This document shows positions 1 through 51,854 of a DNA stretch of 51,854 bases, piece after piece. Each line of letters starts with the position of its first letter. Position 1 is the stretch's first letter. Source of the DNA: Nitrospirota bacterium. Its GTDB lineage: Bacteria > Nitrospirota > Thermodesulfovibrionia > UBA6902. The notes beneath the pieces were generated by a model, which was given only the letters and a program-made list of their open reading frames with translations, was not told the origin of the DNA and did no database searches. The position numbers and the translations under genes are program-made. The stretch lies in the NCBI GenBank assembly GCA_016214845.1, contig JACRMS010000022.1:1-51854 (forward strand), in the 5' to 3' direction.

Positions 1-234
1 ACCTCCGGAAATTACAGTTCCGAAAAGATTGCCAATATGCTGACTTATATTCAAGTCGACACCATGAAAATCATGGGAAAAGTTTTTTGTATTCATATTG
101 TTATGAATGATTCTCATAATATTAACCGGACACTACTGATAAAAAATATCAGAGCATCGTACAACAAGAACATCCAGCCGACAGGGATTTACACGGTTGA
201 CTTATTAAAACAGTTAGATGGTAAAATACTTGTC

Positions 235-477
235 ATGAGCCCCTCAATTTTCAGAGTGAAAGGCTATAGATTTTATTTCCTTTCAAATGAAGAGGAAAGA
301 ATCCATGTTCATATAACATGCGAGGAAGGCGAAGCGAAATTTTGGTTAGAGCCAATAATATCATTGGCCATATCTCACGGGTTGAATCCAAGAAGATTGA
401 ACGAGATTCAAAAGATCGTAGAGGAGCACAAGAATGAAATCATTAAAGCATGGCAAAGACATTTCGGTAAGCGTTGA
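235..477 (+). CDS. DUF4160 family protein
   Basis: This 80-residue product has the pattern of DUF4160 proteins: an N-terminal IFRVKGYRFYF strand, a central HVHI segment, a GEAKFWLEP motif and a C-terminal helix containing IVEEHKNEIIKAW. The function of the family is unknown; it is often found beside DUF2442 genes, and the pair is sometimes suspected of being toxin-antitoxin-like. I chose the ATG at 235 because family members start at this point. However, the same frame has an ATG at 37 and is open to the left edge, so an N-terminal extension or fusion cannot be excluded. The gene overlaps the following DUF2442 gene by 44 bases, which implies co-translation. The region is visibly AT-richer than the later housekeeping genes. 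Confidence 0.75.
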   Translation: MSPSIFRVKGYRFYFLSNEEERIHVHITCEEGEAKFWLEPIISLAISHGLNPRRLNEIQKIVEEHKNEIIKAWQRHFGKR

Positions 478-745
478 AAATATAACTCCTTTTGGCATCT
501 GGCTTTTTGTTAAAGAAAAGGAATATTTTCTTAGTTATAAGGATTATCCATATTTTATAGACCAGACATTGAACTCAATACAGAATGTTCAATTGCTCCA
601 TGGCATTCATTTGTACTGGCCGGATCTGGATGTTGATCTTGAAATTGATAATCTTGAAACTCCGGAGAAATATCCTTTGAAATCAAAATTAATAAAGAAG
701 AATCTTGCAAGCAATTCAACGGGACGACGAATTGCCGCCCGTTAA
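434..745 (+). CDS. DUF2442 family protein
   Basis: The 103-residue product carries the DUF2442 signature: an early region with ITPFGIWLFV and KEYFLSYKDYP, then a YWPDLDVDLEIDNLETPEKYPL stretch (quoted here as a motif region near residues 61-80) that fits the family's W-LDVDL-PE-YPL pattern. Family function is not established. It overlaps the upstream DUF4160 gene in another frame, so the two form a two-gene unit of the small accessory type often seen near mobile or defence regions. The C-terminal tail is basic (GRRIAAR). A toxin-antitoxin role is inference only. Confidence 0.75.
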   Translation: MKSLKHGKDISVSVENITPFGIWLFVKEKEYFLSYKDYPYFIDQTLNSIQNVQLLHGIHLYWPDLDVDLEIDNLETPEKYPLKSKLIKKNLASNSTGRRIAAR

Positions 746-769
746 TTTGGTTACAGCACCCTGAGATAA

Positions 770-1129
770 ATGAACGACACGCTTAAAATAATAAAAAGAT
801 CATTTCTCATTTCAACAGGAATCGTTCTTGTCATTGCAGCCATCGGTTGTTACAGCTATTTTGTCGCCGACAAAGTGGAGACCGTTATCAATGACACTGA
901 AGTGAAAAGGTATGACGGGAATGACATATATCTTGTGTTTACTGACTACGGGGTTTTGCAGAATACGGACGCTCGTTATCGGGTCAAGTTCAACTCTTCA
1001 GACATTCAGAATACGTGCATAAGGCTCAAAGGCAAAAAGGCGGAAATAAAAAAGTACGGCTGGAGGATCAGGCCGTTGTCATGGTACGAAAATATTGTGG
1101 CAGTTGAAGAGATCACGCCGCATCAATAA
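770..1129 (+). CDS. DUF1523-like membrane-anchored protein
   Basis: The 119-residue product starts with a basic stretch and one hydrophobic segment (about residues 12-34), so it is probably anchored in the inner membrane with the rest outside the cytoplasm. The soluble part contains TEVKRYDGN, YRVKFNSSDIQ and KKYGWRIRPLSW, which resemble the TEVKR-DG, KF-S-DLQ and HYGWRI-FLS blocks of DUF1523 proteins. That family has no assigned function and also occurs in phages. The gene follows DUF2442 by 24 bases and may share its transcript. The assignment rests on remembered family motifs. Confidence 0.6.
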   Translation: MNDTLKIIKRSFLISTGIVLVIAAIGCYSYFVADKVETVINDTEVKRYDGNDIYLVFTDYGVLQNTDARYRVKFNSSDIQNTCIRLKGKKAEIKKYGWRIRPLSWYENIVAVEEITPHQ

Positions 1130-1395
1130 CGTTCCCGGCAACCTCTGTGTTCCCGATTTCTCATATCAAATTCCGCATCTCTCCTACTGTCTCAGCACAA
1201 AAAGTGATAAGGGTCAAACCCCTGCTTCTTGTAGAAGATGCTTTGCAATAATTGAAAAACTCAGGGTCTCCTTACTAATTCCACGCCAACTCTTGACTGG
1301 ACGGGAAAGAAAGCGATGTAGAATTACAAGCAAGGCTTCTCGCCCTTAATCTTTAAGACTTATGATAAAATGACCATAAACAAGGAGGCTGATAC

Positions 1396-1584
1396 ATGGA
1401 AAGAGTTCTGGTAAAAACGGATGAATATAACGGGCGATATGTTGCCATGAAAAGTTTTGATGACCCAACTATCGTAGGGGTCGGCGATGACCCGGAAACT
1501 GCGCTGAAAGATGCGGTATCCAAGGGTTACAGTGACCCGGTTTTTTTGTATATACCAGAGAAAGAGATTGTACATATCTACTGA
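1396..1584 (+). CDS. DUF5678-like small protein
   Basis: A 62-residue protein with a strong ribosome site (AAGGAGG) 8 bases before the ATG. The pattern YVAMKSFDDPTIVGVGDDPE followed by an Ala-rich helix, a Gly and a DPVFLYIP strand matches small DUF5678-type proteins, which carry a short strand-helix-strand unit and are often encoded next to toxin-antitoxin or protease-like genes. No catalytic residues can be pointed to. It stands alone between two gene-poor stretches; the 266 bases before it show no other supported gene. Confidence 0.65.
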   Translation: MERVLVKTDEYNGRYVAMKSFDDPTIVGVGDDPETALKDAVSKGYSDPVFLYIPEKEIVHIY

Positions 1585-1966
1585 TGCCCGTTCGTGATTA
1601 TCCATTTTCTACTATAAGACCCGCGATGTGTCAAGACCATATTTGCGCGGTTTCTTCTTTCCATGTCCCTCCATAATTGTAGATTGAAATACGCACGAAG
1701 ATAACGTTCACTCCGAAGTTACACAGTATCTCTTTGTTAGCCAAAGCAACATTCCTTCGATCAAATGGAAATCATTCTTTGAACCTGTAAGCATCAATTT
1801 CAAAGCCCTCATAAATTATTGTCTTGCAGGTTACAGCAACGTTTGTTAGTATGATGAGCATAAAGATATTTGGAAAGACTAAAGTTCTTGTTTGTAATGG
1901 ACGTACTTATAACTCAATTGCATTGTAAGCAATAAATAAAAACCTGCAATGCGGAAAGGAGAAAAA
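1585..1966. other. gene-poor spacer
   Basis: No reading frame with a credible ribosome site or recognisable product is visible on either strand here. The stretch is AT-rich and may contain decayed sequence. The only clear signal is at its right end, where the ribosome site of the 34-residue Cys/His protein begins. Confidence 0.5.
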
Positions 1967-2071
1967 ATGGCAAAGAAAACAAGATGTGTCGAAAAAACAA
2001 AAGAGGGGAAAAGATGTAAAAATACCGCAACCGGCATCTCAAAATGCTGTGCTGCTCACAAGAAAAAATAG
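1967..2071 (+). CDS. 34-residue Cys/His zinc-binding-type protein
   Basis: A short gene missed by length cut-offs. It has a strong ribosome site (GGAAAGGAGA) just before the ATG, a Lys-rich product and the spacing C-x9-C-x10-C-x3-H (Cys7, Cys17, Cys28, His31; Cys27 is adjacent). The pattern RC..KTKEGKRCKN.A....CC..H matches the small DUF5763-type fold in which three Cys and one His hold a zinc ion. A good hairpin terminator follows 30 bases later, so the gene looks like a complete monocistronic unit. Its function is unknown; a nucleic-acid-binding role is inference from charge. Confidence 0.6.
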   Translation: MAKKTRCVEKTKEGKRCKNTATGISKCCAAHKKK

Positions 2072-2100
2072 TTATAGAGAGTTACATGTTGAGTCAAACT

Positions 2101-2131
2101 GAAAGGGGCTTGTTTCGGCAAGTCCCTTTTA
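2101..2131 (+). terminator. intrinsic terminator
   Basis: A hairpin with arms AAGGGGCTTG and CAAGTCCCTT (one G-T wobble) around the loop TTTCGG, with the right arm running into a TTTT tract. It closes the small Cys/His gene. Confidence 0.75.
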
Positions 2132-2300
2132 ATATATGAATCCTAATATTTTGTTACGGGCGTGACCTATTGATGATGAACCCAGGGAATCTGCTGTGGC
2201 GCGATTACATGAGCCACGCCCTGTCTTGCAATTTTTCAGATTATTCGTATACTTTAATTGTCTGAATTATTTCTTAATATTTTTCTGAACGAAAGTTTAT

Positions 2301-3521
2301 ATGGCATATCCGAAGACTCTTGCGATGATAATGGCAGGCGGCAGGGGAGAAAGGCTTTTCCCCCTGACGTTTGAGCGTTCCAAACCGGCTGTTCCGTTCG
2401 GGGGCCGATACCGCATTGTTGATTTCGTGCTCAGCAATCTTATCAACTCACAGATCTTTTCGATCTATCTCCTTGTGCAGTACAAGTCCCAGTCCCTCAT
2501 TGAATATACGAGGGAAAACTGGGGGCTTTCCGCTGTGATGAGCGACCATTTCGTGACCGTTGTCCCGCCTCAGATGAGGTATGGCCCCGACTGGTTTCAG
2601 GGCACTGCGAACGCGGTCTTTCAAAACCTCAATCTCATCCGGCAGCACAAACCGGAACTTGTGATCGTCTTTGGGGCCGACCACATTTACCGTATGGACA
2701 TCAGGCAGATGATTGATTTTCATCTTAAACGCAAAGCGCATGTGACAGTCGCCGCGAGGCCCGTTCCAATAAGCGAGGCCAGCGCGTTCGGCATTATTGA
2801 CGCGGAAGCAGACGGCAGGATAAAAAGCTTTGTAGAGAAACCGAAGAGCCCGGCGCCGATGCCCGATGATCCAACGAGGGCCTACTGCTCAATGGGCAAT
2901 TACATTTTCAGTACTGATGTCCTGATCAAGGCGCTGATACAGGCCGAGAGGAATAAAGAATATGACTTCGGCAAACATGTTATACCGAATCTTTTAAACG
3001 CGGGCGAAAGTCTTTATGCATACGATTTTGCGACCAATGTCATTCCCGGGTCAAAGCCCCATGAGGAGCTTGGATACTGGAGGGATGTTGGCAACATCAA
3101 ATCCTTCTGGGACGCGCATCAGGACATGCTTGGAGAAAAGCCGGTGTTTGAGATCAACAACGAGCTGTGGCCTATCCGTCCGTCAAGAAATGAACTGCCT
3201 GCCACAAAAATATTAGGCGGAGAGATCACCAACAGCATAATCGCGGAGGGGACGCTCATCAATAAATCGAAGATAGTGAATTCCGTTATCCGCCGCGGGG
3301 TCGTTATCGAGGCCGGAGTTGAGATCAGGGACTCAATCATCATGGATTACGTGACTCTGAAAAAAGGATGCACTTTAAATAAAGTGATCGTTGACGCGCA
3401 CAATGTGATAGAAGAAGGTATACATATCGGGTATGACAGCAAGAAACCATACTGGCGCGCGCACTTAGACCCCTCAGGAATTACGGTCATCGCAACCGAG
3501 AAACACACGGGCAGGGTTTAA
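2301..3521 (+). CDS. glgC: glucose-1-phosphate adenylyltransferase GlgC
   Basis: Makes ADP-glucose from glucose 1-phosphate and ATP, the committed step of bacterial glycogen synthesis. The 406-residue length is typical. The N-terminus has the nucleotidyltransferase signature MAGGRGERLFPLT followed by SKPAVPFGGRYRIVDF; further on are the WFQGTANAVFQN and VFGADHIYRMD motifs, an FVEKP motif near residue 178 and the YCSMGNYIF block. The C-terminal third has the hexapeptide-like beta-helix repeats (IIAEGTLINKS, VIRRGVVIEAGVEIRDS). No other glycogen gene is in the window. Its stop codon overlaps the stop of the convergent pilT gene in the palindrome TTAA. Confidence 0.95.
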   Translation: MAYPKTLAMIMAGGRGERLFPLTFERSKPAVPFGGRYRIVDFVLSNLINSQIFSIYLLVQYKSQSLIEYTRENWGLSAVMSDHFVTVVPPQMRYGPDWFQGTANAVFQNLNLIRQHKPELVIVFGADHIYRMDIRQMIDFHLKRKAHVTVAARPVPISEASAFGIIDAEADGRIKSFVEKPKSPAPMPDDPTRAYCSMGNYIFSTDVLIKALIQAERNKEYDFGKHVIPNLLNAGESLYAYDFATNVIPGSKPHEELGYWRDVGNIKSFWDAHQDMLGEKPVFEINNELWPIRPSRNELPATKILGGEITNSIIAEGTLINKSKIVNSVIRRGVVIEAGVEIRDSIIMDYVTLKKGCTLNKVIVDAHNVIEEGIHIGYDSKKPYWRAHLDPSGITVIATEKHTGRV

Positions 3522-4579
3522 CCCTTCTTCAAAAACCTCTCGAATGCGTTTTTATCATTGGCCTTCAGATGCGCCTCTTCCGGCGCGATCTTCTTCTGCA
3601 TCAGAAAGTCCATTATCGCCTGGTCCAGGAGCTGCATCCCTTCGCCTTTTGATGTCTGCATGATGGATGGTATTTGAAATGTCTTTCCTTCCCTGATCAA
3701 ATTTGCGATCGCGGTTTTGCAGTACAGAATTTCGAGCGCAGCCAGCCGTCCGGGTTTGTCAGACCTCTTTAACAACTGCTGGCAGATGACGCCTTTCAAT
3801 GACTCGGAGAGCATCGTCCTGATCTGGGCCTGCTGTCCTGCGGGGAAGGCGTCGATTATGCGGTCAATGGTCTTTGCGGCGGAGCTTGTGTGAAGCGTGC
3901 CGAAGACGAGATGCCCGGTCTCAGCAGCGGTTATCGCAAGCTCAATTGTTTCCAGGTCGCGCATTTCACCAACGAGGATTACATCAGGGTCTTCTCTCAG
4001 CGCGGCCCTCAATGCGGAGGCGAATGACGCGGTATGGCTTCCGATCTCCCGGTGATTGACCAGGCAGCCTTTGTTCTGATGCACAAACTCAACAGGGTCT
4101 TCGATTGTCAGGATATGGTCTTTCCTGTTTGTGTTGATGTAATCAATGATCGCCGCAAGTGTGGTTGACTTCCCGCTTCCTGTCGGGCCTGTTACAAGCA
4201 CAAGCCCCCTGCTTAAATTAGTAAATTTCAAAACCTGGTCCGGCAATCCCAGGTCCTGCACAGTGAGGATCTTTGTGGGAATGATCCTGAAGACCGCGGC
4301 CATGCCCCGCTTCTGCTCAAAATAATTCGCGCGGAACCTCGCGACCCCGGGTATCTCGTATGCGAAGTCCAGGTCCCTTTTTGCGTTAAATGTCTTCTGC
4401 TGCTCCTCGGTTGCTATCTCAAACAGGAGGGTTTTCACTGAATCGTTTGTCAGCTCAGGCTGGTCCAGCTCCACAAGCTCCCCGTGCTTTCTTATCTTTG
4501 GTTTTGCCCCGGTGCTAAGGTGTAGATCGCTTGCGCTGTTTTCCATCATGTAATTAAATAATGCGTCAATCTTTGCCAT
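3518..4579 (-). CDS. pilT: type IV pilus retraction ATPase PilT
   Basis: A hexameric secretion-type ATPase that powers pilus retraction at the inner membrane. The 353-residue length is normal for PilT. Visible motifs are the N-terminal SDLHLSTGAKPKIR, Walker A GPTGSGKST (residues 131-139), the Asp box region ILTIEDPVEF, the Walker B region PDVILVGEMRD, the His box HLVFGTLHT and the PilT-typical C-terminus (MQLLDQAIMDFL). It starts 2 bases after the stop of the upstream MshEN-domain gene, so the two are one operon, and ends in a 4-base overlap with glgC. No other pilus gene is in the window. Confidence 0.93.
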   Translation of the reverse strand: MAKIDALFNYMMENSASDLHLSTGAKPKIRKHGELVELDQPELTNDSVKTLLFEIATEEQQKTFNAKRDLDFAYEIPGVARFRANYFEQKRGMAAVFRIIPTKILTVQDLGLPDQVLKFTNLSRGLVLVTGPTGSGKSTTLAAIIDYINTNRKDHILTIEDPVEFVHQNKGCLVNHREIGSHTASFASALRAALREDPDVILVGEMRDLETIELAITAAETGHLVFGTLHTSSAAKTIDRIIDAFPAGQQAQIRTMLSESLKGVICQQLLKRSDKPGRLAALEILYCKTAIANLIREGKTFQIPSIMQTSKGEGMQLLDQAIMDFLMQKKIAPEEAHLKANDKNAFERFLKKG

Positions 4580-4580
4580 G

Positions 4581-5648
4581 TTAACCTCTGCTTAACCTTT
4601 CCCGAAGATCACCGGAGGAATACATCCCTTCAAGTTCCTGAAACTCATACCCCAGTTCTTTGCACGCCGCGCAGCCTTTCCCGCTGCAGGACGGGCATTT
4701 TTCAGGGACGAGTATCTTCACATAACACTTTTTGAAATCTTCCGGCGCCGCATCAATGACATAAACAGATTTATCAAAAACAAAAGGAGTTCTTTTTGTC
4801 GAAAAGTAATTGTACCCGTGGACCGGGTTGTCAGAATGGAAAACTTTATGAAGGCCATGAACATGAGCGTCTGCGAATGAAATATCGCCGGGAAGTATGA
4901 GCCCGTACTCCCCGGTGATCGCGGGCAGGGACGGCGTATCAAATTTGTTTTTCAGAGGGTAGGCCGCCAGAAAAGTCCTTTCGCCGTTTGAGGCATGGTC
5001 ATAAAGGAATGGTGTTCTCATCTCATCAAATGCGGCGCATATATCTTCCTTGCTGAAAGTCCCTTTGATCGTCATTATGTTTTTTAAGATCCCGGAGCCG
5101 AAGATACTTATCTTGCAGGCGTGTTCCCCAAGCAGGAAATCTATCCGGTAGAAAGAGGTCCTTTTAATTCTTTCAGTGATGTTTTTAAGGGCGGAGAGCA
5201 GGTCAGGGAGGACCAGCTCTTTGAAGGTGTTTTTTAACAGCTCCTCAATCTTGCTGCCGCTGCCTGTTGATACATTGACTTTTTTGCTGAAAGAGTCCCC
5301 GATTAGGCCGATAGCGGTTTTATTGAGAGGGTCTTCCGCCACGATTGATATCTGCTCATCTGTTTCATGAAGCGGGAGGATCCTGTTGCCGATCAAAAAC
5401 TCTTTCTCGAATTTGCTAAGCAGTTCCAGGTTCGGGACAATGTCCTCGACGATCACAAAGGGGATATCAAGCTGCTTGCTCAGCACCCAGTCTATATCAT
5501 CCATGCTGACCTTGCCGAGTCTGACCAGGGCCTCGCCCAGTCTAAGCCCGGATTCTTTCTGAAGCTTGAGCCCCTCCAGAAGGTCATCATTGTTGATCAA
5601 TCCGTATTCCAGCAGCAATGTTCCGATATCTGTCCACTTGTTGGACAT
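4581..5648 (-). CDS. MshEN-domain protein without an ATPase domain
   Basis: Residues about 1-150 match the N-terminal MshEN/GspE-N domain of type II secretion and type IV pilus ATPases (LLLEYGLINNDDL, then LRLGEALVRLGKVSMDDID and LSKQLDIPFV). Some MshEN domains bind cyclic di-GMP. The expected GspE core is absent: I see no Walker A, Asp box or His box. The middle 170 residues are unrecognised, and near residues 320-337 lies a four-Cys cluster, CPSCSGKGCAACKELG, like the zinc knuckle of GspE/PilB. The gene directly precedes pilT. It may be a degenerate PilB-like regulator or adaptor of the pilus motor; that role is inference. Confidence 0.7.
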   Translation of the reverse strand: MSNKWTDIGTLLLEYGLINNDDLLEGLKLQKESGLRLGEALVRLGKVSMDDIDWVLSKQLDIPFVIVEDIVPNLELLSKFEKEFLIGNRILPLHETDEQISIVAEDPLNKTAIGLIGDSFSKKVNVSTGSGSKIEELLKNTFKELVLPDLLSALKNITERIKRTSFYRIDFLLGEHACKISIFGSGILKNIMTIKGTFSKEDICAAFDEMRTPFLYDHASNGERTFLAAYPLKNKFDTPSLPAITGEYGLILPGDISFADAHVHGLHKVFHSDNPVHGYNYFSTKRTPFVFDKSVYVIDAAPEDFKKCYVKILVPEKCPSCSGKGCAACKELGYEFQELEGMYSSGDLRERLSRG

Positions 5649-5739
5649 AATGCTCTCTCCGTAATTATTTGACAGGAAGAAGCTGAAAAATCTGTTTGAA
5701 TATATATCGGAAGATTCCGGGAAAATCTGAATGGGGAAT

Positions 5740-6942
5740 TTACTTCTCTATTTCAACCTTCTGAGTTACTTTCTGCATTGTGAATGTCTCGTCACGGGTA
5801 TATAAATAGTTAACAGTTACTTCAATAATCGCAGAAGTTGTATCGGCTCTAAGAGGGACAACGAAAGTGTTTGTATCAGGCGCGTTGGGCTTCAGCCCTA
5901 ATTCAACATGCTCCGTAGCGGTCACGTCCCACTCAGCCATCGCGACCTGCTTGCCCCCTTTAAAATACAGGTCGCCGACCGTGAATTCCTTCCGGTTGGA
6001 AAATATTTCCCTGCCGTCCTGGTCTCTCACGGTCACATCCATATGCATCCGGGGCGTTACAGCGCAGCCGTGCGGGATCACATGTCCCGCGTTGTTTGTT
6101 AATTCAGTTTTTACGACCACCACCGGTATTTTTTTATTTTCATAGATATCTATGTAGTGGGTCGGTCTTGCGTTAACGGAAAGGCTGACCGATGATTTAA
6201 GGAAGTCAGGATTGTTAGGGCCCAGGAATTTGTGACTTAATTTTTCCCCCTGCATATGGCAGTCCTGACAGGATTCTTTGTGCCCTTTATGTACAAAATC
6301 TTCCATGTAAGAAGTGTAAAGAGTGGGACATTCCTTCCACGGCACATCAGGCGGGCAGTGGTGACATCCCGCGCAGAACTCGGATGCCGGCAGCAGGTCT
6401 GACTTCGCGGTCTGAAAGCCGATCTCTTCATGCGGGTTGTCTTCAAGTCTCCTCGGTCCGTAGATCATCTTTTCTTTGGGTTGAGATTTAGGCCCCGTTG
6501 CCGATAAATTGTGGCATCCAAGACAATTGAGGTTTAGCTTGGCAAGCTCCTTTCTCGCCGCTTCCCTTTTTGTTTCGTCCTTATCTTCCACGGCAGTAAG
6601 CACCAGATCGCCGATACGCAGAACAAGCTCTGGAGTCGCGTCTTTTATTTGAGGCACGTGGCAATTCAGGCATATTGTCAGATCTCCCCTGCCCAGAGTT
6701 TTTTCCTGGTCCAGCGCCAGCCTGATAAAAGTCCTCATTCCTCTCAGCACCCGCGGGTCCGCAACGGAATTTCCCATGGTTGAGGTTTTCCATTCATTGT
6801 ATTTGTCTTCGTGGCAGTCAGCGCATGACTTGATGTCGTACATTTCCACAAGCTCGTCAATTGTCTCCGCCTTTTTGGAGGATGCAGTCCCGGGAAGAAG
6901 TGCTATAACTAAAATGAGAATGCACAGATTGAATAATCGCAT
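5740..6942 (-). CDS. secreted five-haem cytochrome c
   Basis: A 400-residue electron-transfer protein with an N-terminal signal peptide (hydrophobic residues 4-21, then ASSKK). Five CxxCH haem sites are visible: CADCH, CLNCH, CLGCH, CAGCH and CQDCH, all in the first 235 residues. The remaining 165 residues are a beta-rich domain with no haem motif. It resembles cytochrome c-554-like multihaem proteins, but no exact family can be named. It is divergent from rnfCDGEAB with 225 bases between the start codons. Multihaem cytochromes also sit beside rnf in Methanosarcina acetivorans (MmcA) and Desulfovibrio, so a periplasmic partner of Rnf is a reasonable inference. Confidence 0.85.
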   Translation of the reverse strand: MRLFNLCILILVIALLPGTASSKKAETIDELVEMYDIKSCADCHEDKYNEWKTSTMGNSVADPRVLRGMRTFIRLALDQEKTLGRGDLTICLNCHVPQIKDATPELVLRIGDLVLTAVEDKDETKREAARKELAKLNLNCLGCHNLSATGPKSQPKEKMIYGPRRLEDNPHEEIGFQTAKSDLLPASEFCAGCHHCPPDVPWKECPTLYTSYMEDFVHKGHKESCQDCHMQGEKLSHKFLGPNNPDFLKSSVSLSVNARPTHYIDIYENKKIPVVVVKTELTNNAGHVIPHGCAVTPRMHMDVTVRDQDGREIFSNRKEFTVGDLYFKGGKQVAMAEWDVTATEHVELGLKPNAPDTNTFVVPLRADTTSAIIEVTVNYLYTRDETFTMQKVTQKVEIEK

Positions 6943-6948
6943 ATCTTA

Positions 6949-6978
6949 ATTATAAGGGCATCCCTGCTGTTGTGTAAA
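6949..6978 (-). promoter_or_regulatory. promoter of the cytochrome gene, possibly leaderless
   Basis: On the minus strand, TTTACA (-35) and a perfect TATAAT (-10) are separated by 18 bases. The -10 box ends only 6 bases before the ATG that the signal peptide requires, so transcription would begin at or very near the start codon. No ribosome site is visible between them. Confidence 0.6.
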
Positions 6979-7028
6979 GAATTGTTCTCCGCTCTGCAAT
7001 TCTGCCCTCCACCCGCTGACAAAATCGC

Positions 7029-7057
7029 TTGACATTAAACCGGGCAAATGTTAATAA
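7029..7057 (+). promoter_or_regulatory. promoter of the rnf operon
   Basis: A perfect -35 box TTGACA, a 17-base spacer and the -10 box TAATAA. It leaves a leader of about 100 bases before rnfC. It is back to back with the cytochrome promoter, about 50 bases away, so the two units could share a regulator. Confidence 0.65.
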
Positions 7058-7167
7058 TAATCGCTTTGCTTAAAATTGAAGTAACAAGTTTGAGTTATAA
7101 GCTCATAAACTAAACTTAAACTCTTCTTCTAAATTCGGTTCTGAATAATATTGAAGGGGTCAGTAAA

Positions 7168-8478
7168 ATGAGTAAAGTTGCGACATTCGAAAGAGGGATC
7201 CATCCCAAGTATAACAAGGAATTATCTTCGGGGAAATCCATCACCCCGGCAAAGCTGCCTCAGAGAGTAGTCATCCCGCTCAGCCAGCACATCGGCGCTC
7301 CAGCGAAATGTGAAGTAAAGATCGGAGACGAAGTTAAAAAAGGCCAGGTCATCGGTTCTCCCGCAGGTTTTGTGTCCTCGCCGGTCCATTCGTCTATTTC
7401 AGGAAAAGTAATAGCAATTGCCGATTTTCCCACCGCTGTTGGAAGGCTGGTCCCATCGGTTGTTATAGAAAGCGACGGGAAAGATGAAGCGGTCTCGTTT
7501 AAAGAAAATCCGAATTATATGAATCTAAGCGCTGATGAGATCAAGGCCGCTATAAAAGACGCGGGAATCGTCGGGATGGGCGGCGCCGCGTTCCCGACAA
7601 ATGTAAAACTCTCCCCGCCAAAAGAAAAACCCATTGACACAGTCATACTTAACGGCGCGGAATGCGAGCCCTATCTTACCGCAGACCACAGGCTCATGGT
7701 AGAACGTCCCAAAGATGTTGTTGAAGGCCTGAAGATCATTATGAGGTCGCTCGGCGTTAATAAAGGCTATATCGGCATTGAGGAAAATAAACCTGACGCC
7801 ATCGCGGCTATTAAATCCGCCGCTTCCGGCGAGTCCAGTATTGAAGTCCACACTCTTGAGATAAAGTACCCGCAGGGCGCTGAAAAGATGCTGATAAAGG
7901 CGATAAAGAACAGGGAGGTGCCAAGCAAGGGGCTTCCGATGGACGTTGGTGTTGTCGTCCAGAATATCGGCACCGCTATCGCGATCTATGAAGCAGTGAG
8001 GTTCGGCAAGCCCTTGATAGAAAGGGTTGTAACTGTTACCGGCAGGGGGATTAAAGAACCCCGCAATATGATGGTGAGGGTCGGGACCCTTTTGTCGGAT
8101 GTAATTGATCAGTGCGGCGGCCTTGTTGAAGGCGCTGTGAAGGTGATCTCCGGAGGCCCAATGATGGGATTTGCGCAGTGGACCCTTGATGTGCCTGTTA
8201 CAAAAGGCACTTCCGGCATACTGGTCCTCAGTGAAGAGGAATACGTATCGTCGGAGGAGTATTTCGCCTGCATAAGGTGCGGGCGTTGCGTTGACGTATG
8301 TCCCATGGGACTCAACCCGTCAATGCTTAGCATCCTGATCGAGAAAGGGCATTACGAAGAGGCAAAGGATTATAACCTCTACGACTGTTTTGAGTGCGGA
8401 TCATGCGCTTATGTGTGCCCGGCAAAGAGGCCCATGGTGCAGTTTATGAGACTTGCAAAATCGCAGGTGAAACCGTAA
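7168..8478 (+). CDS. rnfC: Rnf complex subunit RnfC
   Basis: The NADH-side subunit of the Rnf membrane complex, which couples electron flow between ferredoxin and NAD+ to pumping of Na+ or H+. The 436 residues show an N-terminal barrel-like region (residues 25-110), the nucleotide/FMN-binding stretch GIVGMGGAAFPT, the NGAECEPYLTADHRLM block and two C-terminal 4Fe-4S motifs, CIRCGRCVDVCP and CFECGSCAYVCP. It is the first gene of rnfCDGEAB and has a GAAGGGG ribosome site. A repeat-filled gap separates it from rnfD. Confidence 0.95.
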   Translation: MSKVATFERGIHPKYNKELSSGKSITPAKLPQRVVIPLSQHIGAPAKCEVKIGDEVKKGQVIGSPAGFVSSPVHSSISGKVIAIADFPTAVGRLVPSVVIESDGKDEAVSFKENPNYMNLSADEIKAAIKDAGIVGMGGAAFPTNVKLSPPKEKPIDTVILNGAECEPYLTADHRLMVERPKDVVEGLKIIMRSLGVNKGYIGIEENKPDAIAAIKSAASGESSIEVHTLEIKYPQGAEKMLIKAIKNREVPSKGLPMDVGVVVQNIGTAIAIYEAVRFGKPLIERVVTVTGRGIKEPRNMMVRVGTLLSDVIDQCGGLVEGAVKVISGGPMMGFAQWTLDVPVTKGTSGILVLSEEEYVSSEEYFACIRCGRCVDVCPMGLNPSMLSILIEKGHYEEAKDYNLYDCFECGSCAYVCPAKRPMVQFMRLAKSQVKP

Positions 8479-8481
8479 GAA

Positions 8482-8515
8482 AAGTGCAATAGCGCAGAAG
8501 AGCAAAAGTGCATAA
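8482..8515 (+). repeat. short GTGCAATAGCGCAGAAG word repeat
   Basis: A run of the words GTGCAATAG, CGCAGAAG and AGCAAAAGTGC. Close variants lie after rnfA (11591-11629), in the start of livM (complement near 30990-31030) and after the sigma-54 regulator (49013-49055, complement). Confidence 0.6.
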
Positions 8516-8525
8516 GTAATGAAGC

Positions 8526-8603
8526 GTCATTCCCGCGAAGGCGGGAATCCAGAGAATGAATAAGCAGGATTAACGAGAGATGCCGAAACAAGTTCGGCAT
8601 GAC
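8526..8603. repeat. REP-like double palindrome inside the rnf operon
   Basis: Two hairpins in a row: TTCCCGC/GCGGGAA and TGCCGAA/TTCGGCA, flanked by GTCAT and ATGAC. The same two-part layout is at 46015-46094. It sits between rnfC and rnfD. Confidence 0.75.
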
Positions 8604-8621
8604 ACAAAGAGGAAAATAGAA

Positions 8622-9638
8622 ATGGCAACTGATGTAAAGTCACATCCATTAGTAGTTTCAGTAAGCCCGCATGTTAGGGACGAGGAATCCATTGCAAAGA
8701 TCATGTGGACGGTCAACTTCGCGCTACTTCCCGCTTTCATTATGTCTGTATATTATTTCGGCCCAAGGGCAGTCTATGTTACCGGCCTCTGCATTTTGAC
8801 CGCGGTCTTATCAGAGCACCTTTTCCAGAAGGGCCTGAACAGGAAAATTACCTCAACCGATGGAAGCGCGTTTTTAACAGGACTTCTGCTTGGAATGAAC
8901 CTTCCGCCAAGTGTGCCGTTTTATATTCCAATTGTAGGATCTTTAGTAGCGGTTGTTATCACAAAGATGCTATTCGGCGGACTTGGATACAATATCTTTA
9001 ATCCTGCGCTTGTCGGCAGGGCGTTCTTATTAATAAGCTGGCCGAAACTGATGACGATATGGTCAACGCCTACCGCGCAGTTTCTGGCAATGGATGCCAA
9101 AACAACGGCAACCCCTCTCGGCATTTTAAAAGAAGAAGGCGCGGTCAAGCTCATGGAAGTCTTCGGAGACAAGATGAGCCTCTACTCACACCTGCTTCTG
9201 GGAAACAGGGCCGGTTCTATCGGTGAAACTTCCGCAATAGCACTGCTTATCGGCGCGGCCATCCTCATTTATAAAAAATATATCACGTGGCATATCCCCT
9301 TTTCATTTCTTGGAACAGTCGCGGTAGCAGCTTGGATATTCGGCGGCAAGGGCGGACTTTTTACAGGCGATCCGGTCATACATCTTTTAAGCGGCGGTCT
9401 TATGCTTGGCGCGTTTTTTATGGCAACGGATTATGTCACTTGTCCCACAATTAAAAAAGGTCAGATAATCTTCGGCATCGGCTGCGGCGCGATCACAATG
9501 CTTATAAGATTGAAGGGCGGTTTCCCTGAAGGCGTCATGTTCGCGATACTTTTAATGAACTGTTTTGCGCCGCTTATTGACAGAGGTGTAGCGCCAAAAA
9601 TGTTCGGCGCTGTAAAGAAGAAGGAAGAGAAAAAATGA
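8622..9638 (+). CDS. rnfD: Rnf complex subunit RnfD
   Basis: An integral membrane subunit of Rnf carrying a covalently bound flavin. The ATG at 8622 is chosen over 8580 because it follows a GAGGAAAA ribosome site and gives the normal start; the earlier ATG lies in the REP palindrome. The 338 residues contain many membrane segments, SPHVRDEESI near the start, GGLGYNIFNPALVGRAFLL, the flavin-attachment region KTTATPLG, and DYVTCPTIKKGQIIFGIGCG. It overlaps rnfG by 4 bases (ATGA). Confidence 0.93.
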   Translation: MATDVKSHPLVVSVSPHVRDEESIAKIMWTVNFALLPAFIMSVYYFGPRAVYVTGLCILTAVLSEHLFQKGLNRKITSTDGSAFLTGLLLGMNLPPSVPFYIPIVGSLVAVVITKMLFGGLGYNIFNPALVGRAFLLISWPKLMTIWSTPTAQFLAMDAKTTATPLGILKEEGAVKLMEVFGDKMSLYSHLLLGNRAGSIGETSAIALLIGAAILIYKKYITWHIPFSFLGTVAVAAWIFGGKGGLFTGDPVIHLLSGGLMLGAFFMATDYVTCPTIKKGQIIFGIGCGAITMLIRLKGGFPEGVMFAILLMNCFAPLIDRGVAPKMFGAVKKKEEKK

Positions 9639-10249
9639 CACAAAAAGAGATTGTAAAAATAGCGATCAACCTTGTTGTTATATATGTTATTGGCGGGCTG
9701 ATCCTTGCCTTTGTGTATGCCAAGGCGTCCCCGATCATGTTCATAAAGGCGAAGGAAGAAAAGGAAGCGGCGCTCAAGACAATGATGCCGGATGCGGACA
9801 AGATAGAAGAGATAGGCAAGTGGTCGCCGCACGGCAAGCATGCCGGATATTATACTGCCAGGAAAGGCAATGAAGATCTCGGCTATATCATTGAATGTTT
9901 CGGGAAGGGTTATTCAAGTTACATAAATGTGCTTGTTTCGGTTGACAAGGACCTTACAGTTAAGAAGATAAATATCCTGCATCACGCTGAAACCCCCGGA
10001 TTGGGAGACGAGATCGAAAAGGATTACTTCCTCAGCAGGTTTGAAGGCAAGACAATTGATACACTTGTCGTAGTAAAAGGAGATGCGGGGGATAAAGTCG
10101 AGGCGATCACCGGCGCCACGATATCAAGCCGTGCGGTAACGGAAGACGGCGTTCGAAACGGCGTCAAAATGCTGAAGGAAAAACTTTCAGGCGGCGGAGA
10201 AGAAAAGAAGGAAGAACAGGGAAAGGAGCATGAACATGGCTCACACTAA
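9635..10249 (+). CDS. rnfG: Rnf complex subunit RnfG
   Basis: The 204-residue FMN-binding subunit with one N-terminal membrane segment (residues 8-28) and a periplasmic flavoprotein domain. The motif AITGATISSRAV near residue 165 contains the Thr that carries the covalent FMN in this family. HHAETPGLGDEI is also typical. The C-terminus is an unusual charged tail rich in Glu, Lys and His. It overlaps rnfD by 4 bases and rnfE by about 14. Confidence 0.93.
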   Translation: MTQKEIVKIAINLVVIYVIGGLILAFVYAKASPIMFIKAKEEKEAALKTMMPDADKIEEIGKWSPHGKHAGYYTARKGNEDLGYIIECFGKGYSSYINVLVSVDKDLTVKKINILHHAETPGLGDEIEKDYFLSRFEGKTIDTLVVVKGDAGDKVEAITGATISSRAVTEDGVRNGVKMLKEKLSGGGEEKKEEQGKEHEHGSH

Positions 10250-10886
10250 TAAAAGCAACTGGGAATTAATAAAGAACGGGATGTTCAGCGAGAACACAAT
10301 CTTCAGGATGGCCATCAGCCTGTGTCCTTCAATCGCGGTCACCAATAGTTTGAAGAACGGTTTTTTTATGGGCGCGGCGGTCATTGTTGTCCAGACAATG
10401 GTCAATTTTACAGTGTCATTAATAAGAAATTTCATTAACCCCAAGATCCGTATACCGATATTCATGATGGTCATTGCGGGGTATGTAAGTCTCATAGACA
10501 TGTCAATGGCGGCATTCGCGCGCCCGGTTTACAAGCAGATAGGCCTTTATATACAGCTCATCGTTGCGTTTGCGTCGATCTTTGCAAGGGCCGAGGTCTT
10601 TGCGGTAAAGAACAAAATAATTCCGTCGGTAGCCGACGGCCTCGGCATGGGCATAGGTTTCTTTCTTGCGATGATAGTGATCAGCTTTTTCAGGGAGCTT
10701 CTCGGCAAAGGCGCTTTATGGGGCTTCCCGATTGTAAACGGCAATCCCCTTCTCATAATGGTGCTGCCCGCAGGCGGGTTTTTTGCGGTCGGCCTTTTGA
10801 TGGGGTTTTTCAACTGGGTCGATATAAAATTAGCTGAACGCAAAGCGGCAGCGGCGGAGACGGCTGCTGCTCCGGAGATTGGTTAA
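10236..10886 (+). CDS. rnfE: Rnf complex subunit RnfE
   Basis: A membrane subunit of the Rnf core, paired with RnfA. The product of about 216 residues has around six membrane segments and the blocks LCPSIAVTNSLKNGFFMG, FARAEVFA and ISFFRELLGKG. Two ATGs are possible; the one at 10236 is preferred because AGGAG at 10224-10228 is 7 bases before it, against 1 base for the ATG at 10230. The tail is Ala-rich. Confidence 0.92.
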   Translation: MAHTNKSNWELIKNGMFSENTIFRMAISLCPSIAVTNSLKNGFFMGAAVIVVQTMVNFTVSLIRNFINPKIRIPIFMMVIAGYVSLIDMSMAAFARPVYKQIGLYIQLIVAFASIFARAEVFAVKNKIIPSVADGLGMGIGFFLAMIVISFFRELLGKGALWGFPIVNGNPLLIMVLPAGGFFAVGLLMGFFNWVDIKLAERKAAAAETAAAPEIG

Positions 10887-10896
10887 GAATAAATGA

Positions 10897-10987
10897 TGAA
10901 AAGATTTTCCACAGATTACACAGATGCCGCAGATTATGAAAAAAACAAGAAAATAATCTGTTTAATCTGCGAAATCTGCGGATTAAA
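10897..10987. repeat. AATCTGTG/CACAGATT palindromic repeat between rnfE and rnfA
   Basis: The left arm TCCACAGATTACACAGATG and the right arm AATCTGTTTAATCTGCG face each other around an A-rich centre. It belongs to the same family as the palindromes at 25364-25522 and 26173-26253. Confidence 0.7.
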
Positions 10988-11002
10988 AAAATTGGGGGAG
11001 AG

Positions 11003-11590
11003 ATGGACTTTGGAAAACTTTTTCAGCTTGTAGTAGCCGCGTCATTGATCAACAACTTCGTCTTTACGAGATTCCTGGGGTTGTGTATCTTCTTCGGCGT
11101 TTCAAAAAAGATGGAGACCGCCGTTGGGATGAGCGTAACATTTACCGCGGTCATGGTCATAAGCTCCGCGCTGAGCTGGGTGGTTTTTAAATACCTGATG
11201 GTGCCGCTGGATATCACGTTCCTGAAGATAATTGTTTTCATCGGGATTATCGCTGCATTCGTGCAGTCCGCCGATACTATTATGAAGAAGGTCAGTCCCG
11301 CGCTCTATTACAAACTCGGCATCTACCTCGCGCTGATCACCACGAACTGCATAATCCTTGCAGTGCCACTGATAAATTCAGGCGAGGGATACAGCTTCCT
11401 TGAGAGCATGGCATTCGGCGTAGGTTCGGGATTAGGCTTTGCCCTTGCGCTTGTGATAATGGCGAGCATCCGCGAGAAGCTGGAGCTTGCAGACATACCG
11501 GCGCCTTTCAGGGGACTGCCGATATCGTTCATAGTCGCCGGGCTGATCGCCCTGGCATTTACGGGGTTCTCAGGATTGATAACGCTGTAA
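11003..11590 (+). CDS. rnfA: Rnf complex subunit RnfA
   Basis: A 195-residue membrane protein of the Rnf core, of the usual length. Six membrane segments are predicted by eye. Recognised blocks are LINNFVFTRFLGLCIFFG, TTNCIILAVPL, MAFGVGSGLGFALAL and the final PFRGLPISFIVAGLIALAFTGFSG. A strong GGGGGAG ribosome site precedes the ATG. RnfA and RnfE sit in opposite orientations in the membrane and share an Fe-S site in known complexes. Confidence 0.95.
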   Translation: MDFGKLFQLVVAASLINNFVFTRFLGLCIFFGVSKKMETAVGMSVTFTAVMVISSALSWVVFKYLMVPLDITFLKIIVFIGIIAAFVQSADTIMKKVSPALYYKLGIYLALITTNCIILAVPLINSGEGYSFLESMAFGVGSGLGFALALVIMASIREKLELADIPAPFRGLPISFIVAGLIALAFTGFSGLITL

Positions 11591-11629
11591 GAAGCGCAAA
11601 AGAGCAGAAGTGCAATAGTACAGAAGTGG
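11591..11629 (+). repeat. short GCGCAAAAGAGCAGAAG word repeat
   Basis: The words GCGCAAAAGAGCAGAAGTGC and AATAGTACAGAAGTG lie directly after the rnfA stop codon. They are variants of the repeat at 8482-8515. Confidence 0.55.
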
Positions 11630-11704
11630 TTGTTTGAAAATTACTGAGATGAAATTGTTATAATTAGGTTGTAACCATTCTAAGATTTTTTATGAGGACA
11701 CGAT

Positions 11705-12895
11705 ATGTTTAAAATTTCCAGAAAAATAAAAACTGCAATATTTACTTCCGCACTTTTGCTCTTAAGCGCGTCTGCGCTCTACGCCGGAGTCGGCGGCGGT
11801 GTTGATGCGCGTGAGTCGGTAAACCTTGCCGAGGTCCTAAAATTCACAGCGATATTCCTTGCCGGGATCAGCGCCATATTCGGCGTGGGACTTGCCTTTG
11901 CCGCCAAGAAGTTCGCTGTCCAGGAAGACCCCCGCATTGACCAGGTATCGGAAGTGCTTGCGCATGCCCATTGCGGCGCGTGCGGTTTCGCGGGCTGCAG
12001 GCAGTATGCCGAGGCAGTGGTCCTGAAGCCTGAGGTCGCACCGAATCTCTGTACGCCCGGCGGTAAGGCTTCCGCTGAAGCCGTTGCTAAAATTACAGGA
12101 AAGGTAATGACCCAGCTTGAGCCCAAGATCGCGCGTGTATTCTGCCAGGGAGGGTGCTCCAAGTCAGTGCGCAGGTTTAAATATGAAGGCGTTGCTGATT
12201 GCAGGGCCGCGATACTTGCAAGCGGCGGTGACAAATCATGTATCTACGGATGCCTTGGCTATGGGACCTGTTCAAGGGCCTGTCCTTTTGGCGCTATTAC
12301 AATGAGTGATGACAACCTGCCTGTAATAAATCCGGCGAAATGCACGGCCTGCGGAAAATGCGCTCAGGCATGTCCGGTAAAGGTCATCGAGATACTGCCG
12401 ATGGCAAAGGAAGTCCTTGTGCGCTGTCATTCAAAGGACAAGGGCCCTGCCACTAAGAAGAACTGCCAGGTTGGCTGTATTGCCTGCGGAATCTGTGTAA
12501 AGGTTTGTCCTTATAACGCCCCGTCAGTGACGAACAACCTCTCAAAGATTGATCTTGACAAATGCAAAGTCTGCGGTCTCTGTGTTTCAAAATGTCCGAC
12601 TAACGCAATTATGGACTACATACCCAAGAGGCCGAAGGCATTCATTACAGAAAAATGCATCGGCTGTCATATGTGCGCAAAGGTATGCCCTGTGAATGCC
12701 CCCTCAGGCGAGATGAAGAAACGGCATGTCATCGCCCAGGACAAGTGCATCGGCTGCGGCATCTGCACATCCAAGTGTCCGGTTGTCGCAATCAACGGCA
12801 CATTCAATTACGCCGGGATACTGCAGGCCTTTGAGGCCAAAAAAGCAGCGAGGGAAAGGGCAAAGGCGGAACAGCAGCCAACCGTAAGCGCTTAA
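11705..12895 (+). CDS. rnfB: Rnf complex subunit RnfB, multi-ferredoxin form
   Basis: The ferredoxin-side subunit of Rnf. The 396 residues start with a signal-like segment and a membrane segment (about 42-66), then the HCGACGFAGC four-Cys domain, and then six further Cys clusters: CIYGCLGYGTCSRACP, CTACGKCAQACP, CIACGICVKVCP, CKVCGLCVSKCP, CIGCHMCAKVCP and CIGCGICTSKCP. That suggests about seven 4Fe-4S clusters, more than the three of E. coli RsxB and closer to the extended RnfB of acetogens. It ends the operon and is followed by a terminator. Confidence 0.93.
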   Translation: MFKISRKIKTAIFTSALLLLSASALYAGVGGGVDARESVNLAEVLKFTAIFLAGISAIFGVGLAFAAKKFAVQEDPRIDQVSEVLAHAHCGACGFAGCRQYAEAVVLKPEVAPNLCTPGGKASAEAVAKITGKVMTQLEPKIARVFCQGGCSKSVRRFKYEGVADCRAAILASGGDKSCIYGCLGYGTCSRACPFGAITMSDDNLPVINPAKCTACGKCAQACPVKVIEILPMAKEVLVRCHSKDKGPATKKNCQVGCIACGICVKVCPYNAPSVTNNLSKIDLDKCKVCGLCVSKCPTNAIMDYIPKRPKAFITEKCIGCHMCAKVCPVNAPSGEMKKRHVIAQDKCIGCGICTSKCPVVAINGTFNYAGILQAFEAKKAARERAKAEQQPTVSA

Positions 12896-12948
12896 AATTA
12901 TAATGTCATGCTGGACCCTGCGCTAAAATTGATTCAGCGTCTATAAAT

Positions 12949-12984
12949 CCAAAAGAGGCGGGGTATTCAGCCTGGCCTCTTTTG
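12949..12984 (+). terminator. terminator of the rnf operon
   Basis: The arms CAAAAGAGGC and GCCTCTTTTG enclose a short loop and are followed by a T-containing tail. The A-run on the left and T-run on the right could work in both directions. Confidence 0.6.
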
Positions 12985-13083
12985 CTTTCAAGTCCTATCT
13001 TCAGTTGTGATCCTGACGATTGTATTTTTTGAAACTGCCTGTATAATAAAATATGTCGCAAAATTGAAGTGGAGGTGATTTCT

Positions 13084-13590
13084 ATGATCAAGAGAACAAT
13101 AAAACTTATGTTTGCCTCGTTGCTGTTCATGTTTTTATGTCTCATTCACCCTTTAAGTGCTGACGCGGAAGTAAACGTTAACATAAATATCGGGCCGCCG
13201 CCGGTCTTTGAGATCCCGGCGCCGCCTGAAGTTCTTGTGATACCCGGAACATATGCCTATTTTGTCCCTGATATTGACGTGGATATCATCTTTTATCACG
13301 GTTACTGGTACCGCCCGCACAGGGACCACTGGTACAGGGCCAGCAGCTATAACGGACCCTGGGGATATATCGTCCGTGAAAGAGTGCCGGTTGTCATTTT
13401 GAATCTGCCCCCGGATTACCGGCATATACCGCCCCGGCACTCCCGCATTCCTTACGGACACCTCAAAGAGAACTGGAGAGGCTGGGAGAAGGAAAAGCAC
13501 TGGGATGATGAACACCGGCATCGAGATAATGACGACGATCATGAAGGAAGGGGAAAAGGGAAAGGGAAAGAAAAGCACCACCACGATTAA
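13084..13590 (+). CDS. exported His-rich protein of unknown function
   Basis: The start at 13084 is set by GGAGGTGA 5 bases upstream. The 168 residues have a signal peptide (about 1-26, ending SADA), a Pro-rich strand-like region (VNVNINIGPPP), a Tyr/Trp-rich block (YHGYWYRPHRDHWYRA, then YNGPWGYI) and, from about residue 120, a highly charged tail of His, Asp, Lys and Gly. Related exported proteins with YHGYWYRP blocks are common in environmental Gram-negatives but have no assigned function. The tail could bind metal; this is inference. A strong terminator follows. Confidence 0.7.
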   Translation: MIKRTIKLMFASLLFMFLCLIHPLSADAEVNVNINIGPPPVFEIPAPPEVLVIPGTYAYFVPDIDVDIIFYHGYWYRPHRDHWYRASSYNGPWGYIVRERVPVVILNLPPDYRHIPPRHSRIPYGHLKENWRGWEKEKHWDDEHRHRDNDDDHEGRGKGKGKEKHHHD

Positions 13591-13618
13591 CGATGGCATC
13601 TTACATCGTTTTAAAAAA

Positions 13619-13652
13619 AGCAGGTCAGGTATTTTGCCTGACCTGTTTTTTT
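13619..13652 (+). terminator. intrinsic terminator
   Basis: A hairpin with arms CAGGTCAGG and CCTGACCTG around TATTTTG, followed by seven T residues. It is a textbook rho-independent terminator for the His-rich protein gene. Confidence 0.9.
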
Positions 13653-13684
13653 AGAAAGTGACGACATGGTACAATAGTAACTGC

Positions 13685-14215
13685 ATGTCAAAGAAAATTG
13701 TCCGGCAGAAATATTTTGTATCAAAAGAGCTCCGTATTTCCATCGCACTTATTATCCTATGGTCGCTGCTTGTGGCCGTTTTCTTCACATATTTCGCAAA
13801 AGAACTCAGCGAAAAAATAGGCCACGGCATCTTACTGTTCGCCATTGTAATGATCGGGTATGTCGCGATAGTGGTTGTGCTGACCCTGCTTTTTTCTCAT
13901 CGCCTGATTGGACCTTTTCAAAGATTGAAAACAGAGATAAGGCTTATCGTGGCCGGTGAATACCGGAGGAGGCTGGGGGTTCGGAATAATGACGACCTGT
14001 ACATAAGATCGTTTATCGAGGAAGTCAACAAGATACTCGATGAGCTTGAAAAGGCGCAGGGCTACAAAGAGGATGTTGTGAGGCACGTTGATTCCGAATT
14101 GCTGAAACTGATCTCCCTTATTGAAGAGGGGGAAACATCAAAGGAAAAGCTCAGAGACACGGTTTTGTCCCTTCATAAAAAGCTCAGGCCCGCCGGACCG
14201 GGACCTATGGGATAG
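13685..14215 (+). CDS. small HAMP-domain membrane protein
   Basis: The ATG at 13685 gives 176 residues; a GTG at 13658 in the same frame would run through a possible -10 box (TACAAT, 13670-13675) and is less likely. Two membrane segments (about residues 19-41 and 50-72) are followed by a HAMP-like linker (SHRLIGPFQRLKTEIRLIVA, then DLYIRSFIEEVNKILDELE) and a charged helical tail. There is no kinase, receptor or cyclase output domain. It lies 30 bases upstream of the hybrid kinase gene on the same strand and may act with it. Confidence 0.65.
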   Translation: MSKKIVRQKYFVSKELRISIALIILWSLLVAVFFTYFAKELSEKIGHGILLFAIVMIGYVAIVVVLTLLFSHRLIGPFQRLKTEIRLIVAGEYRRRLGVRNNDDLYIRSFIEEVNKILDELEKAQGYKEDVVRHVDSELLKLISLIEEGETSKEKLRDTVLSLHKKLRPAGPGPMG

Positions 14216-14245
14216 TCGGCATCTCTGTTATAATCAGTAAATATA

Positions 14246-17200
14246 ATGGGTAAAGAAAAGACAAGTAGAATCATACCGGTACTGTTGCTCAGCGCGGCAG
14301 GTTTTGCCGGCAACTGGTTCAACCTTCCATTATTTTTCAATCTCGATTTCGTGTTCGGTTCCATCTTCGTGATGATTGCAGTGGGCCTGTACGGAACACT
14401 GCCCGGTATTCTTACGGCAGCCGTTGCCGCAAGCTGCACATACTTCCTGTGGAACAATCCCTGGTCCATAATCATCTTCACTTGTGAAGCATTGTTTGTC
14501 GGATATACCCTCGAACACAAATCGAAAAACATGGTATTGCTCGACACCTTCTTCTGGCTTTTGATCGGGATGCCGATGGGCTGGGTATTTTTCAGCAGCA
14601 TAATGGGAGTTACTCACCAGGGCGCTTTGCTGTTAATGTTAAAGCAGGCGATTAACGGGATATTCAACACCCTGCTTGCGACCTTTTTGCTTGCTTTCAT
14701 TAATTACTATAAATTCAGGGGGAAGCCAAACCATACCCCAACCATATCTTTCCGTCATGCCATAGGGAACATATTAACCGCGGCGATACTTTTCCCGGCC
14801 CTGTTTTTTATGATCTCCAATATAAGGGACGAAATGGACCATCAAGAGAGTCAGATGAAGAGGAGGGTGCTGAATGTTTCAAATGCGTCCCGTGAGATGC
14901 TGAAAAACTGGCTGGATGAACACCGGGAGGTCCTTCAGGTGGTGTCCTATTTTGAAAAAGAACCGGACGTGACCTCACAGGAAAAGATACAGAACGATAT
15001 TGAATTCATAAGAAAGACAACAACAGATTTCCTTCATGTCGGGGTACTGAACAGCAGGGGAGTCGCTGTCGCACGTTCACCGAGAACAGACGGCAAAGGC
15101 AAATCCGGCATCGGGACGGATTTTTCCGAAACGCAGGCGTATAAGGAATTGAGACGCACGCTTCAGCCTGTTGTTTCAGACGTAACCATAGGACGCAACC
15201 ATTCAACACCGTATATCTTCATGGCGGTCCCGACGATTGATTCCGGTGAATTAAAAGGGGCCTGCGTCGGAGACCTTGACCTTGCTGAGTTCACAGTAAA
15301 ATTAAAGAGTATCATTCGCCAGCGGCCTGTTGAGATCACCGTATTTGACAGTAAGAAAAACATTATAGTCAGCACCGGCGGCGAGTGGAAAATTATGGAC
15401 ACTTTCCAGCGTCCGGGAAACGCCGAGATCAGGACCTTTGATAACGGCATATACCAGTGGGTGCCTAAGCCGGAACAAAATGTCAGCACGCTGACGCGCT
15501 GGGGAAAGGCGCTCTTTGCAAAGGAAACGACGCCCGGTGATAAAGCGCCATGGACCATCGTTGTTGAGGTCCCCATGTCTCCTTACATTGGAAAGGTGCA
15601 AACTACAGCGATTAACAACCTCACTGCCATGATGTTCCTCGTGCTGATGGCGGTTTTCTTCTCTCATTATTTAAGCAGGGGGCTGGTTGCCTCTTTAGGA
15701 AGACTTCAGAATATCACAAGCGACATCCCGGTGAAATTAACCCGGCAGGACAACATAATGTGGCCGGAAAGCTCTATCACCGAAATATCCGGCCTGATAA
15801 ATAATTTTAAACTGACAACGGAAGTGCTCAGGCAGAATTTTTCAGAGTTGAGGACAATCAATGAAACTCTTGAGCAGCGTGTACAAGAGCGGACAGGAGA
15901 GCTCTCCAGAGAAATAGCGGAGCGCAAGCAGGCCGGAAATGAGCTGGTCAAAAGCGAAGCGAGACTGAAGGAGGCCCAAAAGATTGCGCATATCGGCAAC
16001 TGGGAGTGGGACATTATCAATAATGCCCTTTGGTGGTCGGATGAGGCCTTTCGCATTTTCAATCTCCTGCCGGGTCAGGAAATTTCTGTTGAAATCTTCA
16101 GTAATAAGCTTTTCCATGAAGACAGAAAACGAGTGCTTGAGAGCATAAACAACGCTGTTTCTAAAGGGGCTCCCCTGCAGCTTGATTACCGGATAGAGAT
16201 GCCGGCTGGTGAACCCCGGTACATTCATGAAGAATCAAGAACGATCTGCGATGAACACAACAGGGCTGTCAGAAGAGTTGGAACTGTTCAGGACGTTACA
16301 GACCTCAAAATAGTGGAGGATGCGCTGAGGGAGAGCGAGGAGCGTTACCGCCTGCTGGTAGATAATATCCCGCTCGGCATCACGTTGGTAGATTCGGACT
16401 ACAGGGTCATCATGGCAAACCCCCTGTATGAAAAATGGTTTCGCAAGGCCCGCTCTGAATTCGAGGGAAAGCACTGTCATAAGGAATTTGAAAAACGGGA
16501 CCTTCCCTGCCCCCATTGCCCGGGCACGGTTTCCATGGCTACAGGAAAACCCGCGGAGGCGTATACCGAGGGGGTCCGCGATGACGGCAGCAGGTTCTCA
16601 GTGCATATCCGGACTGCTCCGTTTTTTGGCGCCGATGCGGTCCCAAAAGGCTTTATTGAGGTAGTGGAGGACATCACAGGACTTAAACATGCTGAGGAAG
16701 AGCAGAGGAGACTGGAAGAACAGCTTCGCCACTCGCAGAAGATGGAGGCGGTCGGCCTGCTTGCGGGCGGAGTTGCGCACGACTTCAATAATATCCTTAC
16801 GGCAATAATCGGTTACGCCCACGTAACCATGATCAAGATGACAGATGGCGATCCCTTAAAAAATAATATAGAGCTTATACTCCAATCTTCGCAAAGGGCG
16901 GCGAGCCTGATACAAAGCCTTCTTGCATTCAGCAGGAAGCAGATAATAAATCCCGGTCCTGCTGACCTGAATGAAATTGTGGGCCACCTGGACAAGCTCC
17001 TCAGGCGTGTGATCGGTGAAGACATAGAATTAAAAACAGCGCTGCACAGGACGCCCCTGACAATAATGGCCGACAGGGGACAGATAGAGCAGGTTGTAAT
17101 GAACCTCGCCACCAACGCAAGGGATGCGATGCCGGCAGGAGGTTCGCTCACAATTAAAACTGAAGCAGTCCAATTAGATGAGAAGTTTATAAGGGAATAT

Positions 17201-17857
17201 GGTTTTGGGAAGCCGGGTGAATATGCTCTTCTTTCGATAGCGGACACCGGTACCGGAATAGACGAAAAGACCAGGGGAAGGATATTTGAGCCTTTCTTTA
17301 CCACAAAAGAGGTGGGCCGCGGCACGGGGCTTGGCCTTTCAATGGTGTACGGGGCGGTGCAGCAGAATAAAGGTCATATCAATATAGACAGCGAATCAGG
17401 AAAAGGCACGACAGTCAGGATATACCTGCCTTTGATGGCAACCGCTGTCAAAGAAGACCGGCAGACAGAGGACGCAGTTATTAAGAGGGGGACCGAGACG
17501 ATACTGATTGCAGAAGATGATCAATCAATAAGGAAGCTTATGAACTCAATACTCAAAGAGTTTGGTTATACCCCCCTTCTGGCAGAGGACGGCATTGAGG
17601 CCATTGAAATATACAATAAAAACAAAGAAGACATCCACCTGCTTATCCTTGATGTTATAATGCCGAGGAAGGACGGAAAGGCGGTGTATGAAGAGATAAG
17701 AAAGTCCAAACCCGGAATCAAGGCGCTTTTCATAAGCGGATATACTGCTGACATTCTCGACAGAAAGGTCCTTCTGGAAGACGGCATAAACTTGATGACG
17801 AAACCCATTATGCCTGAAGAATTATTAAAAAAGGTAAGGGACATTCTTGATGAATAG
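14246..17857 (+). CDS. hybrid sensor histidine kinase with MASE-like, Cache, PAS, PAS and receiver domains
   Basis: A 1203-residue membrane sensor. By eye the order is: several membrane segments (residues 8-155, DUF4118/MASE1-like), another membrane segment near 165-190, an extracytoplasmic Cache-type sensor (about 195-445), a membrane segment near 450-470, a coiled coil (about 525-570), PAS domains near 575-690 and 700-825, the dimerisation helix with His845 in VAHDFNNILT, an ATPase domain with NLATNARDAM, DTGTGID and GTGLGLSMVYG, and a receiver domain with Asp1136 in LILDVIMPRKDG. The second PAS contains CPHCPG, a motif often seen in such PAS domains. No separate response regulator is adjacent. 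Confidence 0.9.
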   Translation: MGKEKTSRIIPVLLLSAAGFAGNWFNLPLFFNLDFVFGSIFVMIAVGLYGTLPGILTAAVAASCTYFLWNNPWSIIIFTCEALFVGYTLEHKSKNMVLLDTFFWLLIGMPMGWVFFSSIMGVTHQGALLLMLKQAINGIFNTLLATFLLAFINYYKFRGKPNHTPTISFRHAIGNILTAAILFPALFFMISNIRDEMDHQESQMKRRVLNVSNASREMLKNWLDEHREVLQVVSYFEKEPDVTSQEKIQNDIEFIRKTTTDFLHVGVLNSRGVAVARSPRTDGKGKSGIGTDFSETQAYKELRRTLQPVVSDVTIGRNHSTPYIFMAVPTIDSGELKGACVGDLDLAEFTVKLKSIIRQRPVEITVFDSKKNIIVSTGGEWKIMDTFQRPGNAEIRTFDNGIYQWVPKPEQNVSTLTRWGKALFAKETTPGDKAPWTIVVEVPMSPYIGKVQTTAINNLTAMMFLVLMAVFFSHYLSRGLVASLGRLQNITSDIPVKLTRQDNIMWPESSITEISGLINNFKLTTEVLRQNFSELRTINETLEQRVQERTGELSREIAERKQAGNELVKSEARLKEAQKIAHIGNWEWDIINNALWWSDEAFRIFNLLPGQEISVEIFSNKLFHEDRKRVLESINNAVSKGAPLQLDYRIEMPAGEPRYIHEESRTICDEHNRAVRRVGTVQDVTDLKIVEDALRESEERYRLLVDNIPLGITLVDSDYRVIMANPLYEKWFRKARSEFEGKHCHKEFEKRDLPCPHCPGTVSMATGKPAEAYTEGVRDDGSRFSVHIRTAPFFGADAVPKGFIEVVEDITGLKHAEEEQRRLEEQLRHSQKMEAVGLLAGGVAHDFNNILTAIIGYAHVTMIKMTDGDPLKNNIELILQSSQRAASLIQSLLAFSRKQIINPGPADLNEIVGHLDKLLRRVIGEDIELKTALHRTPLTIMADRGQIEQVVMNLATNARDAMPAGGSLTIKTEAVQLDEKFIREYGFGKPGEYALLSIADTGTGIDEKTRGRIFEPFFTTKEVGRGTGLGLSMVYGAVQQNKGHINIDSESGKGTTVRIYLPLMATAVKEDRQTEDAVIKRGTETILIAEDDQSIRKLMNSILKEFGYTPLLAEDGIEAIEIYNKNKEDIHLLILDVIMPRKDGKAVYEEIRKSKPGIKALFISGYTADILDRKVLLEDGINLMTKPIMPEELLKKVRDILDE

Positions 17858-17954
17858 CCGGCAGGTCTGTTCTTCAGACAGGCCCTTTCAAATTCAAAGC
17901 TTGAAAAAGTAATCCCTCATAGCTCAAAATACTGCTGCACTTTTTTGTTTTGTG

Positions 17955-18038
17955 TCACACTGAATTTATTTCAGGGTCTCATAACAGTTTGCTTGCTTAG
18001 ATGCTGAAACAAGTTCAGCACAAGGTACGGCATGACAT
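17955..18038. repeat. REP-like element before murA
   Basis: Contains TGCTGAAACAAGTTCAGCA, a perfect 7-bp stem, then GGCATGACATTTCATGC. It resembles the second half of the REP unit at 8526-8603 (TGCCGAAACAAGTTCGGCA) with the same loop. A weaker hairpin near 17857-17882 could end the kinase transcript. Confidence 0.6.
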
Positions 18039-18083
18039 TTCATGCGTTTTTAAGTCTTTTTAATTTAAGGACTCTGTACACAA

Positions 18084-19334
18084 ATGGACAAGATAGAAAT
18101 TACAGGCGGAATTAAATTGCGCGGCGAGGTTGCGATCAGCGGCGCAAAGAACGCGGTGCTTCCTCTTATGACCGCCTCGGTACTCAGCTCCGGCGAGAGC
18201 GTTATCGGGAACGTTCCGCACCTTCGGGACGTCAGGACCATGGGCAGCCTTCTCGCGCATCTCGGGTTTGGATTCCACCTTGAAAACAATGAGATCATTC
18301 TGAATACAAAAAAAATAACATCTGTTGACGCGCCGTATGATTTCGTTAAGACAATGCGCGCATCCGTGCTTGTGTTAGGCCCGTTACTCGCAAGGACCGG
18401 AAAGGCAAAGGTGTCCTTGCCCGGCGGCTGCGCGATCGGGGCGAGGCCCATTAATCTGCACATCATGGGACTGGAAAAGATGGGGGCAAAAATTACTTTG
18501 TCGGAGGGATACATTGAGGCAAAGGCAAAACGCCTTAAAGGGGCCGCGATTTATTTTGATACACAGACTGTGACGGGGACTGAAAACCTGATGATGGCCG
18601 CGGCCCTTGCTGACGGGACCACTGTTCTTGAGAACGCGGCCTGCGAGCCTGAAGTCGTGGACCTCGCAAACGCCTTGATCTCGATAGGGGCGAAGATCGA
18701 AGGCGCAGGCACGAGCATTATCAAAATCACAGGCGTCAACAAACTGAAGCCGCTTGATTACATGGTCATCCCTGACAGGATAGAGACAGCGACATTTATC
18801 GCCGCCGCCGCTATCACGCGGGGAGATGTAAAGATAAAAAAGTGCAAGCCGGGGCATCTTGAGGCTGTCATCAATAAAATGAAGGAAGCCGGCGTAAAGG
18901 TTTCACACAAGAACGACAGGCTGACCGTGAAAGGGCCTGAGAGACTAACATCGGTGGACATAAAGACCGTGCCATATCCGGGATTCCCGACCGACATGCA
19001 GGCGCAGTTCATGGCTATGATGGCGGTAGCTGACGGCACGAGCCTTATCACCGAGAATATATTCGAGAACAGGTTCATGCACGTGGCGGAGTTGAGAAGG
19101 ATGGGAGCGGATGTAACGGTGGAAGGCTCGACCGCAACGGTCAAAGGAGTAGACTCACTTAAAGGCGCTCCTGTCATGGCAACCGACTTGCGCGCCAGCG
19201 CGTCTCTCGTTGTCGCTGGACTCGCGGCAGAGGGAACAACGGTCATTGACAGGGTCTATCACCTCGACAGGGGCTATGAAAAAATAGAGGAGAAATTGAA
19301 AATGTTAGGCGCGAACATCAGGAGAGTGAAATGA
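18084..19334 (+). CDS. murA: UDP-N-acetylglucosamine 1-carboxyvinyltransferase MurA
   Basis: Transfers enolpyruvate from PEP to UDP-GlcNAc, the first committed step of peptidoglycan synthesis. The 416-residue length is normal. The N-terminal [10 protein letters not shown] and RTMGSLL blocks are present, and the catalytic Cys lies at residue 116 in [13 protein letters not shown], so the enzyme should be sensitive to fosfomycin like most MurA. The C-terminal [17 protein letters not shown] and HLDRGYE blocks complete the fold. The stop overlaps the start of hisD (ATGA). Confidence 0.96.
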
Positions 19335-20611
19335 GGGCCATAAAAGGAAACCAGGTTGACGTATTTATCGAGCAACTGAAAAAAAGGGCCTCTGTCTCAA
19401 TAATTGAAGACGAGATCCAGAAGACGGTCAGGAAGATCATCTCTGATGTGAAAAGACAGGGCGACAGGGCGGTCAGAAAATACACTGAGAAATTTGACCG
19501 CGTAAAATTAAAAGGGCTCGCAATCAGTCAGAAGGAGATCGAGTCCTCCGCTAAAGAGGTTGACGATAAATTCTCAAAGGCGCTGAGGCACGCAGCCGGA
19601 AGGATAAAAATATTCCATGAGCAGCAGAGAGAAAAGTCATGGCAGTTCTCAGAAAACGGAATCACAACCGGACAGATTATAAGGCCGATTGAAAGGGTTG
19701 GAATATACGTCCCCGGCGGCAAGGCAGCGTATCCATCAACTGTCTTAATGAATGTTATCCCCGCGCAGGTGGCAGGCGTTAACGAGATAGCGATGTGCGT
19801 CCCGACCCCGGGAGGCACACTCAATCCCTATGTTGCCTCCGCTGTAAAACTTTTAGGCGTGAAGGAAGTCTACAGGATAGGCGGGGCCCAGGCAGTGGCC
19901 GCGCTTGCGTACGGGACAGCAACGATCAAAAAAGTTGATAAGATCGTCGGCCCCGGAAATATTTTTGTGGCGGTCGCAAAGAGGATGGTCTTTGGAGATG
20001 TTGGGATTGATATGGTTGCGGGGCCGAGCGAGATTTTAATTATTGCCGACAAAACCGCGAATGCATCTTTCATAGCATCAGACCTTCTCAGCCAGGCCGA
20101 GCATGATGAAATGGCGTCATCGGTGCTGATCACCGATTCGGAAAGTTTCGCTGATAAAGTGCAGGAAGAGCTTTCATCGCAATTAAGACAACTTAAGAGA
20201 AAAGTCATAGCAAAAAAATCTCTCGCGAAATACGGGGCAATAATCATCACAAAGAATCTTGATTCAGCAATCGCGATTGCAAACCGTATCGCGCCGGAAC
20301 ATCTTGAAGTGATGACAAAGAATCCCTCAGCACTATTGCCTAAAATAAAAAACGCGGGCGCGATCTTTCTTGGCAAATGGACGCCTGAGCCCCTCGGCGA
20401 TTACGCTGCAGGGCCGAATCACACACTCCCCACCAGCGGCACAGCCCGCTTTTCCTCACCGCTCGGCGTATATGATTTCACAAAACGCACAAGCCTGATC
20501 AATGCGACAAAAGAAGGGTTCGATAAACTCGCCGGTACAGTTGAGACCCTCGCGGATGTTGAAGGCCTTGAGGCGCATGGGAATACGATTAGATGCAGGC
20601 GCGGGTTTTAA
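19331..20611 (+). CDS. hisD: histidinol dehydrogenase HisD
   Basis: Oxidises L-histidinol to histidine in two NAD+-dependent steps, the last reactions of histidine synthesis. The 426 residues show [25 protein letters not shown], the Zn ligands Gln and His in SQAEHDE, Asp in [13 protein letters not shown], and His in EAHGNTIR near the C-terminus. It is translationally coupled to murA by a 4-base overlap, a common order in several phyla. hisG lies 13 kb away. Its stop overlaps the convergent gene in TTAA. Confidence 0.96.
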
Positions 20612-21171
20612 ACTTGCTGCCACTTCGATTTTGTGTAAGCCTGTTTAATGAAATAAGCAACCATTTTCTTGAAACGCAATATTTCCGTTGAAGGCGGAGA
20701 GGTCTTTATTGCATCTTTCGCCGCTTTCAGTATGTCGGATTTTTTTATCCCGTATTTCTCAATCAGAAAAACCGCGTCATCTATGTCCTTGTCCCTGAAG
20801 ACCCTCAGTTTTGAAATTACCAAATCCAGGGGGGAAAGAAGAAATACACTTATATGTTTTGTCTTGACGTTGTTATATGGAACTGCGCGCTCTCTGTAAC
20901 CTCCGGGGATGTCTATCATACTCCATCTCGATATGTCGGCAGCAAGCTCTGCGGGGAACTTCAGGCCTTTTTTGAGTTTCTTTATCACTTCAAATCCGGC
21001 GGCAACTTCTGCGTCAAGATCGAGGGTCGCCCTTTCAGCCATGCCGTAGGCGATTGCGGCAAGACCTCCGCAGATAATTACTTTTAAACCGTTGATGTCC
21101 GCTTTACCGGCAGCGGTATCAAGCGCACGGATAACGGATTTCAGGCTGCCAATTCGAGCACTTCTTTCCAT
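20608..21171 (-). CDS. nucleotidyltransferase-fold protein (DUF6036-like)
   Basis: A 187-residue protein with ICGGLAAIAYG near residue 33 and ATLDLDAEV near 48, the GG...DxD pattern of minimal nucleotidyltransferases, followed by SPLDLVISKLRVFRDKDIDD, a block shared with DUF6036 and AbiEii-like proteins. Those families include toxins that modify tRNA or other substrates, but many members have other or unknown roles. It overlaps the upstream partner by 31 bases on the same strand. A toxin-antitoxin or abortive-infection role is inference from fold and gene pairing. Confidence 0.65.
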   Translation of the reverse strand: MERSARIGSLKSVIRALDTAAGKADINGLKVIICGGLAAIAYGMAERATLDLDAEVAAGFEVIKKLKKGLKFPAELAADISRWSMIDIPGGYRERAVPYNNVKTKHISVFLLSPLDLVISKLRVFRDKDIDDAVFLIEKYGIKKSDILKAAKDAIKTSPPSTEILRFKKMVAYFIKQAYTKSKWQQV

Positions 21172-21509
21172 CTTGATTCATCTGCCTTTTCAAGTTTGAC
21201 AAGCTTATTAAACAGGATTTCGTCTTCATGATGCAGGAAAAGATTCTTTAAATGAAGTTCTTTCTTTAAAAAAAGCTTTGAGAGATTTTTGTAAGTATTG
21301 CATATCAATAACGCCTTGTTGTATTCGTTCCTGAATACCGGCTTTTTATCCTGAGAAAGTTTTTCATAGACCTGCTTCCATTCCCTTCCGGGGTTAATGG
21401 CGATATATATCCAGAATAATCCGCTTGCGAGAAACTTTCCTGTAAAAGCGAAAACATCTCTGTCGTCAGCTCCATGGAAATAAATGTCATTTATTCTCTT
21501 TTTCTTCAT
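21141..21509 (-). CDS. small unknown partner of the nucleotidyltransferase-like protein
   Basis: I do not recognise the 122-residue product. It is rich in Lys, Leu and Phe and looks alpha-helical in its second half; there is no signal peptide or clear membrane segment. The ATG at 21509 (MKKKRIND) is chosen because the upstream in-frame start is a TTG within a possible promoter. Its 3' end overlaps the nucleotidyltransferase-like gene by 31 bases, so the two are co-translated. By position it could be the antitoxin of a two-gene module. Confidence 0.5.
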   Translation of the reverse strand: MKKKRINDIYFHGADDRDVFAFTGKFLASGLFWIYIAINPGREWKQVYEKLSQDKKPVFRNEYNKALLICNTYKNLSKLFLKKELHLKNLFLHHEDEILFNKLVKLEKADESRWKEVLELAA

Positions 21510-21613
21510 ACTTTTGAATATGACTCCCGTATAACAACTATACAATAATAAAACTCCAAATAAAAGGATTTCAAATAGCCGGGGAGTTACACCTTTGAGA
21601 AGGTCCTGTTTAG

Positions 21614-21751
21614 AAGCCGGAGGGATTTTTTGATGAGGCAGCAGTTGCGCCTGAGCCGGTAAGCTCGTTTCTTTTCATTGCAGGGGGGATAACACTAATT
21701 TTCGGAAGATATGTTAAACCATCGCAGATGCCGAAGGGCTTAAGCACATAG
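21614..21751 (+). pseudogene. remnant of a PEP-CTERM protein tail
   Basis: After an in-frame stop (TAG at 21611) the frame reads about 45 codons without an ATG that could include the tail, ending at TAG 21749. It includes VAPEPVSSFLFIAGGITLIF then GRYVK: a PEP motif, a hydrophobic segment of about 16 residues and a basic residue pair region. This is the layout of PEP-CTERM sorting signals recognised by exosortases. The upstream body is missing or frame-shifted, so I treat it as a gene fragment. It lies beside the exosortase-type protease at 21808-22497. Confidence 0.5.
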
Positions 21752-21763
21752 AGAGAAAGGGTA

Positions 21764-21788
21764 GAGGCGGGTTTAAAACCCGCCCCTA
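21764..21788. repeat. palindrome GGCGGGTTTAAAACCCGCC, copy 1
   Basis: An almost perfect inverted repeat of GGCGGGTTT and AACCCGCC, followed by CCTAC. A second copy is at 22540-22566, so the CPBP protease gene is bracketed by the two. Confidence 0.8.
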
Positions 21789-21807
21789 CAAATGCCTTCC
21801 AACATTC

Positions 21808-22497
21808 TCACCAGAACATCCACTTGTCCGTATAAAGAACGTAAATCCCCAGGATGAAATTCGTGACGCCGTGAGCGATAATGCACAGGGATATGCTTTT
21901 CTTGTAGTACAAAAGCAGATTGTAGAGAATTCCTGCAACGATGCCAGCCAGCCACAAATTGTGCTCTGACCCGAAGAGCAGGACAGTGATGAAAAAAGAT
22001 TGAAGGCTGAATGTGCCTACTGGCATGGAGAGAAAATTTTTATCATCGATCCATCTTATTACAAACGATCTCCAGAAAATCTCTTCCATTACAGGGACCA
22101 CAACCGAGGCCCCAAGGATGCGGAAGAAGATCGCGGGATAGAGAATACCTTTGCCAAGCATTGTATAAGGATTATTGGTACGCGGCGAACCGATTACCGC
22201 GAAGTCCCAAGTCATATTTATCCATAAGATAAAAACCGTAATTCCAAAGATGACGGCAAGGGAGATATCTTTCAAAGAGATGTTCCAGCTTATTTCGGAA
22301 TACCTGTTCCTGAAGTACAGTAATATCAACCCAACAGTGATACTCTTTGCGATATATATAAGGTACACATGACTGGTGAATGCGGATTCCAGCATGACAA
22401 ATGCCATGAAGACGGCGAACGGGAACACCCTCGGAAACCATTCCTGTGTAGACAGATCATTCCATTTTGATTTTAATGAATTGGTGGTTCGGGGCAT
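21808..22497 (-). CDS. CPBP-family intramembrane protease, exosortase-associated type
   Basis: A 229-residue membrane protein with about six to eight hydrophobic segments. The CPBP active-site motifs are visible: EEIFWRSFVIRW, FGSEHNLWLAG and HGVTNFILG. Together with FGITVFILWINMTWDF and the final YTDKWMFW this matches the TIGR03008-type CAAX-protease-related family that accompanies exosortase/PEP-CTERM systems. The natural substrate is not known. No exosortase is in the window, but a PEP-CTERM-like tail remnant lies just beyond the stop on the other strand. Two identical palindromes flank the gene. Confidence 0.8.
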   Translation of the reverse strand: MPRTTNSLKSKWNDLSTQEWFPRVFPFAVFMAFVMLESAFTSHVYLIYIAKSITVGLILLYFRNRYSEISWNISLKDISLAVIFGITVFILWINMTWDFAVIGSPRTNNPYTMLGKGILYPAIFFRILGASVVVPVMEEIFWRSFVIRWIDDKNFLSMPVGTFSLQSFFITVLLFGSEHNLWLAGIVAGILYNLLLYYKKSISLCIIAHGVTNFILGIYVLYTDKWMFW

Positions 22498-22539
22498 TAA
22501 GAAAAATAACAGAAATGGATATGAATTACAAATTATTGC

Positions 22540-22566
22540 AGGGCGGGTTTAAAACCCGCCCTTACG
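22540..22566. repeat. palindrome GGCGGGTTTAAAACCCGCC, copy 2
   Basis: The same inverted repeat as at 21764-21788, preceded by AGG and followed by CTTACGG. It overlaps the last codons of sdhB, whose stop lies at 22549. Confidence 0.8.
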
Positions 22567-23304
22567 GTGTATCACAGCCTTCATGAATTCCCTGTTCAGC
22601 TTTGCGATGAATTGCACTTTGATTCCTTTGGGGCAGACTGCCTGGCATTCATAGTGATTGCTGCAATTGCCGAAGCCTTCATTCATCATCGCGTCGGTCA
22701 TCACGCAGACACGACGGGCCGCTTCAATTTTTCCCTGCGGAAGCATTGCGAGATGGGTTACCTTTGCGGCTGTGAAAAGCATGGCAGAGCCATTGGGACA
22801 TGCGGCAACACACGCTCCGCAGCCTATGCATTCGGAAGCGTCCATTGCTGTCCCGGCATTTTCTTTGGGAAGGAGAATGGCATTTGCATCAGGGACACCG
22901 CCGGTGTGTACTGAGATGTATCCGCCGGACTGGATTACGCGGTCCAGTGCGCTGCGGTCCACGATCAAATCTTTTATCACAGGGAACGCCCTTGCGCGAA
23001 ATGGTTCAATGTATATCGAGTCCCCGTCTTTAAAATTCCTCATGTGAAGCTGGCAAACCGTTGTCTTCTCCTTTGGTCCGTGAGGGACCCCGTTTATCAC
23101 CTGCGAGCACATGCCGCAGATCCCCTCGCGGCAATCATGGTCAAAGGCAACAGGCTCCTTCCCGTTTTTTATCAGCCCTTCATTAACAACATCGAGCATT
23201 TCAAGAAATGACATCTCAGCGCTAATATTTTTTGCCTCGTACTGTTCGAGCCTGCCTTTTTCATCCGGGCCCTTCTGCCGCCATATGAAGAGAGTAAGAT
23301 TCAT
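22549..23304 (-). CDS. sdhB: succinate dehydrogenase/fumarate reductase iron-sulfur subunit
   Basis: Carries electrons from the flavoprotein to the quinone site. The 251 residues contain the 2Fe-2S motif CREGICGMC with a later Cys (TTVCQLH), then [14 protein letters not shown] and [15 protein letters not shown] for the other clusters. Sequence style and partner genes are those of B-type (single cytochrome b) complexes as in Geobacter and Bacteroidetes. The last codons lie in a palindromic repeat. It is the last gene of sdhC-A-B. Confidence 0.92.
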
Positions 23305-23337
23305 CAGTTATCCTTCATTCTTGTTCAGATTGTTAAG

Positions 23338-23424
23338 AAACCACGGAGGCACGGAGACACTGAGAAAATAATTAAACAGAATCTTCTGCACTCTTCTCCG
23401 TGACTCTGTGCCTCTGTGGTTCAT
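23338..23424. repeat. ACCACGGAGGCACGGAGAC palindrome between sdhA and sdhB
   Basis: The left arm AACCACGGAGGCACGGAG and the right arm CTCTGTGCCTCTGTGGTT enclose an AT-rich centre of about 45 bases. The right arm overlaps the sdhA stop codon. Confidence 0.75.
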
Positions 23425-25334
23425 TTATAGTTTCGGACTGCAAGTTCGACATTCTCAAACACCAGCGGTTCCTTGTGAAGCTCTGGTCCTTTATCAACGC
23501 CCTTGAACTCCCAGGCGGCGACATAACAGAAATTCTCATCATCGCGCCTTGCCTCGCCGTCAGGCATCTGGTATTCAGTGCGGAAGTGTCCTCCGCAGGA
23601 TTCATTTCTATGCAAGGCGTCGCGCGCCATAAGTTCACCGAATTCAAGGAAGTCCGCGACACGGCCTGCCTTCTCCAATTCCTGGTTTAACTCAATGCCG
23701 TTGCCGGGGATTTTCACATTTCCCCAAAATTCCGTGCGTAGTCCGGGGATGAGTGCAATCGCCTTCTTCAGGCTTTCTTCGTTTCGCTCCATTCCAACAT
23801 TGTCCCACATAATCCTGCCGAGTTCACGGTGAAATTCACTTACAGTTTTCCTCCCGTTTATTGATAAAAGTTTTTTCGTGAGTGTCTCCAAATCTTCCCT
23901 TGATTTTCTGAATTCAGGATGTCCCTCATTAACTTTTCCAAAAGCAGTTTGAGCAAGATAATCTGATATCGTGTATGGAATGATGAAGTAGCCGTCAGCC
24001 AGCCCCTGCATGAGCGCGCTTGCCCCGAGGCGGTTAGCGCCGTGGTCTGAGAAATTGGCCTCGCCAAGGACAAACAGTCCGGGGACATTGCTTTGCAGAT
24101 TGTAATCAACCCAGAGCCCGCCCATTGCGTAGTGAGGCGCGGGATAAATGCGCATCGGCTGTCTATAGGCATTCTCTCCGGTGATCTTTTCATACATGTC
24201 AAAGAGGTTCCCGTATCGTTCACGAAGTTTATTTTCACCGAGGCGTTTTATTGCGTCAGCGAAATCGAGGTAAACTCCGTAACCGCTGCTTCCGGCCCCG
24301 CGCCCTTCATCACAGATATCCTTTGCGGCGCGCGATGCTATGTCACGAGGGGCGAGGTTCCCGTAAGCCGGATATTTGCGCTCAAGGAAATAATCACGCT
24401 CTGCTTCGGGAATATCATTGGGCACGCGCCTGTCTCGTTTGTTTTTTGGCGTCCAGACCCTGCCGTCATTTCTCAGAGACTCTGACATCAAGGTAAGTTT
24501 CGACTGTTGTTCGCCTGAGACGGGGATGCATGTCGGATGTATTTGCGTGAAACACGGATTCGCAAAGAACGCCCCTTTTTTGTAGGCGCGATACGCTGCG
24601 GTGACATTTGATCCCATTGCATTGGTTGAGAGGTGAAAGACATTCGCATAGCCGCCGGTGCAGAGGCAAACCGCGTCCGCCGCGTAACATTCAATCTTAC
24701 CCGTCACAAGATCGCGCACTGTGATCCCTTTTGCCTCGCCGTCAATAATTACAAGGTCAAGCATCTCTGTGCGCGGATGAAGCCGGACAGTCCCCTCTTT
24801 GATCTGGCGTGAAAGCGCGCCGTAAGCGCCGAGCAGCAACTGCTGTCCTGTCTGCCCTCTCGCGTAAAAGGTGCGTGATACCTGCACTCCGCCGAAGGAG
24901 CGGTTTTCAAGATATCCCGCATAGTCTCTGGCAAAGGGAACTCCCTGGGCAACGCACTGGTCTATGATGTTGTTGCTCAATACCGCAAGCCTGTAAATAT
25001 TCGCCTCGCGCCCCCTGAAATCCCCTCCCTTGATCGTGTCATAAAAAAGCCGGAAGATACTGTCACCGTCGTTCGGATAATTCTTTGCCGCATTGATGCC
25101 GCCCTGTGCCGCAATGCTGTGGCCCCTGCGCGGGCTGTCCTGATAGCAGAAGGCCTCAACATTGTATCCAAGTTCTCCGAGGGTCGCGGCGGCTGACGCC
25201 CCGGCAAGACCTGTGCCGGCAACGATGATCTTATATTTTCGCTTGTTGGCAGGACTGACCAGCTTCATTTCATTGCGGCGCCTGTCCCATTTTTCAGCAA
25301 GCGGCCCTGCCGGACATTTTCCGTTGAGTATCAT
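23421..25334 (-). CDS. sdhA: succinate dehydrogenase/fumarate reductase flavoprotein subunit
   Basis: Interconverts succinate and fumarate. The 637 residues have the dinucleotide-binding motif [10 protein letters not shown], the FAD-linking His in [15 protein letters not shown], and the B-type blocks [31 protein letters not shown] and [14 protein letters not shown]. The start at 25334 is supported because Geobacter-type homologues begin with the same MIL-GKCP-GP segment. It lies between sdhC and sdhB with palindromic repeats on both sides. Direction of catalysis (SDH or FRD) cannot be read from sequence. Confidence 0.95.
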
Positions 25335-25363
25335 GCTGACCGCCTAATCCGCAGATGCATAAA

Positions 25364-25522
25364 TAACCACAGAGAGCACAGAGACACGGAGAAAAATAAA
25401 ACTGAATTTAGCCACGGATGGCACAGATGTACACAGATTTTTTTAAGAGATTTTTTCTTGATCTGTGTTATCTGCGAAATCTGTGGCTGAAATTTGTCGT
25501 TCTTCGTGTCCTCTGTGGTTAA
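25364..25522. repeat. nested palindromes between sdhC and sdhA
   Basis: An outer pair (AACCACAGAGAGCACAGAGA and the complement-like CGTGTCCTCTGTGGTTAA) encloses an inner pair (GCCACGGATGGCACAGATG and AAATCTGTGGC). One copy of the CACAGAG family thus appears to contain one copy of the AATCTGTG family. Confidence 0.75.
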
Positions 25523-25539
25523 TTGCATTTTTCGTGTTA

Positions 25540-26112
25540 TTAAATCCTGTTAAATATTATTATGGAAATATACCCGGCGAGAAGGACAACTGCCAGGCCT
25601 TTGCCGATCTTCTCTATGACAGGAAGCGCCCTTTCGCTGTTCCATCCCATTGTCTGGAAAAAACTTGCAATGCCGTGGTACAGATGGAGAAACAAAGTTA
25701 CAAGGGCGGCAGCATAAACAGCCGCTACAGCGTAGCCTACCTGGAAACTGCCTTCCAGGACCAAGAACTTCACTTGCAGCACGTGATAGATAATGTAAGC
25801 GGCGATCAGCAGTCCTGTCCATAGCATGGTCTTTCCCGCGAAAGTAGCGCGAATGTTTTTCTTAACAGCGTATGCTTCCGGTTTGGCCCTGCGGTTTTCG
25901 AGTTCAACCTGTATGCTGAAAAACGCGTGCAGGAGAAAAGAAATGAGCATCACAACGCGCATCATCCACAGGAGGACTCCGCTGTTGGGAAGATTAATTG
26001 AGTAAGGGTTGAAGTAGTTTCCCAGCAGGTGGAAGATAACAAACACCACCATCAACTGGCCGGTAACCGCGATTACTATTTTTCTGCCGACAGTGTTTTT
26101 AAAAAACAACAT
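25540..26112 (-). CDS. sdhC: succinate dehydrogenase/fumarate reductase cytochrome b subunit
   Basis: A 190-residue membrane anchor with five hydrophobic segments, the layout of the b558 family that binds two haems and exchanges electrons with the quinone pool. Conserved His residues are in FHLLGNYFNP, LLHAFFSIQVELENRRA, IIYHVLQVKF and FLHLYHGIASFFQTMGW. It is the first gene of sdhC-A-B. A 139-base repeat-bearing gap separates it from the malic enzyme gene upstream. Confidence 0.92.
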   Translation of the reverse strand: MLFFKNTVGRKIVIAVTGQLMVVFVIFHLLGNYFNPYSINLPNSGVLLWMMRVVMLISFLLHAFFSIQVELENRRAKPEAYAVKKNIRATFAGKTMLWTGLLIAAYIIYHVLQVKFLVLEGSFQVGYAVAAVYAAALVTLFLHLYHGIASFFQTMGWNSERALPVIEKIGKGLAVVLLAGYISIIIFNRI

Positions 26113-26172
26113 TGCTCTCCATAAAAATGAATTGAAACCACAGAGCTAATTTTAAAATAAAAAAACAAATCA

Positions 26173-26253
26173 ATCCACAGATTGCTCAGATTTCGCAGAT
26201 TCCTGAAAAAATAAATTCTCAATAAATCTGTGCAATCTGCGACATCTGTGGAT
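26173..26253. repeat. AATCTGTG palindrome between the malic enzyme gene and sdhC
   Basis: The left arm ATCCACAGATTGCTCAGAT and the right arm AATCTGTGCAATCTGCG then ATCTGTGGAT pair around an A-rich centre. The right arm ends 4 bases before the malic enzyme stop codon. Confidence 0.75.
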
Positions 26254-26256
26254 AAT

Positions 26257-27663
26257 TTACTTTCCAGCAAGTCCCGTCTTTCTTGCTGCTTCAGCTACGG
26301 CGTGCGCGACTGCGGAAACAACTTTCTTGTCAAAACCCCCGGGGATGATATAGTCTTCATGCAGTTCATCGTCCTTCAGTATATGGGCTATGGCAGCGGC
26401 GGCGGCGAACTTCACTTCTTCATTGACTCCCTTTGCCCTGGCGTCCAGAAGCCCGCGGAATATTCCGGGAAAGCTGAGCATGTTGTTTATCTGGTTGGGA
26501 TAATCAGACCGTCCCGTTGCAAGCACTCTCACGATCGGGAGTGCTTCCTCTGGAGATATCTCAGGGTCGGGATTGGCAAGGGCGAAGACCACACGCTCCT
26601 TTGACATCTTATTTATGTCATCCGGCGTTATGATATTGGGCGCTGAAAGGCCGATGAAGACATCCGCTCCCTTCATTGCGTCAGACATGCTGCCCCTGAT
26701 CTTTCGAGGGTTGGTTGTTTTCGCAAGCGTCCTTTTGTACGGGTTCATGTCCTGTCTTCTGCCAGGATAAATTGCGCCGTGCCTGTCGCAGACTATTATG
26801 TCTTTTATTCCAAAGGACAAAAGTATCCTGGCGGTCCCTGAGCCTGCCGCGCCTGCGCCGGATACAACCACCCTGAACTTTTTGATGTCCCTCTTCAGAA
26901 GCCTTGCAACATTCATAAGCGCTGCTAACACCACAACGGCAGTTCCGTGCTGGTCATCATGGATAACAGGGATGTCCAGTTCTTTTCTAAGACGCGGCTC
27001 TATTTCAAAACAGCGCGGAGCGGAGATGTCCTCAAGGTTTATGCCGCCAAAGGCAGGTGAAATATTTTTTACGGTATTAATTATCTCTTCAGTATCTTTA
27101 GTCCTGAGAGCGATCGGGAAGGCGTCAATTCCAGCGAACTCCTTGAAGATCATTGCCTTGCCTTCCATAACGGGCATGGCAGCCTCAGGACCGAGGTCAC
27201 CGAGGCCGAGTATCGCGGTGCCGTCAGTCACTACCGCAACGGAATTGCCCTTGATGGTGTAGCGGTAAGCGTGTTCTTTGTTTTCATAAATGTCCCGGCA
27301 AACCCTTGCCACGCCCGGCGTATAAACTTTTGAGAGGTCATCGCTGTTTCTGATGGAAACTTTATTGTGTATCTCTATCTTCCCGCCCTCATGGACGTAA
27401 AAGGTCCTGTCCATCACCCTGAGGACTTTAACGCCCTCAACAGTCTTTAATGAGTTTACGATCCTTTTTTCGTGCCCTTCATCGCGCGCGTTGACAGTGA
27501 TGTCCCTGACGATCTTCCCCTTCTCGACCCGGACAATGTCTATCGCGCCGAAATCTCCTCCAGCCATGCTGATGGCGTTTGCGATCTTTGAAAACATGCC
27601 GACACGGTTATCTATTTCAACACGGATCAAAATACTGTAGCTCGGACTCGGAACACGCGCCAT
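26257..27663 (-). CDS. NAD(P)-dependent malic enzyme with N-terminal ACT domain
   Basis: Decarboxylates malate to pyruvate. The 468 residues begin with an ACT-type regulatory domain (about 8-85: ILIRVEIDNRVGMFSKIANA), followed by the malic enzyme domains with the substrate region KVYTPGVARVC, NSVAVVTDGTAILGLGDLGP, EDISAPRCFEIE, HDDQHGTAVV and the nucleotide-binding VVSGAGAAGSGTARIL. The ACT domain probably senses a small ligand such as an amino acid; which one is not visible. It sits between sdhCAB and a CBS-ACT gene on the same strand. Confidence 0.93.
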   Translation of the reverse strand: MARVPSPSYSILIRVEIDNRVGMFSKIANAISMAGGDFGAIDIVRVEKGKIVRDITVNARDEGHEKRIVNSLKTVEGVKVLRVMDRTFYVHEGGKIEIHNKVSIRNSDDLSKVYTPGVARVCRDIYENKEHAYRYTIKGNSVAVVTDGTAILGLGDLGPEAAMPVMEGKAMIFKEFAGIDAFPIALRTKDTEEIINTVKNISPAFGGINLEDISAPRCFEIEPRLRKELDIPVIHDDQHGTAVVVLAALMNVARLLKRDIKKFRVVVSGAGAAGSGTARILLSFGIKDIIVCDRHGAIYPGRRQDMNPYKRTLAKTTNPRKIRGSMSDAMKGADVFIGLSAPNIITPDDINKMSKERVVFALANPDPEISPEEALPIVRVLATGRSDYPNQINNMLSFPGIFRGLLDARAKGVNEEVKFAAAAAIAHILKDDELHEDYIIPGGFDKKVVSAVAHAVAEAARKTGLAGK

Positions 27664-27689
27664 ATTTTTCTCCTCTACTCATCTTTATA

Positions 27690-27794
27690 AAACCACAGAG
27701 ACACGGAGGCACTGAGGAAAATTTAATTTGAAAATGAAAATTTACAATTTAAGTTTTCAATATCTAAAACTCCGTGCCTCCGTGTCTCTGTGAT
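27690..27794. repeat. AACCACAGAGACACGGAGGC palindrome upstream of the malic enzyme gene
   Basis: The left arm ACCACAGAGACACGGAGGCA and the right arm TGCCTCCGTGTCTCTGTG are near-perfect complements, about 70 bases apart, with an AT-only centre. Confidence 0.8.
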
Positions 27795-27837
27795 AATTTC
27801 TAATCTAAAAAAATGTCTGCACTTGTTGCGTTGCAAC

Positions 27838-28482
27838 TCAACTCTTTTTTATCTTAACATTACTAAAAGTCCCTTCAAGCTCCGCCTTGAGGTTTTTAAA
27901 ATTTCCCGCGCCTTTTGTCCTTATCACAACGTCCCTGAATCCTTCCTTTACTCCTTCATATGACGTCAGGATGCTCTGAAGATGGAACCCATGTTTCCTG
28001 ATAATGTCAGCCACTTCTTTTATCGAGCCGGGCCTGTCCCCGATCGTCAGGAATATCCTGTTCCCGCCGTGCCTGACCCCGGTAATGTCCACAAGCACGC
28101 GGAACATGTCTTTGTCGGAAATAATTCCTGCAAGTTTACCATTTTCCAGCACAGGCAGGCAGCCTATTTTGTGATCGAACATTATCATTGCGGCCTCTTC
28201 GACCGGTGTCCCCGGCGTGGTGGTAATGGTCTTGCCTTTCATTACCTCTCTGACCTTTGTCTTTGCCAGTAGATAATGGAGTTCATATACATCAAGCGAT
28301 GTGGCTTTTGAGGGGCTGAATTCCTTTATGTCCCTGTCTGAAATTATTCCCTTTAATCTATCGTCCTTCAGGACCGGCAGATGTTTGATACTTTTCTCTC
28401 TCATCAGCTTCAATGCGTCAGTGACACTGTCATCAATGCCAACGGTAAAAACCTTTTCTGTCATCCAGTCAGATACAAACAT
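27838..28482 (-). CDS. CBS-domain pair with C-terminal ACT-like domain (AcuB-like)
   Basis: The 214 residues contain two CBS motifs (WMTEKVFTVGIDDSVTDALKLM, quoted in part, residues 5-60, and VREVMKGKTITTTPGTPVEEA, residues about 76-130), followed by an ACT-like domain (GNRIFLTIGDRPGSIKEVAD). CBS pairs usually bind adenine nucleotides. Such AcuB-like proteins are thought to regulate acetate or amino-acid metabolism, but the target here is unknown. AAGGAGGT precedes the start. It lies between the liv transporter and the malic enzyme gene. Confidence 0.85.
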   Translation of the reverse strand: MFVSDWMTEKVFTVGIDDSVTDALKLMREKSIKHLPVLKDDRLKGIISDRDIKEFSPSKATSLDVYELHYLLAKTKVREVMKGKTITTTPGTPVEEAAMIMFDHKIGCLPVLENGKLAGIISDKDMFRVLVDITGVRHGGNRIFLTIGDRPGSIKEVADIIRKHGFHLQSILTSYEGVKEGFRDVVIRTKGAGNFKNLKAELEGTFSNVKIKKS

Positions 28483-28500
28483 TGTGACCTCCTTAATACA

Positions 28501-28591
28501 GGGCTTAGGGGTTAGGGATTGGGGATTAGGGATTAGGGATTAGGGATTAGTTAATTTTACCGACCCCTAATCCCTGATCCCCAATCCCCGT
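28501..28591. repeat. GGGATTAGGGATTAGGG tandem/inverted repeat
   Basis: Tandem copies of GGGATTA on the left arm face CCCCTAATCCCTGATCCCCA on the right, making a long imperfect hairpin that fills the gap between livF and the CBS-ACT gene. Confidence 0.8.
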
Positions 28592-28594
28592 TCT

Positions 28595-29329
28595 TTAAAC
28601 TCCCAAATACGCCTTCTTCACATGCTCATCATTTAGTAATGACTGTCCTGTTCCCTGAAGCGCGATCCTTCCGGTCTCCAGCACATAAGCCCTGTCGGCT
28701 ATTGAAAGGGTTTGTTTTGTGTTTTGTTCAACGATGAGGACTGTGGTCCCCTCGCTTCTTATCTTTTTTATTATATCGAATATTTCCCGCACGAGGATCG
28801 GCGCGAGCCCAAGCGAAGGCTCATCGAACATCATCAATTTCGGCAATGACATCAGCCCCCGTCCAATCGCGGCCATCTGCTGTTCTCCGCCGCTCAAGGT
28901 CCCGGCAAGCTGCCTTCTCCGCTCTCTCAGCCTTGGGAATAATTCAAACACCATCTCCTTTGTCTTCTGCCTCTGTTTCCTTGCAGCGCCTTTCAACGAA
29001 CCCATGTCCAGGTTCTCTTCAACTGTCATCTCTACAAAAAGCCTTCTTGCCTCTGGACAGAGGGAAATTCCCATCTCTATGAGTTTGTAAGGTTCGACCT
29101 TATGAATTTCAACGCCGTTAAAAATCACCTCTCCCTTTTTTGGCCTCAAGAGGCCGGAGATTGTTTTCAGCGTGGTTGATTTCCCTGCGCCGTTTGCGCC
29201 GATGAGCGCGACCACTTCTCCCTCTTTCACCTCAAAGGCAACATCGCAGACCACCTGGACATCACCGTAAAAGACGTCTATGTTTTTTACTTCAAGCACT
29301 GTTGTCCTTTCTTGTCTGTGCTCCTTCAA
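28595..29329 (-). CDS. livF: branched-chain amino acid ABC transporter ATPase LivF
   Basis: One of two ATPases driving high-affinity uptake of branched-chain or related amino acids. The 244 residues show Walker A GANGAGKST, signature TLSGGEQQMAAIGRGLM, Walker B PKLMMFDEPSLGLAP and the LivF-typical VEQNTKQTLSIADRAYVLE. It overlaps livG by 4 bases. Order on the minus strand is livK-H-M-G-F. Confidence 0.95.
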   Translation of the reverse strand: MKEHRQERTTVLEVKNIDVFYGDVQVVCDVAFEVKEGEVVALIGANGAGKSTTLKTISGLLRPKKGEVIFNGVEIHKVEPYKLIEMGISLCPEARRLFVEMTVEENLDMGSLKGAARKQRQKTKEMVFELFPRLRERRRQLAGTLSGGEQQMAAIGRGLMSLPKLMMFDEPSLGLAPILVREIFDIIKKIRSEGTTVLIVEQNTKQTLSIADRAYVLETGRIALQGTGQSLLNDEHVKKAYLGV

Positions 29330-30048
29330 GCGCCTTGCGCCTCTCCGAGGTACGCCTCAATGACAAGCGGGCTGTGCCCAATCTCATGGGGCGTGCCTTC
29401 CGCAATCTTCTGGCCGTAGTTTAAAACAACGATCCTGTCTGAAATAGACATGATGACCTTCATGTGGTGTTCAATTATCATTATGGTTATTCCCCGCTGC
29501 TTTATCTTTTTAATGATCTCAATGGACTCATCAAGCTCGGAGGGATTAAGCCCGGCGAAAGACTCATCTAACAAAATCAGCTCCGGCTGTGTTGCAAGGG
29601 CGCGCGCGATCTCAAGCTTTTTTCTTTTGCCGAGGGGCAGGCTCTTTGAAATAACATCCCTGTCTTCGGAAAGCCCGGCAAAGTCGATTGTCTCGCGGGC
29701 CGTCTCTTCTGCCCGCGCCCTGTTTTTCGCCCTTAAAAAAGCGGACGCGATCACATTGTCATGCACGCTCATTCTTTGCAGGGGCTTTACCACCTGAAAG
29801 GTCCGCGCGATACCAAGCTTGCATATCCGGTGTGGTTTCAATCCCGAAATCTTGTTTCCGCTGAAAAAGACCTCTCCTTTTGACGGATGATAAAAACCGT
29901 TCACGACATTAAAGAGGGTCGTCTTCCCAGCGCCGTTAGGCCCGATAAGCCCGAGTATCTCTCCCTTTCTGATCTCAAAGGAGACATCGCTTATCGCGGC
30001 TAATCCGCCGAAGAACATCGAGACATTTTTCACTGACAGTAAGTTCAT
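29326..30048 (-). CDS. livG: branched-chain amino acid ABC transporter ATPase LivG
   Basis: Second ATPase of the transporter. The 240 residues show Walker A GPNGAGKTTLFN, VVNGFYHPSKGEVFF, GIARTFQ, PLGKRKKLEIARALA as a divergent signature (the usual LSGGQ is replaced by LPLGK, a common LivG feature) and Walker B PELILLDESFAGLNP, where the usual DEP is DES. It overlaps livM and livF by 4 bases each. Confidence 0.95.
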   Translation of the reverse strand: MNLLSVKNVSMFFGGLAAISDVSFEIRKGEILGLIGPNGAGKTTLFNVVNGFYHPSKGEVFFSGNKISGLKPHRICKLGIARTFQVVKPLQRMSVHDNVIASAFLRAKNRARAEETARETIDFAGLSEDRDVISKSLPLGKRKKLEIARALATQPELILLDESFAGLNPSELDESIEIIKKIKQRGITIMIIEHHMKVIMSISDRIVVLNYGQKIAEGTPHEIGHSPLVIEAYLGEAQGA

Positions 30049-31040
30049 TGTGAAGCGCTCCGCAATCCTAACAACCTTTTAAGCTTCGGGAAATCACCGA
30101 CTATGCCGTTGGGCAAAAAGATAATTATGACGATCAGTAAAATTCCAAATAGCGTCTGATGCGCGGCCCCGAGCCCCGGCATGGACCTTATATATTCAGC
30201 AAGCAGGACCATGATGACAGCGCCTGCAAAAGGCCCCCAGAAAGTGGCAACGCCGCCTACCATGACAATCATGATGGTGATGATCGAAATATCATGGAGC
30301 GCGAATGCTACGTGCGGGTCAATGTAGCCCATGTAGTTCGTATAAAATGCGCCTGCGATCCCGGTCAGCACGCCGCTGATGCACAATGCCAGGGTCTTGT
30401 ATAACGTGGTATTTATTCCGAGTGATTCAGCGGCATCCTGGTCTTCCCTTATTGCCACAAAATAATATCCGAGCTTCGACTCTATCAATTTCTTTACCAG
30501 AAAAAATGTGCCTGCCGCTATTGCGAGGATGACATAGTAATACCATGTCTTTACTATCCACGTCCTCTCCTGGACCAATATGCCGAGGGTGCCGCCGGTC
30601 AATGGCTGTAAGTTCTCTGCCGTGACCCTCATGACCTCTCCGCTTGCGAGTGTGGCAAGCGCAAAGAACGGGCCTCTCAGTCTCAGGACTATAAATCCTA
30701 AAACGAAAGAGAAGAGGGCGACAACAATGATGCTTAATGGAATACCCCACCACGGAGAGAGGCCGAGTTTGGAGTAGAGTATCCCCGCAGTATATGCGCC
30801 CACGCCGAAGTACGCCGCGTGTCCGAAAGATACCTGCCCGCAGTATCCGCCAAGCAGGTTCCACGCCATGCCGATAACCGCCCACATGATGACAAGAATA
30901 AAGATATGCATCATGTATGAACTCAACCCGGTAAGCGGCAGGACCGCAAGAATCGCCAATATGATTAGAGTGGGATAAGGGGGGATGGACTTTTGGCTTT
31001 TGACTTTTGACTTTTGCACTTTTGCACTTTCTTGTGTCAT
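30045..31040 (-). CDS. livM: branched-chain amino acid ABC transporter permease LivM
   Basis: An inner-membrane permease of about 331 residues. The ATG at 31040 is chosen over the one at 31100 because it follows a GAGG ribosome site and makes a 4-base ATGA overlap with livH. About eight membrane segments follow; family blocks are AWNLLGGYCGQVSFGHAAYFGVGAY (partly quoted as WNLLGGYCGQVSFGHAAYFG), RLRGPFFALATLASGEV and GGVATFWGPFAGA. The N-terminus before the first membrane segment (residues 3-17) is encoded by a short repeat also found between genes elsewhere. Confidence 0.93.
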   Translation of the reverse strand: MTQESAKVQKSKVKSQKSIPPYPTLIILAILAVLPLTGLSSYMMHIFILVIMWAVIGMAWNLLGGYCGQVSFGHAAYFGVGAYTAGILYSKLGLSPWWGIPLSIIVVALFSFVLGFIVLRLRGPFFALATLASGEVMRVTAENLQPLTGGTLGILVQERTWIVKTWYYYVILAIAAGTFFLVKKLIESKLGYYFVAIREDQDAAESLGINTTLYKTLALCISGVLTGIAGAFYTNYMGYIDPHVAFALHDISIITIMIVMVGGVATFWGPFAGAVIMVLLAEYIRSMPGLGAAHQTLFGILLIVIIIFLPNGIVGDFPKLKRLLGLRSASQ

Positions 31041-31966
31041 TTCCCGAACCTCTTTTTCTTCAAAAGCGAAGCAACGCCTCCGGGGAGAAATATCAGGCAC
31101 GCCACAAAGACGACGAATCTTCCGACAGGCGCCCAGCCCATTCCGATATAGGTTGCGGTCATGGATTCAAAAACTCCCAAAATCAGTCCGCCGATTATCG
31201 CGCCGACGGTTGAGCCCAGGCCTCCAAGAATTGTAATGACAAAGGCAATGAGAGTGAACTGTCCGCCGAGCGAGGGGAACAAATAATATATCGGGAGGAA
31301 AAGGCAGCCTGCCGCTCCGACAAGCCCGGATCCAATTCCAAAAGTGACCACCCTCATCATCTTTACATTTACTCCCATGAGCAGGGCGGCGTCAGTGTCC
31401 TGCGCAGTGGCCCTGATGGATTTGCCCGTGTCGGTTCTCGCAAGAAAAAACCACAGCGCGATGGTAATTCCAACAGCAAAGATAAATGAGACCGCCCATG
31501 GGAGCGACAGGGAAAGCTCGATCGGAGAGGCCTTCCAGAAATCACTCAGGTAAAATGCGCTGGTCGCGTAATCAACAGGAGTGGAACGGTAATCGGATTT
31601 AAAAAACAGCGTGGCAAGGTTTGCCAGCACCATGCCGATCCCCACTGTCAGGATGACCTGGTTCTCCGGCAGTATGGATTCCACCTTGAGCATCGGGTTG
31701 ATCAGGAATTTCTGGATTGCTGCGCCTAATAAGAACAGGACCGGGGTAGCTATAAAAACGGACAAATAAGGGTCAATGTGAAAGAGAACAAACATCCAGT
31801 AGGCAATATACATGGCCACCATCATAAGCTCGCCGTGCGCCAGGTTGATTATCTTCATCACCCCCATGATGAGGGTCATGCCCAAGCCGATGAGGGCATA
31901 CAGGCCGCCGAGCAGCAGGCCCGCTATCAGGGTTTGCAGAAAGACCTCAAGCTGGACAGGCGTCAT
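31037..31966 (-). CDS. livH: branched-chain amino acid ABC transporter permease LivH
   Basis: The second permease, 309 residues with about eight membrane segments. Blocks LLLGGLYALIGLGMTLIMGV, KIINLAHGELMM and GGLGSTVGAIIGGLILGVFES are typical of LivH. The distance to livK (137 bases) is filled by a palindromic repeat, so livH-M-G-F may depend on read-through or on processing of the livK transcript. Confidence 0.94.
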   Translation of the reverse strand: MTPVQLEVFLQTLIAGLLLGGLYALIGLGMTLIMGVMKIINLAHGELMMVAMYIAYWMFVLFHIDPYLSVFIATPVLFLLGAAIQKFLINPMLKVESILPENQVILTVGIGMVLANLATLFFKSDYRSTPVDYATSAFYLSDFWKASPIELSLSLPWAVSFIFAVGITIALWFFLARTDTGKSIRATAQDTDAALLMGVNVKMMRVVTFGIGSGLVGAAGCLFLPIYYLFPSLGGQFTLIAFVITILGGLGSTVGAIIGGLILGVFESMTATYIGMGWAPVGRFVVFVACLIFLPGGVASLLKKKRFGK

Positions 31967-31998
31967 AATTCACGCTCATTTGTAATCGTGATGGTGAG

Positions 31999-32106
31999 CA
32001 AGTAGTAAATCAAGTAGTAAGTAGTTAGTAGCTGGTAGGGGGACAGATTTGTAGTTGTACCCCCTTAACTACTAACTACTTGCTACTAACTACCTGCGAC
32101 TTGTTA
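31999..32106. repeat. AGTAGTTAGTAG palindrome between livK and livH
   Basis: Words such as AAGTAGTAAGTAGTTAGTAG on the left arm face CTACTAACTACTTGCTACTA on the right around GGGGGACAGATTTGTAGTTGTACCCCC (quoted as GGGGGAC...GTACCCCC). The right end overlaps the livK stop codon. Confidence 0.8.
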
Positions 32107-33294
32107 CTTCCTCTCTCTCCACACCGGTATCGGGTAGATATATTTTTTGCTTGCGTACTTTTCCGGCCAGATGCAGTGATGCTTGCCGTTTATTACCTGA
32201 AGGACAAGGGTGTCCATGAAGTTCTGGTTCTGATAACCTTCCTTGTCCTCAAATTTCACTGGCCCAAAAGCTGTCATTATATTGGTGGCCTTCATTGCCT
32301 CACGAATGTCTTCCGGCCCCATGCTCTTTGCCCTCTCAAGGACATCTTTTGTGATGTAGAGCGCTGAATACGCCTCTGCTCCGTGGTATGAAGGATAATC
32401 GCCGTAGAGCTTTTTATATTTTTCCGCAAATTCACTTGCGCCAGGATATTTCGCCATTGTGCACCAGAGTGTTGCTGTTACGACATACTCAGCCGCGTCC
32501 TTCGCGTTGTCGACAAATTCAGGTATCGCAAAGCCTGCCGCGCCGCCTGCAAAGAGTTTCGCGTCGACCCTCAGTTCCTTGATCTGTTTCATCAGCAGGG
32601 ACGCGTCCATGACATAAGAGACCATGTAGATCATATCAGGCCTTTCCGCCTTTACCTTGGTAAGGATCGGCTTGAAATCAACAGCGCCCTTTTCATATTT
32701 TTCCTTCACCAATACCTTCATGCCTATCTTCTCCGCCTGTTTTGCCATGTCATCTGCGCCGGAGGTCCCGAAGTCCGAGCTCTCATAGAGGATAGCGATG
32801 GACTGCGGTTTAACGACCTCTTTCAGGAAAGACACAAGCCCTGTGGCGTAGTACGCGTTTGACGGGTTCATGCGGAAGACATATTTATAGTTCTGCTGTG
32901 TAATTGAATCGTCCGCGCCGGTCACTACAAGGTAGGGGACCTTCCTTTCATTTGCCACGGCGGCAACCGCCTTTGAGCTTGAGGAACTGTATTCGCCGAT
33001 TATCACAGGCTGCTTTTTAACATCGATCAGCTTTTCCACTATCGACCTCGAGATCTCAGGCTTGCCCTGCGAATCCTCAAACGTCAGAACAACCTTCCTG
33101 CCTTTAATGCCGCCTTTCGCGTTGATCTCTTCAGCGGCGATCTCATACGACTTCTTTTCCATCTCGCCGAACTTCGCCTGCGCCCCGGTCAGGGGAAGCG
33201 GGATGCTTAATTCGAGATTTTCAGCCGCAAACACGTCAACTGCGAATAGACATGCAATAAAAAACAGAAGTATGACGAACGACAAACGTTTCAT
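32104..33294 (-). CDS. livK: ABC transporter substrate-binding protein (LivK type)
   Basis: The periplasmic binding protein of the transporter. The 396 residues begin with a signal peptide (residues 1-23, ending VFAAE) followed by a type I periplasmic-binding fold: IPLPLTGAQAKFGEMEKK, EINAKGGIKGRKVVLTFEDSQGKP, a VIIGEYSSSSSKAV ligand loop and VTGADDSITQQNYKYVFR. The ligand is probably a branched-chain amino acid or related small acid or amide; sequence alone does not decide. An AAGGAGG ribosome site precedes the start. Confidence 0.92.
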   Translation of the reverse strand: MKRLSFVILLFFIACLFAVDVFAAENLELSIPLPLTGAQAKFGEMEKKSYEIAAEEINAKGGIKGRKVVLTFEDSQGKPEISRSIVEKLIDVKKQPVIIGEYSSSSSKAVAAVANERKVPYLVVTGADDSITQQNYKYVFRMNPSNAYYATGLVSFLKEVVKPQSIAILYESSDFGTSGADDMAKQAEKIGMKVLVKEKYEKGAVDFKPILTKVKAERPDMIYMVSYVMDASLLMKQIKELRVDAKLFAGGAAGFAIPEFVDNAKDAAEYVVTATLWCTMAKYPGASEFAEKYKKLYGDYPSYHGAEAYSALYITKDVLERAKSMGPEDIREAMKATNIMTAFGPVKFEDKEGYQNQNFMDTLVLQVINGKHHCIWPEKYASKKYIYPIPVWRERK

Positions 33295-33404
33295 GATGTC
33301 CTCCTTGAGGTTTTTTTGATGGTCTTATAACGGATTAATATCACAAATTGGACGCTATTGCAATATCAATTCCTCTACAGTTGAATTGATATTTAAGATC
33401 TTTC

Positions 33405-33560
33405 TGCTGAAATGAAAGTCTGCTACAGAATTTCTATAATCGACAAACGGCATATTACATTTTTTGCTTCAGGGCAAATAGTATTTGTGCCTTTAACTCT
33501 ATGCTCTCCGCTCTTTGCTCTCTGCTTTTATAAGGTGTCGTATAGAAATTCCTCCACAGC
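33405..33560. repeat. inverted repeat in the livK-hisG gap
   Basis: The arms GAATTTCTATAATCGACA (near 33427) and TGTCGTATAGAAATTC (near 33536) are inverted copies about 90 bases apart. Between them is a run of TATGCTCTCCGCTCTTTGCT-type words. It lies in a 380-base gap between divergent genes; no gene is seen in it. Confidence 0.6.
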
Positions 33561-33609
33561 CTTCCATTTCAGCAACCATTGGAACAGAGTTCCCCATAAG
33601 TAGGTCCAT

Positions 33610-33638
33610 TTGAATATTTTCATTCCCGCTTGTATTAT
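33610..33638 (+). promoter_or_regulatory. promoter of hisG
   Basis: TTGAAT, a 17-base spacer and TATTAT form a good sigma-70-type promoter, 36 bases before the hisG start, which has a GAGAGG ribosome site. Confidence 0.65.
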
Positions 33639-33674
33639 AGAAAAGCTGATAAATTGTTCTGAGAGGTTTAGATT

Positions 33675-34550
33675 ATGAAAAAGGTTTTACGACTTGGCTT
33701 GCCCAAAGGAAGCCTGCAGGAATCAACACTGAAGCTTTTCAAGAAGGCCGGATACAATGTGTCCGTTGACGCGCGTTCATATTATCCTGTTTTTGATGAC
33801 ATAGAAATTCAGGCCTTGCTCATCAGGGCGCAGGAGATGGCGCGTTATGTGGACGACGGAGTGCTCGATGCCGGACTGACCGGAAAGGACTGGATACTGG
33901 AACAGGGCGCTGACGTTCATGAGGTCGCAGAATTGAATTACGCGAAGGGCGGGTTGAGGCCTGTTAGATGGGTTGTCGCTGTCCCGAATGATTCAAAGAT
34001 AAAAAGCATCAAAGACTTAAAAGGCAAGCGCATTGCAACGGAGCTTGTCTGTTTCACGAAAAAATACCTCAAGTCGCAAGGGGTCAAGGCGGAGGTTGAT
34101 TTTTCCTGGGGCGCGACAGAGGTGAAGCCGCCTTATCTTGCCGACGCGATCGTAGAACTGACAGAGACAGGTTCTTCTCTAAGGGCAAATAATCTAAGGG
34201 TGATAGAGACCATTCTTGTATCAAGCACAAGGTTCATCGCCAACAAAAAGGCCTGGAAGGACAAATGGAAAAGGCAGAAGATGGAGAATATCGTGCTTTT
34301 GCTGAAGGGCGCTCTTTCCGCTGAAGAAAAGGTCGGTCTCAAAATGAACGTGCCTGAGAGATCCATGAAGAGGGTGATGACCCTCCTTTCCGCAATGCAT
34401 TCCCCGACAATTTCCCAGCTCTCGGACAAAGGCTGGTACGCCCTTGAAGTTGTGATCGACGAAAAGACCGTGCGCGACATCATTCCAAAACTCAAGGCGG
34501 TCGGCGCGTCAGGTATCATCGAATATCCGTTAAATAAAGTTATACCGTAG
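33675..34550 (+). CDS. hisG: ATP phosphoribosyltransferase HisG, long form
   Basis: Condenses ATP and PRPP in the first step of histidine synthesis. The 291-residue length and the C-terminal ACT-like domain (about 215-291) mark the long form, which is feedback-inhibited by histidine. Blocks visible are [39 protein letters not shown] and the PRPP region [20 protein letters not shown] (20 residues). A promoter precedes it and a terminator follows, so it seems to be a single-gene unit. Confidence 0.95.
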
Positions 34551-34560
34551 TTTTAATTTT

Positions 34561-34592
34561 GCAGGGGCTTTCATGAAAGGCCCTGCATTTTT
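34561..34592 (+). terminator. intrinsic terminator after hisG
   Basis: The arms GCAGGGGCTTTC and GAAAGGCCCTGC (one mismatch) with a two-base AT loop are followed by ATTTTTC. Confidence 0.85.
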
Positions 34593-34601
34593 CATGGTCC
34601 A

Positions 34602-35414
34602 ATGGCAAAGCGTCTTATGAAAATAATCCTTCTGATTATCTTTGTCATACTCATCCTGCATTTTTTCTTCCGCGAATATATCGAGAGACGCATGCTGTAT
34701 CACGCCGTGAATAAAATTGAAGCCACCCCCAAAAGCATTGACCTTGAGTATGAAGACGTTGTCCTGACGACAAAGGACGGCGTTCAGATCGCCGGGTGGT
34801 TTATTCCTGCGGCAAAACCGAGGGCCACAATATTGTTCAGCCACGGCAACGGGGGAAACATCAGCCACAGGCTTGAGAAGATAAGCATGTTCAATTATCT
34901 CAACCTGAACGTCCTCATCTTCGACTACCGGGGCTACGGGATGAGCAAAGGCAGGCCGTCTGAGGAAGGACTCTATCTTGATGAAGAGGCAATGTATGAT
35001 TACCTGGTGAATAAGAAAGGGTCCATTCCGCAGGAGATCATTGCATACGGTGAATCCCTCGGCGGGGCGGTTGCGATCGATCTGGCAGGCAAACATGAAT
35101 TAGGCGGGCTGATCATTGAAGGGACTTTTACGTCAATAAGAGATATGGCAAAGAAGTTTTTTCCTTTTGTCCCGCCCTCGGTCATTAAAAGCCGGTATGA
35201 CTCGCTGGGGAAAATAAAGAACATCAGTATCCCTAAATTGATCTTCCACAGTGTTGATGACGATATCGTCCCCTTTGAGCAGGGTAAAAAGCTTTTCGAC
35301 GAAGCGTCCGGGCCGAAAGAGTTTGTCCAGCTTCAGGGCGGGCACAATGACGCCTTTCTTGTTTCGCAAGAGCTGTTCATGGGGAAAATAGATTCGTTTA
35401 CGGGCCGGATGTGA
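34602..35414 (+). CDS. membrane-anchored alpha/beta hydrolase
   Basis: The 270 residues start with a hydrophobic anchor (about 6-23) and then an alpha/beta-hydrolase domain related to Bem46/serine aminopeptidase-like proteins. The nucleophile Ser is in AYGESLGGAVA, the Asp probably in HSVDDDIVP, and the His in LQGGHNDAF. ILFSHGNGGN supplies the oxyanion-hole region. The substrate is unknown. No convincing ribosome site is seen for the ATG at 34602; an ATG at 34617 is an alternative. Confidence 0.85.
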   Translation: MAKRLMKIILLIIFVILILHFFFREYIERRMLYHAVNKIEATPKSIDLEYEDVVLTTKDGVQIAGWFIPAAKPRATILFSHGNGGNISHRLEKISMFNYLNLNVLIFDYRGYGMSKGRPSEEGLYLDEEAMYDYLVNKKGSIPQEIIAYGESLGGAVAIDLAGKHELGGLIIEGTFTSIRDMAKKFFPFVPPSVIKSRYDSLGKIKNISIPKLIFHSVDDDIVPFEQGKKLFDEASGPKEFVQLQGGHNDAFLVSQELFMGKIDSFTGRM

Positions 35415-35576
35415 GGGATGTTTTTTTTAATTTGTGACGGAGATTACAAAAATAAATCGTCTCAAGCTGTAATATTAAAGAAAGTTTATTGTCATAACAT
35501 TTTTTTTGAAAAGGTAAATTCATTTAGTTAGAGGCAAGTCAGAACTATTTAAGCATCGGGGAACGTTTAAGATACA

Positions 35577-38150
35577 GTGAAGTCATTAAATTTTTTCATC
35601 GTCATACTTGCTGCATCCTTTTTCACAAGCGCCTGCGGAGGCGGCGGTGGAGGAGGCAGCAGCAGTGCAAATACTGTTACACAGCCCGAAGGATACACTG
35701 TCAGCGGGGCGGTCAATGCGTCCGCAGGCTCAGCGGTAGACAGTGATGTAAATGATCCCGGAGCGCCTTATTCATCCAACGATAATTTTGACAGCGCGCA
35801 GGCCATTTCCAATCCGGTCACATTAGGCGGTTATGTAAATGTGGCAGGGCTCGGTCCAGCCGGCAGATCATACGAATCAGGGGACGTCTCGGATTTTTTT
35901 AAAGTCACTCTTGCCGCAGGTCAGACAATAACGCTCATCATCGCCAGTCATGCGGCAGCCGACCTCGACATGTATTTGTATAACGAGGCCCAGGCCCCGG
36001 TGGATTCATCTCAAAATACAACTCAAACGGAATCTTTGACCGTAGCCTTGCAAGGCGACTACTACATAGAAGTTCGCGCTTTTAACGGCGCCTCTAACTA
36101 TACTCTTTCAATAGGCCAGGGCGGTCCATTGCTTGCGGCCGGGACCCCAAGCCTGAGCGATGAATTTGTCCCCGGGGAATTGATCGTAAAATTTAAGGAC
36201 CAGATGCTGTCCAAAGGAAATGCCGCCGGGACACAGGCAAGCGTTCAATCACTCGGGCTGGTCCATAAACAAGGCGAACGGGGACGGGCGATGCTAATGA
36301 GTATCGGGGATGAACAGCAGAGGCAGGCCGCATTTAAAACACCCGGCATTAAAAGAAGTGAAGGCGTTTCAGCCGTTACTGATAATGAGATAAAACGCAA
36401 GAAGGACACCCTCGAGATAATAAAGGCGTTGAGAAAGCGTCCCGACATTCTGTATGCCGAACCCAACTACATCCGCCGCGCGTATGCCGTGCCGGATGAC
36501 ACATATTATTCAAGACAGTGGCATTACTCTTTAATAAATCTCCCTTCCGCATGGAACATAACAACAGGCAGCAGCAATGTGACAGTAGGCGTAATTGACA
36601 CCGGCATCCTCCTTAACCATCCTGACCTTCAGGGGCAGGTCGCCGGCGACGGCTATGATTTTATCAGCGATCCTGCCATGTCGCTTGACGGAGACGGGAT
36701 TGACAGCAGCCCTGCCGATCCGGGAGACCAGTCCAATCTCAACGGCAGCAGCAGTTTTCACGGGACACATGTGGCAGGCACAATTGCCGCGCTTTCAAAC
36801 AACGCTACAGGTGTTGCGGGAATTGCATGGGGCGTGAAGATAATGCCTTTGCGCGTTCTCGGTAAATCCGGCGGCACATCCTTTGACATACAGCAGGCAG
36901 TGCTTTATGCCGCAGGGCTTTCCAATGCTTCCGGTACAGTGCCTGTTAAGAAAGCGGACATTATTAACCTCAGTCTTGGCGGCGGAGGGGCCTCGCAGTC
37001 CGAGCAGGAGGTCTTTACCCAGGCGCGAAACGCGGGGGTCATTATCGTTGCCGCGGCAGGCAATGAGAACAGCAGCACGCCTTCTTATCCCGCGTCATAT
37101 GACGGAGTGGTTTCGGTCAGCGCGGTGACTATAGACAAAAGCAGGGCCTATTATTCCAATTTCAATTTGTCTGTGGACATCGCCGCTCCCGGCGGAGACA
37201 CGAGGTCGGACAATAACGGGGACGGCTATCCTGACGGGGTATTAAGCACGAGGGGAGATGACTTACAAAACCCTTTTCAATATACATATGAATTTCTCCA
37301 GGGGACATCAATGGCTTCTCCGCACGTGGCGGGTGTTGCCGCGTTGATGAAATCCGTAAATTCAGGACTGACCCCCCCTCAGTTCGACAGTCTGCTTGCA
37401 GGCGGACAACTGACTGAAGATCTGGGGGAGCCCGGAAAAGATAATCAGTTCGGCTATGGTTTAATAAACGCCTACAAGGCAGTCGGAGCCGCAGGCAATA
37501 TCCCTTTGGCCCCTGTTCTCGTTGTCAATCCCGCATCCCTTAATTTCAGCACCTCCCTTGACAGAGTGATACTTTTAGTCGAAAACGCAGGCGGAGGGAC
37601 TCTTGTCGTTAATGGCCTGTCTGATGACGCGGTCTGGCTTACGGTAAGCGAACTGAGCGTAGACGCAAACAAACAGGGCGCTTACAACATAACGGTCAAC
37701 AGGAGCGGCCTTCCTGACGGCACATATACGGCTTCCATTACAGTTGCTTCATCGGTAAATCCTGTAACAGTGCCTGTCATCATGCAGGTCAGTAATACCG
37801 GAGCTGCCACCAATGCGGGTCATCACTATGTTTTATTACTGGACCCTGACACTAATGCTACAGTGAAAGAAGCTGAAGCAAGCGCTGACAACGGCGTATA
37901 CAATTATGCCTTTACAGGGGTCACAGGCAATACATACCGCATCCTGGCAGGCACTGATTTCGACAATGACGGTTTTATCTGTGACACGGGAGAAGCCTGC
38001 GGTTCATATCTGACCTTGGACCAGCCCGTTTCGGTTACTGTTAACGGTTCTCTGACAGGCCTTGATTTTTCCACCGGTTTCAACCCGGTTTATTCAGTGT
38101 TGTCCTCCTCCGGTATGCGGCGTAATGTTTCAAAACAAATTAAAAGGTGA
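35577..38150 (+). CDS. subtilisin-like (S8) serine protease lipoprotein
   Basis: An 857-residue exported protease starting with GTG. A lipobox (FFTSACGGG, Cys at residue 20) implies a lipid anchor. Next come a Gly/Ser linker, a pre-peptidase C-terminal (PPC)-like beta domain (about 65-180), a pro-domain-like region (FVPGELIVKFKDQ to ILYAEPNYI, about 200-300) and the S8 catalytic domain with Asp341 (VIDTGI), His395 (HGTHVAGT) and Ser578 (GTSMASPHVAG). The C-terminus has a BACON-like beta domain (about 645-745) and a further beta domain. The gene is followed 4 bases later by a PrcB-like lipoprotein gene, suggesting a protease complex. Confidence 0.9.
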   Translation: MKSLNFFIVILAASFFTSACGGGGGGGSSSANTVTQPEGYTVSGAVNASAGSAVDSDVNDPGAPYSSNDNFDSAQAISNPVTLGGYVNVAGLGPAGRSYESGDVSDFFKVTLAAGQTITLIIASHAAADLDMYLYNEAQAPVDSSQNTTQTESLTVALQGDYYIEVRAFNGASNYTLSIGQGGPLLAAGTPSLSDEFVPGELIVKFKDQMLSKGNAAGTQASVQSLGLVHKQGERGRAMLMSIGDEQQRQAAFKTPGIKRSEGVSAVTDNEIKRKKDTLEIIKALRKRPDILYAEPNYIRRAYAVPDDTYYSRQWHYSLINLPSAWNITTGSSNVTVGVIDTGILLNHPDLQGQVAGDGYDFISDPAMSLDGDGIDSSPADPGDQSNLNGSSSFHGTHVAGTIAALSNNATGVAGIAWGVKIMPLRVLGKSGGTSFDIQQAVLYAAGLSNASGTVPVKKADIINLSLGGGGASQSEQEVFTQARNAGVIIVAAAGNENSSTPSYPASYDGVVSVSAVTIDKSRAYYSNFNLSVDIAAPGGDTRSDNNGDGYPDGVLSTRGDDLQNPFQYTYEFLQGTSMASPHVAGVAALMKSVNSGLTPPQFDSLLAGGQLTEDLGEPGKDNQFGYGLINAYKAVGAAGNIPLAPVLVVNPASLNFSTSLDRVILLVENAGGGTLVVNGLSDDAVWLTVSELSVDANKQGAYNITVNRSGLPDGTYTASITVASSVNPVTVPVIMQVSNTGAATNAGHHYVLLLDPDTNATVKEAEASADNGVYNYAFTGVTGNTYRILAGTDFDNDGFICDTGEACGSYLTLDQPVSVTVNGSLTGLDFSTGFNPVYSVLSSSGMRRNVSKQIKR

Positions 38151-38154
38151 TTTG

Positions 38155-38679
38155 ATGCCGCGCATTATTAGATTATTTGCAGTGTACCTGCTTGCCTTAT
38201 TGCTTACGGGCTGTTTTCATCACGTGATGAGCAGTCAGGGAATGACTATCAACGCCTCTGGCATTTACAGCAGCTCCATATGCAACACCTTTGAGAGTGC
38301 ACCCGCTGCAACTTTGATCTCTGATGCTGAAGCTTATTCCAGGATATACGGCAGATTGCGCAAACACATTATCGGAATTGAAAACGACAAAGCCCCAGAA
38401 GTTGATTTTACCGCTGAAAACATATTGCTTGTTGAAATGGGACAGCGCTCTACTGCCGGCTATGAGATCAGACTTGCTGAAAATACCGTATCTGTGAGCA
38501 ATGCTATTGCCGATGTTAAAATTTCATGGATCGAACCAAGGGAAGGCCATGTCACAGCGCAGGTCATAACGAGCCCCTGCGTTATGATCAAACTGCCGAA
38601 GGGCAATTACTCGCACGTAAGAATATCAGACCGGAACAACAAGGTGCGGGTGGAGCTTGATATCCCCGGCGGGAAATAA
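38155..38679 (+). CDS. PrcB-like lipoprotein
   Basis: The start at 38155 follows an AAAGGTGA ribosome site and gives a signal peptide with a lipobox (LALLLTGCFHH). The 174-residue product has, in its second half, MGQRSTAGYEIRLAENTVSV and a VITSPCVMIKLPKGNYSHV block, matching the PrcB C-terminal domain pattern (GQR-TGGY, then P-x-V-x-I-P). In Treponema denticola PrcB is needed for a stable dentilisin complex, whose protease subunit PrtP is also a subtilisin-family lipoprotein. The direct coupling to an S8 lipoprotein here suggests the same partnership; that is inference. Confidence 0.7.
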   Translation: MPRIIRLFAVYLLALLLTGCFHHVMSSQGMTINASGIYSSSICNTFESAPAATLISDAEAYSRIYGRLRKHIIGIENDKAPEVDFTAENILLVEMGQRSTAGYEIRLAENTVSVSNAIADVKISWIEPREGHVTAQVITSPCVMIKLPKGNYSHVRISDRNNKVRVELDIPGGK

Positions 38680-38705
38680 GAGCAAGAGGCAAACCAGCTT
38701 CGCTT

Positions 38706-40493
38706 TTATTTGAATAACCCTTTCAGTAGATCTCCAACAGGTTTCCCCTCTTGCTCAGTGCTACCGCCATTGCCCTTGTCTTTTTTGAAGAGCTTGTCCA
38801 GCGCCTTATCAATCTCTTTCTCGATTACACGCCCCCCCGCTTTTGCAATATCAACAGTGTAGATGGGATTTGAAAAAGTCCCGGTGATCTTCAGTGGGAT
38901 ATTGCCCCAGCCTTTGTCGTCCTTTATATATTTCGCAACACCGGACCCCATTGCCTTTTGGGTTAGACGGGGGGAGAGTTTAAGATCAACAGCGAGATCG
39001 AGGGTTTCATTAAGGCCGATGTTGCCCGAAGGGTCCATTGCGATATCGTCCGAGGAGAAGACGCTTTCAAGATGGGCTACGCTGTTTCTGACGGTCACTC
39101 TCCCGTTTGCCTGTTTCAGGTTTATTGTCTCCAGCTCTTTTATGTTGAGAAACTGCGACAGCCTCCTGGTTATTTGAGCGCCCGTGATCTTTCCGTCTTT
39201 GATATTAAAATCTCCGTCGGCGATTAAATTCTTTTTGATAGTTTCAGACGCTGTGCCTGAGCCGTTTAATTTTAGGTTCAAAGAAAGGAGCCCGAAGACC
39301 GTGCCCTTTGCCTTCGGGGAGAAAGAGTTTACAACTTCGTCCGCGTGAAGGGAATCAATATTGGCTGAAAGGTTGTAAGTGTATCCCGGCTTTGAAAGGT
39401 CAATCGCGCTGTTTACATTTAATTTTCCTTTTCCTGCAACGGCGGACATTTTTGCTATCTCAAGTTTACTGTCTTTGAGCAGGTACTTAGTGTGAAAATC
39501 GTTCATCGTCAGGTCCCTGTACTTCGCGGAGGATATTTTTATTTCCCCGTTGGATTTCAGGGTATCAAATTTTTTGGGCATACCTGTTATCTTAAGGTCC
39601 GCAGAATAATTTCCCGACAGGACCAGCCCGTTCATGTCAACGACAGACGCAAGCAGTTTTTGTAGATCAGCGGACTTTGTGCCCGACATCGAAACGGCAA
39701 TATTGATATCGGGTTCCTTCCTGAGGTTTTTGATATCACCGGTTATCGAGACGGGCACCTCCTGTATTTTAAGGTCTGCTTTATCTATGCGGATATCACC
39801 GGATGCGAGATTTACGTCCGCCGCGTATTTCAGCGCCGCATTTAAACTTCTGATGGGTTTTCTCGAAGGTGTCCCGAAAATAATCTCATCAAGCTTCAGA
39901 TCAATATTCCCGGTAGAAGATAATTGTGTCCCGTCAGCGCTATTAATATTTGAATCAATTGCAAAAGAACCTTTTATATCGGGCAGCGCCTTTGTCGAAT
40001 CAACAAAGGCAAACCCGGCATCTTTGATCGAGATATTCTTTGCGAGCAGGGAGATCGGGAGCCCTTTTGCCTCCGCTGCCTGTTTCTCTTCTTTGACCGC
40101 ATGCGGCTTCTCTTTTTCCCCGATGCCCTCAAAATTGAAGCTGCCTTTAACATCACGGATGATCCTGATCTCAGGAGACAATAATTTCAGTTCATCAACG
40201 ATCACTTTTTTGGAAAGCAGAGGCAGCAGCTGGAATTTAAGGATGAAATCTTTACATTTTACGAAATCAGTTTTCCCATCCGTCTCTTTTATTGCAAGGT
40301 CTTTTACGTCAATGCCTTTGAACAGGCTGATGTTTATTTGGCCGATGCTTACCTTCCGGTTTAATGCCTGCTCAGCATACGGCACGAGAAAGGCTTTGAC
40401 TTTTTCCGGCGTGACGTAGGTTTTAATAAATACTACAAATGAAATAATAATGACTGCTGTTACGGCAATAATTATTGTCAGGATTTTCTTCAT
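38706..40493 (-). CDS. AsmA-family protein
   Basis: A 595-residue protein with one N-terminal membrane anchor (about 5-26) and a long beta-rich periplasmic part. The start VTPEKVKAFLVPYAEQALNR then KVSIGQINISLFKG, and the later domain with GTFSNPIYTVDIAKA, are typical of AsmA/TamB-like proteins that span the periplasm and support outer-membrane lipid homeostasis. Residues about 130-145 form a Lys/Glu-rich linker. It is divergent from the PilZ gene across a gap with a strong hairpin. Confidence 0.85.
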   Translation of the reverse strand: MKKILTIIIAVTAVIIISFVVFIKTYVTPEKVKAFLVPYAEQALNRKVSIGQINISLFKGIDVKDLAIKETDGKTDFVKCKDFILKFQLLPLLSKKVIVDELKLLSPEIRIIRDVKGSFNFEGIGEKEKPHAVKEEKQAAEAKGLPISLLAKNISIKDAGFAFVDSTKALPDIKGSFAIDSNINSADGTQLSSTGNIDLKLDEIIFGTPSRKPIRSLNAALKYAADVNLASGDIRIDKADLKIQEVPVSITGDIKNLRKEPDINIAVSMSGTKSADLQKLLASVVDMNGLVLSGNYSADLKITGMPKKFDTLKSNGEIKISSAKYRDLTMNDFHTKYLLKDSKLEIAKMSAVAGKGKLNVNSAIDLSKPGYTYNLSANIDSLHADEVVNSFSPKAKGTVFGLLSLNLKLNGSGTASETIKKNLIADGDFNIKDGKITGAQITRRLSQFLNIKELETINLKQANGRVTVRNSVAHLESVFSSDDIAMDPSGNIGLNETLDLAVDLKLSPRLTQKAMGSGVAKYIKDDKGWGNIPLKITGTFSNPIYTVDIAKAGGRVIEKEIDKALDKLFKKDKGNGGSTEQEGKPVGDLLKGLFK

Positions 40494-40550
40494 GGTCCCT
40501 CCTCGGCACTATAACTTTACCACTAAGCAGAGGCCTGTTCAAGAGAAAAC

Positions 40551-40588
40551 GTCTTGGCTGCCGCTCAGTGCAGCGGCAGCCAAGATGT
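40551..40588. repeat. strong hairpin between divergent genes
   Basis: CTTGGCTGCCGCT and AGCGGCAGCCAAG are perfect 13-base complements around CAGTGC, extended by wobble pairs on both sides. There is no clear T-run, and the genes on both sides point away, so it is not an obvious terminator. Confidence 0.8.
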
Positions 40589-40616
40589 AATAATATTTAT
40601 TTCATCATTATGTTAA

Positions 40617-40645
40617 TTGACACGGGATGAATTTAGTGGTAATGA
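40617..40645 (+). promoter_or_regulatory. promoter of the PilZ gene
   Basis: TTGACA, a 17-base spacer and TAATGA. The -10 box is 12 bases before the ATG at 40658 and 36 before the preferred ATG at 40682. Confidence 0.55.
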
Positions 40646-40681
40646 AATTATGTAGACATGAAAAACGAAAAGGTGTTTAAA

Positions 40682-40993
40682 ATGGGAGCCAGAGGTTTTG
40701 ACAGGATAAATGTACTGATTGATGTAAAGATCAATTGTCACAATAGAAGTTATGACGGCACAGTGACAAACCTCTCCGAGAACGGGATGCTTATAAGGAC
40801 ACATCAAATAACTTCTCTTCGGAACTCGCATGTCGAGGTCTCTATTCCTTTAAGGGAAGAGATGTTACATCTTTCAGGCAGGCTGGTCAGACAGGAAGAT
40901 ATCAGCGGTTATTACAATGGCATTGGTGTTGAGATTATAAATCCGCCGCAGAAATACCTGGATTTTATTGACAGCCTCATAGCTGTGCTGTAA
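40682..40993 (+). CDS. PilZ-domain protein
   Basis: A small cyclic di-GMP effector. The c-di-GMP motifs are present in slightly divergent form: RGFDR as RxxxR near the start and NLSENG as the D/NxSxxG motif. The rest is a single PilZ barrel (MLIRTHQ, VEVSIPL, LVRQED, GIGVEIIN). The ATG at 40682 follows an AAAAGGTG ribosome site; an ATG at 40658 would add 8 residues. Its target is not visible; pilT and the MshEN protein are in the same window but 35 kb away. Confidence 0.8.
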   Translation: MGARGFDRINVLIDVKINCHNRSYDGTVTNLSENGMLIRTHQITSLRNSHVEVSIPLREEMLHLSGRLVRQEDISGYYNGIGVEIINPPQKYLDFIDSLIAVL

Positions 40994-41026
40994 CCAGTGA
41001 ATGTTTCAAGCGAGTAAATTGCAAAC

Positions 41027-41482
41027 TTACGGCTTGGCTGTGTCAACATATCCGTTGCCTTTTATGTAATGTTCGAGATCAGTAATGGTAAGTTTCTGGT
41101 CCGCCATAATTGCCCGCGCTATGTCTCCGAACGTCAACAGGCCGGCCAGGTTGTTGCCTTCATACACAGGCATATGACGACAGTGCGCGGCTGTCATCAG
41201 GGCCATGCATTCTTCAATCGACTTTTCGGTTGTTATTGAGTAAACGTCTTTCGTCATCAAATCGCCGACAAGTGTCTCCTGCGAAGATTTCCCTTTCAGG
41301 ACCACCTTGCGGGCGTAATCACGTTCGGAAAGAATGCCCGCGACTTGCCCTCTCTCGATAACAAGCAGAACGCCGATATCTTTTTCAGCCATAATCTCAA
41401 GAGCTCTGTATGCCGTCTCGTTGGGGTGGATTGTCCAAAGAGTTTCGCCCTTTGTTTTTAAAACATCTTTGACCTTCAACAT
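41027..41482 (-). CDS. CBS-domain pair protein
   Basis: A 151-residue protein made of two CBS motifs: VKDVLKTKGETLWTIHPNET with GILSERDYARKVVL (1-75), and VGDLMTKDVYSITTEKSIEE with GLLTFGDIARAIMA (76-132). The SERDYARKV form is common in stand-alone two-CBS proteins of this size. Ligand and target are unknown. GGAGGGG precedes the ATG. It has a long leader with its own promoter, a hairpin and a small ORF whose end overlaps this start codon. Confidence 0.85.
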   Translation of the reverse strand: MLKVKDVLKTKGETLWTIHPNETAYRALEIMAEKDIGVLLVIERGQVAGILSERDYARKVVLKGKSSQETLVGDLMTKDVYSITTEKSIEECMALMTAAHCRHMPVYEGNNLAGLLTFGDIARAIMADQKLTITDLEHYIKGNGYVDTAKP

Positions 41483-41580
41483 AATTCCCCCTCCTTATTA
41501 ATTTTAGTTAGGTGAAAAGCAAAACACCGGACCGTCACATGAATATTCTGCGGCAGTCCGGTGTCAAAGAAAGCGTACAT
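41476..41580 (-). CDS. possible 34-residue leader ORF
   Basis: On the minus strand, GGAGG lies 8 bases before an ATG that opens a 34-codon frame (MYAFFDTGLPQNIHVTV then RCFAFHLTKINKEGELC). It runs across the hairpin at 41524-41564 and ends 7 bases inside the CBS gene, so the two would be translationally coupled. There is no homology I can name. It could be a leader peptide or a chance ORF. Confidence 0.35.
   Translation of the reverse strand: MYAFFDTGLPQNIHVTVRCFAFHLTKINKEGELC
41524..41564 (-). terminator. terminator-like hairpin in the CBS gene leader
   Basis: Read on the minus strand, ACACCGGAC and GTCCGGTGT are perfect 9-base arms around a 23-base loop, followed directly by TTTTGCTTTT. 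It lies between the promoter and the CBS start, as an attenuator would. Confidence 0.55.
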
Positions 41581-41626
41581 TGTACTAACCTCCAATTGTC
41601 CCGCGTCTAATAACAATGCGTGAATT

Positions 41627-41655
41627 ATTCTATTACAGTTGTGTGCATCTGTCAA
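41627..41655 (-). promoter_or_regulatory. promoter of the CBS gene
   Basis: On the minus strand TTGACA and TAGAAT are separated by 17 bases. It implies a leader of about 138 bases before the CBS start codon. Confidence 0.65.
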
Positions 41656-41836
41656 ACATTCAGGTCCCATGGACCGGCCATAGTCCCTTCCGGTTTCCTG
41701 TTTATACGTGCCAGGTTTTATCCTTAAGTTTCAGCATGTTAACGTGCTGAAAAAATATTTAAGTTTTCTATTAAAAAACCGATATAAAATATAAAAGGAT
41801 GACAATATTATTAACAAGACAGTGAGGTTTAGGCTT

Positions 41837-42271
41837 ATGGACAGCAATCTGCACAGGACATTCAACGACGAAGTAAACAGGTATAAAAACGCGCTTCTTT
41901 TCTACGCAAGGAAATGCGACTGGGACACATTTAAGGTCAATGCCGGAAGGCTTTTTGATTATGTTGAATCAATCGAGATGTCAGAGATTGAGAGGCGGTT
42001 TTACAATATATCCAAGGTAATAGTAATGGCGCTTTTTATAGTTGTAATTTTTATCCTCAAGATGGACCAGAACTTGTCCCCCGGCATCACCCGTCTTAAG
42101 GATTTTGTAGTTATAATAGCGGTGGCGGGCGGCAGTTTTGAAATTTATTTCCTGCTTAACTTTAAAATGTATATGAAAAACAAAATTAGACGCTACAAGA
42201 AAAGAAGAGAAAGATTTATAATGGCCATAGAGCAGGATTTCAAGGAGATAGTTGTTCAACTTGAGACGTAG
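41837..42271 (+). CDS. small two-membrane-segment protein of unknown function
   Basis: I do not recognise the 144-residue product. It has a charged N-terminal helix region (MDSNLHRTFNDEVNRYK), two hydrophobic segments (about residues 61-77 and 89-108) and a strongly basic then acidic C-terminal helix (KNKIRRYKKRRERF). Both termini should be cytoplasmic. The ATG at 41837 is 9 bases after GAGG; a GTG at 41822 in frame would add 5 residues. An AT-rich TATAAAATATAAA stretch upstream could hold a promoter. Confidence 0.6.
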   Translation: MDSNLHRTFNDEVNRYKNALLFYARKCDWDTFKVNAGRLFDYVESIEMSEIERRFYNISKVIVMALFIVVIFILKMDQNLSPGITRLKDFVVIIAVAGGSFEIYFLLNFKMYMKNKIRRYKKRRERFIMAIEQDFKEIVVQLET

Positions 42272-42416
42272 CCGCAAGATATTTTTCCATCTTTCCTGGA
42301 AAGAGTGTATTAATATTCTGCAATAAATAAACGCAGGGTTTCCCTAAATGAGAAGCAATTCCCCAATTAAGGATGATTGAGGTTTCTTGATTTATTGTTT
42401 TACAATATGTTGTATG

Positions 42417-42432
42417 TGGCATCTAAATTGCA
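42417..42432 (+). promoter_or_regulatory. sigma-54 promoter match
   Basis: TGGCATCTAAATTGCA has GG and GC exactly 10 bases apart and agrees with TGGCAC-N5-TTGC except for one base. It lies 62 bases before the start of the DUF4398 lipoprotein. A sigma-54 activator gene is 5 kb downstream. Confidence 0.55.
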
Positions 42433-42493
42433 GACATGTCTTCCTCGAATACCATTGGTATTAAATAAAACCTTTGAGAAAGGAGGAAAAGAC

Positions 42494-43081
42494 ATGAAAA
42501 GATTTTTAGTGACTTTAACAGTAGTAATGGCAATGCTGGTTGTACTTACTTCTTGCGCAAAACAGCCCACAGAAGATATGAACGCTTCAAAGGCATCAAT
42601 TGATGCCGTGATAGCAGAGGGTGGTGAAAAGTATGCGAACGCGGAAGTAAAACAGCTCAATGACGAACTGACCGCTGCTTTGGATGAAGTAAAGGTTCAG
42701 GACGGCAAGTTCTTCAAGAACTACGACAAGGCAAAAGAGATGCTTGCTAAAGTAAAAGGCAGCGCTGATGCTTTGAAGGCTGAGATCCCGGCAAGAAAAG
42801 AAAAAGCCAAGAATGACGCCACTGCAGCATTAGAAGCTGCAAAGACCGCTGTGAATGATGCAAAGACACTGTTAGGCAAGGCACCGAGAGGAAAAGGCTC
42901 AAAGGCTGACATCGAAGCATTGAAAGCTGATGTAGCAGGCCTTGAAGCATCCTTGACAGAAGTCGAGAGCATGATCACCAGCGAAGACTATTTTGCTGCA
43001 GCTGACAAAGCAAACGCAGCAAAAGACAAGGCAGCGCAGGTAGCGGAACAGATCAATCAGGCTATCGCAAAGAAGAAATAA
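42494..43081 (+). CDS. DUF4398-like helical lipoprotein
   Basis: A 195-residue protein with a signal peptide and lipobox (VVLTSCAKQ, Cys21), followed by an almost wholly helical, Ala/Lys-rich body with heptad character (ALEAAKTAVNDAKTLLGK, DVAGLEASLTEVES). It matches DUF4398-type envelope lipoproteins. An AGGAGG ribosome site fixes the start; earlier in-frame codons are not coding. It leads an operon with two L,D-transpeptidase genes, so a role in holding or sensing peptidoglycan is a reasonable inference. Confidence 0.75.
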   Translation: MKRFLVTLTVVMAMLVVLTSCAKQPTEDMNASKASIDAVIAEGGEKYANAEVKQLNDELTAALDEVKVQDGKFFKNYDKAKEMLAKVKGSADALKAEIPARKEKAKNDATAALEAAKTAVNDAKTLLGKAPRGKGSKADIEALKADVAGLEASLTEVESMITSEDYFAAADKANAAKDKAAQVAEQINQAIAKKK

Positions 43082-43085
43082 GGGA

Positions 43086-44192
43086 ATGCAATTACGGTTT
43101 GTTCAAGGCATAACATCTACGTTTTTTCTTATATGCCTTGGCATTCTCTACGGATGTAATTCTGCACCAGTTCCTCCAGAAGTTGCGATTGCGGAAACGC
43201 AAGAACACGAACTCTGGAGGGCTGGTGCAGAAATTTATACGCCCACGGAATACAAGGCATACAAGTCAGTCCTGAGAAACGGAAAAGACAACCTCATTAA
43301 AGAGCAGGGCAGGTTTTCATGGTTCAGGGATTACGAATCCGTTCAGAAGGAATTCAGCGGTATCCTTTCAACCGGCAACAACCTCCTCAGTAAGATCCAG
43401 GATTATAAAAGGACAAAAACTTCTGTCATAGCAGGGCAGATCGTATTTTATCAGGGCAAGCTTGACACCCTGAAAAAACTGACTTCTCTCATTAATGAAG
43501 GCAGGGTTTCGAGACGGCAATTAATGACAGCGGAGTTGCTCCTGGCCGAAGTCCAGAGGCTGGCTGAAAAGGGTAAATATCAGGAGGCTGAGAGAAAGCT
43601 GAAGGTCATCCCTATATATACCACATCGGCAACCGAGGCCATCACCCCCGTGCTCAACAGGTATGCCGACAAAGAACAGATAGCAAAATGGCGCACGTGG
43701 GTAAACGAGACTATCGCGTTATCGAAGGAAAAAGGAATTCTTTCAATTTTTGTGAGTAAGATCGACAGGAAAATGGTCGTTTATAGAAATGGGGTCCCGT
43801 ATAAAACCTATTCGGTAGGACTCGGTAAAAACGGTTTTCACGATAAACTCTACGCCGGCGACCTCGCAACCCCTGAGGGTAAATACCGCGTCGTTAAGAA
43901 ACAGTGGAGGAGCAAATATTACAAGGCACTGCTTATAAATTATCCCAACGAAGAAGATCTAAGGCAATTTGCGAGGGCCAAGAGGAAAGGCATCATCCCC
44001 GCGAGGGTCGGCATAGGAAGTCTTATTGAAATACACGGAGGCGGCACAGAGGGAATGACATACGGCTGTATCGCAATGGACAATAAACATGTGGATGAAC
44101 TTTTCGATCTGGTGGATGTGGGGACTCCCGTGACAATTGTCGGAGCGATCGATTTTGACAATATCATATCATCAACAATAAAGGACCTCTAA
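43086..44192 (+). CDS. L,D-transpeptidase lipoprotein with helical N-terminal half
   Basis: The 368 residues begin with a lipobox (GILYGCNSA), then a helical region (about 40-215) resembling a continuation of the DUF4398-type body, then a YkuD catalytic domain (about 220-355). The catalytic segment is EIHGGGTEGMTYGCIAMDN, with His and the nucleophile Cys. Such enzymes make 3-3 peptidoglycan crosslinks or attach proteins to peptidoglycan. It starts 5 bases after the DUF4398 lipoprotein. Confidence 0.88.
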   Translation: MQLRFVQGITSTFFLICLGILYGCNSAPVPPEVAIAETQEHELWRAGAEIYTPTEYKAYKSVLRNGKDNLIKEQGRFSWFRDYESVQKEFSGILSTGNNLLSKIQDYKRTKTSVIAGQIVFYQGKLDTLKKLTSLINEGRVSRRQLMTAELLLAEVQRLAEKGKYQEAERKLKVIPIYTTSATEAITPVLNRYADKEQIAKWRTWVNETIALSKEKGILSIFVSKIDRKMVVYRNGVPYKTYSVGLGKNGFHDKLYAGDLATPEGKYRVVKKQWRSKYYKALLINYPNEEDLRQFARAKRKGIIPARVGIGSLIEIHGGGTEGMTYGCIAMDNKHVDELFDLVDVGTPVTIVGAIDFDNIISSTIKDL

Positions 44193-44199
44193 AAATAAA

Positions 44200-44901
44200 A
44201 TGAAACAGTCATACCGGCAGCTCAGCGCGGGCGGGCTTGACAACAGCCTTGCAAACCCCGCTTCTCACGGGAGTTTTTATCATAGTAAGAAGAAAATATT
44301 TCTCGCCGTCCTGTTTATAATTGTGTTCGCTTTTGCAGCGCTGGAGGCAGCCGGCTTTTATCTCTCAAAACGCGGCGCCGGTGCGGCAGATGCAAAGTCT
44401 TCAACTGCTCCACAGGCAAAGAAACCTAACCTTAAAAAGAAGATTGCCGCACTTTCTCCAAAGGGGACTTATCTCGTGATTGATACAGCCAGGAACAGGC
44501 TTTACGTAAGAAAGGGAGACACCACCTTAAAAGAGGTTGTGGTCTCAACAGGCAGCGGCAGTATACTTAACGACCCCAAAGGCGACAGGCAGTGGATATT
44601 TGACACTCCAAGAGGCGAACGTACAATCCAGTCAAAGACAACAAATCCCGTATGGACCAAGCCCGACTGGGCGTTCATTGAAGAAGGGGAGGATGTCCCC
44701 AAGAGCTTCAAGGACAGAGTTGAAAAAGGCGTTCTCGGAGATTACGCATTTCATCTTGGCGACGGGTACATGCTTCACGGCACTCTTTATACAAGACTGC
44801 TTGGACGTAACGTAACACATGGCTGCGTCAGGATCGGAGACAAAGACCTTAAAGAACTTTATGACACAATCCCGCCGGGCACAAAGGTGCTGATCTTTTA
44901 G
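44200..44901 (+). CDS. L,D-transpeptidase, membrane-anchored
   Basis: The 233 residues have a short cytoplasmic tail, one membrane anchor (about 31-51) and a YkuD domain with the active-site region YMLHGTLYTRLLGRNVTHGC followed by VRIGD (His and Cys). It differs clearly from the preceding transpeptidase, so this is not a recent tandem duplication. It lies 7 bases downstream of the first and just before an exported unknown. Confidence 0.9.
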   Translation: MKQSYRQLSAGGLDNSLANPASHGSFYHSKKKIFLAVLFIIVFAFAALEAAGFYLSKRGAGAADAKSSTAPQAKKPNLKKKIAALSPKGTYLVIDTARNRLYVRKGDTTLKEVVVSTGSGSILNDPKGDRQWIFDTPRGERTIQSKTTNPVWTKPDWAFIEEGEDVPKSFKDRVEKGVLGDYAFHLGDGYMLHGTLYTRLLGRNVTHGCVRIGDKDLKELYDTIPPGTKVLIF

Positions 44902-44902
44902 C

Positions 44903-45583
44903 ATGAAAATCTCCCGGACTTTCCCCTTTATTTTTCTACTTGTAATTTTCTCATGCGTAAATGCGATGGCCCAGGGCGCTTCCGTCACAGAGGATGACAC
45001 ACGTCTGCTTGAATCGGAATTGTCATTAGCTAAAAAAACAAACATATATTTTATATTCAACCTGAAAAGCAAAGAGATATCATTAAAAGCGCGCGGTGTT
45101 GTGCTTAAAGAAATGAAGATCGACGATGTGAAATTCTGGGGCACTTTTGTTGACGCGGGGCCGCGGCCCTTAGTCAGGAAGAGCGCATTATTTAAGGAAC
45201 CAAAAAGGGTAAATATTGATCCAAACAAAAACAAAGAAGAAGAAACAAGCGTTGATACAACCACCACTACCCCCGCGCCTGCAAATCCCGCAGCATTTGA
45301 TATCGAGGCCCTGGAGCTTAAAGATATGCCGGGGAACTACGACCTGGAATTCCGTGAAAGGATCTTCATATCGGTCAGGCAGAAGGGGACAGGCTTTCTC
45401 GGAAAGCTCTACAGCGCTGGAAGCTACGCCGGCTGGTATGTATCTCGCCCGCTCCTTACGATATGGAATACGATCAAAGACAGGCCGTATACTTCCATCT
45501 ATCTAATATTAAACGAAGAGGACGCCCGCTCGGTCTACTGGTCTTTAGTGGAAAACTCGGACAATATCATATACTACCCGTAA
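44903..45583 (+). CDS. exported protein of unknown function in the L,D-transpeptidase operon
   Basis: The 226 residues start with a signal peptide (about 1-23, ending AMAQG). The first half contains a strand-rich segment (NIYFIFNLKSKEISLKARG) that recalls the N-terminal substrate-facing strand of YkuD proteins but has no catalytic His/Cys pair. A Thr/Pro linker follows (about 113-127), then a second folded part with RERIFISVRQKGTGFLGKLY. It begins 1 base after the second transpeptidase stop and is presumably an accessory factor. Confidence 0.65.
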   Translation: MKISRTFPFIFLLVIFSCVNAMAQGASVTEDDTRLLESELSLAKKTNIYFIFNLKSKEISLKARGVVLKEMKIDDVKFWGTFVDAGPRPLVRKSALFKEPKRVNIDPNKNKEEETSVDTTTTTPAPANPAAFDIEALELKDMPGNYDLEFRERIFISVRQKGTGFLGKLYSAGSYAGWYVSRPLLTIWNTIKDRPYTSIYLILNEEDARSVYWSLVENSDNIIYYP

Positions 45584-45597
45584 GACTCATTTTCAGA

Positions 45598-45912
45598 TCA
45601 TTTCCCCTTTTTCTTCACCGGCATTTCCTGCTGCACGCAGGTTAACATGACCTGGTAGCTTCCGCCTGTCGAGTCTGAAAGTTTCCGGCAGCGCTTCTCC
45701 ACTTCCGGGGGAATGTTCATTTCAGCAAGCTGGTCCTTTGCGCTTCGTTCCTGCTGGATACACTGATACACTGCCTCATTGTCCGCGTCAGGGCCTCCCA
45801 ATATCTTCCGGCAATATACCTCAATATCCGAAGGGGCGAACAGGCCCTTTTGGGTCCCCGCGCATCCTGCTGTTAGAAGAAATAATATAAACAGGACCGG
45901 TAGTGTTCTCAT
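45598..45912 (-). CDS. small Cys-containing lipoprotein
   Basis: The start at 45912 is fixed by AAGGAGGT 8 bases upstream. The 104-residue product has a signal peptide with lipobox (LLTAGCAGT) and a mature part holding two similar halves, each with a CRK segment and a later CxQQE segment (CRKILGG...CIQQE and CRKLSDS...CVQQE). The four Cys could form two disulfides. I do not recognise the family. It is convergent with the transpeptidase operon. Confidence 0.65.
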   Translation of the reverse strand: MRTLPVLFILFLLTAGCAGTQKGLFAPSDIEVYCRKILGGPDADNEAVYQCIQQERSAKDQLAEMNIPPEVEKRCRKLSDSTGGSYQVMLTCVQQEMPVKKKGK

Positions 45913-46014
45913 AGAGGACCTCCTTAAAAAAAGTTTTAGACACGAAGTTTCACGAATTGACTCGAATAAAATCAGGACACAGTGTCTGTCCATAAATTGC
46001 TATTTATTAAATTT

Positions 46015-46094
46015 GTCATGCCCGAAGTTTTTAATCGGGCATCCAGAACTTATTTAAAAACTGGATTCCCGCTCAACAGACAGCGGGAATGACG
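46015..46094. repeat. REP-like double palindrome
   Basis: ATGCCCGA/TCGGGCAT and TTCCCGCT/AGCGGGAA hairpins joined by a centre containing CCAGAAC and CTGGATT, flanked by GTC and GAC. The layout mirrors the unit at 8526-8603 in the opposite orientation. Confidence 0.75.
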
Positions 46095-46200
46095 AATAGT
46101 GAGCTGTCTATAATTTTACCAGATAATGTTTCTGTTTTTTATCGCCGCAGGGTATACTTGATTTATTGTTCTCCATTTCATTTAAATATTACTGACCGAT

Positions 46201-47634
46201 ATGAACAGATTTAAACAGTTCCTGCTCAAACCGTCTTTAAACAAGAGGCTCGTGGTGATGATGCTTTTTTTAAGCCTGAGCCTTATCTCTATACTTGTCT
46301 TTCTTTATTATCAGACCGAGAAGGTGCTGTATAATGAATTTGAGCGCCAGACCTCGGAGCTTTCAAAGGCGATACAGCTTGGCCTTGAAGAGGTCGCAAA
46401 GGGCGGTTTGTCGGAAAAGCGCCTGGAGAAATATCTGAAGAAGCTCAATCCAAAAGGGGTGAAGGAGATCCAGATCATCAGCGCCTCCGACAGGATCGTG
46501 GCGAGCTCAAATCCCAAAGACATCGGGAAGTGGATCACAAAAAGCCAGAAGACCCTCATGGTCAAGGCGGACATCGGCCAGCCTGTTTCAGGAGAAGGGC
46601 AGGTATACACGGTCATCATCCCGGTCATCTCAGGAGACAAGCACCTTGGCTATATAAATCTCACTCTCAATACCGAGGATTTTTCGGTCTTCCAGCATAC
46701 AAGTATAATCAGAAGGATCGTGGCGGCCTTGCTGATATTCGGCATCGGGATAATACTCGCAGTATTTCTTGCAACGAGGTACACAAAACCCATTGACGAG
46801 GTTGTAAACGCGGCCAGGCAGGTGGCGTCAGGCAACCTCGACCAGGAGCTGAGCACAAAAAGGAAGGATGAAATAGGAGAGCTTTCACGCAGCTTTAATT
46901 ATATGGTTGAGAAACTCAGGGAGGAGCGCGAGCTCAAGGAGAAATTGAGAAAGGCCGAACACCTTGCCGGCATCGGGCAGGTCGCGCAGAACATCGCGCA
47001 TGAGATAAAGAACCCCCTGAACTTCATCAGCCTTTCCATCGACCATATGAGAGAGCGCTACAAACCGTGCAACCCTGCTGATATAGAAAAGTATGATTCG
47101 CTCGTGCTGAACATGAAGAACGAGATCCAGCGTCTCAGTAAATTTGCGGAGAGGTTCCTTCATTACGGCAAACCGTTCGAACTCAATATCCACAAATCGG
47201 ACATCGGGAAGATAATCGAAGAGGTCCTCGAACTCGTCTCTGCAAAAGCGAAGGAAGGGAACATCTCAATCATAAAAGAATACAGACTCCTGCCTGAGCT
47301 GTATGTGGACCCGGAGTTCATCAAGACCTGCATATACAACATCATCATCAACGCCTTTGAGGCCATGCCTGACGGCGGATCGCTTTCCATCAAGACAGGC
47401 AAGTCCGACTCAAGGTTCTCGCTCGTCATTGACGATACGGGGACCGGGATCCCCGAAGAGCAGATCGCAAAGGTCTTTGAGCCGTTCTTTACTACAAAGA
47501 GCAAGGGGCTCGGACTTGGCCTTTCACTCACAAAAAGGATAATAGAAGAACACGGCGGCAAGGTGACGTTTGCCCGTAAAGAGATGAGAGGCAGCGTTGT
47601 CACTATCCTTCTGCCGCTGGACAAGGAGACTTAA
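46201..47634 (+). CDS. sensor histidine kinase of NtrB/ZraS type
   Basis: The 477 residues have membrane segments near 17-38 and 175-198 enclosing a periplasmic sensor, then a HAMP linker (TRYTKPIDEVVNAARQVASG, 20 residues), the dimerisation helix with His267 in AQNIAHEIKNPL, and an ATPase domain with NAFEAMP, DDTGTGIPEEQ and GLGLGLSLTKRIIEEHGG. It is followed 2 bases later by a sigma-54 response regulator, so they form a two-component pair. The signal is unknown; extracytoplasmic stress or metals are possibilities for this class. Confidence 0.92.
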   Translation: MNRFKQFLLKPSLNKRLVVMMLFLSLSLISILVFLYYQTEKVLYNEFERQTSELSKAIQLGLEEVAKGGLSEKRLEKYLKKLNPKGVKEIQIISASDRIVASSNPKDIGKWITKSQKTLMVKADIGQPVSGEGQVYTVIIPVISGDKHLGYINLTLNTEDFSVFQHTSIIRRIVAALLIFGIGIILAVFLATRYTKPIDEVVNAARQVASGNLDQELSTKRKDEIGELSRSFNYMVEKLREERELKEKLRKAEHLAGIGQVAQNIAHEIKNPLNFISLSIDHMRERYKPCNPADIEKYDSLVLNMKNEIQRLSKFAERFLHYGKPFELNIHKSDIGKIIEEVLELVSAKAKEGNISIIKEYRLLPELYVDPEFIKTCIYNIIINAFEAMPDGGSLSIKTGKSDSRFSLVIDDTGTGIPEEQIAKVFEPFFTTKSKGLGLGLSLTKRIIEEHGGKVTFARKEMRGSVVTILLPLDKET

Positions 47635-47636
47635 TA

Positions 47637-49013
47637 ATGCCAGTGATACTTGTTGTCGACGATGAGCCGCTTCAGAGGGACATTTTAAAGACCATCCTCG
47701 ATTCCGAAGGCTATGAGACACATACCGCCGCTTCAGGCAAAGAGGCGTTGGCTATTATCGCGGGCACACAGCCGGATGTGATACTTACCGACCTGAGAAT
47801 GGAAGGCATGGACGGGATCGAGCTGCTTGATGCAATTCCCAAAACACCCTTTGAGCCTTCCATCATTATCATAACCGCGCACGGCACGATCTCCTCGGCA
47901 GTAGAGGCGGTGAGAAAGGGCGCCTTTGATTACCTGACAAAACCTCTCAATAAGGACACTCTCCTTTTGAACGTTCGCAGGGCGGTTGAACGGGCGACCC
48001 TGCTGAGGGAGAACATTCATTTGCAGAAAGAGCTTTTCAAGAAATTCAACATAGAGGGAATAGTCGGCAAGTCCCCGAAGATGCAGACAGTGCTGGAGGT
48101 CCTGAAAAAGGTGGCGCCTTCTGCCGTGACAGTGCTCATCAGGGGGGAAAGCGGCACAGGGAAAGAGCTTGTAGCAAGGGCCATCCATTATAACAGCCCG
48201 AGGCGCACAAAACCCTTTACAGCGATCAACTGCGCGGCCATCCCCGACAACCTTTTTGAAAGCGAACTCTTCGGCTACGAGGCCGGCGCGTTCACCGGGG
48301 CCGTCGCGAGAAAGGACGGCCTGTTTAAAATAACTGACACCGGCACGCTGTTTCTCGATGAGATAGGAGACCTCTCTTTGCCGATGCAGTCGAAACTCCT
48401 TCGCGTGCTTCAGGACAAAGAGATAAGAAGGGTTGGCGGCAAAGAGTCGATAAAGGTGGACGTGCGGATCATCGCGGCCACAAACAAGGACCTTGAGAAA
48501 GAACTCGCCGCGGGGACTTTCAGGGAAGACCTTTTTTACAGGCTCAAGATAGTCAACATCGGACTTCCGCCCCTGAGAGAAAGGGCGGACGACATACCGG
48601 AACTCGCGAGGTTTTTCATTAATAAATACAACAAGGAGTTCGGCAGAAGAATAAAAGCAATCGAGCCTGCCGCCCTGAAGATGCTCAGCGAATATCACTG
48701 GCCCGGTAATATCCGCCAGCTTGAGACGGCCATAGAGCGCGCGGTGCTGATGAATGATAAGGACACGATAACGGTCAGCGACATTAAAAATGAATTGTGG
48801 ACAGGCCAGTTAAAAACTTCATTCGACCTTGATATCCCCGACGAGGGAATGGACTTTGAAAATCTCGAAAAGGAGCTCATCAAAAAGGCGATGGCAAAGG
48901 CAAACGGCGTTGCAACAAAGGCCGCCAAATTCCTCGGGATGAGCTACAAGACCTTTTTGTACAGGATGGAAAAGTTCAGCCTCAACGACTATTCAACAAA
49001 GAAGAGCGAGTAG
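47637..49013 (+). CDS. sigma-54-dependent response regulator (NtrC family)
   Basis: The 458 residues contain a receiver domain with phospho-acceptor Asp52 (ILTDLRMEGMDG), a sigma-54 AAA+ domain with Walker A GESGTGKE, the sigma-54 contact loop GAFTGA and Walker B LFLDEIGDL, and a C-terminal Fis-type helix-turn-helix (ANGVATKAAKFLGMSYKTFL). It works with the adjacent kinase and activates sigma-54 promoters; the match at 42417 is one candidate target. Confidence 0.95.
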   Translation: MPVILVVDDEPLQRDILKTILDSEGYETHTAASGKEALAIIAGTQPDVILTDLRMEGMDGIELLDAIPKTPFEPSIIIITAHGTISSAVEAVRKGAFDYLTKPLNKDTLLLNVRRAVERATLLRENIHLQKELFKKFNIEGIVGKSPKMQTVLEVLKKVAPSAVTVLIRGESGTGKELVARAIHYNSPRRTKPFTAINCAAIPDNLFESELFGYEAGAFTGAVARKDGLFKITDTGTLFLDEIGDLSLPMQSKLLRVLQDKEIRRVGGKESIKVDVRIIAATNKDLEKELAAGTFREDLFYRLKIVNIGLPPLRERADDIPELARFFINKYNKEFGRRIKAIEPAALKMLSEYHWPGNIRQLETAIERAVLMNDKDTITVSDIKNELWTGQLKTSFDLDIPDEGMDFENLEKELIKKAMAKANGVATKAAKFLGMSYKTFLYRMEKFSLNDYSTKKSE

Positions 49014-49055
49014 AGCGCCGCTTACTGTTGCGCTTCTGCTCTTTTGCACTTTCAT
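49013..49055 (-). repeat. GCGCTTCTGCTCTTTTGCAC word repeat
   Basis: Reverse-complement variant of the repeats at 8482-8515 and 11591-11629, directly after the response regulator stop codon. Confidence 0.6.
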
Positions 49056-49073
49056 GTGCATGAGCACGGGATC

Positions 49074-49130
49074 TCGGATTATTACGTGGTAAAACGCCCC
49101 TTCAAACTCTATCCTCGGTTTCCTTGCCAT
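49074..49130 (-). pseudogene. N-terminal remnant of a REP-associated tyrosine transposase (RAYT)
   Basis: The minus-strand ATG at 49130 opens with MARKPRIEFEGAFYHVIIR, the conserved start of Y1-type REP-associated transposases. Homology is lost after about 19 codons, where a short repeat follows. Upstream, near 49162-49186, is GACAAGTCTGACCCCGTTAG (complement GGGGTCAGACTTGTC), a sequence often found before RAYT genes. The catalytic His-x-His and Tyr regions are absent, so this is a dead fragment. Confidence 0.7.
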
Positions 49131-49369
49131 GCGTCACCTTAGCAGGGCACACTCTCAAATGTCAATAGACAAGTCTGACCCCGTTAGTCCCCGGGTCGAA
49201 TAAGAATATTGGTTATCAAGTATAACGAAAGTAAGCATTGACCGGAAGACAAAAATAACGGGACTTCCGTTCCGGTTTAAGCCCTCATCCCTGAATCAAC
49301 AGGATTCCTGCGTCTCAAAACAGGCAGAGTATGAAAATATTTTTATTTTTTATAAAAAAATACTTGACA

Positions 49370-49508
49370 ACGTGGGAAGTAGTCCTGATCACTGACGAGT
49401 GCCATGTAAGACGTTAAAGAGCATGAAACTGATTTGCACATCTCAAATCACTGCTCATCTGTAAAAGCGTCCTGTGGCACTCGTTCACGTGCATCTGATT
49501 GTTAGGGC
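49370..49508 (-). other. putative attC site a, after cassette 1
   Basis: TGACGAGTGCC (49393-49403) pairs with GGCACTCGTTCA (49476-49487) with one extra A on one side, like an attC extrahelical base; the inner arms continue with GACG and CGTC. The right end is GTTAGGGC (49501-49508), which overlaps the cassette 1 stop codon. The outer left box is degenerate, so the left limit is approximate. Confidence 0.65.
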
Positions 49509-50197
49509 CTTATTATGTGTGAGCCCCGAATAAATTTCTCTGTATTGTTATACTTGTCTGCATATAAATTGCCTGCTTCTATCTTCATCTCAGATAGAGC
49601 TTCTAAGTAAATATTCTCACCGTTTATATCACTGTTACTGAACGCAAAAGCATATACATTATCTGGTTCAGAATGAGTAATAACTCCAGGAATATCGACT
49701 TCCCGGTAATGTAATCTTCGAGTAAGACTTAGTTCTGTATTCTCGAACCTTCTGAATATGTTCGGAGTAAGAATAAAGCCTAACCAATTTTGCTTTTCAC
49801 CATATTCGTATGCATCAATGAGTGCCTCACCTAAGAATATATTTTTTTCTCTTTGAGAATATAACTTACCAATGGTCATAGCTCCACGTACAGGAATATA
49901 ATGGAGAATAAGTTTTTGGAAGAAATGCCTGGATGCTTGTTCCACTAAAGCAAAATCTTGATTGCTATCTGATTGTGAATAAATAATGAAAGTGTCCGAA
50001 AACCATGAATAAGAAATCCCATATTTCTGTTTGAACCCCACATTTTGCTCAATTGCTTTTAATACATCTTCATAGATTAGAAGCACATATTCGATCAGAT
50101 CTTGATGTTTTTGCACAAGTTTTTTAAATCCCATTAAATCAAAATAACTCAACCATAGGTTTTCATATCGTGCATTTGCTACCAACGTATTCTCCAT
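49502..50197 (-). CDS. cassette 1: class III nucleotide cyclase-like protein
   Basis: A 231-residue soluble protein. YFDLMGFKKLVQK near residue 18 looks like the metal-binding strand of class III cyclases (F-D-x-x-G-F), WFSDTFIIYS near 66 like the second metal-binding hairpin, and PVRGAMTIGKLY then IFLGEALIDAYEYGEKQNWLG (about 103-141) like the R-G-x-x-x-G...G-x-A...A block. No recognised sensor domain is attached. Whether it cyclises a nucleotide is unknown; the cyclase-like reading rests on motifs seen by eye. Its stop codon lies inside the attC box, and the coding region is AT-richer than neighbouring genes. Confidence 0.6.
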   Translation of the reverse strand: MENTLVANARYENLWLSYFDLMGFKKLVQKHQDLIEYVLLIYEDVLKAIEQNVGFKQKYGISYSWFSDTFIIYSQSDSNQDFALVEQASRHFFQKLILHYIPVRGAMTIGKLYSQREKNIFLGEALIDAYEYGEKQNWLGFILTPNIFRRFENTELSLTRRLHYREVDIPGVITHSEPDNVYAFAFSNSDINGENIYLEALSEMKIEAGNLYADKYNNTEKFIRGSHIIRP

Positions 50198-50206
50198 TTT
50201 TATGTT

Positions 50207-50381
50207 GCCCTAACGAGCCTGTAGAATAAGTCTCCAGTTCGAAAAATCAATTTGATTTTGGGAATCATAAACCCTTGCCTCGATCGAGATCATTCAATAC
50301 AGCGCATTCTGAGCATCCGTTTTTTTGCTCAACCTCTCGCAAGTTTTCAGGCACTCGTTCACTCCAATGATTTGTTATCTG
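50207..50381 (-). other. putative attC site b, between cassettes 1 and 2
   Basis: The left end GCCCTAAC (50207-50214) is complementary to the right end word of cassette 1, and the right end is GTTATCTG (50374-50381). The right half carries GGCACTCGTTCAC, the same stem word as site a. Stem pairing with the left half (GAGCCTG and CAGGCACTC) is poorer and lopsided. Confidence 0.55.
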
Positions 50382-50941
50382 TTCCTTTCTTGTGAAAGCA
50401 ACAACTGATCATCAAGTGCTCGCATAAGTATTTTGTGAACTTTTCTTCCTTTTTCAGTAGTTTTATATTGCCAATAATTACCGCTGGGAATTTTTGCAAT
50501 ATTAGGTCTATCTGGTGGTGGTTCTTTTGATACTGATAAAAGTTCAATTAATCCCCGAGAGTGTAGTTCTTGCATCGTGGTTCTGGAATCAAAAGTTTCA
50601 AGAGGAGGGGTATATTGAGTCTTATCTCCATATTCACCACCAATAACAAGAAAATGATAAAATGCATTGAAGGACAATCCCTGTAGAGCATCTTTAATAT
50701 CCTTATCACCAGTTCGTTGTGCAAAATCGTCTAATTGAAATTTAATATTACCTATGCTAAATTGTGAAGACTTACTCATCCTCTCAGTCGCGGTTATTAT
50801 TAAACTTTTTAAAGGAATATAAAAAAGGAGTATGATTATTAAGATGATTTGAGGATGTCCAAGGCTTTTAAAGAAATCAGTAACTCCTTTTATGATATTA
50901 ATCAGCTTATCGAAACATTTCATGTTCCTGATTTCCTCCAA
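50375..50941 (-). CDS. cassette 2: membrane protein with possible C-terminal winged helix
   Basis: I do not recognise the family. The 188 residues have a hydrophobic segment (about 28-50) after a charged N-terminus and then a cytoplasmic-looking part. The last 80 residues (TTMQELHSRGLIELL, then YWQYKTTEKGRKVHKIL) resemble a winged-helix hairpin and recognition layout as in MarR/PadR-like domains, but no closer claim is possible. The ATG may be at 50941 or 50923 (MKCFDK). The stop codon overlaps the attC box. Confidence 0.55.
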   Translation of the reverse strand: MEEIRNMKCFDKLINIIKGVTDFFKSLGHPQIILIIILLFYIPLKSLIITATERMSKSSQFSIGNIKFQLDDFAQRTGDKDIKDALQGLSFNAFYHFLVIGGEYGDKTQYTPPLETFDSRTTMQELHSRGLIELLSVSKEPPPDRPNIAKIPSGNYWQYKTTEKGRKVHKILMRALDDQLLLSQERNR

Positions 50942-50978
50942 AAATTATATGACATTTTGCCACTGCAATATGTTTAGA

Positions 50979-51113
50979 CAGATAACGTAGAAGTCAGTGA
51001 ATCGAACCACTGAAGCTCATCAAAGAGCAAGAAACCGATTCGCTGACTTCAAACCGAACACATGCTGAAAAAGTGTCTTGTGGTTCGATTTCACTGCACT
51101 GACTTGTTAGATG
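50979..51113 (-). other. putative attC site c, between cassettes 2 and 3
   Basis: CAGATAAC (50979-50986) and GTTAGATG (51106-51113) are the outer boxes. CAGTGAATCGAACCAC pairs with GTGGTTCGATTTCACTG with a single unpaired base, the clearest attC-like stem of the three. An inner loop of about 60 bases includes further short hairpins. Confidence 0.7.
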
Positions 51114-51116
51114 TTT

Positions 51117-51701
51117 TTATCTATCTCCTTTATATTCAATAGGAGTTGTATCAATACCAATGTCTGATCTAACCTGATTTATCATATTCAAGGCTAAGTT
51201 CCTTACTTCGGCCCACTTATACTGTCTACGACCTTCAATTACAAACAAAAGATGATCTACAAGTTGATCATAAGCATCCATAACCCTTTGAGGCGCAAGA
51301 GCTCCAAGATAAGCATAAACCTTCATTCGACGTCTTTCAAAATCGGCAATTGCTTGGGGAGTAATTGTGCTCCCATTAACTATTGCTATATTGATATCCA
51401 TTAAAAAATCCACAACCATGTCAGCGATTTGCCGATAAATAACAACTTTATCACTGTGCCCTCTTAGAAAAGTTTCTCTATATATATCAAATTCCGTTTT
51501 CAGAGCACTTATATTTCTATCATTTTGGTGCTGTAGATCAGCTCTAAGTGTCGCAAGTTCACGATCATGTTTAGCTTTTTCATCAGCCATTATTCTATTT
51601 GCCCAGACTTTTCCAAGCCAACTTGAAAGTCCAAACAAGACTGCACCCGCTACGCCAGAAGATGCAATTATAGCCGCTGCAATTTCAAATATTTCTTTCA
51701 T
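51117..51701 (-). CDS. cassette 3: membrane and coiled-coil protein
   Basis: The 194-residue product has an N-terminal hydrophobic segment (about 6-27, IAAAIIASSGVAGAVLFGLS), a coiled-coil-like stretch (about 40-72, DEKAKHDRELATLRADLQHQ) and a helical C-terminal part (about 75-180). Proteins with this layout are common hypothetical cassette products; function unknown. The cassette begins with CATCTAAC at 51711-51718, the complement of its end word at 51106. Confidence 0.6.
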   Translation of the reverse strand: MKEIFEIAAAIIASSGVAGAVLFGLSSWLGKVWANRIMADEKAKHDRELATLRADLQHQNDRNISALKTEFDIYRETFLRGHSDKVVIYRQIADMVVDFLMDINIAIVNGSTITPQAIADFERRRMKVYAYLGALAPQRVMDAYDQLVDHLLFVIEGRRQYKWAEVRNLALNMINQVRSDIGIDTTPIEYKGDR

Positions 51702-51718
51702 ATATCTTTACATCTAAC

Positions 51719-51832
51719 GATATCTATACTACGCAGCAGGAAAAGTAAAAAGGACCGGGAAATTGCTAAGTGAGTAATTATAAACTTCCCCATGGTTGTT
51801 TGTCACGAAAATAATTCAAAAGGAGGGAAGTT
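51719..51832. other. sequence beside the first cassette, possible attI side
   Basis: These 114 bases lie on the upstream side of cassette 3. I see no attC-like palindrome in them, so this may be the array's attachment (attI) side rather than another cassette. Nothing here proves that. Confidence 0.3.
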
Positions 51833-51854
51833 ATGAAGTACAGGAGCTACAAGA
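51833..51854 (+). CDS. 5' end of an unidentified gene cut by the window edge
   Basis: A strong ribosome site (AAAAGGAGGG) precedes the ATG; only MKYRSYK is visible. In integrons the integrase is transcribed away from the cassettes, which is this position and direction, but seven residues do not identify it. Confidence 0.4.

What the first reader, a model, noticed from the sequence alone, without database searches (positions are those of the whole stretch)
49370..51720. Three-cassette integron array with matching cassette ends
Each minus-strand unit begins and ends with the same 8-base word in complementary form: GTTAGGGC at 49501 and its complement at 50207; GTTATCTG at 50374 and its complement at 50979; GTTAGATG at 51106 and its complement at 51711. 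This is expected only if each unit was once a circle closed at its own attC site. Sites a and c show stems with one unpaired base, as in folded attC. Two stop codons lie inside the boxes, which is typical cassette compactness.
Basis: partly seen in the sequence, partly recalled or inferred. Interest (0 to 1): 0.85.

Follow-up and report, generated by a model that had tools for sequence, protein, structure and literature searches.

The report
Integron cassettes invaded by attC-seeking transposons
This is the tail of a real integron gene-cassette array from an uncultured Nitrospirota-type bacterium, and the joints between its cassettes have been hit by two unrelated kinds of jumping DNA that insert at the same nucleotide of those joints; one of them, an IS1182-type element and its miniature derivatives, does not seem to have been reported as integron-targeting before.

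Summary
Confirmed. All three word pairs are present at the stated coordinates. A covariance model built only from 30 sites of other genomes, with strong covariation, hits site c (129 bits, E=9e-39) and site a (103 bits, E=2e-30), but not site b. Of the 2.2 kb, relatives share only attC sequence and an inserted repeat; none of 60 carries the genes. These are integron cassettes.

Corrections: (1) The bases right of 51718 are the left end of an IS110-family insertion sequence, not attI or intI. Another copy's right end abuts site a at 49381. All 16 left-end and 7 right-end junctions seen lie at YAAC|G. The contig ends inside this repeat. (2) Site b is a scar: a truncated MITE plus one attC arm.

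The new part is that MITE. It belongs to an IS1182-family transposon (~1.84 kb; transposases 52-65% identical between lineages). Nearly fifty copies found without asking for AAC all abut AAC. The other end has AAC plus, usually, an attC stem, implying a 3-bp duplication at the integrase core. Its ends regenerate GTTRRR in 53/54 cases. No IS1182-attC link was found in the open papers searched. attC-targeting IS1111 elements are known; IS1182 would be a new variant.

The parts
49192..49381 (+). Right end (RE) remnant of an IS110-family element, ...TTGACAACGTGGGAAGTA, abutting attC site a; its transposase part is gone
   Evidence: 69-80% matches from query position 43 to REs in other genomes; complete element in G013 with the same RE next to an attC
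49382..49508 (-). attC site a; R'' box 49501-49508; its own R' box is replaced by the IS right end
   Evidence: R1 model hit 49377-49507, 103.2 bits, E=1.8e-30
49502..50197 (-). ORF of cassette 3 (231 aa, unknown function; weak family match phrog_23933 E=1.7e-10)
50207..50214 (-). R' box of cassette 3 (GTTAGGGC on the cassette strand), identical to the box in its R''
50215..50350 (+). Truncated MITE (first ~136 bp of a ~158-bp element) of an attC-targeting IS1182-family transposon, joined to the AAC of the R' box
   Evidence: 99% identity to the complete copy in C36; autonomous relatives
50351..50381 (-). Surviving right arm and R'' box (50374-50381) of attC site b; left arm and central part deleted
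   Evidence: no R1 hit; arm matches other genomes from query base 849 = window 50350
50375..50941 (-). ORF of cassette 2 (188 aa, no family hit above cut-off)
50979..51113 (-). attC site c, complete: R' 50979-50986, R'' 51106-51113
   Evidence: R1 model hit 50980-51112, 129.4 bits, E=8.6e-39
51117..51701 (-). ORF of cassette 1 (194 aa, no confident family)
51711..51718 (-). R' box of cassette 1 (GTTAGATG on the cassette strand)
51719..51854 (+). Left end (LE) of the IS110-family element; transposase start at 51833 (MKYRSYK..), cut by the contig end
   Evidence: six copies in the own genome, each joined to YAAC; complete relatives carry a DEDD_Tnp_IS110 transposase

Best explanation
The stretch is the distal tail of an integron cassette array. 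Three cassettes were captured one after another; each carries the same box at its start and in its attC, as expected if each recombined as a circle. Afterwards, mobile elements that home on the attC R' core (RYYYAAC|G on the top strand, GTT on the cassette strand, where IntI cuts) invaded the joints. An IS110-family element inserted at two of them: its right end survives at site a, and its left end forms the contig end. A MITE of an IS1182-family transposon inserted at site b, and a later deletion removed its right end and the left arm of that attC. Shown by sequence: cassettes, attC folds, insertion positions, the AAC direct repeat flanking the IS1182-type elements, and the uniform direction of their transposase genes. 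Inferred: that AAC is a 3-bp target duplication; that the IS1182-type transposase recognises attC (its sequence or its folded hairpin) rather than merely tolerating it; that insertion restores a usable R' box (GTTRRR), so the interrupted attC may still recombine; and that the IS110-type element is guided by an RNA from its 3' non-coding region.
For: attC: 21-pair consensus, 12 pairs with double changes, 97.8% of cells paired against 81% in shuffles and 24-36% when slid; model hits in the window and about nine good sites in the own genome; canonical intI neighbours in relatives and weak but exactly placed hits on the blaIMP-1 and dfrA17 attC of class 1 integrons. Cassette genes absent from 60 relatives while attC and MITE recur. 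IS110-type: 16 LE and 7 RE junctions at YAAC|G; DEDD and Transposase_20 domains, NF033542 163.6 bits; complete copy between an R' box and an attC stem in G013. IS1182-type: NF033551 269.4 bits (cut-off 270); AAC at every copy found without asking for AAC; AAC at the other end in 58 of 62 copies, with significant attC-like pairing (p<=0.05) in 38 of 62 against about 3 expected; target consensus RYYYAAC, G next in 45/54, regenerated GTTRRR in 53/54; 11 of 11 long copies with the transposase ORF in cassette direction.
Against: Most genomes are fragmented metagenome assemblies, and the window's own copies are all truncated. Some IS1182-type copies (e.g. Desulfospira L152, L160, L184) lie beside AAC without a clear attC stem, so AAC rather than the whole attC may be the minimal target. 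No truly orthologous empty site was found, only paralogous uninterrupted attC sites. The curated cut-off of the IS1182 family model is missed by 0.6 bits. The covariance model is my own, not IntegronFinder's.
Confidence: 0.9

Rival explanations
1. The IS1182-type elements simply use AAC (or YAAC) as a short target duplication; attC sites are over-represented because these genomes hold many of them.
For: The only invariant target letters are AAC; several Desulfospira copies have no obvious attC stem.
Against: YAAC is very common in any genome, yet the left flank follows RYYY, the right flank has G in 45/54, and 38/62 sites show attC-like arm pairing at p<=0.05. Transposase direction relative to the site is the same in 11/11, which a symmetric AAC/GTT target would not give.
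Confidence: 0.2
2. The three units are an ordinary operon or island with palindromic terminators, not integron cassettes.
For: No intI or attI in the window, and no curated attC model was available.
Against: Strong attC model hits, box pairing within units, intI-linked relatives, and gene novelty against conserved joints.
Confidence: 0.02
3. The sequence to the right of 51718 is attI and the start of a divergent intI, so that the array is complete at its proximal end.
For: An ORF starts there on the opposite strand, as intI would. This was my own first reading.
Against: The same 140 bp occur at six places in the genome beside different cassettes and beside a non-integron gene; relatives show an IS110 transposase behind it.
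Confidence: 0.02
4. The 158-bp repeat at site b is a structured RNA, a group II intron remnant or part of attC rather than a MITE.
For: It is rich in hairpins and always sits in attC.
Against: No Rfam family matches. It has terminal inverted repeats shared with 1.8-kb copies that encode an IS1182 transposase, and elements of 108-700 bp share only those ends.
Confidence: 0.05

Closest known systems
Chromosomal integron / CALIN (clusters of attC lacking a nearby integrase)
   Same: attC fold, matching boxes, minus-strand ORFs of unknown function, conserved joints and unique genes
   Different: Only one complete attC of three; joints interrupted by two kinds of mobile element; integrase status unknown because the contig ends
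IS1111-attC group of insertion sequences (Tetu & Holmes 2008; Post & Hall 2009, cited in PMC11187229)
   Same: DEDD transposase of the IS110/IS1111 superfamily, long non-coding region downstream of tnp (about 500 nt; LE about 110 nt), insertion at one end of attC without a long duplication
   Different: Distant family from Nitrospirota-like genomes; no seekRNA shown; subterminal inverted repeats not clearly found
IS1182 family (e.g. IS1272, PMC5678879, reported to insert at stem-loops)
   Same: Transposase family, terminal inverted repeats, preference for a palindromic/stem-loop target
   Different: IS1272 is reported to replace the stem-loop with no target duplication; here the attC stem is kept and AAC is repeated, always at the integrase core
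Group IIC-attC introns (PMC7923331)
   Same: Mobile elements specific for attC, inserting at the core (TTGT/T)
   Different: Retroelements with ribozyme domains; no intron signature here

Membership tests
Integron gene cassettes | attC with R''/R' boxes, paired arms and an extrahelical base | tested here: met
   Site c complete, site a lacking R'. Site b not met.
Integron gene cassettes | Same box at the cassette start and in its attC (circle closure) | tested here: met
   3/3 exact 8-mers; 5/12 neighbours against 1.6% background in relatives
Integron gene cassettes | Variable genes between conserved sites | tested here: met
   No gene match in 60 relatives, only attC and MITE matches
Complete integron | intI and attI next to the array | tested here: not met
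   Not in the window; contig ends in an IS. Only C-terminal stubs on C27/C39. Seen in relatives
IS110/IS1111 superfamily | DEDD transposase plus Transposase_20 | tested here: met
   On complete relatives L063/G020; the window copy is cut after 7 codons
IS1111-attC group | Insertion at the attC core | tested here: met
   16 LE and 7 RE junctions; one copy (C18) in an mscS-like gene at GTTAGGC
IS1111-attC group | Subterminal inverted repeats | tested here: inconclusive
   No clear pair in the list of inverted repeats
IS1111-attC group | Guide RNA from the 3' non-coding region | not testable with these tools
   Invariant TACGCTTCGTCTAACNGAT in four REs is only a lead
IS1182 family | Family transposase | tested here: inconclusive
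   NF033551 269.4 bits against cut-off 270; DDE_Tnp_1_6 and DUF772 over cut-off
IS1182 family | Terminal inverted repeats shared by autonomous copies and MITEs | tested here: met
Group IIC-attC intron | Group II intron RNA domains | tested here: not met
   No Rfam match

The most novel reading that the evidence does not exclude
A widespread group of IS1182-family transposons and their MITEs targets attC sites at the integrase crossover, duplicates AAC, and carries ends that rebuild the GTTRRR box, so the site stays recombinable and the transposon rides inside mobile cassettes; attC would then be attacked at one and the same nucleotide by a DDE transposon, an RNA-guided IS110 element and (from the literature) group IIC introns.
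Probability: 0.45. Interest if true: 0.75.

Novelty: new variant of a known kind. Interest (0 to 1): 0.6.

Why it matters
Integrons spread adaptive genes by recombination at attC. Elements that home on attC shape which cassettes stay mobile. A cut-and-paste transposon that inserts at the integrase's own crossover and leaves a box-like sequence behind would be a new way to ride with cassettes. Because it occurs in integrase-rich lineages from Nitrospirota to Desulfobacterota and Gammaproteobacteria, it makes testable how a DDE transposase recognises a structured recombination site. It also warns that attC counts and cassette boundaries from automatic tools can be wrong where MITEs split sites.

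Tried and rejected
First reading of the right end as attI/intI: rejected. A simple AAC..GTT duplex scan with strict boxes: recovers class 1 control sites but has too weak a background separation in the window; replaced by the covariance model. PF01548 search of the own genome: no hit because all copies are cut by contig ends. MITE and its transposase in plasmids: no MITE match, and only distant IS1182 relatives, at most 47% identical in the rows listed. MITE end pattern in viral contigs: none. Cassette ORFs against Pfam, NCBIfam, PADLOC: nothing confident. The 2008 paper defining IS1111-attC is not in the library. No structure prediction was run: the cassette proteins are orphans without alignments and the question did not turn on them.

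Full report
Check of the observation. The three box pairs are exactly where stated, and each word occurs once per strand in the array. In relatives I paired boxes of neighbouring attC sites: 5 of 12 neighbours agree in all five variable bases against 1.6% of other pairs, so within-unit agreement is a real property of these arrays, and 3/3 in the window is far beyond chance. Two ORF stops fall inside boxes.

Are the joints attC? I collected 30 sites from other genomes by similarity to sites a, c and one C36 site, aligned them (A1) and folded them. The consensus has 21 pairs in three helices, 12 pairs with changes on both sides; 97.8% of cells pair against 81% in shuffles and 24-36% when partners are slid. 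The arms change together, e.g. ACGAGTGCC/GGCACTCGT, ATCGAACC/GGTTCGAT, TGCAGACC/GGTCTGCA, with one base left unpaired, as in folded attC. The model R1, free of own-genome sequences, hits window 50980-51112 (129 bits) and 49377-49507 (103 bits) on the minus strand and nothing at site b. Since the training sites were found by similarity to a and c, the hits are not evidence independent of sequence similarity; the covariation is. It finds about nine good sites in the genome, on C22, C36, C3, C28, C30 and C39. In relatives the same sites lie beside divergent intI genes (L046, L048, L050, L053, L054), and R1 also hits, weakly (E about 1e-3) but with exact limits, the attC of blaIMP-1 and dfrA17 in class 1 integrons. 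A DNA search of the 2.2 kb against 60 relatives returns attC and MITE sequence but none of the genes.

What bounds the array. The window is the whole contig C22. Its last 136 bp recur at six places in the genome, each preceded by a different YAAC word. In relatives the same end leads into a 453-454-aa protein with DEDD_Tnp_IS110 and Transposase_20 domains, named IS110-family RNA-guided transposase by NCBIfam. In G013 a complete element lies between an R' box and an attC stem, and its right end reads TTGACAACATGGGAAGTA. Window 49192-49381 is that right end, abutting attC a. Sixteen left junctions and seven right junctions fix the insertion point at YAAC|G. One own copy (C18) sits in an mscS-like gene at GTTAGGC. 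Two copies in G002 (L074, L249) sit in the AAC created by a MITE. The long non-coding region lies downstream of the transposase, as in the IS1111 group (PMC11187229, PMC11208160), and IS1111 members that target attC are known (Tetu & Holmes 2008; Post & Hall 2009, cited there). This element is therefore best seen as a new, distant member of that kind; clear subterminal repeats were not found.

Site b. The R' box of cassette 3 is followed by 136 bp that are 99% identical to a repeat in C36. The complete repeat is about 158 bp with inverted ends GAGYYTGTAGAAWAAG / CTTTTTCTACAGCTTC and is followed by AAC and an attC stem. In the window it breaks off at 50350, where the right arm of an attC begins. 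A deletion has removed the MITE's right end and the attC's left arm, so the joint between cassettes 2 and 3 can no longer fold as an attC (inference and the anatomy; the region folds only mildly better than shuffles, z = -1.9).

The transposon behind the MITE. Copies range from about 108 bp to 1.87 kb; long ones encode a 514-540-aa DDE transposase, NF033551 IS1182 269.4 bits against a cut-off of 270, with DDE_Tnp_1_6 and DUF772 over cut-off. Because that scan required YAAC, I repeated the search without it in 61 relatives and in 296 genomes of the phylum: every copy read had AAC directly before the end (the only GTT cases are the opposite ends of the same copies). At the other end 58 of 62 copies continue with AAC; because AAC...AAC is a direct, not inverted, repeat, it is a target duplication rather than part of the inverted repeats (inference). 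Rejoining the flanks gives attC-like arm pairing at p<=0.05 in 38 of 62 (about 3 expected); several of the rest are cut, nested with the IS110-type element or degraded. The target reads RYYYAAC then G in 45/54, and the element's end next to the copied GTT gives GTTRRR in 53/54 and full GTTRRRY in 24/54. In all 11 copies over 1.5 kb the longest ORF points in cassette direction. Transposases only 52-65% identical between lineages share the habit.

How it works, most likely. IntI made the array from circular cassettes. The IS1182-type transposase then recognises attC, by its boxes or as a folded hairpin (IS1272 of the same family is reported to choose stem-loops, but replaces them without duplication, PMC5678879), cuts with a 3-bp stagger at the crossover GTT and inserts, leaving the stem on one side and a rebuilt R'-like box. 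Shown: place, direct repeat, orientation. Inferred: staggered cut, structural recognition, continued attC function.

Novelty. attC-targeting IS1111 elements and group IIC introns are known. Searches of open full texts for IS1182 with attC or chromosomal integrons gave nothing relevant; papers on IS in integrons cite only IS1111 for attC targeting. Subscription literature and ISfinder were not available, so priority is not proven. I rate it a new variant of a known kind.

Noticed in passing
G000 C27:1-137 and C39:120673-120807 (L011, L010): Two contig ends share the identical 3' end of an IntI-like tyrosine recombinase (..ELLGHKHVETTMIYTHVLREMSNIPKSPLDNLY) followed by unrelated genes: probably two copies of one integrase gene collapsed in assembly.
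   Followed up: partly
G000 C18:1-140 (L039, L045): IS110-type left end joined to an mscS-like gene at CTGTTAGGCG, an insertion outside attC at a GTTAGGC word.
   Followed up: partly
window 49154-49185: AATGTCAATAGACAAGTCTGACCCCGTTAG.. recurs in many relatives, often as two inverted ends about 1 kb apart (e.g. C17:46062 and 47036): end of yet another repeat that truncates the IS right end.
   Followed up: no
L075, L076, L087, L091 (IS110-type right ends): Invariant TACGCTTCGTCTAACNGAT in the 3' non-coding region contains a copy of RYYYAAC, a possible guide segment.
   Followed up: partly
G002 L074 and L249: IS110-type element inserted into the AAC created at the end of the IS1182-type MITE, i.e. 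nested attC parasites.
   Followed up: partly
L042 8100-8170 (C36): Palindromic repeat GGGACACATCCCGTATTT..AAATACGGGATGTGTCCC right after a truncated IS110-type left end.
   Followed up: no
window 49502-50197: Cassette 3 protein has FDLMGF..SDTF..VRGAMTIG motifs reminiscent of nucleotidyl-cyclase-like proteins (from memory); only phrog_23933 matches (E=1.7e-10).
   Followed up: no
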